Source: Borrelia coriaceae (GTDB lineage: Bacteria > Spirochaetota > Spirochaetia > Borreliales > Borreliaceae). From it: a stretch of 64,000 bases of DNA. Position 1 is the stretch's first letter, and each line of letters begins with the position of its first letter. The notes beneath the pieces are model-generated. The model made no database searches, was not told where the DNA came from, and worked only from the letters and a program-made list of their open reading frames with translations. Both the position numbers and the translations under genes were made by a program. The stretch spans positions 62,001-126,000 of the forward strand of contig NZ_CP075076.1 in assembly GCF_023035295.1 (NCBI RefSeq), in the 5' to 3' direction. Below, piece after piece: positions 1-64,000 of this stretch.

Positions 1-732
1 CTCAAGCCTTTCCCTTAAATCAAGATCAAGTTTATCAACATTAATAAAAAGAACATTCTTATATCTTTCACTTCTAGCAATAAACAAAAAAGCATAAAAT
101 AAAGCCGATGATTTAACATCCAAACCTCTTAAATTTAAAAGCCAAGCTATTTCATCCAAAGAACTCACAACACAAAAATCAATTGATTTTTCCTCTAACT
201 TTGCATTAACTCTAGCAACTTTACCTGTTCTTTTATCGTTTTTTTGGGCATCACTCAATTCAAATATTCTATTATTCTCCAAATCAGGCCTACCTTGCCA
301 AATTTTAGAAACTAAATCTTCATATAAAATCTCAATATCTGTATGTCTGCAATTTTTAACTAAATCATTATAAAACCTTATACTAACATCCTCAGCATAA
401 ATTCCAAGCCTTAAGCCCTTAAGATTTGTATTTATATAACTAAAAATATCTGGATACTCCTTAACTCCAAGCTTCATTAAGCTAAACTCAGTTCCTTTAA
501 GTTCATCTGATGCCTGTAAAAAATATCTACCATCCGTGAAAAGCACTGACTCTGTTTCTGTAACAATTACTATCCCAGCACTTCCTGTAAATCCTGTAAT
601 AAATTCACGAATATTAAATCTAACATGAGAATATTCGCTCATATGCGGATCATAACTTGCTATTAAATATGCATCGATCTCGCTCTTCAGCATCAAATTT
701 CTCAAAGACAACATTTTCGTACTAGTATCCAT
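1..732 (-). CDS. X-Pro aminopeptidase-like (aminopeptidase P/creatinase family), N-terminal part
   Basis: This is the first 244 codons of a gene that leaves the window at its left edge; no stop is seen. The ATG at 732-730 follows an AAAGGAGC ribosome site. The protein begins MDTSTKMLSLRNLM and then shows the creatinase/prolidase N-domain pattern: IDAYLIASYDPHMSEY, FITGFTGSAG and LFTDGRYFLQA. In this family the N-domain precedes a pita-bread metallopeptidase domain that removes N-terminal residues ahead of proline; that catalytic half lies outside the window, so metal ligands cannot be checked. The promoter and leader are copied in mirror image in front of the HAD gene at 848. Likely a cytosolic enzyme in peptide salvage. 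Confidence 0.85.
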   Translation of the reverse strand, partial: MDTSTKMLSLRNLMLKSEIDAYLIASYDPHMSEYSHVRFNIREFITGFTGSAGIVIVTETESVLFTDGRYFLQASDELKGTEFSLMKLGVKEYPDIFSYINTNLKGLRLGIYAEDVSIRFYNDLVKNCRHTDIEILYEDLVSKIWQGRPDLENNRIFELSDAQKNDKRTGKVARVNAKLEEKSIDFCVVSSLDEIAWLLNLRGLDVKSSALFYAFLFIARSERYKNVLFINVDKLDLDLRERLE

Positions 733-742
733 ATAAGCAAGC

Positions 743-840
743 TCCTTTGATTTTACTGTTGAACTTCATTATAACAAATAATTCAATTTTAAAAAATTTC
801 TTTATTTGTTATAATGAAGTTCAACAGTAAAATCAAAGGA
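743..840. repeat. Perfect 39-bp inverted repeat between divergent genes
   Basis: Arm 743-781 is the exact reverse complement of arm 802-840, with a 20-nt spacer (782-801). I paired every position and found no mismatch. Each arm holds a TATAAT box near its inner end and an AAAGGA ribosome site at its outer end. The peptidase gene and the HAD gene therefore have the same -10 box, start region and leader. Identity stops just after the Shine-Dalgarno sites. Confidence 0.95.
768..815. promoter_or_regulatory. Back-to-back promoters for the peptidase and HAD genes
   Basis: The minus-strand -10 TATAAT lies at 773-768 and the plus-strand -10 TATAAT at 810-815. The two are exact mirror copies inside the inverted repeat. 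At 17-bp spacing the -35 regions are poor: TTTTTT on the minus strand (796-791) and TTTTAA on the plus strand (787-792), both in the spacer. The two promoters face outward and overlap in their -35 zone, so they may compete for polymerase. Confidence 0.6.
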
Positions 841-847
841 CAAAAGT

Positions 848-1738
848 ATGAAAAATATTAAGGCTGTTATTTCTGATCTTGATGGCACACTTTTGCTCTC
901 AAATAGCCAAATAGGAGCTTTTAGTGAACTTGTAATAAAAAAAATATCAAAAGAAAACAAAAAGTTTATTATTGCAACAGGCAGAAGTAAAAATGAAATA
1001 ATCCCTCTTATAAAAAACCTAAACTCACATATCTCATTTTTCATAACATTAAACGGAGCAAGAGTCTACAATAACCAATGGCAATTAATAAACAGTTATG
1101 ATTTGTCCGCTGAAATTGTGAATGAGATTTTAGTGCTCAGAGATACCAAATACAAAGATATACCTCATTTTTTACAAAAATCCGAAGATATAGATGAAAG
1201 GCTTTATGCTGATAACATCACTAAAAACGCTATCGACAATATATTTAAAAAACACGAATTGTTAAAAAAACACAAATACATAAAACATGAACTACAAGAT
1301 ATAAACATACAATACCATGAAATCAATAACTTTAAAGAAATTAAAAATTTTAACAATATAGCAAAAATTTTACTATTGCATGATGAAGAATCACAACTAA
1401 TAAAATATGAAGCAATCATTTTAGAAAAATACAGAAAAAAAATAAATGCTTATTTATCAACACCACACTCACTTGAAATTGTTAACAGCAAAGTTTCAAA
1501 AGGGAGTGCATTACAAGATGTTCTTAGAAGAATTAATATTAATTTAAATGAAGCAATTGCATTCGGAGACGGATTTAATGATGTTGACATGTTAGAAAAT
1601 GTAAATAAAGGATTATTAATGGGCAATGCAAACTACAGGCTAAAAAAGATGTTATCATATTTAGAAATAATAGGGACTAATGATGAGGAAGCTGTTGCGC
1701 ACTACATTAATGACAACATATTAGAAGACCCTGCATAG
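848..1738 (+). CDS. Cof-type HAD-superfamily phosphatase
   Basis: A cytosolic phosphatase of the haloacid dehalogenase superfamily, Cof/type IIB subfamily, acting on small phosphorylated metabolites that cannot be named from sequence. Motif I is DLDGT at residues 10-14 (Asp10 nucleophile, Asp12 acid/base). Motif II is the Thr in IIATGRS near residue 44, the SKGSAL lysine region follows near 218, and motif IV is GDGFND near 239-244. The 296-residue length is normal for the subfamily. Start ATG848 lies seven bases after AAAGGA, which is the outer end of the inverted repeat. It begins a plus-strand run of closely packed genes. Confidence 0.88.
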   Translation: MKNIKAVISDLDGTLLLSNSQIGAFSELVIKKISKENKKFIIATGRSKNEIIPLIKNLNSHISFFITLNGARVYNNQWQLINSYDLSAEIVNEILVLRDTKYKDIPHFLQKSEDIDERLYADNITKNAIDNIFKKHELLKKHKYIKHELQDINIQYHEINNFKEIKNFNNIAKILLLHDEESQLIKYEAIILEKYRKKINAYLSTPHSLEIVNSKVSKGSALQDVLRRININLNEAIAFGDGFNDVDMLENVNKGLLMGNANYRLKKMLSYLEIIGTNDEEAVAHYINDNILEDPA

Positions 1739-1751
1739 CACAGGACACAAT

Positions 1752-2990
1752 ATGGCAATAGACTTAATAAAATATGCAGAACTTGTTATCTTAAAAGGAA
1801 TCAATCTACAAAAAAATCAATGTGTACTAATTACAGGCGCAATTGAAAATTATGAATTCATAAAGATTCTAGCACAAAAAGCTTACGAGAATGGAGCAAA
1901 ATATGTAGAATTAAACATCGAAGACACTGATATCTTAAAAGCTAGATTAAACTCATCACCAGAAGAGCTCTTAAAGTTTATTCCAGATTTTAAGCGTAAA
2001 TTTTTTGAAGAAATGGTAAATGAAAAATGGGCAAAAATAAGAATTGATAACACAGAAAATTTAGACGCACTAAAAGATAACGACAGTAAAAAAATATCAA
2101 ACTATTTCAAAGCACTAAGTATAGCATCAAAAAAAGTTTCAAGCGCAATAATGAATAACGAATTACCATGGTGCATAATTTGTGCGCCAGGACCAAAATG
2201 GGCTGCAAAAGTGCTAAATAAACCTGAAAGTAAAGAAACATTAGAAGAATTTTCTAAAATTCAAAAAAAAATTATGTTACTCAACTCAGAGAATCCAATA
2301 AAAGCTTGGGAAATACATGGAAAAAAACTTCATAAAAGATGTGAAATTCTAAATAAACTCAAATTAGAAAAAATAATCTTTAAAAATCAAAAAACAAACC
2401 TAGAAATATACCTTTTAGAAAATTCTATTTGGACAGGAGGAAGTGAAAAGGTACGAGAAACCAATATTGAATTTAACGCTAATATGCCTACTGAAGAAGT
2501 TTTTACAACTCCAAACTACAAAAAAACAAATGGTATTATGTATACTACCCGCCCAGTCACGATACTTGGGAACCTAATAACTGGAATATGGCTAGAATTC
2601 AAAAATGGAAAAGTAATTAACTTTGGATGCGATGATGAACAATCAAAAAAAATATTAAAAAGACACATAGAAACTGATGTGCAAGCACAATATGTGGGAG
2701 AAGTTGCACTAGTAGATAGTAACTCCCCAATATATCAAAGTAAGCTTACATTCTACAGCATACTATACGATGAAAATGCAAGCTGCCACATTGCACTAGG
2801 CAATGCCTATACCTCTTGTTTAAGCAATGGACAAGAATTAAAGACTGAAGCTGAAAAATTAAATTATGGCTGTAATGTTTCTTTAATTCATACAGATTTT
2901 ATGATCGGAAGCGATGACATAAACGTTATCGGCATTGACAAATCAGGCAAAGAACATACAATAATACAAAATGGACAATTCGTAACATAA
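1752..2990 (+). CDS. M29-family metalloaminopeptidase
   Basis: A 412-residue aminopeptidase of the M29 (thermophilic aminopeptidase T/PepS/AmpS) family. It is expected to be a cytosolic dimer with two divalent metals, releasing N-terminal residues from peptides. The C-terminal catalytic half shows the family pattern in order: MPTEEVFTTP (Glu metal ligand), VGEVALVD (Glu), DENASCHIALG (His), IHTDFMIG (His, Asp). An AGGA ribosome site precedes the ATG by about seven bases, and the gap after the HAD gene is 13 bp, so the two are probably co-transcribed. Borrelia is a heavy peptide importer, so a second exopeptidase near the X-Pro enzyme makes sense for amino-acid supply. Confidence 0.9.
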   Translation: MAIDLIKYAELVILKGINLQKNQCVLITGAIENYEFIKILAQKAYENGAKYVELNIEDTDILKARLNSSPEELLKFIPDFKRKFFEEMVNEKWAKIRIDNTENLDALKDNDSKKISNYFKALSIASKKVSSAIMNNELPWCIICAPGPKWAAKVLNKPESKETLEEFSKIQKKIMLLNSENPIKAWEIHGKKLHKRCEILNKLKLEKIIFKNQKTNLEIYLLENSIWTGGSEKVRETNIEFNANMPTEEVFTTPNYKKTNGIMYTTRPVTILGNLITGIWLEFKNGKVINFGCDDEQSKKILKRHIETDVQAQYVGEVALVDSNSPIYQSKLTFYSILYDENASCHIALGNAYTSCLSNGQELKTEAEKLNYGCNVSLIHTDFMIGSDDINVIGIDKSGKEHTIIQNGQFVT

Positions 2991-3007
2991 AACGAGGTAA
3001 TCAAATC

Positions 3008-3475
3008 ATGATAAAAGAGTTATTCACAAATAAGCTTTTCTTATCTTGTTTCACTTCAGGAATTATTGCACAAATGATTAAATACGTTATCCAAGCAATG
3101 AAAACAAGAAAACTTAAACTAAATCCAAAATACCTCTTAAAAAGCATCTTCTTAGAAACAGGAGGAATGCCTAGTAGCCACTCTTCAACAGTAACAGCTC
3201 TTGCAACATCAATACTACTAACAGAAGGAATAAATACTAACTTTATAATTGCTTTGGCCTTCGCCTTAATAACAATAAGAGATTCATTCGGTGTTAGATA
3301 CATGGCAGGAGTCCAAGCAGAATATCTAAACGCTTTGTCAGAACAACTAAAAATGAAAATCGAAATTGAACCTTTAAAAATCAAAGTAGTTAAAGGACAC
3401 AAAAAAAAAGAAGTATTTACAGGAATACTTATTGGAATAATCTCTGCATGGGCAATATGTAACCAAATAACATAA
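3008..3475 (+). CDS. DUF212 / divergent PAP2-like membrane protein (YuiD type)
   Basis: A 155-residue integral membrane protein. It carries the DUF212 signature GGMPSSHSSTVTAL near residues 52-65, a relic of the PAP2 phosphatase motif SxxxxH, followed by IRDSFGVRYMAGVQAE. Hydrophobic segments lie at about 9-30, 60-95 and 133-152. The family occurs in bacteria and plants; its biochemical activity has not been settled as far as I know, though the PSSH core suggests binding of a phosphate-bearing lipid. Its start is 17 bp after the M29 gene, with AACGAGGTAATCAA ahead of the ATG. Confidence 0.8.
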   Translation: MIKELFTNKLFLSCFTSGIIAQMIKYVIQAMKTRKLKLNPKYLLKSIFLETGGMPSSHSSTVTALATSILLTEGINTNFIIALAFALITIRDSFGVRYMAGVQAEYLNALSEQLKMKIEIEPLKIKVVKGHKKKEVFTGILIGIISAWAICNQIT

Positions 3476-3497
3476 ATAACAAATTATAAAGGAAAAA

Positions 3498-4967
3498 ATG
3501 AAGCTACTAAAGTTTTTACATATACAGACAATATTATTGCTAATATCTTGCAACATGGCAAAATTTGGAGATTATAAACCAATATACTTTAAAAAAGAGA
3601 AAGATTTAAAAAGCGCAAATGACTACATAAACTCATTAGGATATAAAACAATATCTGAATACACAACAAAAGTAAATATATTGGACTTTCCCAATTTCAA
3701 AGAAATAACAATAAATAAAATAACCCATCTTAACGACTATGATCTTAGAAAAGATCTATTTTTAAAAAAATTGTCCAACCTCTTTAATATAGAAAATAAA
3801 AAAATACTCTACGTTGAATCAGCATTCACCAATAGCGATTTTAAAAAATTAAAGCAAAATCAAAACCTTGAAGCAGAAATGCACTCATTACACTATAAAA
3901 CTAAAATTAAATATTTTTCAAGCATGACATTCATAGCAATCATAATACTTTTATTACTCTTAAACATCAAATATGCACCCTTCATAATCCTTTTTTTAAT
4001 AAGTTCATGTACCATATTCATATTCAATGATGAGACACTCTATTTCTATCCTTTGACTATATTATCTTACCTACTATTTACATTAATTGATCATTTCAAT
4101 AAAAATTATAATAAAATGTATCTAAAAGATATTAGTTTTGCAGTATTAATTAATAAGATTAAGATTCCAATATTTCTATTTTTATTCATAGTATTATACT
4201 TTATTATAATCATTAACTTTTTAACCACCAATCTCGAATCACCTCTTATTATTTTTGTATCAATATCAACACTTTGTATTTTTTTAATATTCACTTGGAT
4301 AAAAACTGAAAGCAACTTCCAACATACATTTCTATCCTTAATTGAAATAAAAGAACAAAAACGAGAAACAAAAACTCTAAAATTTAAGATCTTCATACAT
4401 ATCATGCTGTTTATAACCTCATTAATGCCATTTTTTTATGCACAAAATATACTCAATTCCTATAAAAATTTTAATTATCTTTACAGCAAAAAATTGAACT
4501 ATTTTGACTATTTAAATCCCAATAACATCTACTTAATGGTGGGACACAATGAAGAAATTCCAAACATTGTAGGTTACATGTATCACATATTTTACCAAAA
4601 TGAACTTAAATATAAAATCACATCCGAATATGGCAAAGTAAACACAAATGTCCAAGAGGACTATTTTGAAATAGAAAACAACAAAATAACTATCAATCCA
4701 AAAACCGTATACAAAGTAAACAAAGAATTTATATCTAAAAACCTTAATAAAGAACTCTCAAGATTATTCTTATCAAATGGAAATCCAATATTAATATATA
4801 AAGAAACACCCGCTAATATTAAAATCAATAAAGATAATTTTACAATTTTATTTGCCCTTTCATTACCATTTTTTTTATTGCTATTTCTATTTAAAGCAAT
4901 AAGGTTTACAATTCTTTTAAATATGAGTGAAAAAAACTATAGAAAATATATTAGAGGAAATATCTAA
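3498..4967 (+). CDS. Unknown polytopic membrane protein with lipoprotein-like N-terminus
   Basis: I do not recognise this 489-residue protein. It begins MKLLKFLHIQTILLLISCNM, a lipoprotein-type signal with LISC as a possible lipobox (Cys18). A hydrophilic domain of about 120 residues follows, then several hydrophobic helices (about 140-275), a second short block near 300-315, a soluble region (about 325-450) and a last helix near 455-475. A lipidated N-terminus on a multi-span protein is unusual. The stop overlaps the next gene's ATG by one base (TAATG), so it is translationally linked to the Rnf-like fusion at 4967. An accessory role in that complex is inference only. Confidence 0.7.
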   Translation: MKLLKFLHIQTILLLISCNMAKFGDYKPIYFKKEKDLKSANDYINSLGYKTISEYTTKVNILDFPNFKEITINKITHLNDYDLRKDLFLKKLSNLFNIENKKILYVESAFTNSDFKKLKQNQNLEAEMHSLHYKTKIKYFSSMTFIAIIILLLLLNIKYAPFIILFLISSCTIFIFNDETLYFYPLTILSYLLFTLIDHFNKNYNKMYLKDISFAVLINKIKIPIFLFLFIVLYFIIIINFLTTNLESPLIIFVSISTLCIFLIFTWIKTESNFQHTFLSLIEIKEQKRETKTLKFKIFIHIMLFITSLMPFFYAQNILNSYKNFNYLYSKKLNYFDYLNPNNIYLMVGHNEEIPNIVGYMYHIFYQNELKYKITSEYGKVNTNVQEDYFEIENNKITINPKTVYKVNKEFISKNLNKELSRLFLSNGNPILIYKETPANIKINKDNFTILFALSLPFFLLLFLFKAIRFTILLNMSEKNYRKYIRGNI

Positions 4968-7270
4968 TGTCTAATTCAAAAACGATAAAGACAAAAAATC
5001 AGTATAAAGTAAATATAGATGAAATTCAAATACCTGAATGTGTTTTAATCCCACTAGAAACAGAAAATTCAAAGCCCACAATATACATCATTGAAAATCA
5101 AAAAATCTCAGAAGAGCAAATATTGTCAAAAGATAAAAATGTAGAGCTATACACATATGCCCCAATATCTGGAACAATAGAAAAAATATATACCGCTAAT
5201 CTTCCAAATGAACAGCAATTAAAATCAGCATTAATAAGATTCCATGGAAGAATCAAAAACGACCAAAAACCAGCTGTTGAGGAAGAATCAAGAGAAAAAA
5301 CACTAGAAAAGTTGATTCGATTAGGAATCCCATGGTTTAATGAACATTCATTATTTCAATACGTAAGTAAATGCAACAAAATAGACAAAATGCTTTTATT
5401 AATAAATGGAAAAGATCCATTTACAAATATCTCAGAAATATTGATAAAAGAAAAATTAAATGAAATCATATATGGCTTTGAAACAATCGATAAAATATTC
5501 AAATTTAAAGAAATACTAATACTACTTAGTAATCATCATTTAAAAAAAGAACTTGAAAGTTTAAATACTTTTCAAAACAAAAGATTAACAATCAAATTAA
5601 TTCCCAATACTCCATATCCATATTCAAATCACGCAATAATAATGCATTTTTTATACAATGAAGAAGGCACAAAAAATAATATAAACCCAAATAAAAATAT
5701 ACTCCTAGCTAATATTGAGGACCTTTATAATGTATATAACACGCTTAAAACAAACTCACCTTATAAAGAAAAATTTATAACCATCAATGGCAATAAAAAA
5801 ATACAAAGTCAAATAATCAAAGTCAAAATTGGAACATCTGTCCAACAAATAATAAATCAAGATATTGACACAAAAAAATATGATATATTCCTAAACAATC
5901 CAGTAAATAAGACAAAAATAAACAACCTAAATATACCTATAACAAGAGATATATACAGTATTACAATATTAAAAAAAGAATCAATATTTAGTAAAATAAA
6001 ACTCTTCAAAAAATCTAGTTTTTCACCACTATATATGGAAGAGATTATTCTCTCAAAGCTCAAGAACAAAAATAAACTTGCTAATAACCCATTAAAATAT
6101 CTACAATATACTGAAACTGAAATAGAAGATGAAATAAATAAAGTTAAAAAAGAAATAAAAGAAAAAATTTTAAATCTAAGCCTTCATAATGAACCAATAT
6201 ACACTGAAAATAATTTAAAAGATATTTATTTAACTATGATCTTAGCCTTAACACCTAGTTTAATATTTTCTTTTACAAACAACACAAAATTTTTAATTGA
6301 TACTGCAATATTAACAATTATAAGCTTGTGCTCATACCTTCCAATAATGCCAAAATCTCAATATAAATATCTCTCTTTTTTCGTATATACTCCTTTAATT
6401 ATCAGTATAATATTACCCTTAAACTTATCTATCATGCTCAAAATAACGGCGCTACTTTTTACATTTTTAATATTTTTTTATTTCTCAAAGCTTTCCAAAT
6501 TTTTTGTAAATCCCATATTAATTTCATTTGTATTTTTAATATTAAATTTTCCATTAAACTTTAAACAAGCATATTCCAAAGAACTTGCAAGACAAAAAGA
6601 TATAATTCCTACTTGGAATAAAATAATGAATCAAAATTCAGATATTCAAAATTTAGAAAGCTTAAAAGACTTTAAAAGACATGAAAACAAATATATTGAC
6701 ATGATTGAAAAATTTATCAATGACAAAATATTGTCCCATCTCAATATAATGATACCAAGATTTCACATTGAAAACCTGCTTGGGTTACAAAACGAAAAAT
6801 ACTTATCCCCCATTCTAATTTACATTGGTTTTTCATTTATACTTGGCAAATTTATTATAAATACATTAATACCGATATCTTTTTATATAAGTCTACTACT
6901 AATTGCTTATATACTAAAAATCCTTGGTCTTTACAGCTATATAAGTTTTGATATATTAAGTTTAATAATATCACCAATTCCAATGATCTTAATATTTACA
7001 ATGGGCACAGAACTGCAAATAGTTCCCCCCTTTAAGTTTGAACAAATGCTATATGGCTTTACATTATCTGTAGCATATTTTACAACATTAAGCTACATTC
7101 CACTTGAAACTTTATCAGCTGTAATATCCATTTTCATACTACAGGTAAGTTCAATATTAATAAAAAGATATAGTTTAACATTTCAGATTAAAAAAATAAT
7201 GCATCATTTAAAAACTAATAAAGCAATAGAATACAAAAATGAAAATGGAGAAGAAATTATAAAATTATGA
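4967..7270 (+). CDS. Degenerate RnfC-RnfD fusion protein, redox motifs lost
   Basis: A 767-residue fusion. Residues about 15-335 align by eye along the RnfC core: VLIPLE near 26, APISGTI at 65-71 (RnfC APxSGTV), a SREK-EK-IRLG helix, IIYGFETIDKI (RnfC VVEGIRIL), LIPNTPYPYS (RnfC VIPTKYPSG), ITINGNKKI (RnfC VTLTGEAI) and KIGTSVQQII (RnfC RLGTPVxxLL). Residues about 412-750 are membrane helices resembling RnfD, with ILALTPSLIF and FVNPILISF. In RnfC the GLGGAGFPT flavin/NADH loop and two 4Fe-4S CxxCxxC sets are essential. Here the loop reads RLGIPWFNE, and the whole protein has three scattered cysteines (25, 136, 455) with no cluster. I see no RnfD flavin-Thr motif. Rnf ancestry is strong; present function is unknown. 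Confidence 0.8.
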   Translation: MSNSKTIKTKNQYKVNIDEIQIPECVLIPLETENSKPTIYIIENQKISEEQILSKDKNVELYTYAPISGTIEKIYTANLPNEQQLKSALIRFHGRIKNDQKPAVEEESREKTLEKLIRLGIPWFNEHSLFQYVSKCNKIDKMLLLINGKDPFTNISEILIKEKLNEIIYGFETIDKIFKFKEILILLSNHHLKKELESLNTFQNKRLTIKLIPNTPYPYSNHAIIMHFLYNEEGTKNNINPNKNILLANIEDLYNVYNTLKTNSPYKEKFITINGNKKIQSQIIKVKIGTSVQQIINQDIDTKKYDIFLNNPVNKTKINNLNIPITRDIYSITILKKESIFSKIKLFKKSSFSPLYMEEIILSKLKNKNKLANNPLKYLQYTETEIEDEINKVKKEIKEKILNLSLHNEPIYTENNLKDIYLTMILALTPSLIFSFTNNTKFLIDTAILTIISLCSYLPIMPKSQYKYLSFFVYTPLIISIILPLNLSIMLKITALLFTFLIFFYFSKLSKFFVNPILISFVFLILNFPLNFKQAYSKELARQKDIIPTWNKIMNQNSDIQNLESLKDFKRHENKYIDMIEKFINDKILSHLNIMIPRFHIENLLGLQNEKYLSPILIYIGFSFILGKFIINTLIPISFYISLLLIAYILKILGLYSYISFDILSLIISPIPMILIFTMGTELQIVPPFKFEQMLYGFTLSVAYFTTLSYIPLETLSAVISIFILQVSSILIKRYSLTFQIKKIMHHLKTNKAIEYKNENGEEIIKL

Positions 7271-7836
7271 ACAATAATCTAGTAACCTATTTAATAATAA
7301 ATAACCTATTACTAATACACTTTATAGGAATTGAAGATATAAAAGTAAAAAATAATAAGACATTGTCAAAAAAGTATTTAATTATCATAATAACTGCTCT
7401 ATTTACTTATTCAAGTCTTTTCCATATTTATAAATTATTATCAGAATATAACTTATTACTTATAATACCAATGATATATATAATATTAATATATACACTA
7501 ACGATCATACTAAAAACATTAAATAATATCTTAATTGCTTACAACAACAAATCAAAATATTCAAACGATTTTGTACTATCCAATAGTAGCTTTACTGCAA
7601 TAATATTTTTTTCTCTAGATAAAAATCATAACTTTCTAGAAGGCATTACAACGCTTATTCTATCTTCACTTAGTATCTTAATATCCCTCATATTAATAAA
7701 ATTAATCAAGAAAAACTTTGAAACAAAACTAACATCAAAAATCTTAGTCAATGAAACAATGGATTTTTTTATAATGTTCATTTTATCTTTAATTCCAAAT
7801 ATAATTATACTAATAAATAATATCGAGGGTTCATAA
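7267..7836 (+). CDS. RnfA/RnfE-like membrane protein lacking the conserved cysteines
   Basis: A 189-residue protein of about six hydrophobic helices. It starts like RnfA: an NN-x-LL-xx-FIGI stretch matches RnfA VNNFVLVKFLG, and later SNSSFTAI followed by NHNFLEG and a helix ending LIKKNFE matches RnfA TNCAVLG, NFLxxxLYG and IRERL. RnfA uses one cysteine in each of these half-motifs (FLGxCPF and TNCAV) to hold an iron-sulfur cluster at the membrane centre. Here they are replaced by Glu/Asp and Ser, and the protein contains no cysteine at all. It overlaps the fusion gene by 4 bp and shares a base with the prfB start, so it is tightly coupled in the same transcript. No RnfB, G or second A/E gene is nearby. 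Confidence 0.72.
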   Translation: MNNNLVTYLIINNLLLIHFIGIEDIKVKNNKTLSKKYLIIIITALFTYSSLFHIYKLLSEYNLLLIIPMIYIILIYTLTIILKTLNNILIAYNNKSKYSNDFVLSNSSFTAIIFFSLDKNHNFLEGITTLILSSLSILISLILIKLIKKNFETKLTSKILVNETMDFFIMFILSLIPNIIILINNIEGS

Positions 7837-8913
7837 TGAGAGAAAAAATAAACGAACTTTTAGAACAAATTGAAAATGTCTGGAGGAAGCTTTGACAGTG
7901 ATAAAATCAAAGCTCAACTTAAAGAATACGAAAAACAAATAAATGACAACAATTTCTGGAATGATAATAAAAAAGCACAAGAGATTCTTCAAAATCACAA
8001 TATTTTAAAAGACAAAATTGAACCTTGGGAAAACTTGATATCCAAACTACAAGACTTAAGAGAACTATACGAAATTGCAGAAAGCGAAAAAGACATAGCA
8101 TTAATCGACAACGATATTAATAAACTAAAAGAACAGTATAAACATCTCTTAACATTATCTTATTTTAAAGAAGATATTGATATATACAGTGCATTTTTGA
8201 CAATACACTCAGGAGCAGGTGGAACAGAAGCTTGTGATTGGGTTAACATGTTATACAGAATATATCTAAGATACTCTGAGAGACGTGGATACAAAACAGA
8301 ACTTATAGACTTACTTGAAGCTGAAGGTGGCATTAAATCTGTGACAATTGAAATAAAAGGAGAATATGCTTATGGACTTTTAAAAAGTGAAATAGGAATA
8401 CATCGTCTTGTAAGAATCTCTCCTTTTGACGCTGCAAAAAAAAGACATACATCTTTTGCATCTGTTTTTATTGATCCTGTAATTGATGATAAAATTGAAA
8501 TCATAATTAAACCAGAAGATATTAGAATTGACACATATAGAGCATCAGGAGCAGGTGGACAACATGTTAATAAAACATCATCAGCTGTCAGAATTACTCA
8601 CCTTCAGACGGGCATAGTAACTCAATCTCAAACCGACAGAAGCCAACATAGAAATAAAGAATTAGCAATGAAAGTATTAAAATCAAAACTTTATAAATAC
8701 TACAAAGCACTAGAGCAACAAAAAAATAAATCTAAACAAGAGGAGAAAAAAGATATATCTTGGGGCAATCAAATAAGATCTTATATCTTCCAACCTTATA
8801 CTTTAGTAAAAGATCACAGAACAAAATTTGAAAATCCAAATATTATCTCTGTTATGGATGGGAACATCGATAACTTCATAGAAGAATATCTCAAATGGAA
8901 AAATTTAAGTTAA
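7836..8913 (+). CDS. prfB: Peptide chain release factor 2 (programmed +1 frameshift)
   Basis: RF2 reads UGA and UAA stops and triggers peptide release. Translation starts at ATG7836, runs 19 codons to CTT (7890-7892), meets an in-frame TGA (7893-7895) and continues in the +1 frame from GAC7894, giving about 358 residues. The second frame contains the stop-codon-reading tripeptide SPF (about 195-197) in VRISPFDAA and the catalytic GGQ (about 240-242) in SGAGGQHVNKTSSAVR. The first zero-frame peptide, MREKINELLEQIENVWRKL, matches RF2 N-termini, which shows the shift is genuine and not damage. The start shares an A with the preceding stop, and the 3' end overlaps the next gene by 19 bp. Confidence 0.95.
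7881..7896 (+). other. prfB programmed +1 frameshift site
   Basis: The sequence TGGAGGAAGCTTTGAC holds an internal Shine-Dalgarno-like GGAGG, a three-base spacer, the slippery codon CTT and the stop TGA followed by C. This is the same layout as the E. coli prfB site. RF2 shortage pauses the ribosome on the poorly terminating UGA-C and favours slippage to TTT, so RF2 controls its own level. Confidence 0.95.
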
Positions 8914-10304
8914 CTATAATAATATTATTTTTAATAATAACAATAAAACTAGCATACACTCAAAGTAACATTGAATATGGTTTTTCTTATATCATAAACA
9001 CACAAGACGAAAATCAAAATCTTAAAGAAAGTCTTGAAAAAACATTAGATAGAATTTACAAAACCATAAATGAACATACTGTCAATGACAAAGACAAAGA
9101 TTTTATCAGACACATTTACATACACCAAAACATAATAAACAAAGAAAAAGAAATCAGTAAACTCAAAGAAGATATGGACAAAAAAAGACTCAAAAATGAA
9201 ATAAGCTCAAGAGAAGAAAATAAAATAGAAATACAAATTAATGATCTTAAAAAAGACATTGAAAACATTGAGATTAAACGAAACGAATTGGAAGAATACC
9301 TTATAAATTTAAAAAAGATGAAAGCAAAATACATAAAACATAAAGAAAAGACACACTTATCAAATTTGAACACAGAATTTTTGTTAAACCAAGAACTATT
9401 TTTTATTAATTATATACAATTTAGAAAAGTAGAAAAACATTATTTAATTGAAATTAGCAATATTACTCCTCAAGGAGTTAGGGTTAAAAAAGAAATTTTT
9501 AAGCTATCATCCTCCGTTGAGGATATCGCACATAAAATAGCAAAACTCAGCCTTGAAGAAATATTAGGAAGAGAATTTATTAATATTAAAATTAATGTCA
9601 TCAATAATTTAGATGCAAAAATATATATAAATGAAAAATTTGTATCAAAAGGAATATACAACAATGAGATATGGGATATTTCCGAACTCCCAAATAAAGA
9701 AATTATCATTAACATAACAAGCACAAACTACAAACCATACACAGTAAAGCAAAAGGTAAAAAACGGAGATACAATTAAATTAAATATTAACTTACAAAAA
9801 GCAAATTCTAAAAAAATATTAATTACAAGTAATATAACATCTAAAGTATTTAAAAAAGGAATATTTATAGGAGAAACACCAATTGCAATTGAAGCACCTG
9901 AAGATACAGAATCTATTTTATTACAAGCTCAAGGATATAAAAACATATTTAAAATAATAAATAAAAATGATAAAGAAATTAATGTAGAAATGTTAAAAGA
10001 TAATAAAAGTGAACTTATTACAAAAAGAGATAATTTTTATATTAACCTAGGAATCTTCACATTAAACTTAATAGGTACTGCCTTTGCCATAACAAAATAT
10101 AATGAATCATCAGAACTCTATAATATAGCCTTAAGGAACATTCGTATAAATAGAATAACACCTCAAGACCTATACAATGCAAAAGCAGAACAAATGATTA
10201 CATCATTCTTACTTGGCACAGGAATGACACTTTCTATAGGCAGCTTTATACCATTAATAATTCATCTGGTACAATATATTAAAGAAGCAAGCAGAGGTCA
10301 CTAA
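8895..10304 (+). CDS. Secreted/membrane protein with coiled coil and two PEGA-like repeats
   Basis: A 469-residue protein of unknown function. An N-terminal signal segment (residues 5-22, LTIIILFLIITIKLAYTQ) is followed by a charged coiled coil (about 70-155) rich in Lys/Glu. Two PEGA-type beta domains come next (about 225-298 and 303-367), each with a loop resembling a bound-ligand turn: YINEKFVSKG, and KKGIFIGETPIAIEAP with GYKN. Two hydrophobic helices lie near the C-terminus (about 380-398 and 432-456). PEGA domains occur in bacterial envelope proteins and often bind peptidoglycan or polysaccharide; that role here is inference. The start lies inside the prfB 3' end (19-bp overlap). Confidence 0.7.
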   Translation: MEKFKLTIIILFLIITIKLAYTQSNIEYGFSYIINTQDENQNLKESLEKTLDRIYKTINEHTVNDKDKDFIRHIYIHQNIINKEKEISKLKEDMDKKRLKNEISSREENKIEIQINDLKKDIENIEIKRNELEEYLINLKKMKAKYIKHKEKTHLSNLNTEFLLNQELFFINYIQFRKVEKHYLIEISNITPQGVRVKKEIFKLSSSVEDIAHKIAKLSLEEILGREFINIKINVINNLDAKIYINEKFVSKGIYNNEIWDISELPNKEIIINITSTNYKPYTVKQKVKNGDTIKLNINLQKANSKKILITSNITSKVFKKGIFIGETPIAIEAPEDTESILLQAQGYKNIFKIINKNDKEINVEMLKDNKSELITKRDNFYINLGIFTLNLIGTAFAITKYNESSELYNIALRNIRINRITPQDLYNAKAEQMITSFLLGTGMTLSIGSFIPLIIHLVQYIKEASRGH

Positions 10305-10353
10305 ATTATTGTAAAATAACTTAGTAAACAATAAAAATAGGAGAATTAGACTT

Positions 10354-11199
10354 TTGGGTATTTTTACAAAGATAAAAAATTTATTTAAAAACAAAGAAAA
10401 AACACAAATATTTGAAAATTTAGAAGATATTCTCTTAGAAGCAGATATTAAAAATGATATAGTAATCGAAATAATCGAACATATAAAAAAAATCAAAGTT
10501 AAAGATGAAGAATACACACTCTCAAAACTAAAAGACTTCCTGAGAAGTTACATAAACCAACAATCCCTTAACTTAGAAAATAAAAAATTAAATATCTTAT
10601 TGATAATTGGAGTAAACGGAGTTGGCAAAACTTCAAGCATCATCAAGCTTGCAAATAAATTTAAAAATGAAGGTAAAAATGTATTAATAGCTGCAGCAGA
10701 CACATTCAGAGCAGCAGCAATTGAACAAATTAAAATACAAAGCGAAAAAATTGGAATTAAAGTCATATCTCAAAATCAAGGAAGCGATGCAGCAGCAGTA
10801 ATATTTGACAGTATTTCAAGCGCAAAAAGTAAAAATTACGATATATTAATAATTGACACAGCAGGAAGACTTCAAAACAAAGAAAATCTAATCAAAGAAC
10901 TCAAAAAAATGGATAATGTAATCAAAAAGCAAATGGTCGAAATAAATGTTAACTACAAAAAGATACTAGTAATAGACTCTATTTCTGGGAAAAATATAAA
11001 CAATCAAACAGAAATATTTAACAAAGCAATAGAAATTGACGGAATAATAGCTACAAAATTTGACTCATCATCTAGAGCAGGCGGAATAATAAACATATCT
11101 AAGATATTTAAAAAACCAATATACTTTTTTACATTCGGAGAACAAGTGGAACATATTAAAGAATTTAACACTGATAACTACTTAAATAAGTTACTATGA
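10354..11199 (+). CDS. ftsY: Signal recognition particle receptor FtsY
   Basis: SRP GTPase receptor that delivers ribosome-nascent chain complexes to the membrane. The 281-residue NG core shows G1 GVNGVGKTSS (about 86-95), DTFRAAAIEQ, G3 DTAGRLQN, G4 TKFD (usually TKLD) and SSRAGG before the closing FFTFGE region. The N-terminus GIFTKIKNLFKN is a short basic amphipathic membrane anchor; the long acidic A domain of E. coli FtsY is absent, as in many bacteria. The start is TTG10354, ten bases after AGGAG, with no in-frame ATG nearby. Its 3' end overlaps the next gene by ATGA. Confidence 0.93.
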   Translation: MGIFTKIKNLFKNKEKTQIFENLEDILLEADIKNDIVIEIIEHIKKIKVKDEEYTLSKLKDFLRSYINQQSLNLENKKLNILLIIGVNGVGKTSSIIKLANKFKNEGKNVLIAAADTFRAAAIEQIKIQSEKIGIKVISQNQGSDAAAVIFDSISSAKSKNYDILIIDTAGRLQNKENLIKELKKMDNVIKKQMVEINVNYKKILVIDSISGKNINNQTEIFNKAIEIDGIIATKFDSSSRAGGIINISKIFKKPIYFFTFGEQVEHIKEFNTDNYLNKLL

Positions 11200-12245
11200 C
11201 AAAAAAGATAATAACATTATTCTTAATATTTTTATTTTTTATAATACCGAATGCATATGGACAAAGCTACTTCATATCAGATGTATTTTTCAATAAATAC
11301 CAGGAAATCTATGAAATACCACAAACAGGATTCTACATTGAATACATAAAAGTTAATGAAATTGAAAAATTTAGTCTATTTAAAGATCTACAACTGATCA
11401 AATATAAAACACAAGAAATAATAGAAGACAACAAAAAAAAATTAACATTCTATAATGCAAAAAACATTAAAACAAAAGAAGAAATTTATGATAACTTGAA
11501 TAATAAAATACAAGAAACTAAATATAGCTCCAAAGGAACAGTCCTTGAATCTGTAAACTATTTTTATAAAAATAATGATTTAATTTACAAAGAAATCAAA
11601 ATTTTAAATCAAAAACCGAAAAAACTACATTATATGAAAGACAATAATGGCAAGCTTTTAAAAATAACAGGTTCAGACTTTCAAGTATGGAATTACGGAA
11701 TCAACGGAGAGATAAAATCAACATACTTTGACATCAAAAAATCCACAACAAAAGTAATCCAATATGACGATCAAAAAAGGCACTTAGAAAGCATAATATT
11801 AGACAATAACAAAATCAAATCTAGAGAAAAAAATAGCTATCTAGACGACAATGAAGTAATCAACATAACAGAAGAAGATACCACAAAAACTATATCAAAA
11901 TATAAAGGCCCCAACTTAATCAAAAAAGAAATATATAAAAATAATGAAATAACAGAAATAAGCAACTTTGAATATGATGAATCTGGGAACATTATAGTTG
12001 AAAATATAACTGTCAAAAAAAATAAAAAAGATCATAACACTAAAACAAAATACGACTATTATCCTGATAAGAAATTAAAGTCAAAAACAATTTATGAGAA
12101 TGACTTAATATTATTAAAAACAGACTATTTCAATGATCATGAATACGAACAAGAAATATATTATAATGGAACTCCTATCTTTAAAGTCAAATATAAAGAT
12201 GATGAGATTATTGAAGAAATAAAAAAAGATACTAATAGAGATTAA
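11196..12245 (+). CDS. Secreted protein with YD/MORN-like repeats, function unknown
   Basis: A 349-residue protein with a clear signal peptide (hydrophobic residues 5-21, then NAYGQS). The remainder is a chain of short Tyr/Asp/Lys/Glu-rich beta repeats such as YFYKNNDLIYKE, YDDQKRHLESI, FEYDESGNII and YDYYPDKKLKS. They resemble the repeats of YD/RHS-like or YwqK/MORN-like periplasmic proteins. No catalytic motif is visible. It is translationally coupled to ftsY (ATGA overlap) and lies 1 bp before the first ABC-permease gene. Its position between the SRP receptor and a lipoprotein-export type ABC system suggests an envelope role, which is inference. Confidence 0.65.
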   Translation: MTKKIITLFLIFLFFIIPNAYGQSYFISDVFFNKYQEIYEIPQTGFYIEYIKVNEIEKFSLFKDLQLIKYKTQEIIEDNKKKLTFYNAKNIKTKEEIYDNLNNKIQETKYSSKGTVLESVNYFYKNNDLIYKEIKILNQKPKKLHYMKDNNGKLLKITGSDFQVWNYGINGEIKSTYFDIKKSTTKVIQYDDQKRHLESIILDNNKIKSREKNSYLDDNEVINITEEDTTKTISKYKGPNLIKKEIYKNNEITEISNFEYDESGNIIVENITVKKNKKDHNTKTKYDYYPDKKLKSKTIYENDLILLKTDYFNDHEYEQEIYYNGTPIFKVKYKDDEIIEEIKKDTNRD

Positions 12246-12246
12246 A

Positions 12247-13494
12247 ATGGGATTAAATAAGTTTTTACTGAAAAGATTAATCTTAGATGAACAAAATAGC
12301 TTATCACTTACAATTGTAATAATCTTAAGCATAGCTCTTGGACAAATTATTATAATTATAACAATATCAATAATGAATGGATTTCAAAATGATTTTTTTA
12401 CAAGCATATCTACATTAGAAAGTGGAAATTTAAAAATTGAAAACAAATTAAACGATCAAGAGATTAATGCTCTTAAAGAGATTAAAGAAATAATTCAAAT
12501 AAATAAAATCTACGAAACACAAGGAATTGGAATTGAAAACTATTATTATCCAAGTATCCTAAATATCATCGCACTTGACACAAAAGATATTATAAAAGAT
12601 AAAGATTTTATACTTTTAACAGGCCTTACACAATCTGAACTCCAACTTAACGACAATGAAATCATAATAGGAGATGTACTCTCACATAACTTAGGTCTAT
12701 TGGAAGGAGACACAATAGGATTAATATTAAGTGATGAAATACAAAATTTACAAACATTACAAAATGAAATCAAATACTTTAAAATAAAAGCCATTTTTAA
12801 AAGTAATTATCCTAAAATAAACGAATCTACAGTATTCATGAACATTAACTACTTTTACAAAAAACAAATCATAAAAGACTCAGATATTAACTATCAAATA
12901 AAAACAAAAAACTTATATCCTAGCAAAAGATTAACCAATAAAATAAAAAATATTAATCCAAATATTCAATTTAAGCCCTGGTATGAATATAACAAAGAAT
13001 TCTATAAAGCTTTAAAAATAGAAAGAAATACAATGTTAATCATCTTAACAAGCATATTCCTTGTAATTGCCGTTAACACATATTACTTACAAACGAGAAT
13101 AATAATCAATAAGAGCAAATCAATTGCAATAATATTATTCTTAGGCCTTAAATCACAAAAAATTAAGCAAATTTTCTTACTTCACTCAACAATAATCTGC
13201 ATACTTGGAGGCATTATTGGATTAATTGCAGGTATTATAATATCTTTAAACATCAATGAAATTTTAAATGTAATTGACATTATAATAAACAGCTCTATTA
13301 ATACTATAAATTATATATTCAAATTAAAACTAGAAAATATAGAAATAAAGATAGTAAAAAATACAATTACACCTAAAATATTCTTCGGTGATTTAATGTT
13401 CACGCTATTCTTTGCTTGCCTATTTACAATATGCTCAAGTCTAAAGGTCACACAAAGGATCAAATATACTGATAAAATAAACGGAGCATCATAA
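12247..13494 (+). CDS. LolC/LolE-type ABC transporter permease (FtsX/MacB fold)
   Basis: A 415-residue permease with the LolC/E layout: one N-terminal transmembrane helix (about 20-42, ending in SIMNGFQNDF), a large periplasmic domain (about 45-255) and three C-terminal helices (about 260-280, 305-335, 375-400). The SIxNGFxxDF stretch after helix 1 is typical of LolC/LolE. With the ATPase directly downstream and a second permease after that, it would form an inner-membrane machine that extracts lipoproteins for transfer outward. Genes abut with no gap, so the three are one transcription unit. Confidence 0.75.
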   Translation: MGLNKFLLKRLILDEQNSLSLTIVIILSIALGQIIIIITISIMNGFQNDFFTSISTLESGNLKIENKLNDQEINALKEIKEIIQINKIYETQGIGIENYYYPSILNIIALDTKDIIKDKDFILLTGLTQSELQLNDNEIIIGDVLSHNLGLLEGDTIGLILSDEIQNLQTLQNEIKYFKIKAIFKSNYPKINESTVFMNINYFYKKQIIKDSDINYQIKTKNLYPSKRLTNKIKNINPNIQFKPWYEYNKEFYKALKIERNTMLIILTSIFLVIAVNTYYLQTRIIINKSKSIAIILFLGLKSQKIKQIFLLHSTIICILGGIIGLIAGIIISLNINEILNVIDIIINSSINTINYIFKLKLENIEIKIVKNTITPKIFFGDLMFTLFFACLFTICSSLKVTQRIKYTDKINGAS

Positions 13495-14175
13495 ATGAAA
13501 AATATACTATGTATCAAAGCAATACATAAAACATACACTAAAAACAAAACAAAAATAAAAGTACTAGAAAATTTGAGTTTAAACATAAAAGATGGGGACT
13601 TTATTTCAATTCAAGGCAAAAGTGGATGTGGAAAATCAACACTTTTTAACATAATATCAGGAATTGATAAAATGGATTCAGGAGATATAATCTCATGTGG
13701 AATATCTTTAAAAGATGCAAACGAGAAAACTCTAAGCCTATATAAAAATAAAAAAATAGGTCTTGTATTTCAAAATCATAATTTGATTGATGAGTTTAAT
13801 GTATTTGAAAATATTATTCTACCTAAAATCATAGAAGGAGAAGATAGCTTAGAGCTAATTAATAGAAAAGCTTTTCGATTAATGAAAATATTAGAAATAA
13901 ACACAAGAGCAGAACATTACCCTTCCGAACTCTCAGGAGGAGAAGCACAAAGAGCAGCTATTGCAAGAGCTTTAATAAATGAACCTAATATAATCTTATG
14001 CGACGAACCTACTGGTAACCTAGATATTATCACTGCAAAAACGGTAGAATCTCTATTAATAGACACAGCTAAAACATTACGCAAAACTCTAATTTTAGTC
14101 AGTCACAATCCAGAATTTTCAAATAAAGCAGATACAAAATATGAACTAAAAGACAAAACACTAAAGAGAATATGA
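13495..14175 (+). CDS. lolD: LolD-type ABC transporter ATP-binding protein
   Basis: A 226-residue ABC ATPase of the LolD/MacB/FtsE class. All motifs are visible: Walker A GKSGCGKSTL (about 39-48), Q-loop VFQNHNLIDEFNV (about 91-103), signature LSGGEAQRAAIARAL (about 144-158), Walker B IILCDEPTGNLD (about 164-175) and H-loop LVSHNPEF. LIDEFNVFENI near the Q-loop is the usual coupling patch of this class. It would power lipoprotein release from the inner membrane with the two flanking permeases. The gene starts right after the first permease stop and overlaps the second permease by 4 bp (ATGA). MacB-type export of another substrate cannot be excluded. Confidence 0.85.
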   Translation: MKNILCIKAIHKTYTKNKTKIKVLENLSLNIKDGDFISIQGKSGCGKSTLFNIISGIDKMDSGDIISCGISLKDANEKTLSLYKNKKIGLVFQNHNLIDEFNVFENIILPKIIEGEDSLELINRKAFRLMKILEINTRAEHYPSELSGGEAQRAAIARALINEPNIILCDEPTGNLDIITAKTVESLLIDTAKTLRKTLILVSHNPEFSNKADTKYELKDKTLKRI

Positions 14176-15422
14176 TGCGCCCAAACATTAAAGAACTAAC
14201 AAAAATAGCATACATAATATTTATAAACTCAAAAAATAAAAAAGCCCTAATTGGTTCTGGCATATCCTTAAGTTTAGTAATGATCCCTTTAATTATTGTT
14301 TACTATATGTCAAACAACATAATGAACTCCACAATAGAGCAATACATTGAAAATGAAGGATTTTCAGTACAAATTGAACATAATGAAGTTCAAAACGATA
14401 CATATCTTAGATCTAAACTAGAGAGATTAAAAAAAGAATACCAAAATGATGCACTAAGATATTTTTTTGAAAGGAGAACCTACGGAATAATCGGCAATAA
14501 CAAGAAACAAGGTATATTAATAAGAGCAGTAGAGAAGAAATTTATTGATGAGAATAGGCATATAAAATTAATAGATGGCAAGAAAAGCCTTAACAAAAAT
14601 GAAATACTGATATCAAAACACATCAAAGACAAACTTAACTTAAACATTGACGAATCCATCTACATAGTAGTACCCAATAATAAAAATCAAAAGATATTTC
14701 CAAGAGTAAAAAAATTTAATATATCTGGAATAATTGAAACGGGAATAAGAGAACTTGATAAAAATTTGGTTCTCATTTCACTACAAGATTCAAACATAAT
14801 GTCAGAAAACTTTTCTAAAAGTATAATTGGCATTTCTATTAGACACAATACCAAAGAAAAAACTGATAATCTAAAAAAAAATATTGAAAAAGAATTTCAA
14901 AAATATAAGATAAAAACATTTTACGAACTTTATTTAAACAAATATACAAATTTAGATATCAGCAAAAAACTCTTAATATTTATTATGGCATTTATTGTAA
15001 TCTTTGCAAGTATCAATATATCCTCATCTCTTTGTATGTTAATACTTGAAAATAAAAAGAAGATAGCAATATTTAAATCAATTGGCATGAATAATGCAAG
15101 TCTCAAACTAATATTTATACTAATAGCATTTGTTCTAAGCTCAATATCATGCATAATAGGCATAATCATTGGAAATTACATAACCATTCACATAGAACAG
15201 TTAATTAATATAATAGATATTATTATTAATACAATCTTAAAAATATTTGGAGCTGATAATACAGAAATTTTAAACTCTGAATATTATATATTTGAATTTA
15301 ACATTCAAATAAACAACACATTCAACCTAATTATTCTTTTATCCTACACACTAATTAGTATTGCAACAACACTGCTCCCTCTAAATATTATCTCAAAGTT
15401 TAAAGAAAAAGAACTCTTATAG
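14172..15422 (+). CDS. Second LolC/LolE-type ABC transporter permease
   Basis: A 416-residue permease with the same four-helix plan as its partner at 12247: N-terminal helix at about 27-47, a periplasmic domain to about 260, then helices near 265-290, 312-340 and 380-405. The helix-1 exit differs (YYMSNNIMNS rather than SIMNGFQ), and the two permeases are only loosely similar, so the complex would be a LolC/LolE-like heterodimer. The ATG overlaps the lolD stop. It is the last gene of the left plus-strand block and faces the minus-strand gene at 15454 across 31 bp; I see no convincing terminator there. Confidence 0.72.
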   Translation: MMRPNIKELTKIAYIIFINSKNKKALIGSGISLSLVMIPLIIVYYMSNNIMNSTIEQYIENEGFSVQIEHNEVQNDTYLRSKLERLKKEYQNDALRYFFERRTYGIIGNNKKQGILIRAVEKKFIDENRHIKLIDGKKSLNKNEILISKHIKDKLNLNIDESIYIVVPNNKNQKIFPRVKKFNISGIIETGIRELDKNLVLISLQDSNIMSENFSKSIIGISIRHNTKEKTDNLKKNIEKEFQKYKIKTFYELYLNKYTNLDISKKLLIFIMAFIVIFASINISSSLCMLILENKKKIAIFKSIGMNNASLKLIFILIAFVLSSISCIIGIIIGNYITIHIEQLINIIDIIINTILKIFGADNTEILNSEYYIFEFNIQINNTFNLIILLSYTLISIATTLLPLNIISKFKEKELL

Positions 15423-15453
15423 ATAGCTCACAATATTCTTATATAAAAAAACA

Positions 15454-16740
15454 CTATTTTGCAACCACATTTATGATCCTAATAGAAGCTAACTCTTCTT
15501 TAATATTTGGATAAATCTCTTTTGGAAAGAGAGTCTTTAACGAAAAACTTTGCCTAGAATAAGGTTTAAGAAAAGAATTGACTTCAGAAATTAACTTACG
15601 TTTCAAAGACCTAATAATATGACTATCCTTAGCAATATAAGCCACTTCAATTTCCAAATCCTTAATATTATCCTTTGAATTATTATAAACTTCTATTAAA
15701 GAATTGGCCTCATAAAGTCCAAAAGGCTCATTAAAATAACTACCAAGATATTTAAAATTCAAAATTGAAGAATTTGTATCTAAATTAACACTAGAAAAAT
15801 TATCAATTTCACCAAAAAATTCAATTAAACGTATATCAAGTACCATTTTTTTAGGATGCCCATTAATCTCTTTAGAAATAGTGTATACAAAATCAATTGG
15901 AGCATATACACCCCTACTCCACTTGTTAGGAAAATCACTTGTTTTCTCAAAAACTTTATTTAAAACAGGCTTTCCTAAATCATCATAAACAGTAACTCCA
16001 TAAGAAATCTTTTTAATAGGATCTTTAGTTGAAACAACTCCTGCTTTTAACTGATAAGCATGGGAATCTTCAAAAACTAACACCTTAGCATCTTCAACTT
16101 CAAGATGATATAAAACATAAGGAGCTGCAACAATACTAACAGATTCAACTATTAAATCAGATGCCCTTGTAACTGAAGGTAAGCCCTGAGGTATGATCTT
16201 TTCAATACCTTCGACTCCACCAAGATCATCATAGCCACTAACAAAAGAATGCATTACTACTGTATATGTAATAAATGCAATAATAGCTATTAATATAAAA
16301 CTTAACAATAATATTAATAATCGATGTTTTAACCTTAAAGCTTCATCATAATCTTTTAAATCAATCCCGCTTACTATCCCAAATTCTCGAGCCTGTAAAC
16401 TCACATGAATAAATTTTTTATTTAATTCTTTACTATCTATTCTTTTTACAAGTCTTTTATAAAGATAAAAAAATGAATTAAAAATAGACTTATCATGAAG
16501 AGAATACAAATATATAGTCTCAAGTTGTCTTAAAGAATCACTCAATTTTCCCATTTGCTCTAATTGCAATGCCCTATCATATACATTAGAGAAACGCATT
16601 TCAATATTTGCAATATCAGCATCAGAAATATCCGACCGTTCAATAATTCCCTTGATATCACTTGCTTTTAAAACCTTACTTTTATACTTAGATATCTTAG
16701 ATAAATAAACTTTAATCCTTTCCTCAGAAGTTTTACTCAT
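15454..16740 (-). CDS. Unknown single-span membrane protein
   Basis: A 428-residue protein I cannot assign. The N-terminal 135 residues are cytosolic and helical, with a TPR-like stretch (YDRALQLEQMGKLSDSLRQLETIYL). One membrane helix spans about 141-163. The C-terminal 260 residues would be extracytoplasmic, beta-rich, and contain the patterns APYVLYHLEVEDAKVLVFED and KKISYGVTVYDDLGKPV. No enzyme motif is seen. It overlaps the upstream gene by 8 bp, so the two form a unit. The arrangement resembles envelope proteins with a cytoplasmic helical domain and a periplasmic sensor-like domain, but that is only a shape argument. Confidence 0.65.
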   Translation of the reverse strand: MSKTSEERIKVYLSKISKYKSKVLKASDIKGIIERSDISDADIANIEMRFSNVYDRALQLEQMGKLSDSLRQLETIYLYSLHDKSIFNSFFYLYKRLVKRIDSKELNKKFIHVSLQAREFGIVSGIDLKDYDEALRLKHRLLILLLSFILIAIIAFITYTVVMHSFVSGYDDLGGVEGIEKIIPQGLPSVTRASDLIVESVSIVAAPYVLYHLEVEDAKVLVFEDSHAYQLKAGVVSTKDPIKKISYGVTVYDDLGKPVLNKVFEKTSDFPNKWSRGVYAPIDFVYTISKEINGHPKKMVLDIRLIEFFGEIDNFSSVNLDTNSSILNFKYLGSYFNEPFGLYEANSLIEVYNNSKDNIKDLEIEVAYIAKDSHIIRSLKRKLISEVNSFLKPYSRQSFSLKTLFPKEIYPNIKEELASIRIINVVAK

Positions 16741-17050
16741 TATCTTCTAATTCATCAACTTTCTTTAAAAGCCAATAAGCAATATTTTTAGCAGTATCTT
16801 TTGTAATAGAAATTCCAACAAAAGAATTTATTAAAATTATTTTCTCTTTAGAACCCCTCACCTCTCCAGAAATCTCTTCTAAAACACCTTCTTTAGTCTT
16901 AGTATAAACAATTTCCTCAGGAATCTCTGTTGATTCAAAAACAAGATCACAGAAAATCTCTCCAGTATTAGTTACACTACCATAAATATTATTAACAGGC
17001 ACTAACTTATAATCTTCTGATTTTTCAAATCTGTAAGTTATTTCTTTCAT
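16733..17050 (-). CDS. Small unknown protein, probably leaderless
   Basis: A 105-residue soluble protein, unrecognised, beginning MKEITYRFEKSEDYKLVPVNN. It has alternating beta patterns (YGSVTNTGEIFCDLVFES, KIILINSFVGISI) and an amphipathic C-terminal helix (KNIAYWLLKKVDELED). No Shine-Dalgarno sequence precedes the ATG (GGTTTTATG), and a perfect TATAAT box ends only seven bases before it, which fits a leaderless transcript. The 3' end overlaps the membrane-protein gene at 15454 by 8 bp. Confidence 0.7.
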   Translation of the reverse strand: MKEITYRFEKSEDYKLVPVNNIYGSVTNTGEIFCDLVFESTEIPEEIVYTKTKEGVLEEISGEVRGSKEKIILINSFVGISITKDTAKNIAYWLLKKVDELEDNE

Positions 17051-17057
17051 AAAACCA

Positions 17058-17063
17058 ATTATA
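17058..17063 (-). promoter_or_regulatory. -10 box for the gene at 17050, implying a leaderless mRNA
   Basis: TATAAT on the minus strand with seven bases between it and the ATG. A normal start point would fall at or within two bases of the A of ATG. The -35 hexamer at 17-bp spacing (ATCTAA) is weak. A+T richness makes chance TATAAT boxes common, so experimental mapping of the 5' end would be decisive. Confidence 0.45.
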
Positions 17064-17137
17064 ACATAAACATAACCTTATTAGATAAACAGATATCCGA
17101 ACACAAATCGACCTAGGAAAAATAAAAATACAAAGGA

Positions 17138-17175
17138 TTTACATGTAAAAATACAATAAAAAATAATGGTATAAT
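17138..17175 (+). promoter_or_regulatory. sufS promoter: extended -10 with upstream palindrome
   Basis: TGGTATAAT at 17167-17175 is an extended -10 (TGnTATAAT). No good -35 lies at 16-18 bp. A perfect 12-bp palindrome, TTTACATGTAAA (17138-17149), sits 20 bp upstream of the -10 and covers roughly positions -33 to -44 of the expected start. It could be an operator or activator site. Confidence 0.55.
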
Positions 17176-17200
17176 CTCTAAAATACAGGATACTAAACAA

Positions 17201-18469
17201 ATGGATCTTAACCTTATAAAAGACAAAAACGAAAAAATCAAAATGCTCAGGAAAGACTTCCCTATTCTCAATCAAACTATTAATAATAAAAAAATCATTT
17301 ATTTTGATAATGCCTCAACCTCTCAAAAACCACAAAGTGTAATTTCATCTATAGCCGAATACTATACACAATACAATGCAAATGTTCACAGAAGCGGACA
17401 TAGGCTTGCAATACAAGCAAGCTTAAAAATAGAAAAAACAAGAGAACTTGTAAAAAAATTTATCAATGCAGAGTCTTATAAAAACATAATATTTAATTCT
17501 GGAACTACAGATGGAACAAATACAGTAGCAAATTCACTGCTCTTTTCAAAACTTTTAAAAGAAAATGATGAGATCATTACAACAACACTCGAACACAACA
17601 GTAACTTGCTTCCTTGGATAAATATTGCCAAATATTTAAACTTAAAAATTAAACTTGCAAAATTTAACGAAATGGGAATTATCCAACCGGAAAAAATAAA
17701 AAATTTAATTACAAATAAAACAAAAATTATTACCATATCTGGCATAAACAATATATTAGGAACTATTCAGGATTTAGAAACAATTGGCAAACTTGCCAGA
17801 GATAATAATATTATCCTGTTCATAGATGCAGCTCAAATGGCACCACATATGAATATAGATGTAAAAAAAATAGACTGTGATTTTTTAGTATTTTCAGGAC
17901 ACAAAATGTTTGCTCCAACAGGAATTGGTGTTCTATATATATCAGATAAAATTATAGATAATCTCAACAGTTCCAAACTAGGAGGCAACACTATAGAAGA
18001 TATTTACATAAAAAATGGAGATATTAACTTTAAAACTCTTGAATCTCCAAATAAATTTGAACCGGGAACACCAAATATTGCAGGAATCATTGGTCTTGGC
18101 AAAGCAATAGAATATATTAATAATATTTCAATGGAATTTATTCAAGAACATGACAGAGAACTGACTGAATATTGTGTTGCAAAGTTAAAAGAAATTGATG
18201 AGGTTGAATTCATTCTAAGCAAAAATATCAAACGAAAATCAATAATATCATTTACAATAAAAGATATTCACTCACACGACATCGAGACATATCTTGATAC
18301 AATGGGAATCGCAATTAGAGCTGGAAAAACTTGTGCTTACCTTGCATTCCTCTCAGAGGATATTAAGAAAGACCATCTACTAAGAATAAGTTTTTACTTA
18401 TATAATACAAAAGAAGAAATTGACACTTTCATATCTTGCCTAAAGCAAACGATAAAAGCATTTTATTAA
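17201..18469 (+). CDS. sufS: Cysteine desulfurase SufS
   Basis: PLP enzyme that takes sulfur from cysteine to give alanine and a protein-bound persulfide. The 422 residues contain the group II features: His132 in TTLEHNSN (stacks on PLP), Asp209 in FIDAAQ, Lys235 in SGHKMFAPTG (Schiff base) and catalytic Cys378 in RAGKTCA. Group II enzymes usually read RxGHHC at this last site; here the two His are Lys and Thr. Start ATG17201 follows a CAGGA site about 11 bases upstream. It is followed by sufU and is the only cysteine desulfurase gene in the window. No sufB/C/D is present, so its sulfur may go mainly to tRNA thiolation; that is inference. Confidence 0.93.
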   Translation: MDLNLIKDKNEKIKMLRKDFPILNQTINNKKIIYFDNASTSQKPQSVISSIAEYYTQYNANVHRSGHRLAIQASLKIEKTRELVKKFINAESYKNIIFNSGTTDGTNTVANSLLFSKLLKENDEIITTTLEHNSNLLPWINIAKYLNLKIKLAKFNEMGIIQPEKIKNLITNKTKIITISGINNILGTIQDLETIGKLARDNNIILFIDAAQMAPHMNIDVKKIDCDFLVFSGHKMFAPTGIGVLYISDKIIDNLNSSKLGGNTIEDIYIKNGDINFKTLESPNKFEPGTPNIAGIIGLGKAIEYINNISMEFIQEHDRELTEYCVAKLKEIDEVEFILSKNIKRKSIISFTIKDIHSHDIETYLDTMGIAIRAGKTCAYLAFLSEDIKKDHLLRISFYLYNTKEEIDTFISCLKQTIKAFY

Positions 18470-18552
18470 AAAAATTACATAAATACAAAACTTAAATTAA
18501 AACAATATAAATTATTATTGATTTAATCAAACAAACCTCTTAAAATTGAAAC

Positions 18553-18957
18553 ATGTTTTCAGAGGAGACAAAAAAGGAACTAATAAAACTTAGCAAAATA
18601 AAAAAGTATTATTTTAAAGCAGATAACAATCAAAATACAGTATATCACCAGTCTAAGTGCGGTGACAAAATAACATTCCAAATCAATGAAAACATCGAAA
18701 GAATTAGATTAAAATATAACGCATATGGATGCATAGTTTTTCTATCAAGTGCTTATGTCTTAACCAAAATATGTGATAATAAACCTAAGAAAACAATACT
18801 AGACATCATAACAAAAATAACCAATAACAAGTTTAAAAACTTAGAAGAAATTAACCAAAGTCTTAAGAATTTTGAAAACTTCTTATATACAAATAGAAAA
18901 GATTGCTTCATTTTACCATACAAAGCTCTAAAAGAGATCTTAGATACCATTAAATAA
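18553..18957 (+). CDS. sufU: SufU-like sulfur transfer protein
   Basis: A 134-residue IscU/SufU-family protein. The Zn-binding set of SufU is kept: Cys36 and Asp38 in SKCGDK, Cys60 in AYGCIVFLSSA and Cys118 in RKDCFILPY. In Gram-positive SufU this zinc site accepts the persulfide from SufS by ligand exchange. The N-terminal residues are short and divergent. No Shine-Dalgarno lies before ATG18553, while AGAGGAGA lies just inside the gene, so the start is the least certain part. It is 83 bp downstream of sufS. Confidence 0.82.
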   Translation: MFSEETKKELIKLSKIKKYYFKADNNQNTVYHQSKCGDKITFQINENIERIRLKYNAYGCIVFLSSAYVLTKICDNKPKKTILDIITKITNNKFKNLEEINQSLKNFENFLYTNRKDCFILPYKALKEILDTIK

Positions 18958-18979
18958 CTCTTAATTTAAGGAGAATTAT

Positions 18980-20509
18980 ATGAAAATATACTCTCACTCA
19001 TCAATAGGATATGAAGGGGAACTAATTGAGATTGAAATAGATATTAGAAAAGGAATACCAGGCATTGATATTGTTGGATTAGCTGGAAGTGAAATCAAAG
19101 AATCACGTGAAAGAGTAAAATCAGCTATTAAAAATTCAGAATTTACTTTTCCAAACGACAGGATATTAATAAATCTAGCTCCAGCTGGAATCAAAAAAAT
19201 CGGAACAGCGATTGATCTCTCAATCGCAACAAGCATTATAAATAAAAAAGAAAATCAAAATAATAATTTAGAAGTTTTAATATTAGGAGAATTACAACTA
19301 GACGGAAAAATAAGAGCAATTAAAGGAGTATTGCCCGCAATTTCACTTGCAAAAGAAAGAGGCATTAAATGCATAATAATACCTTTTGACAATTTAGAAG
19401 AATCCCTTTTAATAGAAGATTTAAACATTTGGGGCGTAAAAACGTTAAAAGAAGCTTTAGAAATAGTAAACCACCTGAATAATAATATATTTCCATCAAA
19501 ACCCATGATTACATTTAAAACAAAAGACAATGAAGAAAAATTTGAATATGACTTCAAAAATATCAAAGGTCAACACAGAATAAAAAGAGCTCTTGAAATA
19601 TCAGTTGCAGGGGGGCATAACATTATGATATTTGGACCTCCTGGAAGTGGAAAAACCCTAAGCATTAAATGTGTACAGTCAATCTTACCTCCACTTACAA
19701 ACAAAGAAATCATTGAAACGAACAGAATTTGGTCAGTAGCGGGTAAATTAATAGACACAAAAATAATAAGACAAAGACCATTTAGACAACCTCATCACAC
19801 TGCAAGCAAAGAAGGCATTATTGGAGGAGGCTCTAATGCATTCCCTGGCGAAGTATCACTTGCCCATAATGGAATTTTATTCTTAGACGAAGCATTAGAA
19901 TTTCAAAAATCAATATTACAATCACTTCGAGAACCAATAGAAGATAAGGTAATCTCAATAGTAAGAACAAGTGCAAAATCATTCAAATATCCTGCAAATT
20001 TTCAGTTAATGATTGCTACAAACCCTTGTCCTTGTGGCAATCTTGGAAAAAAAGATATAGAATGTTTTTGCTCACAACAAGAGGTATCAAACTACTGGAA
20101 AAAACTTGGAGCAGCAATGCTTGATAGAATTGATATTAGAGTGCCAGTTAAACCAGTAGACAATGCAAAATTATTCCAAGAAGATAATGAAAGCTCAAGT
20201 GAAATAAGAGAGAGAATCATAAAGGCAAGGAATATACAAAGTAAAAGATATGAAAATATTGATAACATTTACAAAAATTCTGACCTTAAACCAGAACATA
20301 TTGCTATATTTTGCGAATTAGATAAAATACTAAGAGAAGAAATGATTTATATACTAAACCAACTTAATATATCATCAAGAGCAACTCATTCAATCTTAAA
20401 AATAGCAAGAACAATTACAGATTTAAAAGGAGAAAACCATGTTTCCAGAGAATCATTATTAGAAGCAATCGAACATAGAAAGCACGGAGAAAAATTACTA
20501 GAAGAATAA
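18980..20509 (+). CDS. comM: ComM/YifB-family AAA+ ATPase (Mg-chelatase-like)
   Basis: A 509-residue YifB/ComM protein. The N-terminal Lon-protease-like domain (about 1-170) has GIPGIDIVGLAGSEIKES and ILGELQLDGKIRAIKG. The AAA+ core follows with Walker A GPPGSGKTLS (near 218), FRQPHHTAS, Walker B ILFLDEALEF (near 300) and arginine-finger region SLREPIED. A zinc-like CPCGNLG...CFC patch is near 353-368, and a C-terminal Mg-chelatase domain completes the protein. ComM in naturally competent bacteria is a hexameric helicase that speeds branch migration during recombination. An AAGGAG site precedes ATG18980. The stop lies inside the ldh terminator of the opposite strand. Confidence 0.9.
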   Translation: MKIYSHSSIGYEGELIEIEIDIRKGIPGIDIVGLAGSEIKESRERVKSAIKNSEFTFPNDRILINLAPAGIKKIGTAIDLSIATSIINKKENQNNNLEVLILGELQLDGKIRAIKGVLPAISLAKERGIKCIIIPFDNLEESLLIEDLNIWGVKTLKEALEIVNHLNNNIFPSKPMITFKTKDNEEKFEYDFKNIKGQHRIKRALEISVAGGHNIMIFGPPGSGKTLSIKCVQSILPPLTNKEIIETNRIWSVAGKLIDTKIIRQRPFRQPHHTASKEGIIGGGSNAFPGEVSLAHNGILFLDEALEFQKSILQSLREPIEDKVISIVRTSAKSFKYPANFQLMIATNPCPCGNLGKKDIECFCSQQEVSNYWKKLGAAMLDRIDIRVPVKPVDNAKLFQEDNESSSEIRERIIKARNIQSKRYENIDNIYKNSDLKPEHIAIFCELDKILREEMIYILNQLNISSRATHSILKIARTITDLKGENHVSRESLLEAIEHRKHGEKLLEE

Positions 20510-20528
20510 AAAAAGCCCCAACTGGGGC
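20508..20528 (-). terminator. Rho-independent terminator of ldh
   Basis: On the minus strand the stem GCCCC/GGGGC (with an outer A-T pair next to the loop) is followed by seven T residues. It is by far the most G+C-rich hairpin in the window. It lies 5 bp past the ldh stop and overlaps the comM stop codon. On the plus strand the tail is AAAATT, so it points to ldh rather than comM. Confidence 0.92.
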
Positions 20529-20532
20529 AAAA

Positions 20533-21507
<975 letters not shown>

Positions 21508-21525
21508 TTATTGGTATTGAATAAT

Positions 21526-21565
21526 TTTATAACAGTTTATGACAATTTAATAACATTTTATAAAA
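21526..21565. repeat. Four tandem 10-bp repeats upstream of ldh
   Basis: Read on the plus strand, the units are TTTATAACAG, TTTATGACAA, TTTAATAACA and TTTTATAAAA, head to tail at 10-bp spacing. The block ends about 43 bp before the ldh start codon. Near-helical phasing on an A/T-rich theme could mark a protein-binding array or intrinsically bent DNA at the ldh promoter. Confidence 0.65.
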
Positions 21566-21644
21566 CTAAATATTTGCTAACTTATCTATCAAACTTTGAC
21601 AATTGATACTATTGTACTAAAAGCCTATTTTTTTAAGCATAAAA

Positions 21645-23444
21645 TTAATTATCATCTGACTTAAGAATAGCAAGAAACGCACTCTGTGGTATTTCAATAT
21701 TTCCTATCATCTTAAGTCTCTTTTTCCCTTCCTTTTGCTTTTCTAAAAGCTTTTTCTTTCGAGTAATATCACCACCATAACATTTAGCAGTAACATCTTT
21801 TCTAACAGGGGAAATTGTCTCACGTGCAATAATATTCGAACCAATGGCCCCTTGAATTGCTATTTTAAATTGTTGTCTTGCAATCTCATCCTTTAATTTT
21901 TTACAAATACTTAAAGCCTTTGATCTTGCGCCATCCCTAAAAACTAACTGAGAGAGTGCATCAACTCTATCCCCATTAACTAAAATATCCAACTTAATTA
22001 AATCAGTTTCCTCATATCCTAATAGTGCATAGTCAAAAGAAGCATACCCACGACTTACAGACTTAATCTTATCGTAAAAGTCAAAAAGTATCTCAGCAAG
22101 TGGCATTTTATAAATAATTTCAACACGTTTTGCATCAAGATAAATCAAATTTTCTTGTACGCCTCTTTTAAGCAAACAAACATTCATAATATTCCCTAAA
22201 AATTCAGTGGGAACAATAATATTAGCTCTAATATAAGGCTCAAGAGCAACTTCAATATTTTCATTTCCAGGAAATTGTTCAGGACTTTCAATAAAATAAG
22301 GATTACCCTTTTTAGGAATAATTTTATAACGCACTGATGGTGATGTTAATATCACATTAAGATCAAATTCACGCTCAATTCTTTCCTGAATTACTTCTAA
22401 ATGTAAAAGTCCCAAAAATCCACATTTAAACCCATGTCCAAGAGCAGCTGATGCATCTTTTTCAAAAGTAAGAGATGCATCATTCAGTTTAAGTCTATCC
22501 ATTGCCTTTAAAAGATCGTCATACTGATTAGCATCAACTGGATAAACAGAAGAAAACACCACAGGTTTAACTTCCTTAAACCCTTCAAGAGGTGCATTTG
22601 CTGGATTATCAACAAGAGTTACAGTGTCTCCAATCTTGACATCCGATATATTCTTTATTCCACCAATAAAATAACCAACATCACCTGATTCCAAAATATC
22701 TTTTCTTTCAAGAAGTATCCTGAAAATTCCAATCTCTTCTACTAAATATTCCCTATCTGAATGCATCAATTTAATCTTGTCGCCAGTTCTAATTTGTCCT
22801 TCAAAAATTCTAAAATGTACGACAACACCACGATAAGAATCGTAATGCGAATCAAAAATCAAAGCCTTTAAAGGATTTCTAGCACTCCCCTTGGGAGACG
22901 GAACATATTTACAAATAGCTTCAAGCAACTCATCAATTCCTATGCCATTTTTAGCAGATATGGGAACAATAATATTTGAATCTAATCCCAAATCATGCTC
23001 TATTTGCTCTTTTACAAAATCAATATTAGCACTTGGTAAATCTATTTTGTTAATAACAGGAATAATTTCAAGACCATGCTCAAATGCCATATAAAAATTT
23101 GAAACAGTTTGGGCCTCTATTCCCTGGCTTGCATCAACCAGTAAGAGTGCTCCTTCACAAGATGAAATCGCTCTTGAAACTTCATAAGAAAAATCAACAT
23201 GCCCCGGGGTATCTACAAAATTAAGTTCATAAATATTGCCATCACTACACTTATAATCAATAGTAACTGCTTGACTTTTAATTGTAATGCCCCTCTCTCT
23301 TTCAATATCCATACTATCAAGAATTTGACTTTTGAATTCACGATCTGAGATTATCTTAGCCTTTTGTATAAATCTATCTGCTAAAGTTGATTTACCATGA
23401 TCAATATGTGCAATAATACAAAAATTTCTTTTATAAGAACTAAT
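21645..23444 (-). CDS. lepA: Elongation factor 4 (LepA), apparent ATT start
   Basis: Ribosome-associated GTPase of the EF-G family. The G-domain begins near the N-terminus with G1 IAHIDHGKST; G2 RERGITI, G3 DTPGHVDF and G4 NKIDLP follow. The LepA-specific C-terminus contains KCYGGDITRKKKLLEKQKEGKKR. The reading frame extends upstream of the first ATG (which lies within the GTPase domain) through SSYKRNF to a TAG. The only initiator-like codon in that stretch is ATT at 23444-23442, seven bases after a strong GGAGG (23456-23452). This gives 599 residues, exactly the E. coli length. A non-canonical ATT start is thus the best reading. Confidence 0.93.
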   Translation of the reverse strand: MSSYKRNFCIIAHIDHGKSTLADRFIQKAKIISDREFKSQILDSMDIERERGITIKSQAVTIDYKCSDGNIYELNFVDTPGHVDFSYEVSRAISSCEGALLLVDASQGIEAQTVSNFYMAFEHGLEIIPVINKIDLPSANIDFVKEQIEHDLGLDSNIIVPISAKNGIGIDELLEAICKYVPSPKGSARNPLKALIFDSHYDSYRGVVVHFRIFEGQIRTGDKIKLMHSDREYLVEEIGIFRILLERKDILESGDVGYFIGGIKNISDVKIGDTVTLVDNPANAPLEGFKEVKPVVFSSVYPVDANQYDDLLKAMDRLKLNDASLTFEKDASAALGHGFKCGFLGLLHLEVIQERIEREFDLNVILTSPSVRYKIIPKKGNPYFIESPEQFPGNENIEVALEPYIRANIIVPTEFLGNIMNVCLLKRGVQENLIYLDAKRVEIIYKMPLAEILFDFYDKIKSVSRGYASFDYALLGYEETDLIKLDILVNGDRVDALSQLVFRDGARSKALSICKKLKDEIARQQFKIAIQGAIGSNIIARETISPVRKDVTAKCYGGDITRKKKLLEKQKEGKKRLKMIGNIEIPQSAFLAILKSDDN

Positions 23445-23490
23445 TTTAAAACCTCCCCCAAGCTAAATATAGTATTTAGAAATATTACAA

Positions 23491-24468
23491 CTAATATACA
23501 TTTTTATTAAGCAAAAAATTTTTAATCTGAATCTTTGATTTTAAAACATAAGGAGAAAACCTAGGAGCAAGATCGACTATCAACTTCCAAGTATCTATAG
23601 CTCTTAACTTATGTTTATGCTGCTCATAACTATAAGTAGCATAAGCAATATTATACACTACTTCCCAAAAATCTGTAGACTTAAAACTAGTCTTAACATC
23701 AGTATATTCATTTATTTTTTGAATGAAAGATCTTAAATTTTTAAACTCATAAAGAGGTTCATAATAGCTCACATAGTCATACATTTTAGTCAAAATACCA
23801 ACAGCAGCCACAAGCCCATGAGTAATCGCAAGCTCATAAGCACCCATTTTTAAATATACTTTTGACAATAATTGATGAGTATCAATAATATCATAATTAT
23901 TAAACCTATAAAGATTAAAAGTAAAATCCAGACCAGAAGTTCCCCTTACCTGTTTTAAATAAGAATGTAGATAAAATGACATATTAAACTTATTATCCTT
24001 AGTATCTCCATATTTTTGCACGAAATAGTGATAATTATAATAATCATCACTATTTGAAAATTTAGTTAAAATTTCATTTAAATAATCAATCATATCAACA
24101 TAATTATCTTCAACCTCTGCAATCTTTGCCAAAGAAAAAAGTATTTTCTTCTCAAAAGCTCGCTCCAATAAATAATCTTTATCTTCCAAGGCTTTTTGAA
24201 GATGTAATTTTTCAAGTGTAACATTGCCAATCATGCTATAAGCGACGGATAAATAATAATGTACCTCTGGATATATTCCTTTTCTAAGCAAAGCTTCCTG
24301 TAAATAATTAATTGCACTAGTAAGATTAGACTTAATAAATCCTTCTTTAGAATAAATAAACTGCCTTCCTTTTTCAAGCAAAATCCAATATGGAAATTCT
24401 TTAACACCTGATGAATTCAAATTGAAGATCAAGCTGAAAATAAAAAGGAACACAAAAGATCTTAACAT
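23491..24468 (-). CDS. Secreted TPR-like protein of unknown function
   Basis: A 325-residue protein with an N-terminal hydrophobic signal (LRSFVFLFIFSLIFNLNSS) and then helical repeat pairs typical of TPR proteins: AINYLQEALLRKGIYPEVHYYLSVAYSMIGN, and MGAYELAITHGLVAAVGIL. No catalytic motif is present. It lies between atpK and lepA, 46 bp upstream of lepA. There is no Shine-Dalgarno before the ATG; instead TATAAT directly abuts it (24474-24469). A GTG at residue 6 is an alternative start. It is probably read from the V-ATPase transcript through the stem-loop at 24478-24516. Confidence 0.65.
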   Translation of the reverse strand: MLRSFVFLFIFSLIFNLNSSGVKEFPYWILLEKGRQFIYSKEGFIKSNLTSAINYLQEALLRKGIYPEVHYYLSVAYSMIGNVTLEKLHLQKALEDKDYLLERAFEKKILFSLAKIAEVEDNYVDMIDYLNEILTKFSNSDDYYNYHYFVQKYGDTKDNKFNMSFYLHSYLKQVRGTSGLDFTFNLYRFNNYDIIDTHQLLSKVYLKMGAYELAITHGLVAAVGILTKMYDYVSYYEPLYEFKNLRSFIQKINEYTDVKTSFKSTDFWEVVYNIAYATYSYEQHKHKLRAIDTWKLIVDLAPRFSPYVLKSKIQIKNFLLNKNVY

Positions 24469-24477
24469 ATTATAAAT

Positions 24478-24516
24478 ATATTAAATTTTCTCACAAATTG
24501 CGAGAAAATTTAATAT
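24478..24516 (-). other. 15-bp stem-loop between atpK and the next gene
   Basis: Arms 24478-24492 and 24502-24516 are perfect complements (ATATTAAATTTTCTC) around a 9-nt loop. It lies 15 bp past the atpK stop. The tail is not U-rich, so it may act as an RNA-processing or 3'-end stabilising hairpin, or a weak terminator, between the ATPase genes and the gene at 24468. Confidence 0.6.
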
Positions 24517-24531
24517 CTAAATCCTTTAGAT

Positions 24532-24966
24532 CTAAACAAATTTAAATATCATCAAAAAGACCATCACAAAAAGTGCAACAGACTCTATTAGACCTAAAAC
24601 CAAAAGATTTGTTGCAAATCCTTTACCAGTCTCAGCAAAAGCGTCACAAGCACCTGCAGCAGTTTTACCTTGTGCAAAAGCAGAAATAGAAATTGCAAGG
24701 CCACCACCAAAACCAGCTCCGAATAATAACCAAGGATCTGTCTGTGTCATTACCCCTGCTAAAGTATTCATCAAAATATAACCATATATTATTTGTGTAA
24801 GGGGTGCTGAAACAAACACAATTAATAAAAAAGGAGCGGGTTTGCCCTGCACATAACACCTCTTCCATGCACCAATAGCAGCACTACCAGCAGCTCCCAT
24901 ACCCAAAGCTGAACCTATTGCAGCCATTGTTAAAGCCGAATTAACTCCTATTAAACCTATATCCAT
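24532..24966 (-). CDS. atpK: V-type ATPase proteolipid subunit K
   Basis: Membrane rotor (c-ring) subunit of the V/A-type ATPase. The 144 residues form two helical hairpins (four helices), the duplicated 16-kDa type. Only the second hairpin carries the ion-binding carboxylate, Glu128 in LGLIESVALF. Thr57-Gln58 in APLTQIIYG and Gln99 in SAFAQGKTA occupy the positions that, with Glu, bind Na+ in the Enterococcus hirae NtpK ring, which suggests Na+ rather than H+ coupling. It is the last ATPase gene in the cluster, 14 bp after atpI. Confidence 0.93.
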   Translation of the reverse strand: MDIGLIGVNSALTMAAIGSALGMGAAGSAAIGAWKRCYVQGKPAPFLLIVFVSAPLTQIIYGYILMNTLAGVMTQTDPWLLFGAGFGGGLAISISAFAQGKTAAGACDAFAETGKGFATNLLVLGLIESVALFVMVFLMIFKFV

Positions 24967-24980
24967 AATTCTCTCCTTAT

Positions 24981-26801
24981 TTAATCTTTAATTTTTCTAA
25001 AAGGTCTATAAGAATATCCATTCCATTCTTGACCTAAATGGTTTGAAAATTCAAGCATATTAAGTCTTACTCCATGAACAATAACAGATAATAAAGATAA
25101 TACTATATTTAGGATATGTCCAAAAAGTATCACAATAATGCCACTTATTATAAGACCAATATTAGATGATTTTAATAAAGCTACTGACATGCTATTAAAA
25201 CTATCAGAAATTGCAAGTCCTGCAAGTCCAACAGCAAAAAGTCTAATATAAGATATTATGTCTGCAAATCCTGAAACAGTAGCTAAAAATTGTTCTATTA
25301 TTCCTGCAACGCTCTTTAATATGCACATAAAAAAATTTGAACCATCTTGTTTTTCAAAAATAAAGACAAGCATAACCCCAACATATATCATATTAAGAAC
25401 AATACTGTGCATAGGGAACCTATCTCTACCAAGTATTAAATTGAGAACAAGATAATAAAGCCCAGCAATCACAATAAGCCACCCAATTTGAGCAATTGAA
25501 TGTATACGTGGTTTTTCCTTCACTTTTCGAATAAAATTCCACATGTGAGCCAATGATATTTGCAAAACACCTATTGTAAAACATATAAACATAATATTTT
25601 GCATACCATTAGTTCCTGTCAAATACCCAATCTTGAAAGACTTTAAAAGCGGAAACAATTCAAGAATAAAAGGATTACTTCCAAACCAAGTACCAGTGAC
25701 TGAACCATATAATATTGCCGACATACTCAAATAAAATATTAAAGCATGAACAGATGTTAAAGGTTTACCTTTTATAGAATCTCTTAAACTGAGAAAAATA
25801 CCTATCAATAAAAATATTATTCCATAAGCCGCATCACCAATTATCATCCCAAAAAACACGAAGAAAAACAACATAAAAATACAACTAACATCTCTCTCTT
25901 TATAACCAGGTATTGTTTCTAAAACATCGAAAATAGGTTTGGCAAGCTTAGAAATCCCCTTTCGCTTTATATAAGTAGGCACAAATTCATCACCCGGCTC
26001 TGTAAATTGTACCACAAAATTACCCTTCAAATTTTGAAATGATTCTTTCTTATCTTCAGGAACAAATCCTGTAATATACACAAAATTGTCACTCTCCAAG
26101 TCCATATCAGCCACAACTTGCTCAAACTCAACAATCTGATCGTACTCTTTGATTGCATCTCTTAAAACGTCTCTATATTTATTTAGAATTGATAATTGTG
26201 TCAATTTCTGATCCAAAATTTCACCAATGACTCTTAACTTACTCTCAATAAAATCAAGATCAAATTCAAACTCATATTCTTCAGCCGTGTCTATCGTCTG
26301 CTTAGAATCATTAATAGCCACAAAATAGGTCTTGCCTTTATAATTATTAATAAGAGCAACTTTAATTTCAGAAGATGTAAGCAATTTCCTATATTCATCC
26401 AGCTCAGACTTAAAAAACTGAACATAAACATTACTTTCTCGCAATTTATTGATTAACTCAAGAGAAAAATATCCCCAACAAGATATAATATCTCTCTTAT
26501 GAAACAATGACTGTTGCATATCTTTCAAATCTTTAATCTCAGAAGCTAAACTAATTATACTCTTTGCAATATCTAAAAAATTTTCATTTGAAGAGCTTAG
26601 AATCTTTACTTCAGAATCATCTCTAAGCAAAGACAAAGCCTGAATTAAAATTTCCCTATCCTTAACAACTTTTTCTAAAGATTCTGAAACTCTATTGCAA
26701 AAATTAATATGCACAACTCCCAATTCCCTTAAAATCTCAAGTGACTCTCTTTGATATTTTAATAAAGTCAAAATCAAAACTTTGCTCATTTTTACAATCA
26801 T
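24981..26801 (-). CDS. atpI: V-type ATPase subunit I (a-subunit homologue)
   Basis: Stator membrane subunit that forms the ion half-channels against the K ring. A soluble coiled-coil N-terminal half (about 1-310) is followed by about seven membrane helices. The family arginine region is IISYIRLFAVGLAGLAISDSF near residue 515, with ADIISYIRL matching the essential Arg of a-subunits, and GHILNIVLSLLSVIVHGVRLNMLEF follows. I chose ATG26801 because AGGGA lies seven bases upstream and homologues begin MIVKMKKV; GTG26807 is less likely. About 606 residues, a normal length. Confidence 0.92.
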   Translation of the reverse strand: MIVKMSKVLILTLLKYQRESLEILRELGVVHINFCNRVSESLEKVVKDREILIQALSLLRDDSEVKILSSSNENFLDIAKSIISLASEIKDLKDMQQSLFHKRDIISCWGYFSLELINKLRESNVYVQFFKSELDEYRKLLTSSEIKVALINNYKGKTYFVAINDSKQTIDTAEEYEFEFDLDFIESKLRVIGEILDQKLTQLSILNKYRDVLRDAIKEYDQIVEFEQVVADMDLESDNFVYITGFVPEDKKESFQNLKGNFVVQFTEPGDEFVPTYIKRKGISKLAKPIFDVLETIPGYKERDVSCIFMLFFFVFFGMIIGDAAYGIIFLLIGIFLSLRDSIKGKPLTSVHALIFYLSMSAILYGSVTGTWFGSNPFILELFPLLKSFKIGYLTGTNGMQNIMFICFTIGVLQISLAHMWNFIRKVKEKPRIHSIAQIGWLIVIAGLYYLVLNLILGRDRFPMHSIVLNMIYVGVMLVFIFEKQDGSNFFMCILKSVAGIIEQFLATVSGFADIISYIRLFAVGLAGLAISDSFNSMSVALLKSSNIGLIISGIIVILFGHILNIVLSLLSVIVHGVRLNMLEFSNHLGQEWNGYSYRPFRKIKD

Positions 26802-26811
26802 CAACACATCC

Positions 26812-27408
26812 CTATTTATTTGAAATTAAACTAGCTTTAGCCATCTTACCTCTTACAACAGCCGCCGTCTGCTGATCCCCAAGATAAACATTAATCTTTC
26901 TTATGTTAACTTTAGTAGCAGGTATCATAACTTTTTCAAATAAATTCACTCTTTGAGAAGTAGTATTAAGCTCGCACTCTAATAACCTGGTCTGCTCATT
27001 TAAAACCTCAAGCTCTGCATTTATCTGCACTACACTCTTAATAATCTCTATTCCTCTATCCACCCAACAAGGGGTTAATAAAAGATCATGTTTAATATCT
27101 TCATATTCAACAGAATCAAATACAGGAATAGTAATGCCTGCAATATTTGCAAAACTCTTTACCACTTTTTTAATTTGAACCCAATCTTGAAAAGTAAATC
27201 TTTCGCCAAATAAAGAAATCCAAGGCTTAATATCCTTCTTAAGCCTATCCTGCTCAAGCTTTTTAGTTTTCTTAAGAGCTTCAACTTTTCTAATTTCTAA
27301 ATGAAGTTGTTGCTTCTTAAGCTGCAATGTGGGCAAATACCTATTAAACATTTTAAGGCTATCTTTCTGTTTTTTAAGCTCATTCTTAGTTAACTTAACT
27401 TTAGGCAT
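26812..27408 (-). CDS. atpD: V-type ATPase subunit D
   Basis: Central-stalk subunit that couples rotation of the A3B3 head to the K ring. The 198 residues are mainly two long antiparallel helices: N-terminal KVKLTKNELKKQKDSLKMFNRYLPTLQLKKQQL and a C-terminal stretch ending RVNLFEKVMIPATKVNIRKINVYLGDQQTAAVVRGKMAK, both hallmarks of the family. ATG27408 follows AAAGGG; the longer frame start overlapping atpB is not needed. It is 2 bp after the atpB stop. Confidence 0.92.
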   Translation of the reverse strand: MPKVKLTKNELKKQKDSLKMFNRYLPTLQLKKQQLHLEIRKVEALKKTKKLEQDRLKKDIKPWISLFGERFTFQDWVQIKKVVKSFANIAGITIPVFDSVEYEDIKHDLLLTPCWVDRGIEIIKSVVQINAELEVLNEQTRLLECELNTTSQRVNLFEKVMIPATKVNIRKINVYLGDQQTAAVVRGKMAKASLISNK

Positions 27409-27410
27409 TT

Positions 27411-28712
27411 CTAACCCTTTTTGAAAGACCAATATTTCTCTACAAGTTCTGTTCTAATTCCAGTTTCTCTAGGTTCAAAACAACTAGAGAGAATTTCCCA
27501 ACCCAAATCCAAAGCCTCTTCCAAAGGAATATTAACAGACAAATCCATAAGCTTACTTTCAAACATACTACTGTACTTAATAAGCTTTTCATCCCATTCT
27601 GTCATATTAAATCCCATAGCTTTTTTCTCTATAGATTCCTTTGAAGATGCATAAAGCTTAATCATTGAATCCATAATCGTTCTATGATCATCTCTTGTGT
27701 TACCGTTCACCATTTGCTTAAGCCTTGAAAGAGAACCAAAAGGCTCAATTCTGCCGCCCTTTAAATAGTATTGCCCTTCAGTAATATACCCCGTATTATC
27801 AGGAACTGGATGAGTAATATCATCACCAGGCATTGTAGTAACTGCAAGTATAGTAATTGAACCTGCTCCTTCAAAATCAATAGCCTTTTCATATCTAGAT
27901 GCAAGCTGAGAATATAAATCACCAGGATAACCTCTATTAGATGGAACCTGCTCCATAGTAATAGCAATTTCTTTCATAGCATCTGCAAAATTCGTCATAT
28001 CAGTCAAAAGTACCAAAACCTTTTTACCTTGTAAAGCAAATTTCTCGGCAACAGCAAGAGAGATATCAGGAACTGTTAAAGACTCAACAACAGGATCATT
28101 AGCTGTATTTACAAAAAAGATTGTCCTACTTAAAGCACCACCCTTTTCAAGAGAATCTCTAAATGTCAAATAGTCATCATTTTTAAGCCCCATTCCCCCA
28201 AGAATAATTAAATCAACTTCCGCTTGAAGAGCTATTCTGACAAGGAGTTCGTTATAAGGCTCTCCTGATACAGAAAATATTGGTAATTTTTGAGATTCAA
28301 CAAGAGTATTAAAAACATCTATCATGGGAAGTCCTGTTCTAATCATATTTCTTGGAACAATACGTTTTGCAGGATTAGCTGATGGACCTCCAATTTCAAT
28401 TAAATTATCCTCAAGGCGCGGTCCTCCATCTCTCGGATTCCCAGCCCCATCAAAAATTCTACCAAGCAAATTCTCAGAAAATGTCACTTGCATTGGATGA
28501 CCTAAAAACTTAACTTCATCTGAAGTTGAAATACCTATAGTTCCGTTATAAACCTGAAGGGAAACTTGACTTCTATCTAATTTAATAACCTCAGCTAAAG
28601 AACTTGTATCTTTTGACTTCACAATGGCAAGTTCACCATATTTAACATTCTCGGCCATCACAGTTATCACATTCCCCACAATAGATTCTATCTTGCTATA
28701 TACCCTCTTCAT
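27411..28712 (-). CDS. atpB: V-type ATPase subunit B
   Basis: Non-catalytic nucleotide-site subunit of the A3B3 head. The 433 residues carry [16 protein letters not shown], the degenerate nucleotide region [16 protein letters not shown] where the catalytic P-loop would be, and the conserved [37 protein letters not shown] and [22 protein letters not shown]. The gene starts on the base next to the atpA stop. Confidence 0.95.
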
Positions 28713-30452
28713 TTATACACCTCTAAAATCCAACTTCTTAGAACGTACTAAATTTTTTAAACTAACCTCTAACTTATTAAACTTTTCGTCTTTAAAAGGA
28801 GTAAGATTCATATCCAAAATATTTTGCCTGAGTTCATTAACAAAACTTCTTGCTTCCAATTTATTTTCAAATTTAAACTCTGATTGTAAAATATCATACA
28901 GTAAATCAAACATATAATTTTGACGCTCAGGACTTACAGCAGTATCAACACTATCAAATGAATTTTGTTGCAAATAACATGCATCTAAAAGCTCGGACTT
29001 CAAATACGCTAAAAAGTCACCAATACTTACACCTTCCTCACCAACAACTTTCATCATCTGATTGACCTCACTCCCTTTTACTAAAAGAGCCCTTGCATAT
29101 TCCGTCTTTTCAAATCCAACAACTCCTCTATATTTACTCCAAGATTCAAGAGGATTAATAGCTGGAAATTTTCTAGCATCTGATCTCTCTCTTGTAAGAC
29201 CATGAAATGCTCCCACAACCTTTAAAGTTGCCTGAGTTACAGGTTCTTCAAAATTACCCCCAGCAGGACTTACAGAACCACCCACAGTTACAGAGCCAAC
29301 AGTACCATTATTCAAAACAACGACACCTGCCCTTTCATAAAACGATGCAATAACAGATCCAAGATAAGCAGGAAATGCTTCTTCACCTGGTATTTCCTCA
29401 AGACGACCTGACATTTCTCTCATAGCCTGAGCCCACCTTGAAGTTGAATCTGCCAATAAAAGTACATCAAGACCCATTTGCCTATAATATTCACCAATAG
29501 TAATTGCTGTATAAACTGATGCTTCACGAGCAGCAACTGGCATAGAAGACGTATTACAAATAATACATGTTCTCTCCATTAACGACGTACCCGTCCTTGG
29601 ATCTGTAAGTTCAGGAAATTCCTTAAGGGTTTCTACTACTTCACCTGCTCGCTCACCACAAGCAGCAATAATTACAATATCAACATCAGCGTTACGACTT
29701 GTAACTTGCTGAAGAACTGTCTTTCCAGCACCAAAAGGTCCAGGAATACAAAATGTACCACCCTTTGCAACTGGAAAGAAAGTATCTATTATTCTTGTTT
29801 GAGTTACCATAGGTTCACTAGGAATAAGCCTCTCTTTATAACTGGTAATTGGTATTTTAACAGGCCAATGAAACGACATAGTAATAACATGTCTGCCCCC
29901 AGCATCATTTTCAATAACAGCAATTTTATCATCTACAGTATAATTGCCACTACTAACGATCTCCACAATTTTGTAAGAATCTCTTCTATAAAATGGAATC
30001 ATAATTTGATGCTTAATTGTACCTTCAACAACAAACCCAAGATAATCTCCTGCAATAACAATATCTCCAACCTTTGCAGTCGCATTAAAACCCCATTTCT
30101 TATTTCTATCAAGTGCACTTAAATATAAGCCTCTCTCTAAAAAAAACCCAAATTGAGCAGCAAGTTCTGACAACGGATTTTGAAGACCATCATACACCTG
30201 ACTTAAAATACCCGGGCCAAGTTCAACCGTTAAAAGCTTATCTGTAAACTCAATATCATCTCCAACAGCAATTCCTCTAGTCATTTCAAATACTTGAGCA
30301 TCAACTTCTCCATCCCTAATACGAATTATTTCAGCCTTTAAACTACGCCCACCAGTTTTAATAAAAACAATCTCATTCATGGAAACTGTACCAACTATCT
30401 CAATAGTAACCAAATTTCCAATAACTCCCACTACTTTTCCTCTAGCTTCCAT
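28713..30452 (-). CDS. atpA: V-type ATPase catalytic subunit A
   Basis: Catalytic subunit of the V/A-type ATPase head. The P-loop is GPFGAGKTV near residue 237, preceded by the 90-residue bulge domain insertion typical of V/A-type A subunits (region after KKWGFNA). Conserved GERAGEVVETLKEFPEL, ADSTSRWAQAMREMSGRLEEIPGEEAFP and GNFEEPVTQATLKVVGAFHGL follow. The 579 residues match the family length. With no F1-type genes here and a fermentative metabolism, this enzyme more likely hydrolyses ATP to set the ion gradient than makes ATP, though both directions are possible. Confidence 0.96.
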   Translation of the reverse strand: MEARGKVVGVIGNLVTIEIVGTVSMNEIVFIKTGGRSLKAEIIRIRDGEVDAQVFEMTRGIAVGDDIEFTDKLLTVELGPGILSQVYDGLQNPLSELAAQFGFFLERGLYLSALDRNKKWGFNATAKVGDIVIAGDYLGFVVEGTIKHQIMIPFYRRDSYKIVEIVSSGNYTVDDKIAVIENDAGGRHVITMSFHWPVKIPITSYKERLIPSEPMVTQTRIIDTFFPVAKGGTFCIPGPFGAGKTVLQQVTSRNADVDIVIIAACGERAGEVVETLKEFPELTDPRTGTSLMERTCIICNTSSMPVAAREASVYTAITIGEYYRQMGLDVLLLADSTSRWAQAMREMSGRLEEIPGEEAFPAYLGSVIASFYERAGVVVLNNGTVGSVTVGGSVSPAGGNFEEPVTQATLKVVGAFHGLTRERSDARKFPAINPLESWSKYRGVVGFEKTEYARALLVKGSEVNQMMKVVGEEGVSIGDFLAYLKSELLDACYLQQNSFDSVDTAVSPERQNYMFDLLYDILQSEFKFENKLEARSFVNELRQNILDMNLTPFKDEKFNKLEVSLKNLVRSKKLDFRGV

Positions 30453-30464
30453 TCAAATTCCCTT

Positions 30465-31007
30465 TCAAAAATTTTTACTTATTTGCATGCTTAATTCTTG
30501 ACAAACATCATCAAAATTATTCTCACCTATCTCTTCTATAAAAAGACTTCTTCTTGAAACCAACATTAACTTTAAAAAATAAATTACTAACTTTTCAAAG
30601 TTAAAGTCATTTCCCACTTCAAGCTCTGTCAAAAACTGCCACTTTAACATATCAAGTCCTAATTCTACCTCAAAAGGATTCTCCTTAAGAAGAAGGGGTT
30701 TTAAAATCCCTACATAATAACTAGAAAAATAAGAAGATTCTAAATACATATCCCTTGAAAATCCCAATTTTTCAGCTCTAATCGCTGCCAGAGTATACTT
30801 TATGATTTCCTCAAATTCAAGAAACTGATCAATTATTTTTAAACGACCCTTAACAAATTTAAATTCTGACAGGGCTTTTAAATAAAGAAAATCTTCTTTG
30901 TTTAAAGCAACCTCAACATTATCAAAAAAACTTGATATACTCTCTGAACCACTATTTAAATCAAGATAAGGCAATGATGACACAACATAGTAATATGAAC
31001 TTAACAT
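30465..31007 (-). CDS. Unknown V-ATPase-linked protein (DUF2764-like)
   Basis: A 180-residue soluble, helical, acidic protein between atpE and atpA. The N-terminus ([17 protein letters not shown]) resembles the DUF2764 family, which I recall from the same operon position in Chlamydia-type V-ATPases. No subunit C (d) or F gene is recognisable in this cluster, so this protein may replace part of the central-stalk or stator connection; that is inference. Spacing is 10 bp after atpE and 12 bp before atpA. Confidence 0.7.
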
Positions 31008-31017
31008 ACTACATCTC

Positions 31018-31614
31018 CTAAACCAACTTTATAACTTCTTTAAACCTTGGATTTAAATATTCAAAAAGAATATCAGCAATAGTTTCTGATGTAAAATCAT
31101 AATACAAATTACCGTCTCTTTGCTGAATTTTAAAGCCTTTACTTATGCCTTTAAAAGGTTTAACCTCAATTGCATGATCCAGCCTATTTCCTATTTCACT
31201 TCTCAAAACAGATAATAAATTAGAAAGATCAGACTCACTGAGTATTATGTCTATCTTATCACCTCCACTCCAAACATCTACAACTTTAAGAATAAGTTCT
31301 CTTAAAAAATTATCATCATAAACCTTAGCAACAGAATCATTTAAAGAAGCCTTAAAAAGAGATTTAATATTTTTTTCAGTACCAATAATCAAATCTCTGA
31401 CCGCTTGACGAGATGCCTCAAGAGAATGTCTTTTATATGCCTCAGCTTCCCTTTCAGCTTTCATTTTTAATTCTTTAGCATCACTCTCGGCTTTTAAAAC
31501 AATAGTCTCCGCTTCTTTCTTTGCATTAAGAATAATCTCACTTGCTAATTTTTCAGCTTCTTCAACTCCATCTTTTTTAATTTTATTTATCAGATCTTTA
31601 ACTTCAAACTGCAC
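31018..31614 (-). CDS. atpE: V-type ATPase subunit E
   Basis: Peripheral-stalk subunit. The 198 residues start with a long charged helix ([29 protein letters not shown], residues about 9-75) with the right-handed coiled-coil spacing of E subunits, followed by a globular C-terminal domain that caps the A3B3 head. Start is GTG31614, five bases after AAGGAG. It is the first gene of the ATPase transcript, with an extended -10 promoter 64 bp upstream. No G/H partner gene is recognisable nearby. Confidence 0.88.
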
Positions 31615-31677
31615 TAAAACTCCTTAACATACAAAAAAAATAACTCAAAATGCTTGATAAACAAACCTTCAAATAAA

Positions 31678-31686
31678 AGTATACCA
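31678..31686 (-). promoter_or_regulatory. Promoter (-10) of the V-type ATPase genes
   Basis: On the minus strand TGGTATACT forms an extended -10, 64 bp before the atpE GTG. The -35 at 17 bp is weak (TTTAGT), as expected when TGn is present. It lies in the 109-bp gap between the gene at 31724 and atpE. Confidence 0.5.
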
Positions 31687-31723
31687 ATAAACCTGTAATT
31701 ACTAAAAGTCAAAACATTGAAAA

Positions 31724-32119
31724 TTACATATTACTAAAAAAATCTCCAATAATTTTGTAAACGTTAATATCGTAAACTATAGAAAGTTTTCTTTCTGGAA
31801 ATTTTTCCTTTAGCTTTTCACCAAAAATTTCAATACCCCTTTCTATAACCCTGTTGCTAAATTCTACATCAACTATATCAAGAGTTATTATTTCAATAAT
31901 GATCAAATATCCTCTTCCAAATTTAGACCCATATCCAAGGGTAAAAGAAGTAGTAACACGAAAGAGTCCATCCAACAAACCATTAGCTGCCTTACCCCTA
32001 GGAAGCCTACTTGGATGCACTTCATAAGCATTACCAAATTCATATTCAAGAACAAAATCAACATTAAGGCAAATATTAAATAATACATTCTCAAATTTTT
32101 CAAACCTTGATATACCCAT
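31724..32119 (-). CDS. Conserved small protein of unknown function
   Basis: A 131-residue soluble protein with no motif I recognise. It begins MGISRFEKFENVLFN and is alpha/beta in pattern, with LEYEFGNAYEVHPSRLPRGKAANGLLDGLFRVTTSFTLGYGSKFGRGY in the middle; the charged HPSRLPRGKAANG loop is the most distinctive part. The start codon directly follows the mutS2 stop (TAAATG), so it belongs to the murI-rsgA-mutS2 transcript. Confidence 0.7.
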   Translation of the reverse strand: MGISRFEKFENVLFNICLNVDFVLEYEFGNAYEVHPSRLPRGKAANGLLDGLFRVTTSFTLGYGSKFGRGYLIIIEIITLDIVDVEFSNRVIERGIEIFGEKLKEKFPERKLSIVYDINVYKIIGDFFSNM

Positions 32120-34447
32120 TTAAAATTCTACTATGGTTTTTCCAACTCCACCATCACTTGGATGAGCAAAATAATATTTTTTAATAAATTTGGCGCCTCT
32201 TAGAAATGCATGCACACCTTCCATCAGAAGACCTTCTCCTTTGCCATGAATAATTTCAAATTTATAAACATTTCTCAGTAACATATTATCTATTTTCCTG
32301 TTTAAAAAGTCTATAGCCTCAGCTACTCTCATTCCCCTAATATCAACAGTCAAACTGAATACATCATCATCTTGACTCTCAAAAGAAAAACTAAAATTTT
32401 TTTTACTATCATTTCTAGAGTGCTTATTGTCCAGTATTCTTTCTAAATTAGAAGATGAAACTGTAATATTAAAAACACCAGTATTTACAATAAATCCTTT
32501 CTTAGTAACACCTATTATTTCCCCTGAAGAATTTGAACCAGATACTCGAACTTTATCACCTACCTTAAATTCAACCTGAGTTAAAATCTGCTGATTAAGC
32601 AAGCCAATTTTAGTAATCTTTGAAACTATATTATTTTCAATATTAGATATGAATTCTTTATTCTTTATAGTACAAACACTACCCTCTTTTATCTCTCTAA
32701 CCAAATTTTCTAAAGTTTTCCTTGAAGCTTTTAAAAATTCTTTTTGTTCATTTACAAATCCCTCTTCCAAATCTCTTTCTTTTAAGATAAGATTATCCCT
32801 AATATTATTAATCTCTATTTCTTTAAGTGCAACAAGACTATGCTTATCCTTTAATTCCTCTTCAAGTAAATATATTTCTCTCTCCTTTTCTGCAAGTCTT
32901 TCTAATATCTCATTAACTTCTGTCTTATTAGATGCATAAATATCTTTTGCTCTAAGCACTATATCAGAAGCAATAGAAGACTTGCTTGCAACACTAAAAG
33001 CAAAACTATCACCTGGAACAGAAAATATCAAATTATAACTAGGCTTCATTTTTTCCAAATCCATCTGCATAGAAGCATTAATAACAAATTCATGAGTATA
33101 CGCAAAATACTTAAGAACATTATAATGAGTCGAAATAATAACAAAAGAATTAATATTAATTAAATGCTCAAGAATAGCCACAGCTAGCGCTTGCCCTTGT
33201 TCAATATCAGTCCCAGAACAAAATTCATCAAATATTAAAAGGCTATCTTTTGTTGCATATTTCAAAATACAAGCAATATTACTCATATGACTTGAAAAAG
33301 TTGAAAGTGAATTCACAATTGATTGATCATCCCCAATGTCAACTAAAATATTATCAAAAATTTTAAAAGTACTAGATTCATCAACTGGAACAGGAATCCC
33401 AAATTGAAACATAGCACTCAAAAGAGCAACTGTTTTCAAAGTTGCCGTCTTACCACCAGCATTAGGACCTGTAATAACTACAACCCTATTATTTGAAGGA
33501 CAAAAACTTATAGATTTAGCATTTTGTATTAAAGGATGCCGGGCATTAACAATATTAAGACTACTACCACACTTAGGAAATAGTCCTTGACTTCTTATTC
33601 CATAAATTGCCCTGGCCTTAAGAGAATCATAATACAAAAAATTACTATAAAGAGCTTTTAAAAGAACAACATGTTTACGAATTTTATCTGAAAGTTTTTG
33701 CAAAATCTTCAAAACTATGCGTGTTTTTTCAAAACTTAAAAAACCCAACCTGTTATTTTCACTCACTATTTCATTTGGTTCAACATAAAATGTCTCACCA
33801 GATGATGAAATAGATATAACATTACCCTTAACTTTATTTTTAAAACTAGATTTAAGTGCAATAGTATATTTGCCTGATTTATAATAAACAAGCGTAGAAG
33901 TTAAATATTGCGAATTTAAATCTATTATCTGCTTGATCTGTCTTTCAATTTTTTTATCTAAATTCCTAATTTCAAAATCAATCTCATCATAATCCTTAAA
34001 AACGCCTCGTTTTATTTTAAGTTCATCAACATCAATATACTTACATAAATCTTCTAATAAAGACTTCAAACTTGGATCTACAAACAATAATTGTTTTAAA
34101 ATTTCAATCTCAAATTCACTTTTTTCTAAAAAAAGTACCATCCTTAAAACTTCTCTTAGAAAAAAAATAATATTTTTAATCTCTTCAATAGAAAGTCTTG
34201 AATTTTCTTTAAGAAGTAACAAAATAGAATCATTTATACTCTCAAGAGGAAAATTTGGATATTCATCATAAACTTCAATAAGATCTTTAATCAACTTTAC
34301 CAAAAAACATAATTGATTAATTTCTTCCTCAGTTTTCAATATCTGTTGCTCACCCAAAAGCTTAACAGTATCTGAAATAGCCACATAAGAAGTAACCGAA
34401 GAAAAAATTTGATAAAAATCAATTTTTTCTAAATATTTCTCTTGCAT
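32120..34447 (-). CDS. mutS2: Endonuclease MutS2
   Basis: MutS-family ATPase that lacks the mismatch-binding domains and acts on branched DNA or, in some bacteria, collided ribosomes. Walker A is [13 protein letters not shown] near residue 324, Walker B is [19 protein letters not shown], and a coiled coil follows (about 500-570). A C-terminal Smr nuclease domain has DIRGMRV near 700 and HGKGEGLL near 732. The chosen ATG34447 gives 775 residues, close to the 785 of B. subtilis MutS2, and has AAGAGG ten bases upstream; an ATG at 34471 is an alternative. It overlaps rsgA by 29 bp. Confidence 0.92.
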
Positions 34448-35360
34448 AACGTTTATACCTCTTAAGTTCATTTACAATCTTTAAATAACTATTATATCTA
34501 ACTCCTGAAATCTTAAATCCAATTTGACTCATTATAAAACAACTTGGCTCATTTGCATGCAAACAAGAATTAAATTTACATAAATCATTTAAATCTATAA
34601 ACTCCCTAAAATAATATCTAAGCTTAAGAGGGTCTAAACTTTCAATTCCAAATTCCTTTACTCCAGGAGTATCAACTACCACCCCATTATCAGAACGAAA
34701 AGCCACAGCATAAACTGTAGTATGTCTACCGCGTGCATATTTATAAGATATTTCATTTATAGCCTGAGAGGCATTTAAATCTATCATATTTATAAGGGAA
34801 GATTTTCCAACCCCAGACTGCCCGACAAAAGATACTCTTGAATTTTTAATAACCTCTTTTATCTCTTCAATTCCCTGAAAAGTAATAGCAGAAGTTTTAA
34901 TAACCTTATAACCTAAACCTTCATAAGTTTTAATTAAAGTATTAACCCTAACACTTATGCCCTCATCAATCTTATTGATCAAAATAATAGGAGTAATCCC
35001 TTGCTCTTCAGCAACTATTAATACTCTATCAATAAATGAATTTTTAAGCTCAGGCAGATTAGCAGAACTAACAATTAAAACATTATCAATATTTGCAACA
35101 ATGACTTGTCTAAGATCAGCTTTCTTATTGTAACGCCAAAGAACATTCCTACGTTTCAATCTCTCTTTAATGTACACCTTGCCTTCATCATAAATATCCC
35201 CACAAACAAAATCACCAGGAGCCAAAGGACTATATTCTTTATCTTGAATATTTAAAATCTTTCCCTTAATAACTCCCTCATAAATTAGACTAGTATTAAC
35301 TTCAACAATAGAATAAATATTATTAACGCCCCAGAGAACCTCAAATCTAAGGTCATTCAA
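34419..35360 (-). CDS. rsgA: Ribosome small-subunit biogenesis GTPase RsgA
   Basis: Circularly permuted GTPase that helps late 30S assembly. The order G4-G1-G3 is diagnostic: NKID near residue 128, [12 protein letters not shown] near 178, then DTPGVKEFG. The C-terminal zinc knuckle is [14 protein letters not shown] near 257-270 (Cys, Cys, His, Cys). An N-terminal OB domain precedes the G domain. The TTG start at 35360 overlaps the murI TGA (TTGA) and is eight bases after AAGGGA. 313 residues is normal. Confidence 0.94.
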
Positions 35361-36127
35361 TTAATTATTCCCTTAAAATGAAAACCATATCTCTTAAAAA
35401 AATTCTTATAGAAACATAAATTCCCATTTTGAGTTAAATAAAAATAACGTGTACAATAATTATGATTACTATCAATAGCCTCTAACACTTTAGAAAGCTC
35501 ATTAATCACAAGTTCACGATTCTCATAAACAGGAATTTCTAAAAAACTTTCAATCATGTCTTTAATGTGTAAATAATGCGTACACCCCAAAAAAACCATA
35601 TCTCGTCTACTAGACCGAACCTCTAACTTCAAGAATTTTAAATACTTAAATGCATCTGATTTAAATCTATCTCCATATTCTACAAAATTCACAAGTTCAC
35701 TTGCGGATTTTACAACTAAATCCCAATGACAATTTTTCTCTCTTAGGACAAATTCACTATTAATGGTAGAATTTGTTGCAATTAAAATAACTCTTTTACA
35801 TGCAAGTTCCTTTACTAAGCTAACTGAAGGCAAAGTATATATTATAGGAAAACTAAAATTTAATTTGTCATATACACTAATAGAAGCTGTATTACAAGCA
35901 ATAACAATTGAAGAAATATCATACATTCGTTCCAACTTTAAAATTAATTTTACAATCTCTTTTAAAATAAAATCTGGATTCTTCTCACCATAAGGAAAAT
36001 TTTTATTATCTGCAATATAGACATAGTTCCTAGTAACAAACCTTTTACTTATATAATCAAAATAAGAAAGTCCACCAACACCCGAATCAAAAATAACTAC
36101 AACATTCTTTAACTTGCTCATAAGCAT
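35357..36127 (-). CDS. murI: Glutamate racemase
   Basis: Makes D-glutamate for peptidoglycan from L-glutamate without cofactor. Both catalytic cysteines are present: ACNTAS near residue 79 and GCTHYLH near 187, along with [11 protein letters not shown] at 13-23 and FPYGEKN. 256 residues is a typical length. The first ATG (36127) has no Shine-Dalgarno and the mapped promoter leaves only about five leader bases; the in-frame ATG at 36121 is the alternative. First gene of the murI-rsgA-mutS2 group. Confidence 0.93.
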
Positions 36128-36139
36128 TACTTAAATCTA

Positions 36140-36168
36140 AGTATAAAAACTAATTTATTCACTTTCAA
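36140..36168 (-). promoter_or_regulatory. murI promoter
   Basis: On the minus strand TTGAAA (36168-36163), a 17-bp spacer and TATACT (36145-36140) make one of the best sigma70-type promoters in the window. Only 12 bases separate the -10 from the murI ATG, so the transcript would have a very short or no leader. Confidence 0.7.
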
Positions 36169-36199
36169 TGACGACAATAATATTTACAGGTTAACAAGC

Positions 36200-36228
36200 T
36201 TTAAAACTAACATAGTTTAAATTATAAT
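36200..36228 (+). promoter_or_regulatory. asnS promoter
   Basis: TTTAAA (36200-36205), 17-bp spacer, TATAAT (36223-36228). The start point would be near 36235, leaving a leader of about 28 bases with AGAGGA before the ATG. It is divergent from the murI promoter within the same 135-bp gap. Confidence 0.6.
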
Positions 36229-36262
36229 TTATTATTAATACCAAATTATATAAGAGGAAAAT

Positions 36263-37648
36263 ATGCATAAGAGCATTAAAGAAATTTTAAATAACCCCAT
36301 ACTAGATAGTATTATAACAGTAAAAGGATGGATCCGAACAAAACGCAGTAATGGTAAAATCTCATTTTTAGAAATTAATGACGGGTCCAATCTTAAAGGA
36401 ATTCAAGCTGTCATTGATGAAGAAGATCCTGGATTTGAAAAGAAAGAATTTAAAAAGCTTACAACAGGTGTCAGCATATCATTAACCGGAACTTTAATCT
36501 TAAGCCCGGCAAAAGGACAAACTTATGAAATTAAAACAACGAATTTCAATGTAATTGGAGAATCACCTCAAGAAACATATCTGTTACAAAAGAAAAGACA
36601 CACCTTTGAATTCTTAAGAGAAATCCCCCATCTAAGAATTCGTACTAACACATTTGGAGCTGTGGCCAGGATTAGAAATCAAATCTCTTACAAAATTCAT
36701 GAATATTTCCAAAAAAATGGATTCTTATACATTCAAACCCCTATTATTACATCAAACGATGGAGAAGGAGCTGGTGAAATATTTCGTGTATCTACCTTGG
36801 ATTTCAAAAGCATTGCAAAAGAAAAAGAAGTCGACTTTAAAGATGATTTTTTTGGCAAACAAGCATTCCTGACAGTAACTGGACAACTGCATGGCGAGGC
36901 CTATGCAATGGCTTTATCAAAAATATATACATTTGGTCCTACATTTAGAGCAGAAAATTCTAACACAACACGCCATGCCTCAGAATTTTGGATGATCGAA
37001 CCTGAAATGGCATTTTTTAACCTTGAAGACAATATCAATTTAGCTGAAGATTTCCTTAAGTATATTTTAAGAGAAACTCTAAATAACTGTAATCAAGATA
37101 TGGAATTTTTTGACAATTTCATTGAAAAAGGCTTAATTAAAAAGATTGAAGATGTAATAAACTCTAACTTTGAAGTTATTACCTATACCCAAGCCATTAA
37201 AAAACTTGAAAATGCAAACAAAACATTTGAAATACAGCCTTACTGGGGAATGGATTTACAAACAGAACATGAAAGATATTTAACAGAAGAAATTATCAAA
37301 AAACCTACTACAGTTATTGATTATCCAAAAGAATTTAAAGCATTTTACATGAAAATGAATGAGGACAATAAAACTGTCAAAGGAATGGATATTTTAGTTC
37401 CACGCATTGGAGAAATAATTGGAGGCAGCGAAAGAGAAGACAATCTGGAAAAGTTGAATAATAGAATAAAAGAACTAAATTTAGAAATAGAAACTCTTAA
37501 TTGGTACTTAGATTTAAGGAGATTTGGGACAGCTCCTCATTCTGGATTTGGACTTGGACTGGAAAGATTAATACAATACATAACAGGAATGACCAACATT
37601 AGAGATGTAATACCATTTCCAAGAACTCCTAAAACTCTTTATTTCTAA
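36263..37648 (+). CDS. asnS: Asparaginyl-tRNA synthetase
   Basis: Class IIb synthetase charging tRNA-Asn. The 461 residues contain an N-terminal OB anticodon-binding fold (about 15-105; VKGWIRTKRSNGKISFLEINDG), motif 2 (FRAENSNTTRHASEFWMIEPEMAF) with the Asn-type pattern, the ELLGGS-like IIGGSEREDN, and motif 3 GFGLGLERLIQYITGM. An in-frame FMTxxD-type Asp switch was not examined. AGAGGAAAAT precedes the ATG. Confidence 0.96.
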   Translation: MHKSIKEILNNPILDSIITVKGWIRTKRSNGKISFLEINDGSNLKGIQAVIDEEDPGFEKKEFKKLTTGVSISLTGTLILSPAKGQTYEIKTTNFNVIGESPQETYLLQKKRHTFEFLREIPHLRIRTNTFGAVARIRNQISYKIHEYFQKNGFLYIQTPIITSNDGEGAGEIFRVSTLDFKSIAKEKEVDFKDDFFGKQAFLTVTGQLHGEAYAMALSKIYTFGPTFRAENSNTTRHASEFWMIEPEMAFFNLEDNINLAEDFLKYILRETLNNCNQDMEFFDNFIEKGLIKKIEDVINSNFEVITYTQAIKKLENANKTFEIQPYWGMDLQTEHERYLTEEIIKKPTTVIDYPKEFKAFYMKMNEDNKTVKGMDILVPRIGEIIGGSEREDNLEKLNNRIKELNLEIETLNWYLDLRRFGTAPHSGFGLGLERLIQYITGMTNIRDVIPFPRTPKTLYF

Positions 37649-37671
37649 TAAAAAGTTTTAGGGGGCAACAA

Positions 37672-38244
37672 TTGCAAATAAAAACCTTATATAAAATATT
37701 ATTAATATCTATAACATTAATGCTATTTTCAAATACAAAACTAGACAATCATCTAAAAATATATTCAAACATAGAAGAAGAAATCAAGAACCAAAAATCA
37801 AATTATCAACACAAAAAAGAAAAGCCTGAGATTCACAAATCCAACACAATAAATTATCCTTATAAAAAAGAAAATTATCACCATAAAGTTATTAAAAAAA
37901 AAGATCAAAATCTACAAATTAATCAAACTTATAAAAAACAAGATATAAGAAAACCTATAAACAATAGCATAAAAATAAGAAAATCAAAAAAAATATATTA
38001 TCCTCAAGATAAAATCAACGTACAAACATCAAATTTAGAAAAAAACGTATGGTATAATATCAAAATCTATCCAACTCATACAAAAGATGGATTTAACAAA
38101 ATAAAAGCACTAAATAAAACAAATACATATGTAAACAAAGATTTTGCTTTAATTGGCCCAATCTTAGAAGATGATTTAGGAAAAATAACAAAAACATTGC
38201 ACATAATAGGATATCACGAACTAGAATATATAAAAATTGAGTAG
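37672..38244 (+). CDS. Secreted basic protein with C-terminal SPOR-like domain
   Basis: A 190-residue protein. A signal-anchor (LYKILLISITLMLF) is followed by a very Lys/Asn/Gln-rich linker (about 35-120) and a 65-residue C-terminal domain. That domain starts VWYNIKIYPTH and ends FALIGPILEDDLGKITKTLHIIGYHELEYIKI. This fits the SPOR pattern, in which beta1 x-VQVGSF opens the fold and a VRVGPF-type strand follows. SPOR domains bind peptidoglycan stripped of stem peptides at septa. The assignment is by shape, not by a clear match. The start is TTG after AGGGGG, 23 bp past asnS. Confidence 0.6.
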   Translation: MQIKTLYKILLISITLMLFSNTKLDNHLKIYSNIEEEIKNQKSNYQHKKEKPEIHKSNTINYPYKKENYHHKVIKKKDQNLQINQTYKKQDIRKPINNSIKIRKSKKIYYPQDKINVQTSNLEKNVWYNIKIYPTHTKDGFNKIKALNKTNTYVNKDFALIGPILEDDLGKITKTLHIIGYHELEYIKIE

Positions 38245-38259
38245 AACTAAATTTTACTC
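38239..38259 (-). terminator. Weak terminator between convergent genes
   Basis: An 8-bp stem with one G-T pair (38239-38246 and 38252-38259) surrounds a 5-nt loop. On the minus strand it is followed by AATTTTTATA. It spans the stop codons of both convergent genes, so it would serve mainly the phosphoribosyltransferase gene at 38247. Confidence 0.4.
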
Positions 38260-38837
38260 GACAAAAATTTTAAAATTTCATGCATTTCATCATCTAAATC
38301 AACAAAATTAAATTTATACTCATTTTCTGCCAAGCCTATTAACTCATGATTACTGTAATGTATCCAGGTATTTAGCTCATCTTCACTCGCATATTTATTA
38401 ACATAATAATCAGGCTTATAATTCACATGCCCACGTTCCTTATAATCATAAACAGCAATCTTAATATCCTGACTATCTATCCCTCTCTTTAAAACTTCAT
38501 CTCGCAAATGAATAATCGTACGTCCAGTATCAAAAATATCATCAACAAATAAAACATTATCTCCCGCTCTTAAATATTTTGGATCATAAGTCCATCCATC
38601 TATCATTATTCCTTTTTGTTTATTTGAAACATCATACGATCTTGCAACAACAGCAGCATAAAGAAGAGGTTTTTTTACTTTAATAAATTTAAAGAACTCA
38701 CTAATAATATTACCAAGATAAGATCCTCCTCTTAAAGAAACGTACATAATATCAGGAATAAATCCATCTTTATAAATCTTATAAGCAAGCTTAAGACCAT
38801 TCATTCTTATCTCTTCATAAGAAACAAATTTTTTCAT
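38247..38837 (-). CDS. Purine-type phosphoribosyltransferase
   Basis: A 196-residue type I phosphoribosyltransferase. The PRPP loop is VLFVDDIFDTGRTI near residues 95-108, and the PPi-binding MYVSLRGGSYLG lies near 31-42. The overall plan resembles xanthine-guanine or hypoxanthine phosphoribosyltransferases, which salvage host purine bases; Borrelia cannot make purines de novo. The base it uses cannot be read from sequence. GAGGTG precedes the ATG by nine bases. It has no tightly linked neighbour. Confidence 0.82.
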   Translation of the reverse strand: MKKFVSYEEIRMNGLKLAYKIYKDGFIPDIMYVSLRGGSYLGNIISEFFKFIKVKKPLLYAAVVARSYDVSNKQKGIMIDGWTYDPKYLRAGDNVLFVDDIFDTGRTIIHLRDEVLKRGIDSQDIKIAVYDYKERGHVNYKPDYYVNKYASEDELNTWIHYSNHELIGLAENEYKFNFVDLDDEMHEILKFLSSKI

Positions 38838-39190
38838 TAATATAACACCTCAAAACATATAAAAATTAAGATTAATCTAAAAAACAACCAATTTAATCAC
38901 AATCAATATATTTTCTGATTTTACAAGCCTTTAATCAAAAAACAATTCATACTGCCTGTACTTCATTAAAAATAAAACTTATTAACATAAAAATAAATAA
39001 TATCAATTTTCCTAAAAAACTAAAACATAAATTATGAATCAAAATCACCTCACTTAAATTTTAACCTTATGATTTAAATATGCACTATTAAAACTTAAAA
39101 AAATCTAAAATATAAGACAAAACCAATAACTCCAAAATCTAAAAGGCTTAAAGGATAAGTATCTTTAAGCCTTTAAAATAAAGTTAATTA
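38838..39190. other. 353-bp intergenic region, A+T rich
   Basis: The only gene-free stretch above 300 bp. At its left it must hold the promoter of the phosphoribosyltransferase gene, and at its right the htrA terminator hairpin (39142-39174). The middle is nearly pure A/T. I see no tRNA-like fold, no ORF with a ribosome site, and no repeat beyond a short duplicated AAATCTAAAA next to the hairpin. Confidence 0.6.
39142..39174 (-). terminator. Hairpin terminator after htrA
   Basis: A perfect 12-bp stem (AAAGGCTTAAAG paired with CTTTAAGCCTTT) with a 9-nt loop, 17 bp past the htrA stop. On the minus strand the stem ends CCTTT and continues TAGATTTT, a modest U-rich tail. It is the second strongest hairpin in the window. 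Confidence 0.65.
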
Positions 39191-40633
39191 CTAAAAAGAC
39201 ACTTTAAAAGTTTGTCCATCTCTTAAAATACTATAGGTATTTTTGCCATACTCAACAGAGTCATAGAAATCTCTCAAACTTTTAATACTTTTTGAATTAA
39301 CAGCCATAATAACATCCCCTGTCGAAATTTTAGGATTCGTACCTAAAGTTGGATCAACACTGTCCACAACAACCCCATTAGTCCAATTTCTCAAACCAAG
39401 TTGAGCCCGCACTTCCTTAGTTAAAGGATAAACAGTAAATCCTGGTATCAATTTTAACCCTGAGATATATTCCTTGTCATTATTAATTTTAGGTTTAACA
39501 TCAAGCTCTACTTCAACATTCTTTTTCTCTTTTCCTCTTAAAATTTCAACTTTAATCTTCTCTTTAGCATAAAAATCATTAATATATTGCTTAACATCAT
39601 AGAAAAAATTCATTGAAACATCATTGATCTTACTAATTACATCGCCCGCTCTAAGTCCTGCTCTAAAAGCTGCTGTACCATCAAAAACACCAGCAATAAT
39701 TGCTAACGAACCAAAATCATCATCATAACCTAAGCTTTTAAGAAATTCGGGATCCTTACTTCTTAAACGATGGAAATCAATGCCCATCCAAGCAGATTCA
39801 CTATTCTTACCACTCATCAAAACATCAAAAATACTCTTAGCATTATTAATAGGAACAGCAAACCCAAGTCCAAGATTGCCCCCAGAAGGAGAAGCTGCTA
39901 TCCAAGTATTTATCCCAATAACTTCCCCCTTAATATTTACAAGAGGTCCCCCAGAATTACCGCGATTAATAGCCGCATCTGTTTGAATAAACGAATTTCG
40001 TGCTTTCAAATTAGGATTAGCCGAACGATGAAGACCACTTATAATTCCTGCTGTAACTGAAAAACTAAAGTGATGAGGACTCCCAACAGCTATAACCCAA
40101 TCCCCTATCTCAAGTCCGTCACTATCACCAAGTTCAGCTATTGCAATAGCTGCATCATCAGCTTCAAAACTAATAAGTGCAATATCTTTCTTATCATCCT
40201 TACCTACTAGTTTTGCTTTATAAACTTTATTATCATAAGTTCCAACTTCAAATTCAATAGCATTATCTACAACATGACTATTTGTAAGAGCATAAAACAA
40301 ATTTGTTTTCTTAGAATCTCTTCCAATAATTACTCCAGAACCACCCCATTGCGCCTTCTTCTCAAAATTAAGCCCTGGGATATCAAAAAAGAAAAATAAA
40401 TGAAAAAGATCACGGGTTTTAACTAACCCAGTAGCATAAATTTCCACAGTTGACGGCAAAATCTTTTTAGATACCTTTCTAAAAGAATCTTGTAAAAATT
40501 GTACAGTATCAACCTTTTCCTGTGCAAAAACAATAGTATTTTTATCCGATTCCAAATAATGTATTCCAACAAAAAACCCAATAGCTAAAGCTAAAAAACT
40601 TGCAACAAATAAGGAAATAAAATTTTTCTTCAT
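39191..40633 (-). CDS. htrA: HtrA/DegP-family serine protease
   Basis: Periplasmic protease/chaperone. With ATG40633 as start (GGAGGTG eight bases upstream; the extra MEVYK codons overlap that ribosome site) the protein has 480 residues. It has an N-terminal signal-anchor (about 5-25), catalytic triad His120 (NSHVVD), Asp150 (KKDIAL) and Ser227 (RGNSGGPL), then two PDZ domains (about 275-370 and 385-478). Homologues in B. burgdorferi degrade host matrix proteins and damaged envelope proteins. It has its own terminator; map is the next gene upstream, 58 bp away. Confidence 0.94.
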   Translation of the reverse strand: MKKNFISLFVASFLALAIGFFVGIHYLESDKNTIVFAQEKVDTVQFLQDSFRKVSKKILPSTVEIYATGLVKTRDLFHLFFFFDIPGLNFEKKAQWGGSGVIIGRDSKKTNLFYALTNSHVVDNAIEFEVGTYDNKVYKAKLVGKDDKKDIALISFEADDAAIAIAELGDSDGLEIGDWVIAVGSPHHFSFSVTAGIISGLHRSANPNLKARNSFIQTDAAINRGNSGGPLVNIKGEVIGINTWIAASPSGGNLGLGFAVPINNAKSIFDVLMSGKNSESAWMGIDFHRLRSKDPEFLKSLGYDDDFGSLAIIAGVFDGTAAFRAGLRAGDVISKINDVSMNFFYDVKQYINDFYAKEKIKVEILRGKEKKNVEVELDVKPKINNDKEYISGLKLIPGFTVYPLTKEVRAQLGLRNWTNGVVVDSVDPTLGTNPKISTGDVIMAVNSKSIKSLRDFYDSVEYGKNTYSILRDGQTFKVSF

Positions 40634-40691
40634 TTTATACACCTCCATAATATAAAACCAAATCTTTAAATAATACCTTAATTAATATTCC

Positions 40692-41444
40692 TCAAATCTC
40701 ACTTAAAATCAAAGGCAAACCATCAACAACAGCAACAGTATGTTCAAAATGGGCAGAACAACTCAAATCAGATGAAAACACTGTCCAGCCATCATTCTTA
40801 ACAGCAACTTTATATCCTCCTAAATTCACCATTGGCTCAATAGCTAAAACCATACCTTCCTGAATCCTAATATTTTTAAAAAAAGGCTCATAATAATTTG
40901 GAACACTAGGCTCCTCATGCAAAGAAAAACCAACACCATGTCCTGTATACTCCCTAACTATTCCAAAACCAAATGGTTTAATATAATTTTCAATAGCCCT
41001 TGAGATATCTAAAATTCGATTACCAACCTTCACCTCAGCAATTCCCTTATAAAGAGCAGCTTCTGTAACTTCTACTAACTTATTAACCTTAGCACTTACT
41101 TTACCCACCTTAAAAGTCTTAGCCATATCACTGTAAAACCCATCTAAAACAACTCCACAATCAATACTAATAACATCTCCATCTTTAAGTTCTCTTAGCC
41201 CAGGAACTCCATGAATAACCTCTTCATTTATAGATGCACAAATAGTTCCCTTAAATCCATTATATCCCTTAAAAGCAGATTTGGCCCCATTTTTAGCAAT
41301 AAAATCACTGGCAATTAAATCAAGTGTTCTAGTACTAATTCCAGGAGTAATATTCTTTTCAATTTCTAAAATAATCTGAGCTAAAAGTCTTGCAGATGCT
41401 CTAATTTTTTCAATCTCTTCTCTAGATTTTAATCTTAATTTCAA
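40692..41444 (-). CDS. map: Methionine aminopeptidase, type I
   Basis: Removes the initiator Met from new proteins. All five metal ligands are in place: Asp95, Asp106, His169, Glu203 and Glu234, within IDCGV, YSDMA, TGHGVG, IEPMV and FEHTV. 250 residues is the bacterial length. The start is TTG41444 after GAGAGGAA. It lies 4 bp from the stop of the TPR gene upstream, in the nusB-TPR-map series. Confidence 0.95.
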   Translation of the reverse strand: MKLRLKSREEIEKIRASARLLAQIILEIEKNITPGISTRTLDLIASDFIAKNGAKSAFKGYNGFKGTICASINEEVIHGVPGLRELKDGDVISIDCGVVLDGFYSDMAKTFKVGKVSAKVNKLVEVTEAALYKGIAEVKVGNRILDISRAIENYIKPFGFGIVREYTGHGVGFSLHEEPSVPNYYEPFFKNIRIQEGMVLAIEPMVNLGGYKVAVKNDGWTVFSSDLSCSAHFEHTVAVVDGLPLILSEI

Positions 41445-41448
41445 ATAA

Positions 41449-43122
41449 TCAATTCCTCTCTTTAAATATCTCTATCATATTCATATTTTCTATCATATTC
41501 ACATAAAGTTTGCTCTCATTGGTTTCACAAAAAACATGAGAAGTTAAAATAGCCTCCCGTCCTTTTTCAAATTCACCTAAATAAAGATAATTAATCCCGC
41601 GCTTTAAATACACTTTTGCCACATCTTCACGTTCTCTTAGAGTAATTTTATTCTTATCATCAAGGGTAAAAGGCAAAAGAGAAACTGACTTACTAAAATA
41701 TTCCTCAGACTTTTTGTAATCTTTTTGATATAATTTTAAAACTCCAAGATTATAATAAACACCATATAAGTATTTGCCCACTTGACTCTCAAAGATCACC
41801 TTTTCTGCAACATTCAATTTTTTTCTAAGGAAAAAATAATAAAATTTATAAAAAAAATACCAATCTTGAACTCCACCAACAGGATCATAAATCTTAAAAA
41901 ACAAATCCAAATCTCTTAGATCAGAATAAAGAAGCAAGTTCCAAGCCAAAATTTGAGCAATTTCAGTACTATAATTTGATCTATAAAATAAGCGCCATAA
42001 AAAAGACTTTTTAGCCTCGTACTTTAAATTTGAATAATTTAATACAAAATAAAGTTTAAAAAATAAAGGACTATCTTTATATCTTTTTACAATCTCATTT
42101 GCATTGAAATAATCATTGGACTCAAAATAAATATTAGCTAAATAATAATTCACCATTTCACTTTCTTTAAATTTTTCATTAGCCTTATGTAAATAAGCAA
42201 TAGCACGTTTTAAATCATTCTCTTTTTTCGCAATAAATGCCAGACCAAGATATACCATCATACTATAATCAGGAAAATCGGTATAAAGTTTTAAATATTC
42301 AATCTTAGCATTATGAATATCACCCTTTTTTAAATAGGCATCCGCTAACAAAAACATTAAACTTGGTTCACTACTATTATTAAGCTTTAGATTTGCAATA
42401 GTCAAATCTAAATTATCAAGACCATAAGAAATATAGGCAAGCTCTTTGGCAAAATCTTTATCTTCTTTTAGTATTAAAAGTACTCTCTTAGCAGAATCTA
42501 AATCCTTTTTTTCCATATACAAAAGCATTGCATTAATTAAAAATGCATTATTCTGAAGATTTAAACCTAAAGTCTCAAAAGCAAAAGCATCTCTTTCTCT
42601 TTCTATTTTAATTAAAAAATTTTTAATATCTTTTACATTGTAACTTAAAATCAAACTTTTAATAAAAGCCTCATCATATAAATGTTTATATTCCTTATAT
42701 CCTAAAAGATACTGCTTTGCAATATCATAAGCCTCTAAAACAGCACCTACCTTGAGTTTTGAATATACCTCAAGTGCCCTAAGCTTCAAATTTCCAGGCA
42801 AAATCTTAACACTCAGGTCTAAAATATCGCTCATCAATAAATAATGCTTAACTTTATCAGAATAAAGCTTTACCCTTTTAATAAGAGAAAGCCACTTATA
42901 TTCAGTATCAGCATAATAAGAATAAAATCTTATTGCCTTCTCAGCATCTTCCAAATTCTCATTTAAAAGATAACTATCAACTTCTGAAATAATTTCATTA
43001 AAATTTCGTTTACCCTTTAATATGTATAAGACATAAGGATTTAAGCCCAAATAAACAAAAATTGATATAAAAAGGATTAAAAATAAAATAAAAAATAATA
43101 ATACCTTATTTGCTGCTTTCAA
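41449..43122 (-). CDS. TPR-repeat membrane-anchored protein
   Basis: A 557-residue protein with one N-terminal membrane helix (residues 7-27, VLLFFILFLILFISIFVYLGL) and many TPR units outside it, for example MVYLGLAFIAKKENDLKRAIAYLHKAN, MVNYYLANIYFESNDY and YNLGVLKLYQKDYKKSEEYFSKSVSLLPF. It probably scaffolds other envelope proteins; no partner can be named. TTG43122 is the start, five bases after GGAGAG, and it overlaps nusB by 17 bp. Confidence 0.78.
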   Translation of the reverse strand: MKAANKVLLFFILFLILFISIFVYLGLNPYVLYILKGKRNFNEIISEVDSYLLNENLEDAEKAIRFYSYYADTEYKWLSLIKRVKLYSDKVKHYLLMSDILDLSVKILPGNLKLRALEVYSKLKVGAVLEAYDIAKQYLLGYKEYKHLYDEAFIKSLILSYNVKDIKNFLIKIERERDAFAFETLGLNLQNNAFLINAMLLYMEKKDLDSAKRVLLILKEDKDFAKELAYISYGLDNLDLTIANLKLNNSSEPSLMFLLADAYLKKGDIHNAKIEYLKLYTDFPDYSMMVYLGLAFIAKKENDLKRAIAYLHKANEKFKESEMVNYYLANIYFESNDYFNANEIVKRYKDSPLFFKLYFVLNYSNLKYEAKKSFLWRLFYRSNYSTEIAQILAWNLLLYSDLRDLDLFFKIYDPVGGVQDWYFFYKFYYFFLRKKLNVAEKVIFESQVGKYLYGVYYNLGVLKLYQKDYKKSEEYFSKSVSLLPFTLDDKNKITLREREDVAKVYLKRGINYLYLGEFEKGREAILTSHVFCETNESKLYVNMIENMNMIEIFKERN

Positions 43123-43543
43123 ATGAGCTCTCCATATTTTTCAACAAAGCATCAAGTATCCCATTAACAAATTTATAAGAATTTTTACTGCCATACCTTT
43201 TGGCAATCAAAATAGCTTCATCTATTATAAATCTCTTGGGAACATCCAAATTTTGAAACTTAAGTGAATATACACTCATCCTCAATATGGCAAGATCAAC
43301 CTTATCCATACGCTCTAAACGCCAATTAAGAGAAATACCACTAATCAATTTGTCAATAAATTCTAAATTCTCATAAGTACCATTAACCAAAACAGAATAA
43401 AATAATTTTAAATCCTCTTCTAAATCCAATCCATGATCTTCAAGATTAAAAATATCATAAATATTATCTCGTGCCTTACAATTAACATCAATACTGTAAA
43501 TTTTTTGAAAAGCTAATACTCTAGCCTTATGTCTCAAGTCCAT
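43106..43543 (-). CDS. nusB: Transcription antitermination factor NusB
   Basis: All-helical 145-residue RNA-binding protein that with NusE (S10) binds boxA for rRNA antitermination. Recognisable segments are LRHKARVLAFQKIYSID, LISGISLNWRLERMDKVDLAILRMSVYSL and PKRFIIDEAILIAKRYGSKNSYKFVNGILDAL. No Shine-Dalgarno precedes the ATG, and TATAAT ends seven bases upstream, so it may be leaderless. Confidence 0.93.
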   Translation of the reverse strand: MDLRHKARVLAFQKIYSIDVNCKARDNIYDIFNLEDHGLDLEEDLKLFYSVLVNGTYENLEFIDKLISGISLNWRLERMDKVDLAILRMSVYSLKFQNLDVPKRFIIDEAILIAKRYGSKNSYKFVNGILDALLKNMESSFESSK

Positions 43544-43550
43544 AACTAAT

Positions 43551-43556
43551 ATTATA
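43551..43556 (-). promoter_or_regulatory. -10 box directly before nusB
   Basis: TATAAT on the minus strand, seven bases before the nusB ATG; the -35 at 17 bp (TCTAAA) is poor. Position and lack of a ribosome site suggest a leaderless start, identical in spacing to the gene at 17050. Confidence 0.4.
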
Positions 43557-43568
43557 AATATTTTTTCT

Positions 43569-44579
43569 TTATTTTAGACTAGAATCCAAAATTTGTATAC
43601 TAGCAGACTTATTAAGTTTATCATAAAGCTCTTGTTGTACTCTAGCAACAATTTGCTGCTGATGAATATTAACCATATTATTTTTTATAGCATCTTTTAC
43701 AGTCATATCTACATTAGGAGATATTTTATCTTGAAGATCCAAAAACCTTTGAGAATACATTTCAGTAACTTTAACTATATGAAAACCCTCTTTTGATAAT
43801 ATTGGTTGAGAAATGTCTCCTTTATTAAGCATAAAAACTTCTTTAATAAAATCTACTCCAAGAACACTTTGAGCATTCTGATCACCTCGTGCCAAAAATC
43901 CAAGATCCCCATTTTTAACCTTAGAAGCCTCATCATTCGAATATTTCCTTACGGCTTCTTCAAAGGTAATCTTCTTTGATTTTATCTGATTTGCAATATC
44001 TTTTGATTTTGCAAGCACCTCTGATCTCTTCTTATCTTTTGAAGAAAAGAAAACATGGCTAATCCTTGCCATATCAGGATTAACAAATTTAGTTTTATTG
44101 GCTTCATAATATTCAATGACTTCCTTTTCACTTGGAACTTTGATCTCTGAAAATTTAGGCTGAGCAATCTTTAAAATTAATTTTTGTGCAGAAATAGATC
44201 TCTTCATTGAAGATAAAAGTTCATTCCAATTTGTACCTTGACTTTCTATCATTTGTTTAATTTGCTCATTTGTAAGATTTGAGAGGCCAAACTGAGCTTT
44301 AATTGTTTGCATAACTTCTTCATCTTCAACCTTAATTCCTTGCTTTAAAGCCTCTTGACCAAAAAGAACATCGGCTATCAACACTTGTAAAACTTGTTTT
44401 TTCTCAACATTACTTAAGTCTCTACCTTGTGTCTTTTTCAATGTATTTACTTTAGAATCAAATTCTGTCTTAGTAATAATTTCATTACTATGCAAATTAA
44501 TAATAACAACAGGAGTATTTTGAGCAAAAGAAGTCATTCCTATACAAAAAAACAACAGAAAACACAAAAAATTACCCAT
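43569..44579 (-). CDS. SurA/PrsA-like periplasmic chaperone with parvulin domain
   Basis: A 336-residue secreted protein: signal peptide MGNFLCFLLFFCIGMTSFAQ, a SurA N-domain (about 25-155; LLIADVLFGQEALKQGI), one parvulin prolyl isomerase domain (about 165-258; ARISHVFFSSKDK, EAVRKYSNDEASKVKNGDLGFLARG, GFHIVKVTE) and a C-terminal helix. SurA-type proteins escort outer-membrane proteins across the periplasm. AAAGGTGA lies seven bases before the ATG. It lies between the thiolase gene and nusB. Confidence 0.87.
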   Translation of the reverse strand: MGNFLCFLLFFCIGMTSFAQNTPVVIINLHSNEIITKTEFDSKVNTLKKTQGRDLSNVEKKQVLQVLIADVLFGQEALKQGIKVEDEEVMQTIKAQFGLSNLTNEQIKQMIESQGTNWNELLSSMKRSISAQKLILKIAQPKFSEIKVPSEKEVIEYYEANKTKFVNPDMARISHVFFSSKDKKRSEVLAKSKDIANQIKSKKITFEEAVRKYSNDEASKVKNGDLGFLARGDQNAQSVLGVDFIKEVFMLNKGDISQPILSKEGFHIVKVTEMYSQRFLDLQDKISPNVDMTVKDAIKNNMVNIHQQQIVARVQQELYDKLNKSASIQILDSSLK

Positions 44580-44672
44580 AAAATCACCTTTAAATCACTT
44601 ATCAAACTAAACTTCTACTTAAAATTTTAACAAAACATTAAATTTAAATCTAGTTTAAAATAAGAATATCAT

Positions 44673-45866
44673 TCATCTATATAAGAAAGACGCTATACCC
44701 TGACCACCCCCAATACAAAGAGAGGCAATCCCTTTTGACTTATTATTAATCTTCATAAGACGTGCAAGTGTTAACAAAATTCTAGCACCACTAACTGAAA
44801 ACGGATGCCCCAAAGCAATAGCTCCTCCATTAACATTGACAATACTATCTTGTACATTATATTTTTGACGTAAAGCTTTTAAAACACTTAACGATTGTGC
44901 TGCAAAAGCTTCATTTATTTCAATAAAATCAATTTCACTTGGGATTAAACTAAATTTTTCTATAATCTTATCAATAGCAAGAAAAGCCCCAAACCCCATA
45001 TGAAGAGGATTTAAGCCTACACTTTTAAAACCACCAATATAAGCTAAAGGTTCTATTCCCATCTTGCATATAAAATCTTCACTTGCCAATATTAAGAAAC
45101 AAGCTCCATCATCTAAACTAGACGAATTACCAGCAGTAATAGTACCTCCCTCCTTAAAAACTGGTTTTAAAGATGAAAGTTTCTCCAAACTTAAATTATC
45201 ACGTATCTCTTCATCGCTACATACAACACTTTTAAGTTTTGTCTTTTTATCAAAAATCGACAAAGGATATATTTCATCGTTAAAATAGCCACTATCTCTT
45301 GCTACTATAGCCTTCTGATGAGAATTATATGCAAACTGATCCTGCATATCTCTTGTAATTTCATGCATTTCTGCTAAATTTTCTGCTGTAAGTCCCATTA
45401 CAGTACCACTTGGGGTATCAACTAAAGCATCCTTATATATCAAGTCTTCTATTTTAAAATCACCAAATTTTAAACCATCAAATCTAACACCCCTTGGCAA
45501 AAGATATGGCGCATTACTCAAATCTTCTACACCACCAGCTAAAATAATTTCACTATTACCAAGAGCTATAGAATTAAATGCAAGTTCTAAAGACTTAAGT
45601 CCTGAACCACAAACTTTGTTTACAGAAAATGCAGGAACAACCTCACTCAAGCCAGCCTTTAAAGCAATCTGCCTAGCAATATTTTGACCAAGACCTGCTG
45701 AAATTACATTTCCAATAATAACCTCATCTACCCCATCAATATTATTTCTTGCAAGCAAAGCCCTCACAATATCTGAAGATACATCAATAATATTCATTCC
45801 TTTTAATGCTCCCCCAAACTTAGTAATAGGAGATCTAAGTCCATCAATAATCACTATTTTTCTCAT
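44673..45866 (-). CDS. Acetyl-CoA C-acetyltransferase (thiolase)
   Basis: Condenses two acetyl-CoA to acetoacetyl-CoA, or the reverse. The 397-residue protein (ATG45866, GGGG six bases upstream) has the acyl-enzyme Cys86 in VCGSGLKS, His354 in GGAIALGHPFS and Cys384 in LCIGGGQG. Borrelia makes isoprenoids by the mevalonate pathway, for which this is the first step, and it lacks beta-oxidation, so a biosynthetic role is most likely. The product route leads towards uppS, also in this window. Confidence 0.92.
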   Translation of the reverse strand: MRKIVIIDGLRSPITKFGGALKGMNIIDVSSDIVRALLARNNIDGVDEVIIGNVISAGLGQNIARQIALKAGLSEVVPAFSVNKVCGSGLKSLELAFNSIALGNSEIILAGGVEDLSNAPYLLPRGVRFDGLKFGDFKIEDLIYKDALVDTPSGTVMGLTAENLAEMHEITRDMQDQFAYNSHQKAIVARDSGYFNDEIYPLSIFDKKTKLKSVVCSDEEIRDNLSLEKLSSLKPVFKEGGTITAGNSSSLDDGACFLILASEDFICKMGIEPLAYIGGFKSVGLNPLHMGFGAFLAIDKIIEKFSLIPSEIDFIEINEAFAAQSLSVLKALRQKYNVQDSIVNVNGGAIALGHPFSVSGARILLTLARLMKINNKSKGIASLCIGGGQGIASFLYR

Positions 45867-46047
45867 ATAAAACCCCAAACGAAAAATTAATCTTCAAGTA
45901 TATAATAAAAAATATAATTAAAAAAAAGAAAGTATAAAATATATTATAAATGATTTAATCAAAATTATCATCAGTAATTAACCACAATTAATAAAATATA
46001 ATAATATATTCGCATAAAAATGCTATATTTGATATATTTAATTGTAA

Positions 46048-47403
46048 ATGTACTTAATAAAATTTCCTCTCAAAATAATAATCATAATATTAACAATCAA
46101 TTCTTATGCATATAATTATTCAATAAAATATCAAAACGATGGAGTGGAAAAATACCATTTCAATCAACTAAATGATAGCCTTGGATTTGCATTCTCTGAT
46201 TTTTTTGATGATCTCAGAAGTGGTTCTCTAATATTTACCCATGAATCAAAATATAACTTTATGATCAATGCAGAAGCACACATGTTAACTTTTAGAGGTA
46301 ATAAAGATTCTCCAGAACAATCAAGAAAAAGAGTTGATCTTTTAGAAATTGGCTTCATGTATTATTTTCCATTCCCAATAAAAACAAAAACACAATATTT
46401 TGGAAATATTGATATTGGCATCGGTATTAAAAACCTAATATACGGAAACTGGGGTGGCTCTTTAATACAAAAAGCAGTGCATTTTACCCTAAGACAAGAA
46501 AGACCAATTCCCAAAAATTATGAAAATTACAATTATAGAGGTCTTTTAAGTGCAGCAATTAATTATTCTTACATGAGATTTTTCAGTTTTGAAAATTACA
46601 TAGACTTATCTTATTTTGCAGATTACTTTTTCAAAACCAGCATTGCAATGAATTTTAGAAATGAGTCTATAGGAATTGAAACTCAACTCTTCTATCAAAA
46701 TCAAAATAAAATAAATAATATAGAAACATATTCAAGAACACAAGAAGCAGAAACTGGAATTGGAATTCAATACAGACTTTATTCTAAAAACTTTTTTACA
46801 ATCAATAACCTTAATTTAAATAATTTCTCAAACAAGGATAAATTTTTCAGTGTAGGAGGATTTGGCATAGTCTTTACTGAAGAATATGAAAACATCTCAG
46901 AAGACAATTTATATACCCTAAACCAAAATTTTTCTTTTGGATTTGACATTATGATCCCATTCCAAACCAAAAATTCAATGTATTACAAAATAATACCCAA
47001 ACTCAAATATTACTTTGCCATTGCAACAAATTATGATGTCAATTCAACTGAAATAAATAGTCGTACAAATAGATTCTCATCTGGAGTTACATATGAATTC
47101 TTTACAAAAGATCGATTTATATTATATATATGTTCTGGAATATTTTTATCTTACAATAAAGATAAAAAAGACGTAAAAGCTATTTACAGACCACTAAAAA
47201 TAAAAGATACACTACAAGCAGGACTAGAAATTGAACCTGGAATATCCATAGACACATTTAAATACAATAAAGCACAATATAATATAAAAATATTTACAAA
47301 AATTAACTATTCACCAATTGTTTATAATATAAAAACTTATAATTTAGAACAACATAAATTAAATTTTAATTATCTTGGAATTGGCATAGCAATCAATATC
47401 TAA
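46048..47403 (+). CDS. Probable outer-membrane beta-barrel protein
   Basis: A 451-residue protein I cannot name. It starts with a signal peptide (MYLIKFPLKIIIIILTINSYAYN) and continues with alternating hydrophobic/polar strands rich in Tyr, Phe and Asn, such as YFGNIDIGIGIKNLIYGNWGG, RFSSGVTYEFF and the final strand LNFNYLGIGIAINI. A C-terminal aromatic/hydrophobic strand fits a membrane barrel. No Shine-Dalgarno is seen, and a TATATT box lies nine bases before the ATG. It is an isolated plus-strand gene between minus-strand blocks. Confidence 0.68.
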   Translation: MYLIKFPLKIIIIILTINSYAYNYSIKYQNDGVEKYHFNQLNDSLGFAFSDFFDDLRSGSLIFTHESKYNFMINAEAHMLTFRGNKDSPEQSRKRVDLLEIGFMYYFPFPIKTKTQYFGNIDIGIGIKNLIYGNWGGSLIQKAVHFTLRQERPIPKNYENYNYRGLLSAAINYSYMRFFSFENYIDLSYFADYFFKTSIAMNFRNESIGIETQLFYQNQNKINNIETYSRTQEAETGIGIQYRLYSKNFFTINNLNLNNFSNKDKFFSVGGFGIVFTEEYENISEDNLYTLNQNFSFGFDIMIPFQTKNSMYYKIIPKLKYYFAIATNYDVNSTEINSRTNRFSSGVTYEFFTKDRFILYICSGIFLSYNKDKKDVKAIYRPLKIKDTLQAGLEIEPGISIDTFKYNKAQYNIKIFTKINYSPIVYNIKTYNLEQHKLNFNYLGIGIAINI

Positions 47404-47450
47404 ATACTGCAGGTTATGCTCATGAAATAAATAAAATCTTATCCAAAATC

Positions 47451-47475
47451 AAAAAATGATATTAATAATCATTTT
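47451..47475 (-). terminator. Putative terminator overlapping the dnaB stop
   Basis: AAAATGAT and ATCATTTT pair as an 8-bp stem (47453-47460 with 47468-47475). The dnaB stop codon lies in the loop, and TTGATTTT follows on the minus strand. Placement suggests the end of the rpsF-dnaB transcript; the weak A/T stem lowers confidence. Confidence 0.42.
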
Positions 47476-48847
47476 CATGTTCTTTATTAACAAACTTAAC
47501 AACATGTGGCAAAAATAATATATCAACCCTTCCTGTAGGCCCATTTCTATGTTTAGCCACAATAATCTTAGTATCGATAGCGCTAACCAATCTCTCATCA
47601 TCAGAACCGCTTTTTAAGTCTTTATCTCTATGAAGCAACATAACAATATCTGCATCTTGTTCTAATGCTCCTGATTCTCTTAAACTAGCAAGACTGGGTT
47701 CACGTCCCTCAGTATCTCTTGTAAGTTGTGAAAGGGCAATAATTGGAATTTTAAGCTCTCTTGCAAGCTCCTTGAGTGATTTGCTAATCGAAGCTACTTG
47801 CTCATGCCTTGGAATATTTTTAGTTTCAAGCGAAATAAGACTAATATAATCAACAAATAGTATATCTATACCAAAAAATCTCTTAAGCTTCCTGGCTTGA
47901 GTTGCAAGTGTTAATAAACTAATATTAGCAGTATCTTCAATATAAAATTCAGAATTACTAATATCATTTACAACATCATTGATTGCCTTAATTTCATGAC
48001 CTGATAAAATACTATTTTGAATCTTAAAACTATCAATATTAGCTTGAGAAGATATTATCCTTTTAATTAAAGCATCAGAAGTCATCTCAAGAGAAAAAAA
48101 GCCCACTTTTCGCTTCTTATCATTCCTCAATGCAATACTTGATGCAATATTAAGTGCAAACGCGGTTTTACCAACACTAGGACGAGCACCTATAATAATA
48201 AAATCACTCTCTCTAAAACCTCCAATCAGATTGTCAACTTTTTTAAAACCACTTGGAATACCAAAATTAACTTCTCGCTTTTTAACACTCCTCTCATATA
48301 TTTCAGCATGAACCCTCTCAGCAATAACTTTTGCATGATTAAGATTTTTACTAGAACAATCTAATTCAATTGAAAGAATCTGTCTTTGAGATTCTTCCAC
48401 AAATTGTTCAACTTTTTTTGTAGAATCATTAGCTAAATCATTTAGTTCCCTAGAAATCTTGGAAATATCTCTTCTAATGCGGTGTTCCTTAACAATTTTT
48501 GCATAAACATTTATAGTCTTATCAGTTGGAAGATATCCTGATAAAAAACTCAAATAATCCTGCAATCCTGTTAAAGCTTTAAAATTATTTAAAAGCTGTG
48601 ACTTAGGTGTTAAGGAAGATACTTCCTCAAATACAGTTATTGGATCAATATTTTCCCTCTTCTCATAAAGGGAAATCATAGCTTTAAAAATCATTTCATG
48701 ATTTTGATTATAAAAATCATCCGGTTTTAGATATAATAATGCCTCTTCTAACTTGCCCGAATTATAGAATATACTCGAAATAACGGCCTTTTCCGCACCT
48801 TCGTTAAAAAGAAGTGTAGAGGCTGTGTCTATTGAAGTAAAAGCCAC
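47462..48847 (-). CDS. dnaB: Replicative DNA helicase DnaB
   Basis: Hexameric helicase of the replication fork. N-terminal domain (about 12-110) with GAEKAVISSIFY, then the RecA-like core: Walker A GARPSVGKTAFALN near residue 219, Walker B region ILFVDYISLI, and the H4/arginine-finger part QLTRDTEGREPSLASLRESGALEQDADIVMLLHRD. 461 residues is normal. It is the last gene of the rpsF-ssb-rpsR-rplI-dnaB run, 16 bp after rplI. Confidence 0.95.
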   Translation of the reverse strand: MAFTSIDTASTLLFNEGAEKAVISSIFYNSGKLEEALLYLKPDDFYNQNHEMIFKAMISLYEKRENIDPITVFEEVSSLTPKSQLLNNFKALTGLQDYLSFLSGYLPTDKTINVYAKIVKEHRIRRDISKISRELNDLANDSTKKVEQFVEESQRQILSIELDCSSKNLNHAKVIAERVHAEIYERSVKKREVNFGIPSGFKKVDNLIGGFRESDFIIIGARPSVGKTAFALNIASSIALRNDKKRKVGFFSLEMTSDALIKRIISSQANIDSFKIQNSILSGHEIKAINDVVNDISNSEFYIEDTANISLLTLATQARKLKRFFGIDILFVDYISLISLETKNIPRHEQVASISKSLKELARELKIPIIALSQLTRDTEGREPSLASLRESGALEQDADIVMLLHRDKDLKSGSDDERLVSAIDTKIIVAKHRNGPTGRVDILFLPHVVKFVNKEHENDY

Positions 48848-48863
48848 AAGCTATCCCTCTTCT

Positions 48864-49358
48864 CTAAACTCCCTTTTCAATACTCTTAGACTTTTTAAGA
48901 GAAGTTTTTTTAGCTTCCCCTTTTATCTCAACTTTAATAACGGCATTAATCCCCTCATAAAGCTTAATAGTCACATCATACATTCCAAAAGTCCTTAATG
49001 TACCATTATGTATATCTATTTTTTTTCTCTCAATCTCAAATCCAAGCTTTAAAAGCTCATCGGCAATATTTAAGCTACTAATACTATGAAATAACTTTCC
49101 AGTATCATTAGACTGCATTACAAACTCTAAATTAACCTTATCAAGCTTTTCTTTAAGTTCAAGAGCCATTCTCTTTCTTGTTTCTTGTCTCTTAAGTATG
49201 GCTCGCTTCTTTTGACTAAAAATATCAACATTATGTTTATCTAAAAAAACAGCAAAACCTTTTGGTAGTAAATAATTCCTTGCAAAACCATCCCTTACAT
49301 CAACAATATCACCTTCTTTACCAAGATTAACAAAATCTTCCTTTAAAATAACTCTCAT
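48864..49358 (-). CDS. rplI: 50S ribosomal protein L9
   Basis: The N-terminal domain is classic L9: [28 protein letters not shown], a conserved Gly-rich loop followed by the long connecting helix (about 40-75). The C-terminal RNA-binding domain follows, and the protein ends with a basic Lys-rich tail, giving 164 residues against about 149 in E. coli. It lies 9 bp after rpsR. Confidence 0.95.
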
Positions 49359-49367
49359 AATCTCTCC

Positions 49368-49661
49368 TTAATACTTCTTCACAAAAGGAAGTAAAGCCAT
49401 ATATCTAGCTTTTTTAATCTCCAATGCAAGATGCCTTTGATGCTTAGCAGAGGTACCTGTAATCCTTCTAGGTAATATTTTCCCTTGTTCTGTAATAAAC
49501 TTTTTAAGGAACTCAAAATCTTTATAATCAGGAACTCTGTCCAGATCACAAAATCTGCATGTTTTTTTCTTAAAAAATCTAAAATTAGTATTTTTTTTAA
49601 AACCATCTTGATGTCCATCAGTTCTTGAATCTCGCTGATGAGAATCCATATCTTTATACAT
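49368..49661 (-). CDS. rpsR: 30S ribosomal protein S18
   Basis: The family core is [62 protein letters not shown]. It keeps one CxxC pair, the zinc-type form seen in some bacterial S18 proteins. A hydrophilic N-terminal extension of about 25 residues precedes the core. Start ATG49661 is nine bases after AGGAG. It binds next to S6 on the platform, and its gene is co-transcribed with rpsF. Confidence 0.96.
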
Positions 49662-49673
49662 AAATTCAAACTC

Positions 49674-50111
49674 CTAAAAAGGTATATCTTCATCAAAACT
49701 ATCATCAAAACCAATATCCGTAAACGGATCTGGTTTCTTATAACTTTCAAAACCAACATTATTAGTGCCTTGATCATTCAAAGACGACCCAAACATTTGA
49801 ATATCATTTACCCAAACACTGTACTTATTCTTCTTGTCTCCAGTACTTTTATCTTGCCAACTCTCATATCTTAAAGAACCACTAATTACAACTTGCTTTC
49901 CCTTCTTAAGAAAAGAACTAAGACCTTCAGCTCTCTTGGAAAAAATAACACAATCAAAAAACTGGGCATGATCTACCCATTCATCATTTCTTTTCATCCT
50001 TCTGTTATTAGCTAAACCAAATTTAAGAATAGCCATACCTGACTCGGTATAAGTAAGCTCAGAATCCCTAGTAAGCCTACCAGATAACACTAAGGAATTA
50101 ATGTCGGCCAT
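49674..50111 (-). CDS. ssb: Single-stranded DNA-binding protein
   Basis: Essential replication and repair protein. 145 residues: OB fold with SLVLSGRLTRDSELTYT at the start and FFDCVIFSKRAEGLSSFLKKGKQVVISGSLRYESWQDKSTGDKKNKYSVWVNDIQMFG, then a short disordered linker. It ends with the acidic tip DEDIPF that recruits partner proteins. It lies between rpsF and rpsR as in many bacteria. Confidence 0.96.
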   Translation of the reverse strand: MADINSLVLSGRLTRDSELTYTESGMAILKFGLANNRRMKRNDEWVDHAQFFDCVIFSKRAEGLSSFLKKGKQVVISGSLRYESWQDKSTGDKKNKYSVWVNDIQMFGSSLNDQGTNNVGFESYKKPDPFTDIGFDDSFDEDIPF

Positions 50112-50122
50112 CTATAACCTCC

Positions 50123-50542
50123 TCAATCTATTTTTCCATCAGTCTTTACATCGATCTTAACATCAGTATTAGATACTGATGGTTCCTTTTCTTTAATATC
50201 CCTATTATCCCTAAACTCTCTAAAATTTCTTCTCTTAACTTTCTTGACATTAATCTTTTTGTTAAGCTTAACTAAGATCATATACCTTAACAGATTTTTA
50301 ATAAGTTTTAATTGCCCTTCAAGCTCTTTTAAATTATTACTATCCATTTTAAATTCTATGATCTCATACCTACCACGCAACTGCTTCTTAATAGGATACT
50401 CTAATGCCCTCTCACCAAGAGAATTCTCAACAAGATCACTAACATCAAAAGCTGTTAACCGTTTCTTTACCTCTTCTAAAGCAACCTTATATTCAAGTTC
50501 TTCGCTCTTAAACAACAAACATGCTTCATACTTTTTGATCAT
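50123..50542 (-). CDS. rpsF: 30S ribosomal protein S6
   Basis: The first 95 residues are the S6 fold (YEACLLFKSEELEY, ERALEYPIKKQLRGRYEIIEFKM, IKNLLRYMILVKLNKK). A charged tail of about 45 residues follows (RRNFREFRDNRDIKEKEPS...), longer than the usual S6. S6 pairs with S18. The 5' leader carries two mutually exclusive hairpins ending at the ribosome site, so autoregulation by S6/S18 is plausible. Strong promoter at 50629-50657. Confidence 0.95.
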   Translation of the reverse strand: MIKKYEACLLFKSEELEYKVALEEVKKRLTAFDVSDLVENSLGERALEYPIKKQLRGRYEIIEFKMDSNNLKELEGQLKLIKNLLRYMILVKLNKKINVKKVKRRNFREFRDNRDIKEKEPSVSNTDVKIDVKTDGKID

Positions 50543-50547
50543 TCTAA

Positions 50548-50591
50548 CTCCTTATGGTCTTAATCGCACCATAAACCTTTAAAATTTATGG
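50548..50591 (-). promoter_or_regulatory. rpsF 5' leader with two alternative hairpins
   Basis: In RNA sense, segment 1 CCAUAAA (50591-50585), segment 2 UUUAUGGU (50575-50568) and segment 3 ACCAUAA (50558-50552) are mutually complementary. Segments 1-2 form a 7-bp stem with a 9-nt loop, or segments 2-3 a 7-bp stem with a 9-nt loop. The 2-3 stem covers the first two bases of the AAGGAG ribosome site (50553-50548); the 1-2 stem frees it. Confidence 0.6.
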
Positions 50592-50628
50592 CAAAGGTCA
50601 TCTTAATATGATTATATATTACTTGAGT

Positions 50629-50657
50629 AGTATATAAAAATACTTATTTTTTTTCAA
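50629..50657 (-). promoter_or_regulatory. rpsF promoter
   Basis: On the minus strand TTGAAA (50657-50652), 17-bp spacer, TATACT (50634-50629). Start point is expected near 50621, giving a leader of about 79 bases. The -35 and -10 are the same as those of the murI promoter. Confidence 0.72.
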
Positions 50658-50721
50658 TATTGAGTAAAAATCTTTCTAAAAGAAATCTATTTTTACCACA
50701 TCTCAACAAATTAAATATATT

Positions 50722-52416
50722 TTAATTATCACCATCGTCCTTATTAACTTTATAAAGTTTTCCTACAGAACCTTGCTTCTCAAGTTTATCATCTTCCTTC
50801 ATTTCAATATATGCCTGAATTCCATGCTTAACATTATCAGAGACAACAACAACACTGGCCTTCAAAAGTTTTTCAGGAGAATAATTTTCAATCGCCTGTT
50901 TTAAATAAAATACATTTGTGCCATAATCAATTTTAATTGTATTATCAATTGTAACAATATTTAAAGCTCCTGTTTTTTTAAGAATATCTTCAGAGACAAG
51001 CTCAGGACTGAAAACTACAAATCTTAAATTTGTTGAAACAACATCAAACTCTTTAATATTATCAAGACCCCCAAGACCCTGAGATATCAGATGAGCAACC
51101 CCCATCCCTTCAACTTCCCCTTCACTACCAACAAAAAATGGCTCATCAACGCCAAAAATCTGAAAATCAAAATAATTATAAAGCCATTTAAAAGTAAAAT
51201 AATACAAAACAAAAAATGTCAATCCTAATGGTAATAAATAAATCCAATTTGTCTTGGCATGCCCTTGTAATATTCCAAACATAAAGAAATCAAAAAATCC
51301 AGAAGAAAAAGTAACCCCAACTGTAATATCAAATATATTAGCAAGCAACAATGCAAAGCCCGTATAAATAGCATGTATAAAATAAAGCAAAGGTGCTGTA
51401 AAAACAAAAAGAAATTCCAAAGGTTCTGTAATTCCAGTCAAAAAAGCTGCAAAAGCCCCAGAAAATAATAATGATACGATCTTACTCTTATCATTATGAA
51501 TGATTCCTCTATAAACCCCTAATGCTGCACCAGGAAGTCCAAACATAATAGAGAGATAAAATCCACTATTAAACCTAGAAAGGCTTGAAGAAAATTTAGT
51601 AAGATATGGATCTGTCAACTGAGCATAGAATATATTCTGAATACCACCAACAACTTGACCATTAACCACCTCAGTTCCCCCTAAAGAAGTAAAATTAAAA
51701 GGAAAAGTAAGGATAGAATGAAGACCTAAAGGAATGAGCATTCTATTTAAAAACCCATAAAGAAAACTATCGAAATAATTAAACTTAGAAATAAAGGCTC
51801 CAAAAGAAACAATAAATCCATTAAAATTAGGCCAAATTAAAACGAATATTACCCCCAATAAAATACAAAAAGGTAAAATTACTATGGGAACAAACCGAAA
51901 ACCAGAAAGAAAGTTCAAAGGTCCAGGCAACTCAATAAAATAAAATTTATTATGCAAATACCCGACTAAAAGTCCAACTGATAAAGCACCCAAAATGCCT
52001 GTATTTAAAGTTTGAATTCCCATAAAATTTATTTGACCAACAGAAGACATCAAACCAGGCTCAACAAGTTTTGAGAATACATCTAAAAAATAATTTTCAG
52101 TCACATTAAAAATCAAATACCCAACAAGAGCTGAGAGTGCAGCTGGACCTTTTTGAACTCTAGCAACACCAACAGTAATCCCTACAACAAAAATCAATGG
52201 AATATTTGAGATGATCATACTACTTACATTCTTAATAAGTCCTAAAATAACTTTAAAAACAACATTGTCAACATAAAATAAACTAGAAGGATTTAGCAAT
52301 ACAGATCCGATTCCAAGCATCAAACAAAAAATTGTCACAACAGAAAGTGGTAATCTCACTGCATTAGAAAACTTTTGCAAATTAGCAAATCTAAAAACTT
52401 TTAAAAAACTTATCAC
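50722..52416 (-). CDS. malX: PTS permease, glucose/maltose type EIIC-EIIB, IIB cysteine absent
   Basis: The EIIC domain (about 1-410) has about ten membrane helices and the conserved GITEPLEFLFVFTAP, LGLHSILTFPFNFT and FPVVIL-like segments of the glucose superfamily. A C-terminal EIIB-like domain (about 460-540) contains IKEFDVVSTNLRFVV where functional EIIB has LDACxTRLRV; the phosphorylated Cys is replaced by Val, and this domain has no Cys anywhere. Transport would thus need a IIB from another permease. I start at GTG52416, six bases after GGAGAGG, rather than GTG52431. The symbol follows B. burgdorferi usage; the true sugar is not proven. Confidence 0.85.
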   Translation of the reverse strand: MISFLKVFRFANLQKFSNAVRLPLSVVTIFCLMLGIGSVLLNPSSLFYVDNVVFKVILGLIKNVSSMIISNIPLIFVVGITVGVARVQKGPAALSALVGYLIFNVTENYFLDVFSKLVEPGLMSSVGQINFMGIQTLNTGILGALSVGLLVGYLHNKFYFIELPGPLNFLSGFRFVPIVILPFCILLGVIFVLIWPNFNGFIVSFGAFISKFNYFDSFLYGFLNRMLIPLGLHSILTFPFNFTSLGGTEVVNGQVVGGIQNIFYAQLTDPYLTKFSSSLSRFNSGFYLSIMFGLPGAALGVYRGIIHNDKSKIVSLLFSGAFAAFLTGITEPLEFLFVFTAPLLYFIHAIYTGFALLLANIFDITVGVTFSSGFFDFFMFGILQGHAKTNWIYLLPLGLTFFVLYYFTFKWLYNYFDFQIFGVDEPFFVGSEGEVEGMGVAHLISQGLGGLDNIKEFDVVSTNLRFVVFSPELVSEDILKKTGALNIVTIDNTIKIDYGTNVFYLKQAIENYSPEKLLKASVVVVSDNVKHGIQAYIEMKEDDKLEKQGSVGKLYKVNKDDGDN

Positions 52417-52452
52417 ACTAGACCTCTCCACTCAAAAACTTAAGACAATATC

Positions 52453-52458
52453 ATTATA
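52453..52458 (-). promoter_or_regulatory. -10 box of the PTS permease gene
   Basis: TATAAT on the minus strand; start point near 52446, leader about 30 bases. The -35 region at 17 bp is poor (CTAACT type). It is divergent from the hemolysin III promoter in the same 230-bp gap. Confidence 0.45.
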
Positions 52459-52552
52459 TAGCTTTTTTACAAAAAGTTAGGTATTAATAATAAAAAATTA
52501 TGCAAGAACGTCAATTTGGGCTTAAGTTCAATATTAAATTATTTTTAATAAC

Positions 52553-52581
52553 TTGATTTATGTCATTTTTTGCACTAATAT
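52553..52581 (+). promoter_or_regulatory. Promoter of the hemolysin III-like gene
   Basis: TTGATT (52553-52558), 17-bp spacer, TAATAT (52576-52581). Start near 52588; leader about 58 bases, which includes a three-codon minicistron. Confidence 0.5.
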
Positions 52582-52630
52582 ACCTAAAATAAATAAACAC
52601 AAACAAATATTTTCAAAATAAAAAGGACAT

Positions 52631-52642
52631 ATGAAAAAATAA
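52631..52642 (+). CDS. Three-codon leader minicistron (MKK)
   Basis: ATGAAAAAATAA follows AAAAGGA at normal spacing (ribosome site at 52622-52626), so this ATG rather than the real gene's ATG at 52647 is in the best place for initiation. Four bases separate its stop from the next ATG, in a different frame. It may couple translation by reinitiation. Confidence 0.4.
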
Positions 52643-52646
52643 GCTT

Positions 52647-53336
52647 ATGCTAAAAAAAAATAAAAAACAAAACTTACACAATACTTTAATACCAGAAAAT
52701 GAATTGTTTAGCTCAATATCTCACCTAGTTGGCATTATCTTATCAATAATAGGAACAACAATTCTTATTACTCTCTCAACTAATTCAAAAAAACATCTCC
52801 ATTCAGTAGTATTTTTCATCTATGGCTTATCAATGACATTACTATATACAATGAGTACCCTTTATCATACTTTCAAAAAGGGAAGTAAAATAAAACAACT
52901 CTTTAGAAAATTTGATCATATATCAATATTCATATTGATAGCAGGGACATACACACCACCATGTCTAATTCTTATGCACAATGTCTATGGAAAAATAATT
53001 CTTATCACGGTTTGGGGATTTGCTATTCTAGGGACTATTTTTAAATCAATATACGCAAACAGTCCTGGGTGGATTAATGGAGCTATATTCATACTTATGG
53101 GATGGACCATTATATTCGGAATTAAACTCATTTATAACATCCTACCTATACAAGGATTTTTATGGTTAACACTTGGAGGCATTATTTATACACTAGGAGG
53201 AATAGTATATGCAATAAGTAAAAAACTTAATCCAATTGCCAATATGAGAATGCACGATTTGTTTCACATTTTAATCCTACTTGCATCTTTTTCTCACTTC
53301 TGGTTCATGTTAAAATACGTACTTCCTATTGATTAA
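52647..53336 (+). CDS. Hemolysin III / progestin-receptor-like membrane protein
   Basis: A 229-residue seven-helix protein of the HlyIII/PAQR superfamily. Signatures: [21 protein letters not shown] with the conserved His, [19 protein letters not shown] and the C-terminal [21 protein letters not shown]. The His/Asp set matches the metal site of PAQR hydrolases. Family members act in membrane homeostasis; hemolysis is a historical label. No ribosome site precedes ATG52647 except the one used by the upstream minicistron. It is isolated between divergent and convergent minus-strand genes. Confidence 0.85.
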
Positions 53337-53377
53337 ATTTTAATCACTCCACTGCTTAAACAAGCAACATAAATAAT

Positions 53378-54658
53378 CTAAAAATTTTGTAAATCGTTTA
53401 CAAATCCCAAGATAAAAAGAATTAACATCAATAAAATACCAAAAAGATAAAAATAATAAATAATTATTGCTTTAAATCTCTTTCCACGCAACATCTCAAT
53501 TAAACTAATAAGGATTTGACCTCCATCAAGCATTGGAATTATAACAAAAAATAAATTCATACCAGCAATAAGTAAATTAAAAACAGCAATAGTATTAAAC
53601 CAATATAATATTCCAAAAGAAAAAGAATCAACAAAAATATTAATCATACCAACCGGTCCTGTGATATGTTTAGAATTATTCATAAAATTAGTAAATAACG
53701 CAACAATGGAATAAAGAATCTTACCTAAAATATCTAAGACTTTATTAAGAGAATTTTTTAAAGCAATTCCTAAATTATCTGATTTAACCACTTTCTCTAA
53801 ACCAGGCAATAAATAAATTCCTAAAACCTTATTAATATCTTGAAATACCAATTTGGAAGTTAAAATTTCCCCATTCCTCTCATACTTCATATCCACTATA
53901 TTAGTATCAAGTTTAGCAATAAAATTGTCTAACTCCTTACCATTATTTAAAACTACATCATTAATGCTGATTATCTTATCATTAGGCTTAAGACCTGCAA
54001 CTTCAGCTGAAGAATTTGCTTTCACTTTTGCAACAATAAGATTTATCCAAGGACCAACTTCTCTTAAAAGTTTATCTAAGTTTGTATGTTCTTCAAAACT
54101 AATACTCTTATTGTCTCTTAAAACTGTGAAAATTATTTTAGAATCTTCTAGAGGAACGAATCTCTTTAAATCAGAAAAATATTTTATATCACTATTATTA
54201 ACGCTTAAAATAATATCCCCATCTCTAAATTTACTCGAAGCACTATTATTAATAAGGGTTATTTTACTAGAATAGTCAGAATAAACAATACCTATCATTT
54301 CTATTGCGATAAAAATAATAAAGCCCAAAATTAAATTAAAAAGAGGACCTGCAAAATATATTAATATTCTCTTAAAATGAGAAATACCAAAAATAGAATC
54401 TACATCCGCTTCAAGCTCTTTATTTAATCTAAGTTCATTTTCTAAATGTTCAGCTCCTTTAAGCTTACAATATCCACCTAAAAAAATAGGAGAAAATCTA
54501 TATTCGGTGTCTTTTATTTTAATTTTAAAAATACTAGGCCCTATCCCTATAGAAAAAATTTCAACCTTGACTTTAAAAAGTTTTGCAAAAAGTAAATGAC
54601 CTAACTCATGAATGAATATTATAAAGGTAAAAGCTAAAATACTAAGAACAATATACAT
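53378..54658 (-). CDS. rseP: Site-2 intramembrane zinc protease RseP
   Basis: Cleaves membrane-spanning substrates such as anti-sigma factors and leftover signal peptides. The active site is HELGH at residues 17-21 in FIIFIHELGHLLFAK, with the third zinc ligand in PMLDGGQIL near 380. Two periplasmic PDZ domains lie between (the second around EVAGLKPNDKIISIN). 426 residues and four membrane segments fit the family. Order uppS-cdsA-rseP is common in bacteria. Confidence 0.93.
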   Translation of the reverse strand: MYIVLSILAFTFIIFIHELGHLLFAKLFKVKVEIFSIGIGPSIFKIKIKDTEYRFSPIFLGGYCKLKGAEHLENELRLNKELEADVDSIFGISHFKRILIYFAGPLFNLILGFIIFIAIEMIGIVYSDYSSKITLINNSASSKFRDGDIILSVNNSDIKYFSDLKRFVPLEDSKIIFTVLRDNKSISFEEHTNLDKLLREVGPWINLIVAKVKANSSAEVAGLKPNDKIISINDVVLNNGKELDNFIAKLDTNIVDMKYERNGEILTSKLVFQDINKVLGIYLLPGLEKVVKSDNLGIALKNSLNKVLDILGKILYSIVALFTNFMNNSKHITGPVGMINIFVDSFSFGILYWFNTIAVFNLLIAGMNLFFVIIPMLDGGQILISLIEMLRGKRFKAIIIYYFYLFGILLMLILFILGFVNDLQNF

Positions 54659-54674
54659 TAACTACTCCCAAAAA

Positions 54675-55538
54675 TTATGACAAATATAAATAAAATATAG
54701 GACCTGTCAAAAGATATGAATCAATTGAATCAAGAGCACCACCTCTACCAGGAATAATATTTCCAGAATCTTTAACTCCTGCACTACGCTTAAGTCCAGA
54801 TTCAAATAAATCACCAATAATAGTAAAAAATCCTATTAAAATACCTAAAACCATAGCTTCTCCATAAGTCAAATTTATTAACCCTAAACATACCACAACC
54901 ATTGAAACAATAACAGAAAATAATATACCGCCTAAAAATCCCATTATCGTCTTATTGGGACTAACAATTGTAGGTCTATAACTATTCTTCCCAAAGAAAT
55001 ATCCAAAAAGATAAGCAAACGTATCATTACCACTAACCATAGAAAAAAGTATTAACAAAAGAATAGGTGCTCTTGGCAAAGTAGTAATAACAACAACAAA
55101 TGACATCAAAACACCCGGATATATAAGTATGAAAATTATGGAAGTTGCCTGTGACAAGAAATTAACAATCTCATTCTCTTTAATAAAAAACAAATTAACA
55201 ATCCAGTTACTAAAAACCAAAGTTATAACCAAATAAAATACTATATTTATACCCAAATAAAAAATATTAAAATGTACATATGTCAAAATTGGAGGAGCCA
55301 TTCCTAAAAAGAAAGATAAAGTACTAGATACGGAAGAAGACTTAACCTTAAGCAAATCATTAACTTCCTTTGCAGCAAGTCCACTAAACATAAAAATCAA
55401 AATATTAATTAATAAATAATTATTAAATTCTAAAAAAATTAAAAATAATACCAAAGGAACAAAAAATAAAAATGTACCAAGTCTTGCAAGAAATGCTAAT
55501 TTTTTAGACCTAAGATTAAATAAACTTTTATCTCCCAA
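54675..55538 (-). CDS. cdsA: Phosphatidate cytidylyltransferase
   Basis: Makes CDP-diacylglycerol from phosphatidate and CTP, the entry to phospholipid synthesis. Multi-span membrane enzyme with the C-terminal signature beginning [25 protein letters not shown]; the usual PGHGG and DR positions read PGRGG and DS here, while KD...D..D metal residues are kept. I start at TTG55538 (AGGAAGAG upstream, 287 residues, near the 285 of E. coli) instead of the longer frame starting at 55640, which would overlap uppS by 113 bp. The overlap becomes 11 bp. Confidence 0.9.
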
Positions 55539-56220
55539 AATTTCTCTTCCTATTCTTAAAACACTCCAAGTCCCTACCATAATGAGCAACAGAATACTCT
55601 GGCCATAAGACACTTGAAAAAACAAATTCACAATAAGCAATCCTCCATAAAAGAAAATTACTTACTCTCATATCTCCACCAGTACGAATTAAAAGATCAA
55701 GATCACAAAGTTCCGCATTATCTAAAAATTTAGAAAATACAATCTCGTCTAAATCTTCAAATCGTAAACTACTTTCCAAAATTTTTTTAGTAGCCCTAAC
55801 TATTTCATCTCGACCACCATAATTAATGGCTAAATTCAACACAAGTCCATCAAAATTTTTTGTGAAATTAATAGCCTCAATAATTGAACCTTTGACTTTC
55901 TCACTTAAAGATTCAATATCTCCTGATACTAATATTTTTATATTATTTGTACTATAAAACTTAAACTCAGAACTCAAATAATCGGAAATCAAAAACATCA
56001 AATATTCTATCTCAGACTCTGTCCTATTCCAATTTTCTGTAGAAAAAACATAAAGAGACAAATATTTTATACCTAATTTAAGAGAATGCTTAACTATTTC
56101 CTTGGCTCTCTTTAAACCCTCTTTGTGCCCTTCAAAAAATGATAGACCTCTTTTTAAAGCCCACCTTCTATTTCCATCCATGATGATTCCAACATGCATT
56201 GGAAAGGAATTACTACTCAT
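55528..56220 (-). CDS. uppS: Undecaprenyl diphosphate synthase
   Basis: Cis-prenyltransferase making the lipid carrier for peptidoglycan. Catalytic Asp15 is in MDGNRRWA; later motifs [22 protein letters not shown] and [25 protein letters not shown] are complete. 230 residues. It starts 4 bp after frr and overlaps cdsA. Substrate isoprenoids would come from the mevalonate pathway that begins with the thiolase at 44673. Confidence 0.95.
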
Positions 56221-56224
56221 AAAT

Positions 56225-56779
56225 TTAAATTTCCATTATTTCTTTTGTTTTTAAATCTAAAATCTCATCTATTTTCTTAATATAAGAATTAGTATCTCTT
56301 TGAATATCATCTAAAATACTTCTCAAATCATCTTCAGTAATCTGAGAATCTTTCTCTTGCTTTTTAGCCTTACTATTTAATTCCTGTCTTACATTTCTAG
56401 CCGCAACTTTATGTTCCTCAGCTATCTTTTTTGCCTGTTTTACTATTTCTTTACGTCGCTCCATAGTTAATACAGGAACCTTAATCCTAAGAACTGCCCC
56501 ATCGCTTGAAGGATTCATAGAAAGATCTGAATTAAGTATAGCTTGCTCTATTTTAGATAACAAACTTTTATCCCAAGGTTGAATTACAATAAGCCTTGCC
56601 TCAGGGATACTAATATTGGCAACTCTAGTTAAGGGAGTTTTTTCCCCATAATAATCAACTAATACTTTATCAAAAAGAGAGCTACTTATTCTACCCGTTC
56701 TTAAAGTTTTATATTCACTCTCAAGAGATAAAAGAACTTTATTCATCTTTTCATCCAATAAAGTCTTATATTCCTCCAT
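56225..56779 (-). CDS. frr: Ribosome recycling factor
   Basis: Splits post-termination ribosomes with EF-G. 184 residues with the family pattern: [46 protein letters not shown] and [28 protein letters not shown]. Start ATG56779 after GGAGG. Position between tsf and uppS is the usual bacterial order. Confidence 0.96.
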
Positions 56780-56816
56780 TCAAGCCTCCTTAAAAATTAA
56801 AAGGATCATAAATTTA

Positions 56817-57653
56817 TCAACCAACACTTAAATATCTAAAATCTATTATTTCGATTTTGGTTAAAATTGATTGGGACACTGCCTCAATCTTTTCTTTAAC
56901 AGTAAATTTATCATCCTTTACAAATCCTTGCTCCAAAAGAGCAATCTCTCCTAAATGCTTTTTAAGTTTTCCAGATACTATTCCTTTAATTACATTTTCA
57001 GGCTTTCCACTAGCTTCCAGCTGCTTTATAAACACTTCTTCTTGCTCTTTAAGATAATTAGGACAAACATCACCAACACTTAAATAAATCGGAGCAAAAG
57101 CTGCTACATGTAAAGCCAAATCCATTGCAAAATTATTTAAGCTCTCATCTTCTATCTTTGAAACATCATCTACCCTTAACTTAATAAATACACCTATCTT
57201 GGATTGCTCTCCATGAAGATAAGTTTTTACAATTTCATTAGATGCAACATTTGAAATATAAATCTTATTTACATGAATATTTTCTTTGATTGTAGCTGCT
57301 AAATTTTTAATCTCAAGTTCTTGTTGCTCATCTAAAGAATCTTTGCCACCTTCAACCAATTGTTTTACCAAACAATTACCAAAAGTTACAAAATCACTAT
57401 TCATAGCAACAAAATCTGTTTCACATGAAATAAGCAAAAGACCTACTCTCTCTTTATTTACATAAGAGAATACTCGCCCTTCCTTAGCATCCCTACCACT
57501 TCTCTTATCAGCAGATGCAATACCCATTTCCCTAAGTTTTTTTTTAGCTAATTCAAAATCACCACCAACAGCATCTAATGCCTTCTTACAATCACCAAAT
57601 CCAGCTCCAGTGGCATCTCTGAGCTTTTTAACTTCTTGAGGACTAATACTCAT
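56817..57653 (-). CDS. tsf: Elongation factor Ts
   Basis: Nucleotide exchange factor for EF-Tu. Starts [40 protein letters not shown], the UBA-like N-domain plus the family signature [16 protein letters not shown]; the second signature is [22 protein letters not shown]. ATG57653 has AAGGAGAG upstream and clears the rpsB stop by 10 bp; the longer frame start at 57692 would overlap it. About 278 residues. Confidence 0.96.
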
Positions 57654-57663
57654 ATCACTCTCC

Positions 57664-58437
57664 TTATACATCCTTATAATTCTTTTTTTCATTCTTTACT
57701 TCAATTTCACTCATTAAGTCTTCTTCATTCAAATTTTCAACAATTTGAATTCCAACCTCTTTATCACTCTCCAAGATAGCATCAGATATTATCTTAGTAA
57801 ATAAAGCAACAGAACGAATTGCATCATCATTTCCAGGAATTGGACAATCAATTACATCTGGATTACAATTTGTATCAACAACTGAAATAATAGGAATACC
57901 AAGCTTTCTAGCCTCATTAATCACTATTTGCTCTCTTTTAGGATCAATAATGAAAACAGCACCAGGAAGCTCCTCCATATCTTTAACTCCCGTCAAATTT
58001 TTAGCTAATTTCAACTTTTCACGATTAAGCTGAGAAACTTCCTTTTTACTAATCATCTCAAAAGTTCCATCAACTTCCATTTTTTCTAATTTTTTTAATT
58101 TCTGAACTGATTTTTTAATAGTATCAAAATTTGAAAGCATTCCACCAAGCCATCTATTGTTAACATAAGGCATATCACTTCTTCGGGCTTCTTGTTCAAT
58201 TATTTCGCTTGCTTGCTTTTTAGTACCAACAAATAAGACCTTTTTACCACTCTTTATAACACTTTGAACAAGTTCGTAAGAATCTTTAATACCTTGCAAA
58301 GTTTTTTGCAAGTCTAATATATGTATTTCATTTCTCTCTGAAAAGATAAACCTTTTCATCCTTGGATCAAGTCTTTTTACCTGATGTCCAAAATGAACCC
58401 CAGCCTCTAAAAGACTTTTCATAGTAATAACTGCCAA
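57664..58437 (-). CDS. rpsB: 30S ribosomal protein S2
   Basis: 257 residues with S2 signatures [59 protein letters not shown] and [19 protein letters not shown]. The start is TTG58437, six bases after GGAGG; ATG58422 is possible but lacks a site. First of rpsB-tsf-frr-uppS-cdsA-rseP, 35 bp after maf. Confidence 0.96.
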
Positions 58438-58472
58438 AATAACCTCCTAAATCCCTCTCTTTTACTCACTAC

Positions 58473-59072
58473 TTACATAGTGGAAATTACGTTTTCTCTA
58501 ATAAGAATATCATAAAACAAACCAATTGGTAAGCCTATTATGTTTGAATAACTACCATTAATATATTCAATCAAAATATCTGCAACACCATTCTTAAGAC
58601 TTATACCCCCAGCTTTATCTTTCCAATGCCCAAGTTCAATATAATGATAAACAATATTTGGTGTTAGTTCCCTAAATTTAATAAACGAAACCTCACAGGC
58701 CTTAATTATTTTTTCTTTTTTGGGAATAAATATACAAAAACTAGTCTCAACCTCTACAAGCTTATTACTATACCCCATTATCTTACCAAAAGCTTCCGTT
58801 TCATCACTTATTTTACCAACATACACCGAATCATTCTTTAAAAGAGTATCAACAGTAATTAAACATTTATCCTTACCATATTTCTCAATAGCATTAGTAA
58901 GCTTAAGCGTAGCTATTTTCTTTGTAATACCAGCCTCACCTGATTTCATTAACAAATCTTCATCAACATCAACACTAAAAGAAAGAAAATTAATTTTTAA
59001 AGCCTCCAAAAACTCAGCCCTAGCAAGAGAACCTGATACAAGTGCAATTTCAAAATTTTCCTTATAAATCAT
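58473..59072 (-). CDS. maf: Maf-family nucleotide pyrophosphatase
   Basis: A 199-residue house-cleaning enzyme that hydrolyses odd or excess (d)NTPs such as dTTP/UTP. The Maf N-terminal motif SGSLARAEFLEAL (14-26) is like the SxSxRRxxLL consensus with one Arg replaced by Ala; ITVDTLL (Asp) and GHWKDKAGGISLKNG match the later motifs (family YxxKAGxYxIQ). It overlaps the small membrane-protein gene upstream by 11 bp. Confidence 0.82.
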   Translation of the reverse strand: MIYKENFEIALVSGSLARAEFLEALKINFLSFSVDVDEDLLMKSGEAGITKKIATLKLTNAIEKYGKDKCLITVDTLLKNDSVYVGKISDETEAFGKIMGYSNKLVEVETSFCIFIPKKEKIIKACEVSFIKFRELTPNIVYHYIELGHWKDKAGGISLKNGVADILIEYINGSYSNIIGLPIGLFYDILIRENVISTM

Positions 59073-59340
59073 TCTTACGCCTCTCAGAAAATTTTAATAA
59101 AGATATCAGAACTATTGAACCAATAATTGGGAACAAATAAAATAAAAGATCTATCTGTCTATCATAATAATCGGAATAAAAAAGAGGTATAAAAAATAAA
59201 AATAAAACACTCCCTAAAAAACTAATCAAATAAACCAGTAAAAAACCAAAGTTCAATATACCAAACAAAACAACAAAAAAACTTACAACAAAGGAGACAA
59301 TAATATTAGTTAAAATTAAATGGAAAAAAAATGTTATCAT
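59062..59340 (-). CDS. Small three-helix membrane protein, unknown
   Basis: 92 residues, mostly hydrophobic: helices at about 3-25, 29-52 and 62-82, with a charged tail SERRKNDL. No motif recognised. Overlap with maf and the 13-bp gap to the lipoprotein gene put it in one transcript with rpsA upstream. Confidence 0.62.
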   Translation of the reverse strand: MITFFFHLILTNIIVSFVVSFFVVLFGILNFGFLLVYLISFLGSVLFLFFIPLFYSDYYDRQIDLLFYLFPIIGSIVLISLLKFSERRKNDL

Positions 59341-59353
59341 ACCTCTCCCTTAA

Positions 59354-60118
59354 CTAATTCGATAACTCAAAACGCTGTAAGTTTCCTATATTAACAATAA
59401 CACTATACAAATCATCTTCAATAGCATTACCTACTGCCATAACAAAAATTACTAAATTATATTTAGGAGAAACATCTGTTGTAAAAAAGCTATTGTTAAT
59501 ATGCTTCAGATCAAATGGTCTCTTCTCACTATCTGTAACTCTAGCTTTTCTCAAAGCTTCAGAAAATTCCCTATACAAACCATCAAAAACATAAGATCTA
59601 TACACATTAAAACTTTTAAGAAGAGGTGATGATGAATTATTTCCCTTTCTTATATTAATAAAAACCTTACCAGGAATACTCTTCCTCAAATTTTCAAAAT
59701 TAAGTTCAAAATATAAAGGAAATTTTCCTTGAATCCAATTTTTTTCCAATTTCAAAGTGGGCTTCCCTGAAAAACGATTACTATCTAAATTAATTTTATA
59801 AAATCCTCTTCTACTAAACTCATTAACATTATTAAAAACACCCCTTAAAGCATTAAAATCTCTCTCAACACTCTTTGTAAAACCACCAGAATGATAATGT
59901 GCACCCTCTGGATAAAATTTATAATATATATCAAAACCTCTAACTTTAGAATTATTGTGCTTATTAAAATACCAATCAGGTAACAAAAAAGCAAGAGTAT
60001 CCCTAGACGCTCTTTTATCAACTGGCACAGGAGAGTCTACTATAATAATATCTTCAATACCACAACCAAATATTAATAAAACAATAATCAAAAATATATT
60101 GTCATAAAATCTTTTCAT
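59354..60118 (-). CDS. Predicted lipoprotein of unknown function
   Basis: A 254-residue secreted protein. With ATG60118 it has a lipoprotein signal MKRFYDNIFLIIVLLIFGC (Cys19). The longer GTG start at 60142 would put extra hydrophobic residues before it and is less likely. The mature part is mixed alpha/beta, with DTLAFLLPDWYFNKHNN, FDIYYKFYPEGAHYHSGGF and a C-terminal VIVNIGNLQRFELSN. No enzyme motif seen. No strong ribosome site; it may be translated by coupling to the TPR gene 20 bp upstream. Confidence 0.66.
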   Translation of the reverse strand: MKRFYDNIFLIIVLLIFGCGIEDIIIVDSPVPVDKRASRDTLAFLLPDWYFNKHNNSKVRGFDIYYKFYPEGAHYHSGGFTKSVERDFNALRGVFNNVNEFSRRGFYKINLDSNRFSGKPTLKLEKNWIQGKFPLYFELNFENLRKSIPGKVFINIRKGNNSSSPLLKSFNVYRSYVFDGLYREFSEALRKARVTDSEKRPFDLKHINNSFFTTDVSPKYNLVIFVMAVGNAIEDDLYSVIVNIGNLQRFELSN

Positions 60119-60138
60119 ACCAAAACAAAAAAACCAAA

Positions 60139-60741
60139 TCACTTAAGCTGCAAAAGCTTATTCTTGGCAACATTAACATATAAGTTATTTTCATAAGGAA
60201 AATTCACAATTTCTGAGTATATATCAATAGCCAATTTTTTATCTCGTGACTCAACTAATACTGCCTTACTAAGCAAGGCCCTAATTTTAATAAAATCTAA
60301 TTTAGTTTGTTTAAGCAAATTGTCATATATTAATAAAGCATCCTCCACCTGCCCCATTTTCTCATAAACCACAGCTTTATTCAGATAAGCAAGTTCCCTT
60401 TCAATCCATTTTGAATCAATCACAATATCTAAATCCTCAAGAGCTTCCTTGTATAAACCTTTACTCTGAAAATAAGTAGATCTTGCAAGATAAAACCGTG
60501 GAAGAAATTCATAAGCAACATCATCTCTCTTCTTGACAAACTCTTCTATTTTAAGCTCTAATTGATGTTTTTCTTCAACATTTTGTGCTCTTAAATAGAG
60601 ACTTAAATCCCTCTCAAAATTTTCTACTACTTCCCCCCCTTCTTTAACATAATCTACATCCATAGAACCATAACAATAAATGACAATTCCCACAAAAACG
60701 ATAATTGCAAGAATACCCACAAAAAATTTATTTTTAAACAT
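60139..60741 (-). CDS. Membrane-anchored TPR protein
   Basis: 200 residues: one N-terminal membrane helix (about 7-26) and three to four TPR-like units outside it (YLARSTYFQSKGLYKEALEDLDIVI, YLNKAVVYEKMGQVEDALLIYDNLL). The layout resembles YfgM/BamD-type accessory proteins with one helix and TPRs, but no specific family is clear. It overlaps rpsA by 8 bp. Confidence 0.7.
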   Translation of the reverse strand: MFKNKFFVGILAIIVFVGIVIYCYGSMDVDYVKEGGEVVENFERDLSLYLRAQNVEEKHQLELKIEEFVKKRDDVAYEFLPRFYLARSTYFQSKGLYKEALEDLDIVIDSKWIERELAYLNKAVVYEKMGQVEDALLIYDNLLKQTKLDFIKIRALLSKAVLVESRDKKLAIDIYSEIVNFPYENNLYVNVAKNKLLQLK

Positions 60742-62395
60742 CGGAATTCCTCTTTAACAGACTTGCAAACGGCTTATAAGATTCTTCATCATCTTCTTTA
60801 AACAAATAAGAAGAAATCTCTTCGCTTGATTTTTGATCCTTATATGCCCTGTAAGAAAGCAAAACCAACTTATTTTTAAAGTCAATATTGGTAATTATAA
60901 CCTTAAGCTTGTCTCCAACGTTCAAATTCTCAAAAGTTTCCAAACTGGACTCTTTTGTATCTCCAAGTTGAATTTTACTAATAAATCCCATTATCCTACC
61001 ATAAACTCTCACCTGAAGTCCTTTTGATTTTTTCTCTACAATTTCAACTTCAAGAGTATCACCTTTTTTATAACTCTTAGAAAAATCATCCCAAGGATTT
61101 TCTTCTAACTGTTTAATTCCTAACCTAATATTTTGCCTCTTTGCATCAAACTCAATCACTTTCCCACTAATTGAACTTCCTAATTCAAAGTATTCCTCAG
61201 GATTAACTTCATCAACCCAAGAAATATCAAATTTACTAATATATGCATCTATGCCTTCTTCAATGCTCACAAAAGCACCAGTTCTTGTAATATTTTTAAC
61301 AACACCTTGCACAACCGTACCTACAGAACATCTTTGAGCCAAATTGGTCCATGGATTCCCATTAACTTGCTTAATACCTAAAGATATTTTTTGACTTTCT
61401 TTGTCTATCTCCAAAATCTTAACTTCTACGATTTGACCAACCTTAACTAATTCTTGAGGACTTTTTATAACCCTTACCCAAGAAAAATTACTTATATGAA
61501 GAAACCCTGATATCTCACTATCAAGCTCAACCACAGCACCAAAGGGTAATATTTTAACAATTTTGCCCTTTACAATACTGTCAACTTTATACCTCGACTC
61601 AACAGAATCCCAAGGATTTGCCTTTAAAGCTTTAAGAGATAACTCCATTTTTACCGCATCTACATTTAACTTTATGACTTTCAATCTTAACTTATCACCA
61701 ACACGAATAAAATCTTCAATACTCTCAACACGATTAAATGCAATATTCCTTTTATGCAATATACCTACAACAAGATTTTTAATCTTTATAATAGCACTAT
61801 AATCTGTAATTCTCTCAACAACACCATCAACTATATCTCCCTCGCTATAAGAACTAACAAGTTCTTTTTTCTTTAAAAACTCTCTCTCACGCTCTAAAGT
61901 TTTTCTATCAAGAATAAGTCTAAGACCATCGGTTTTATCTGCCTGAACAATATAAAACTCAACTATTGAGCCTCTTTTCAATTTCTCATCCCTAAATTTA
62001 GAGCTCAAATAAAACGGCATGAACCCGGTAACATTTTCATTAATTTGGACTTTATAGCCACTTGAAAGTTCAACTAAAACCTTGCCTTTAAGCACCTTTT
62101 TATTTGCAATATATTCATCAATTTTATCTTGCAGATTAAGAGAATCAAGCTTTGCAACACTAAGAACTAATCCCAATTCTCCGCCTACTTTTGTAACTAT
62201 TGCATCAATTTTATCTCCAATATTTGGAATGGTTTCAAATTCATCGCCTTTAATAAAACCTTCAGATTTATAACCAATATCTACAAGCACATAATCTTTC
62301 ATGATATTTACAACAACACCAGAAACACTACTACCAAGCTCTACTTTTTCAAGAACCTTTAGATAATTTTCTTGCAAATCTTCTTGATTTTCCAT
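60734..62395 (-). CDS. rpsA: 30S ribosomal protein S1 (RpsA homologue)
   Basis: 553 residues made of six S1 (OB-fold) repeats starting at about 20, 98, 188, 272, 358 and 445; typical units read VEVKILEIDKESQKISLGIKQVNGNPW and GSSISGKVIEFDAKRQNIRLGIKQLEENPW. S1 holds mRNA on the 30S subunit for initiation. ATG62395 follows AGAGG; GTG62401 is the longer alternative. It is 13 bp after cmk, the classic cmk-rpsA pair. Confidence 0.93.
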   Translation of the reverse strand: MENQEDLQENYLKVLEKVELGSSVSGVVVNIMKDYVLVDIGYKSEGFIKGDEFETIPNIGDKIDAIVTKVGGELGLVLSVAKLDSLNLQDKIDEYIANKKVLKGKVLVELSSGYKVQINENVTGFMPFYLSSKFRDEKLKRGSIVEFYIVQADKTDGLRLILDRKTLEREREFLKKKELVSSYSEGDIVDGVVERITDYSAIIKIKNLVVGILHKRNIAFNRVESIEDFIRVGDKLRLKVIKLNVDAVKMELSLKALKANPWDSVESRYKVDSIVKGKIVKILPFGAVVELDSEISGFLHISNFSWVRVIKSPQELVKVGQIVEVKILEIDKESQKISLGIKQVNGNPWTNLAQRCSVGTVVQGVVKNITRTGAFVSIEEGIDAYISKFDISWVDEVNPEEYFELGSSISGKVIEFDAKRQNIRLGIKQLEENPWDDFSKSYKKGDTLEVEIVEKKSKGLQVRVYGRIMGFISKIQLGDTKESSLETFENLNVGDKLKVIITNIDFKNKLVLLSYRAYKDQKSSEEISSYLFKEDDEESYKPFASLLKRNSDV

Positions 62396-62408
62396 CCTCA
62401 CCTCTCTA

Positions 62409-63065
62409 TCACTTTTTTTTCAAATTAAACGTCTTTATGATAATATCACATACATTATCTAAGCATTTATAACTTGTATCAATATAAAACACTTCCTTAA
62501 CCAATTTCAATTTACCATACTCTCTATTTTGATCAATCTCATCTCGTCTCTCTAGTGCTTGCTCTAACTCATTTAAAGTTATACCCTTACTTCTTTGAGT
62601 ATATCGTCTTAAAGCACGCACTTTAACAGAAGCATCAAGATATATCTTAACTTTAGCTTCCGGAAATACTACAGTAGTAATATCTCTACCCTCTATTATA
62701 TAATTATCATCCTTTAATTTAACTATTTCTCTTAATTTTTTATTAACAATATTCCTAATACCCATATAAGAAGAATAAAGAGAAACTTGAAAATCTATTT
62801 TTTCATTAAAAATATAACTTATAACATTTGTACCATTAAGCAAAAAATCAACACCATTAAATTTAATATCATTTTGTGATACAAGTTCCAAAACCTTGCT
62901 CTCACTAAGTAAATCATATTCATTTAAAGTAAATCTTTGAGCAATTAAGGTTATTATTCTATAAAAATAACCAGAACTAATAACCTTAAAACCTAATCGA
63001 ATCCCTAACGATTTTGCAACCGAGCTTTTTCCCGAAGCTGAAGGACCGTCAATCGCTATTATCAC
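62409..63065 (-). CDS. cmk: Cytidylate kinase
   Basis: Phosphorylates CMP/dCMP. 218 residues: P-loop DGPSASGKSS (6-15), GYFYRIITLIA (family TGAMYR, here SSGYFYR), EGRDITTVVFPEAKVKIYLDAS (family GRDIGTVVFPxAxLKIFLxAS) and RRDEIDQNREY (family RDxxDxxR). GTG start at 63065 shares a base with the rluB TAG. Confidence 0.93.
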   Translation of the reverse strand: MIIAIDGPSASGKSSVAKSLGIRLGFKVISSGYFYRIITLIAQRFTLNEYDLLSESKVLELVSQNDIKFNGVDFLLNGTNVISYIFNEKIDFQVSLYSSYMGIRNIVNKKLREIVKLKDDNYIIEGRDITTVVFPEAKVKIYLDASVKVRALRRYTQRSKGITLNELEQALERRDEIDQNREYGKLKLVKEVFYIDTSYKCLDNVCDIIIKTFNLKKK

Positions 63066-63808
63066 TAATATGCCCCCAAAAGCCGTGTCTTGAATCTATT
63101 AATTTTAGATAGAGACAAAACTTTAATTTGTCCTTCTTTTAAATTATCTAATTTAATATTACCTATTCTAATTCTATGAACTTTTTTTAAAAAAATATTT
63201 TTACTTAAAAAAACTTTTCGAATCTCCCTATTTTTACCTTCCGTTAAAACTAACTTAACAGAATGATTACCAAGCATGACGTAAGATTTTAACTTAAAAA
63301 GCTCCCTTTCTATTTCTATTCCATGTTTAAAATTAATAAGCAAATCTTCATTAAAAGCCTTTTTTGATTCAACAATATATTCCTTCTCAACCTCACTTTT
63401 TGGATGAACAATACTATTTGCAAACTGACCATCATTAGTAAAAAGTAAAAGTCCAGAGGTTTTAAAATCAAGTCTACCAATTGAAAACAAACGTTCTTTA
63501 AACAAAGGCTGTACCAAAGATATTGCCAACTTCCTCCCTTCTGGATCAAAATTGGAACACAAATAATTCTTAGGTTTATGAAGAGCTACATAAATTTTAC
63601 TTTCAACTTTAAAGTCCCTAAAAACAAATATCTGCCCTCTACACTCTACTCTATCACCTAAAGACACTTTATCTCCAAGCTTTGCAAGACTACCATTTAT
63701 TTTGACAAGATTTTTTCTTATAAGATTCTCACAAAACCTCCTAGATCCTATACCTTTTTCTGCCAAAAAAACATGAACCCTAAGACCCTTGCTGTTTAGA
63801 TTTGTCAA
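63065..63808 (-). CDS. rluB: 23S rRNA pseudouridine synthase RluB/RsuA family
   Basis: 247 residues: N-terminal S4 domain (about 9-58; LRVHVFLAEKGIGSRRFCENLIRKNLVKING) and a catalytic core with Asp114 in FSIGRLDFKTSGLLLFTNDG; the closing KLVLTEGKNREIRKVF is the family's RxxRRM-like motif in reduced form. Which uridine is modified (RluB or related RluE/RsuA site) cannot be told from sequence. Start TTG63808, after AAAGG; it overlaps the upstream scpA-like gene by 29 bp. Confidence 0.9.
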   Translation of the reverse strand: MTNLNSKGLRVHVFLAEKGIGSRRFCENLIRKNLVKINGSLAKLGDKVSLGDRVECRGQIFVFRDFKVESKIYVALHKPKNYLCSNFDPEGRKLAISLVQPLFKERLFSIGRLDFKTSGLLLFTNDGQFANSIVHPKSEVEKEYIVESKKAFNEDLLINFKHGIEIERELFKLKSYVMLGNHSVKLVLTEGKNREIRKVFLSKNIFLKKVHRIRIGNIKLDNLKEGQIKVLSLSKINRFKTRLLGAY

Positions 63809-64000
63809 TACCTTTCCCTTTTCTTAAAACCAACTTATTATTTATATAAACTAAATCTATAATATTTGACATTTTATATTCAAGAACAATTAAAAAATAA
63901 CAAAATCTCTCAAAAAAATAAAAATTATCATCAAAATTTAGTAAAAATTCAAAAAGAAAACTATCTTCCTTACTTAAAAGAGCAATAATTCTTTTTTGTT
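63780..64000 (-). CDS. 3' end of a probable segregation/condensation protein A gene
   Basis: The last 72 codons of a gene entering from the right edge. The read-through ends at TAG 63782-63780 inside rluB. The pattern ALLSKEDSFLFEFLL, FERFCYFLIVLEYKMSNIIDLVYINNKLVL resembles the ScpA C-terminal winged helix (FLALLELxKxGxVxxxQxxxFGDI). ScpA is the kleisin that bridges SMC heads, and scp genes often lie next to rluB. Only the C-terminus is visible, so the call is tentative. Confidence 0.55.
   Translation of the reverse strand, partial: QKRIIALLSKEDSFLFEFLLNFDDNFYFFERFCYFLIVLEYKMSNIIDLVYINNKLVLRKGKGIDKSKQQGS

Follow-up and report, generated by a model that had tools for sequence, protein, structure and literature searches.

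Rnf and Nqr are the textbook cases of electron-driven ion pumping, and the question raised by one locus of Borrelia coriaceae is what such a complex may be doing once the sites that handle the electrons are gone. The window analyzed here is a stretch of 64,000 nucleotides (contig NZ_CP075076.1, positions 62,001 to 126,000), in which an earlier note, made from the letters alone, had read two overlapping genes as an Rnf-type complex stripped of all redox centers, devoid of RnfB and RnfG, and reused for a non-redox job such as ion or metabolite movement. Both frames are indeed open, the 767-aa ORF overlapping by 1 base the 489-aa ORF of a membrane protein, here called X, and the 189-aa ORF overlapping the 767-aa ORF by 4 bases (table 1). 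The DUF212 gene of the window was assigned by eye from its position and from a GGMPSSHS motif shared with its counterpart in locus L085, where the gene in the same position matches PF02681 (DUF212) with an E-value of 2.6e-40. At another locus, L092, a prfB-like ORF, named by eye, comes after a canonical Rnf cluster that has no X.

Table 1. Features of the rnf-like locus of B. coriaceae, in window coordinates
Feature	Position	Strand	Basis or remark
DUF212 (divergent PAP2) gene	3008..3475	+	ORF; opens the conserved spirochaetal cluster DUF212-X-rnfC...
X	3498..4967	+	Membrane protein of 489 aa, N-terminus resembling a lipobox (LLISC); Rnf-operon partner
RnfC-RnfD fusion	4967-7270	+	Open ORF, 767 aa
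RnfC-like half, residues 1-392	4967..6142	+	Barrel-sandwich and Complex1_51K-like regions
RLGIPWFNE, position of the lost FMN loop	5318..5344 (approximate)	+	Merged alignment
RnfD-like membrane half, residues 393-767	6143..7267	+	PF03116
Asn515-Pro516, equivalent to A. woodii RnfD Asn123-Pro124	6509..6514	+	HMM alignment to 9eri_D
Thr681-Glu682, equivalent to RnfD Thr248-Asp249	7007..7012	+	Alignment to 9eri_D and merged alignment
RnfA homolog, 189 aa	7267..7836 (ORF)	+	No cysteine; charge pattern N-out/C-out
Ser105-Asn106-Ser107, equivalent to RnfA Thr111-Asn112-Cys113	7579..7587	+	Asn retained, Cys replaced by Ser
prfB, downstream neighbor	7870..8913	+	ORF named by eye; outside the complex

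Rnf Ancestry of the Fusion Protein and Its Membrane Partners

The description of the 767-aa protein as an RnfC core running into an RnfD-like membrane half is borne out by significant matches to both TIGR01945 (RnfC) and PF03116 (RnfD). The former reaches an E-value of 1.1e-24, yet at 86.8 bits lies below its curated cut-off of 245.95, and it outscores the NqrA model (1e-24 vs. 1e-10). The RnfC half is barely above the cut-off for PF13375, under it for PF01512, and matches the PDB chain 7zc6_C at 6e-12. The RnfD half matches PF03116 at 1.3e-9 (38.3 bits for a cut-off of 27.7), and its profile matches 9eri_D and 7zc6_D with whole-sequence E-values of 0.0026 and 0.008, the former through two colinear stretches that are each weak singly. 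As for the next gene, it has no Pfam or NCBIfam match, and its proposed identity with RnfA is upheld by profile comparison and by a modeled fold that matches RnfA: profile–profile alignment gave 94% with divergent spirochaetal RnfA as the target and 62% with the canonical one, and neither RnfE, nor reversed RnfA, nor any of ten further profiles reached 2%.

The list of parts drawn up earlier holds for RnfB and RnfG, which were not found (see below), and has to be extended on two points, since X is an old Rnf-operon partner and since RnfE is present though unlinked. Its gene lies about 0.55 Mb from the rnfC-rnfD/rnfA locus, outside the window, and an RnfE without ligand cysteines was found elsewhere on the chromosome in 21/21 Borreliaceae genomes examined. 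Outright loss of RnfE, for which PF02508 gave two matches at 0.046 and 0.058, was considered and overturned by the 0.058 match, in L003. The Borreliaceae RnfE profile compares at 95.9% (E-value 6.3e-9) with canonical RnfE versus 1.9% with canonical RnfA, and only at 29% with divergent RnfE. The A and E proteins assigned by position in L082 and L083 were matched neither by the Borreliaceae RnfA and RnfE profiles (0.3%) nor by canonical A and E (1–2%). The charge patterns of the Borreliaceae A and E are largely opposite. Chance alignment of either protein was ruled out by the reversed and unrelated profile controls.

Lost Redox Sites under Continued Selection

In a merged alignment, the eight RnfC cluster cysteine columns are occupied in 12/12 canonical and 19/19 divergent sequences and in 0/30 Borreliaceae, which extends to the family the lack of cysteine noted in the CxxCxxC zones of the window copy. 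The glycine columns of the RnfC FMN/NADH loop are kept in 11/12 canonical, 0–1/19 divergent, and 0/30 Borreliaceae sequences, and RLGIPWFNE does stand at the site of this glycine-rich loop. Both [2Fe-2S] cysteine columns are empty in RnfA (0/30 and 0/30) and in RnfE (0/21 and 0/21); the window copy of RnfA is entirely cysteine-free, as had been reported, and 13 of the 30 Borreliaceae copies have one cysteine, never at a ligand column. The flavin-Thr column of RnfD holds Thr in 11/12 canonical sequences and in 0/30 Borreliaceae, where it is Pro, a call that hinges on gap placement, an invariant Thr (IIPTW, 30/30) being found one residue downstream. By alignment, the words "all redox centers" are slightly too strong, given that RnfD keeps identical or similar residues at its non-covalent riboflavin contacts: Asn123 is Asn in 30/30 Borreliaceae, with the adjoining Pro124 as Pro in 30/30, and Asp249 is Glu in 30/30, next to a Thr248 that is Thr in 30/30, in a region where the alignment to 9eri_D is locally weak.

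Domains of the partner proteins were searched for in 36 Borreliaceae genomes. Neither the FMN_bind domain of RnfG/NqrC (PF04205) nor the FeS domain of RnfB (PF04060) was detected in any of them at E ≤ 0.01, and the ApbE-type domain was likewise found in 0/36, control genomes being positive in all three cases. An alignment search of the B. coriaceae genome for a G-like protein, run without a positive control, came back empty. The reported absence of RnfB and RnfG is confirmed within detection limits, domain searches being liable to miss an RnfG whose motif is gone. Overall, from these comparisons we regard it as close to certain that C, D, A, and E are homologs of Rnf subunits that have lost their ligands, and the complex very probably has no capacity for electron transfer; with its redox sites lost and, within detection, RnfB, RnfG, and ApbE as well, known Rnf biochemistry implies that it cannot run ferredoxin:NAD+ oxidoreduction.

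This loss is not accompanied by relaxed constraint. Median dN/dS values across Borreliaceae are 0.159 for CD, 0.191 for A, 0.144 for X, and 0.171 for E, near the 0.137 of the argS control, with RnfA reaching 0.63 in single pairs; full-length C-D is encoded in 36/36 genomes and A is open in 30/30. The selection that had been surmised from the intact frames is in line with these values, and the scenario of a single copy decaying among homologs that keep their redox ligands is at odds with a ligand loss common to all 30 sequences examined.

An Old Spirochaetal Operon, Half-Stripped in Treponemes

Going by gene order and profile matches, X and DUF212 are members of an old spirochaetal Rnf operon. 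The X profile matches 124/198 Spirochaetia genomes, and X aligns with treponemal X at 89.6% (hhalign, E-value 1.9e-6; reversed control 0.3%). It reaches only 10% against the X found beside canonical Rnf in L093, which treponemal X matches at 98%. Among 102 of the 103 non-Borreliaceae genomes with X, at least 56 have an RnfD on the same strand no more than 5 kb away, which in every such case follows X. We read six of the loci where the two were not colocated (L125–L130): five have C-D near DUF212, X being recognized by profile in three of these, and one (L126) shows DUF212-X-GH57 with no adjoining Rnf genes. In Borreliaceae, X was read at 461 to 490 aa in all but one of 30 genes, the exception being 361 aa long.

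The divergent treponemal cluster is arranged as DUF212-X-C-D-(G)-E-A (L080, L137 of T. berlinense, L142 of T. bryantii, L079, and others), with X unrecognized by profile in L079, L125, and L127. As in Borreliaceae, the FMN loop, the RnfD flavin-Thr, and the A/E cysteines are gone in nearly all of its members; unlike in Borreliaceae, the eight RnfC cluster cysteines are all present (19/19), a G-like gene is recognized in 16/19, and a B-like gene is sometimes found. These 19 rows are not independent, L085 and L129 being near-identical, and the counts exclude L081, L086, and L088 (same places as L137, L138, and L141), L082 and L083 (A/E unrecognized by profiles), L126 (no Rnf genes), L139 (contig without Rnf), and L146 (truncated C). 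Genomes G024, G100, and G111 carry the half-stripped cluster alongside a second, canonical Rnf, and the sole PF03116 match of T. pallidum is of the half-stripped type. Was the stripping shared? In the C+D tree, the Borreliaceae branch has a length of 3.06 and grouping of the 19 divergent rows is not rejected (p-AU 0.33). The residue patterns make us lean towards independent losses in Borreliaceae and treponemes over a single shared stripping, because RnfA Asn112 and RnfD Thr248 are kept in Borreliaceae and missing in most treponemes; where Borreliaceae have Glu at RnfD 249 and Asn at RnfA 112, the treponemal cluster has Asp in 4/19 and Asn in 0/19, respectively.

What the Complex May Do without Electrons

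In the Rnf of Acetobacterium woodii, the RnfA/RnfE pair forms an alternating-access Na+ path, and PMC11889175 assigns roles to individual residues. Part of this path is still discernible in Borreliaceae. In RnfA, the Asn112 column is Asn in 28/30, Thr111 is Ser in 30/30, Cys113 is Cys in 0/30, Arg154 is Lys in 30/30, and position 158 is acidic in 30/30; RnfE retains Glu115 in 21/21, with Arg67 replaced by Ile and Asn107 gone, both in 21/21. The gates have changed from RnfA Leu108 to Phe (30/30) and from RnfE Leu103 to Ile (21/21). Two points temper the value of these residues. Only 5/56 (RnfA) and 8/61 (RnfE) of the columns conserved in canonical proteins are kept, so that those cited could be chance survivors. 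The retained Glu115 is also weaker as evidence because, in the mutants described in PMC11889175, E115A grew as wild type, though E115Q and E115K did not. In RnfE of A. woodii, replacement of Arg67 by Ala abolished autotrophic growth. With Arg67 and Asn107 lost, Na+ specifically may not be what is carried.

The reading that we tentatively place first, at somewhat less than even chances, is that X, C-D, A, and E form an Rnf-derived complex devoid of ferredoxin:NAD+ chemistry, which serves as a membrane translocator independent of electrons. The non-redox job proposed earlier is hence supported as far as an intact, selected complex without Rnf electron transfer is concerned, and the ion or metabolite movement that it would involve has a partial basis in the retained A/E residues. 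Such an inner-membrane complex, descended from an Rnf pump, would comprise X, the fusion, RnfA, and the distantly encoded RnfE; A and E would still be an inverted pair, moving Na+, H+, or a small solute; the surviving RnfD pocket might hold a ligand, be it riboflavin or some other molecule; the RnfC-like portion would be a cytosolic lid or regulator, and X an envelope-side partner. A more specific version, in which the A/E alternating-access module now transports ions or solutes independently of electrons and the RnfD riboflavin pocket is reused, the same operon being caught part-way in treponemes and probably in T. pallidum, strikes us as a somewhat less likely possibility.

The Rnf-derived subunits might instead transport nothing and just anchor or position X for an envelope or periplasmic function, a genuine possibility to which we give less credence. 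X adjoins rnfC in normal and stripped clusters alike, is found without adjacent Rnf genes in L126, and is the subject of the only phenotype that we found. Going by gene numbering and a "lipoprotein" label, X is probably BB0071 of B. burgdorferi. According to Table 2 of PMC6516651, the input library grown in culture contained bb0071 insertion mutants, whereas larval ticks yielded none in either experiment; these insertions may act via downstream genes. As the phenotype of an operon partner, this result also counts in favor of the translocator. Against the scaffold reading, constraint near that of argS on C, D, A, and even the unlinked E would be surprising for a mere anchor, as would the invariant Asn and Glu of the D pocket.

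That pocket also counts against a translocator, as some redox use of D is conceivable while its riboflavin contacts persist. Its Asn and Glu could serve a residual device in which RnfD riboflavin is a single flavin shuttling electrons or sensing redox state, all the more as the invariant Thr next to the flavin-Thr column could, by alignment, be a shifted attachment site. We deem this improbable: the SGAT-like context is gone, ApbE, FMN_bind, and RnfB-type domains were found in none of the 36 genomes, and without A/E ligands, RnfC clusters, and FMN loop, no electron partner is left by a known route. Decay of a lost pump into a remnant that no longer has any function would account for the lost iron and attached-flavin sites, the two subunits not found, the one short X, and the occasional high dN/dS of A; simple decay is rejected on the median dN/dS values and on conservation, and the survival of half-stripped versions next to a normal Rnf in treponemes makes such a remnant more improbable still. 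Least credible of all are look-alike membrane proteins aligned through composition, despite the 13–22% aligned identity of A and E, their lack of Pfam matches above cut-off, and 3/21 Borreliaceae without a PF03116 match at 0.001, given the HMMER matches of C and D, the fold match, synteny, clean reversed and non-homologous controls, and the pairing of A with A and E with E.

Compared with the RnfABCDGE complexes of A. woodii (9eri) and Clostridium tetanomorphum (7zc6), the putative Borrelia translocator shares homologous C, D, A, and E, a C and D that are adjacent there and fused here, largely opposite A/E charges, the spirochaetal operon context, RnfD N123 with an acidic residue 249, and part of the A/E Na+ path. 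It differs in having no RnfB, RnfG, or ApbE that we could find and in lacking the [4Fe-4S], [2Fe-2S], FMN-loop, and SGAT-type flavin motifs. Mrp antiporters, set beside complex I, illustrate how membrane subunits of a redox pump can transport ions with no electron chemistry involved, an analogy only, as their proteins are unrelated to the Borrelia complex. In Na+-NQR, where NqrB, NqrD, and NqrE are homologous to D, E, and A, the complex beyond NqrA keeps flavins and iron, whereas the known chain is gone in Borrelia save for the riboflavin contacts, its NqrC-type flavoprotein being among the domains sought in vain above. A review (PMC12174285) provides a precedent in NqrA itself, whose fold is of the RnfC type yet carries no redox cofactors.

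If the translocator reading is true, this complex, kept by selection in both sampled Borreliaceae genera, would show that the membrane machinery has a use apart from electron transfer, and ion-path residues would be open to study separately from redox coupling. The assumption that rnf-like genes encode a working energy pump in pathogenic treponemes would also be questioned: as the only PF03116 match of T. pallidum is of the half-stripped type, its Rnf may not be the flavin-driven pump that has been proposed. For Borrelia, it would offer a candidate function for four uncharacterized conserved genes, one of them probably with a tick-survival phenotype.

Rnf homology and loss of cofactor ligands

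Along the 767-aa protein, hmmscan placed RnfC_N, Complex1_51K (below cut-off) and NQR2_RnfD_RnfE colinearly; the TIGR01945 rnfC model gave 1.1e-24, with a score short of the curated cut-off, and the NqrA model 1e-10. A 20-row Borreliaceae profile matched Clostridium tetanomorphum RnfC (7zc6_C) at 6e-12 and Acetobacterium woodii RnfD (9eri_D) at 0.0026, the latter through two colinear stretches, either one weak alone. Among 44 matches of a protein search, 39 belonged to the Borrelia type, partial or unnamed ones among them, and the remaining five were RnfC-type proteins of other kinds. This homology is not new, since in public annotation many copies of the fusion already carry the name "RnfABCDGE type electron transport complex subunit D", and "Electron transporter RnfA" is the name given to one copy of RnfA; what this analysis adds is the loss of ligands and its setting. 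In a search of mainly open-access literature, we found no paper naming BB0072, BB0073 or BB0595, and no title or abstract that dealt with a stripped spirochaetal Rnf.

Coordinates of the Rnf-related genes and clusters (window positions unless a locus is named; the window is G000:C1:62001-126000 of a Borrelia chromosome)
Feature	Position	Strand	Remark
DUF212	3008-3475	+	first gene of row
X, 489 aa	3498-4967	+	
RnfC-RnfD fusion, 767 aa	4967-7270	+	
RnfA homologue, 189 aa	7267-7836	+	
prfB	7870-8913	+	named by eye
RnfE homologue, 194 aa, without ligand Cys	~G000:C1:621992-622576 = L003 1222-1806	-	outside window; weak PF02508 match, E 0.058
Treponemal half-stripped Rnf clusters	L080, L085, L128, L129, L137, L138, L140-L145, L147		
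Probable T. pallidum Rnf cluster	L079 4287-8446 (G077)		

We compared 12 canonical and 19 divergent spirochaetal clusters with 30 Borreliaceae sequences. The FMN-loop glycines (11/12 canonical, 0-1/19 divergent, 0/30 Borreliaceae), the RnfD flavin-Thr (11/12, 1/19, 0/30), the RnfA Cys pair (12/12, 0/19, 0/30) and the two RnfE Cys (12/12 and 12/12; 2/19 and 0/19; 0/21 and 0/21) are lost in both groups or nearly so, as is the RnfG Thr in the divergent one (11/12 canonical, 0/16). The eight RnfC cluster Cys columns, in contrast, are kept in 12/12 canonical and 19/19 divergent clusters and in 0/30 Borreliaceae. At the flavin-Thr column the loss depends on gap placement, because an invariant Thr (IIPTW) lies one residue off, although the surrounding motif is gone, as is ApbE. 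Searches for FMN_bind, for ApbE and for the FeS domain of RnfB each gave 0/36 Borreliaceae genomes at E <= 0.01, control genomes being positive. The earlier note's observation, an Rnf complex stripped of its redox centres and missing RnfB and RnfG, was right and goes deeper than it stated. As a functional Rnf, the Borrelia complex fails the defining tests, and known Rnf biochemistry implies that it is unable to move electrons from ferredoxin to NAD+.

An unlinked RnfE and selective constraint

The RnfE homologue, presumably BB0595, lies between a chemotaxis-receptor-like and an argS-like gene (both named by eye). Against canonical RnfE it scored 91% as a single sequence and 95.9% (E 6.3e-9) as a profile with 15 others, the same profile giving 29% against divergent RnfE, 1.9% against canonical RnfA and 0.1% against reversed canonical RnfE. 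It was found in 21/21 Borreliaceae genomes examined (that of the window and 20 of the 35 others), a second stretch being needed for five, with Glu115, a Phe two residues beyond and an Arg-Glu...Gly motif invariant. Positive charges lie in loops 1-2, 3-4 and 5-6 of RnfA, whereas RnfE carries them at its two termini, in loops 2-3 and 4-5 and, as the one exception to the pattern, in its long loop 5-6; the two would therefore have mostly opposite membrane orientations, as expected of this pair. Judging from sequence, RnfE is retained in Borreliaceae, unlinked rather than lost.

The X gene overlaps the fusion gene by 1 base, and the latter overlaps the RnfA gene by 4. The fusion has a full-length match in 36/36 Borreliaceae genomes (in three, the tool counts a stop at the match end). 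From pairs with 0.05<dS<1, median dN/dS was 0.144 for X (148/435 pairs), 0.159 for the fusion (191/435), 0.171 for RnfE (106/210) and 0.191 for RnfA (199/435; range 0.095-0.632), against 0.137 for the argS control (75 pairs, 19 sequences). These values mean functional constraint rather than decay. Shortened X variants of 262-431 aa in some Borrelia records (P0071-P0075) are truncations or sequencing errors.

Protein X and half-stripped relatives

X, the membrane protein encoded upstream of the fusion, is matched by its profile in 124/198 Spirochaetia genomes. In some other spirochaetes (L133, L135, L136) the full order is DUF212-X-C-D-G-E-A-B-GH57; in L092, which is without X, a prfB-like ORF (by eye) follows GH57. 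At least 56 of 102 non-Borreliaceae X places have a same-strand RnfD within 5 kb, among the RnfD matches listed, and X is upstream in 56/56 of these; comparison of Borrelia X with its treponemal counterpart gave 89.6% across 370 columns, and 0.3% for the reversed control. On these grounds X is a long-standing partner of Rnf, and it accompanies fully canonical subunits as well. One locus (L126 5289-9407, G027) carries DUF212-X-GH57 with no adjoining Rnf genes, its RnfD match lying elsewhere in the genome; another, otherwise canonical, has a two-ORF RnfC (L132 7563-8893), possibly a frameshift or assembly error.

In treponemes and some other families, the equivalent place holds a cluster without FMN loop, RnfD flavin-Thr and RnfA/RnfE Cys (nearly all of the 19) whose RnfC clusters are intact, as in Treponema berlinense (L137) and T. 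bryantii (L142). Since a second, canonical Rnf coexists in some genomes (G024, G100, G111), the half-stripped cluster is, in those genomes, not simply a pump being lost; G137 has a second RnfD match (2.5e-101). In G077, which we take to be T. pallidum, the only PF03116 match lies in such a cluster: its RnfC has two CxxCxxC sets and no FMN loop, its D, G, E and A are without flavin-Thr and Cys ligands, and neither X nor RnfB was recognised beside it. The G-like gene is without a flavin motif, both FMN_bind matches lying elsewhere. An atypical flavin-dependent RNF has been proposed for T. pallidum (PMC7512555). Some treponemal clusters encode short RnfB-like proteins of 200-215 aa with 16 Cys (L086 3231-3878, L088 3258-3872, L128 2206-2808), none being recognised in others. 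L082 and L083 (G032, G006; family f7) hold another reduced Rnf, with a weak RnfD, an RnfB of 20-21 Cys and, where A and E would be expected, ORFs containing 2 or 0 Cys and unrecognised by our profiles.

Kept residues and possible function

According to PMC11889175, the Na+ path of A. woodii Rnf runs through the RnfA/E pair, simulations have Na+ held by the RnfA Thr111 backbone and Asn112 side chain, RnfE carries an Arg67-Glu115 ion pair, and RnfD binds riboflavin via Asn123 and Asp249. Numbering columns by offset and, for RnfD, also directly against 9eri_D, we found in Borreliaceae RnfA Asn112 (28/30), Ser for Thr111 (30/30), mostly Ser for Cys113, Lys for Arg154 (30/30) and an acidic residue at 158 (30/30). 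RnfE keeps Glu115 and Leu22 (both 21/21), has Ile for Arg67 (21/21) and for the gate Leu103, and has lost Asn107; RnfD keeps Asn123 and Thr248, with Glu for Asp249 (each 30/30). Of the canonical-conserved columns, Borreliaceae retain 5/56 in A, 8/61 in E, 22/86 in D and 13/98 in C, so the cited residues are a few picked from few survivors. This low retention counts against the kept-residue argument, as does the growth of A. woodii RnfE mutants (E115A like wild type, E115Q poor, E115K none) in PMC11889175.

The main rival to a translocator is a pure scaffold, in which the Rnf-derived subunits would only anchor X. Insertions in bb0071, probably the gene of X, may disturb downstream genes. The remaining membrane core comprises RnfD, the RnfA/E pair, the cytosolic RnfC part fused to RnfD, and X, and we infer that it acts as a translocator independent of electrons. 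That Borreliaceae possess an Rnf-derived, conserved, cofactor-poor membrane complex is well supported.
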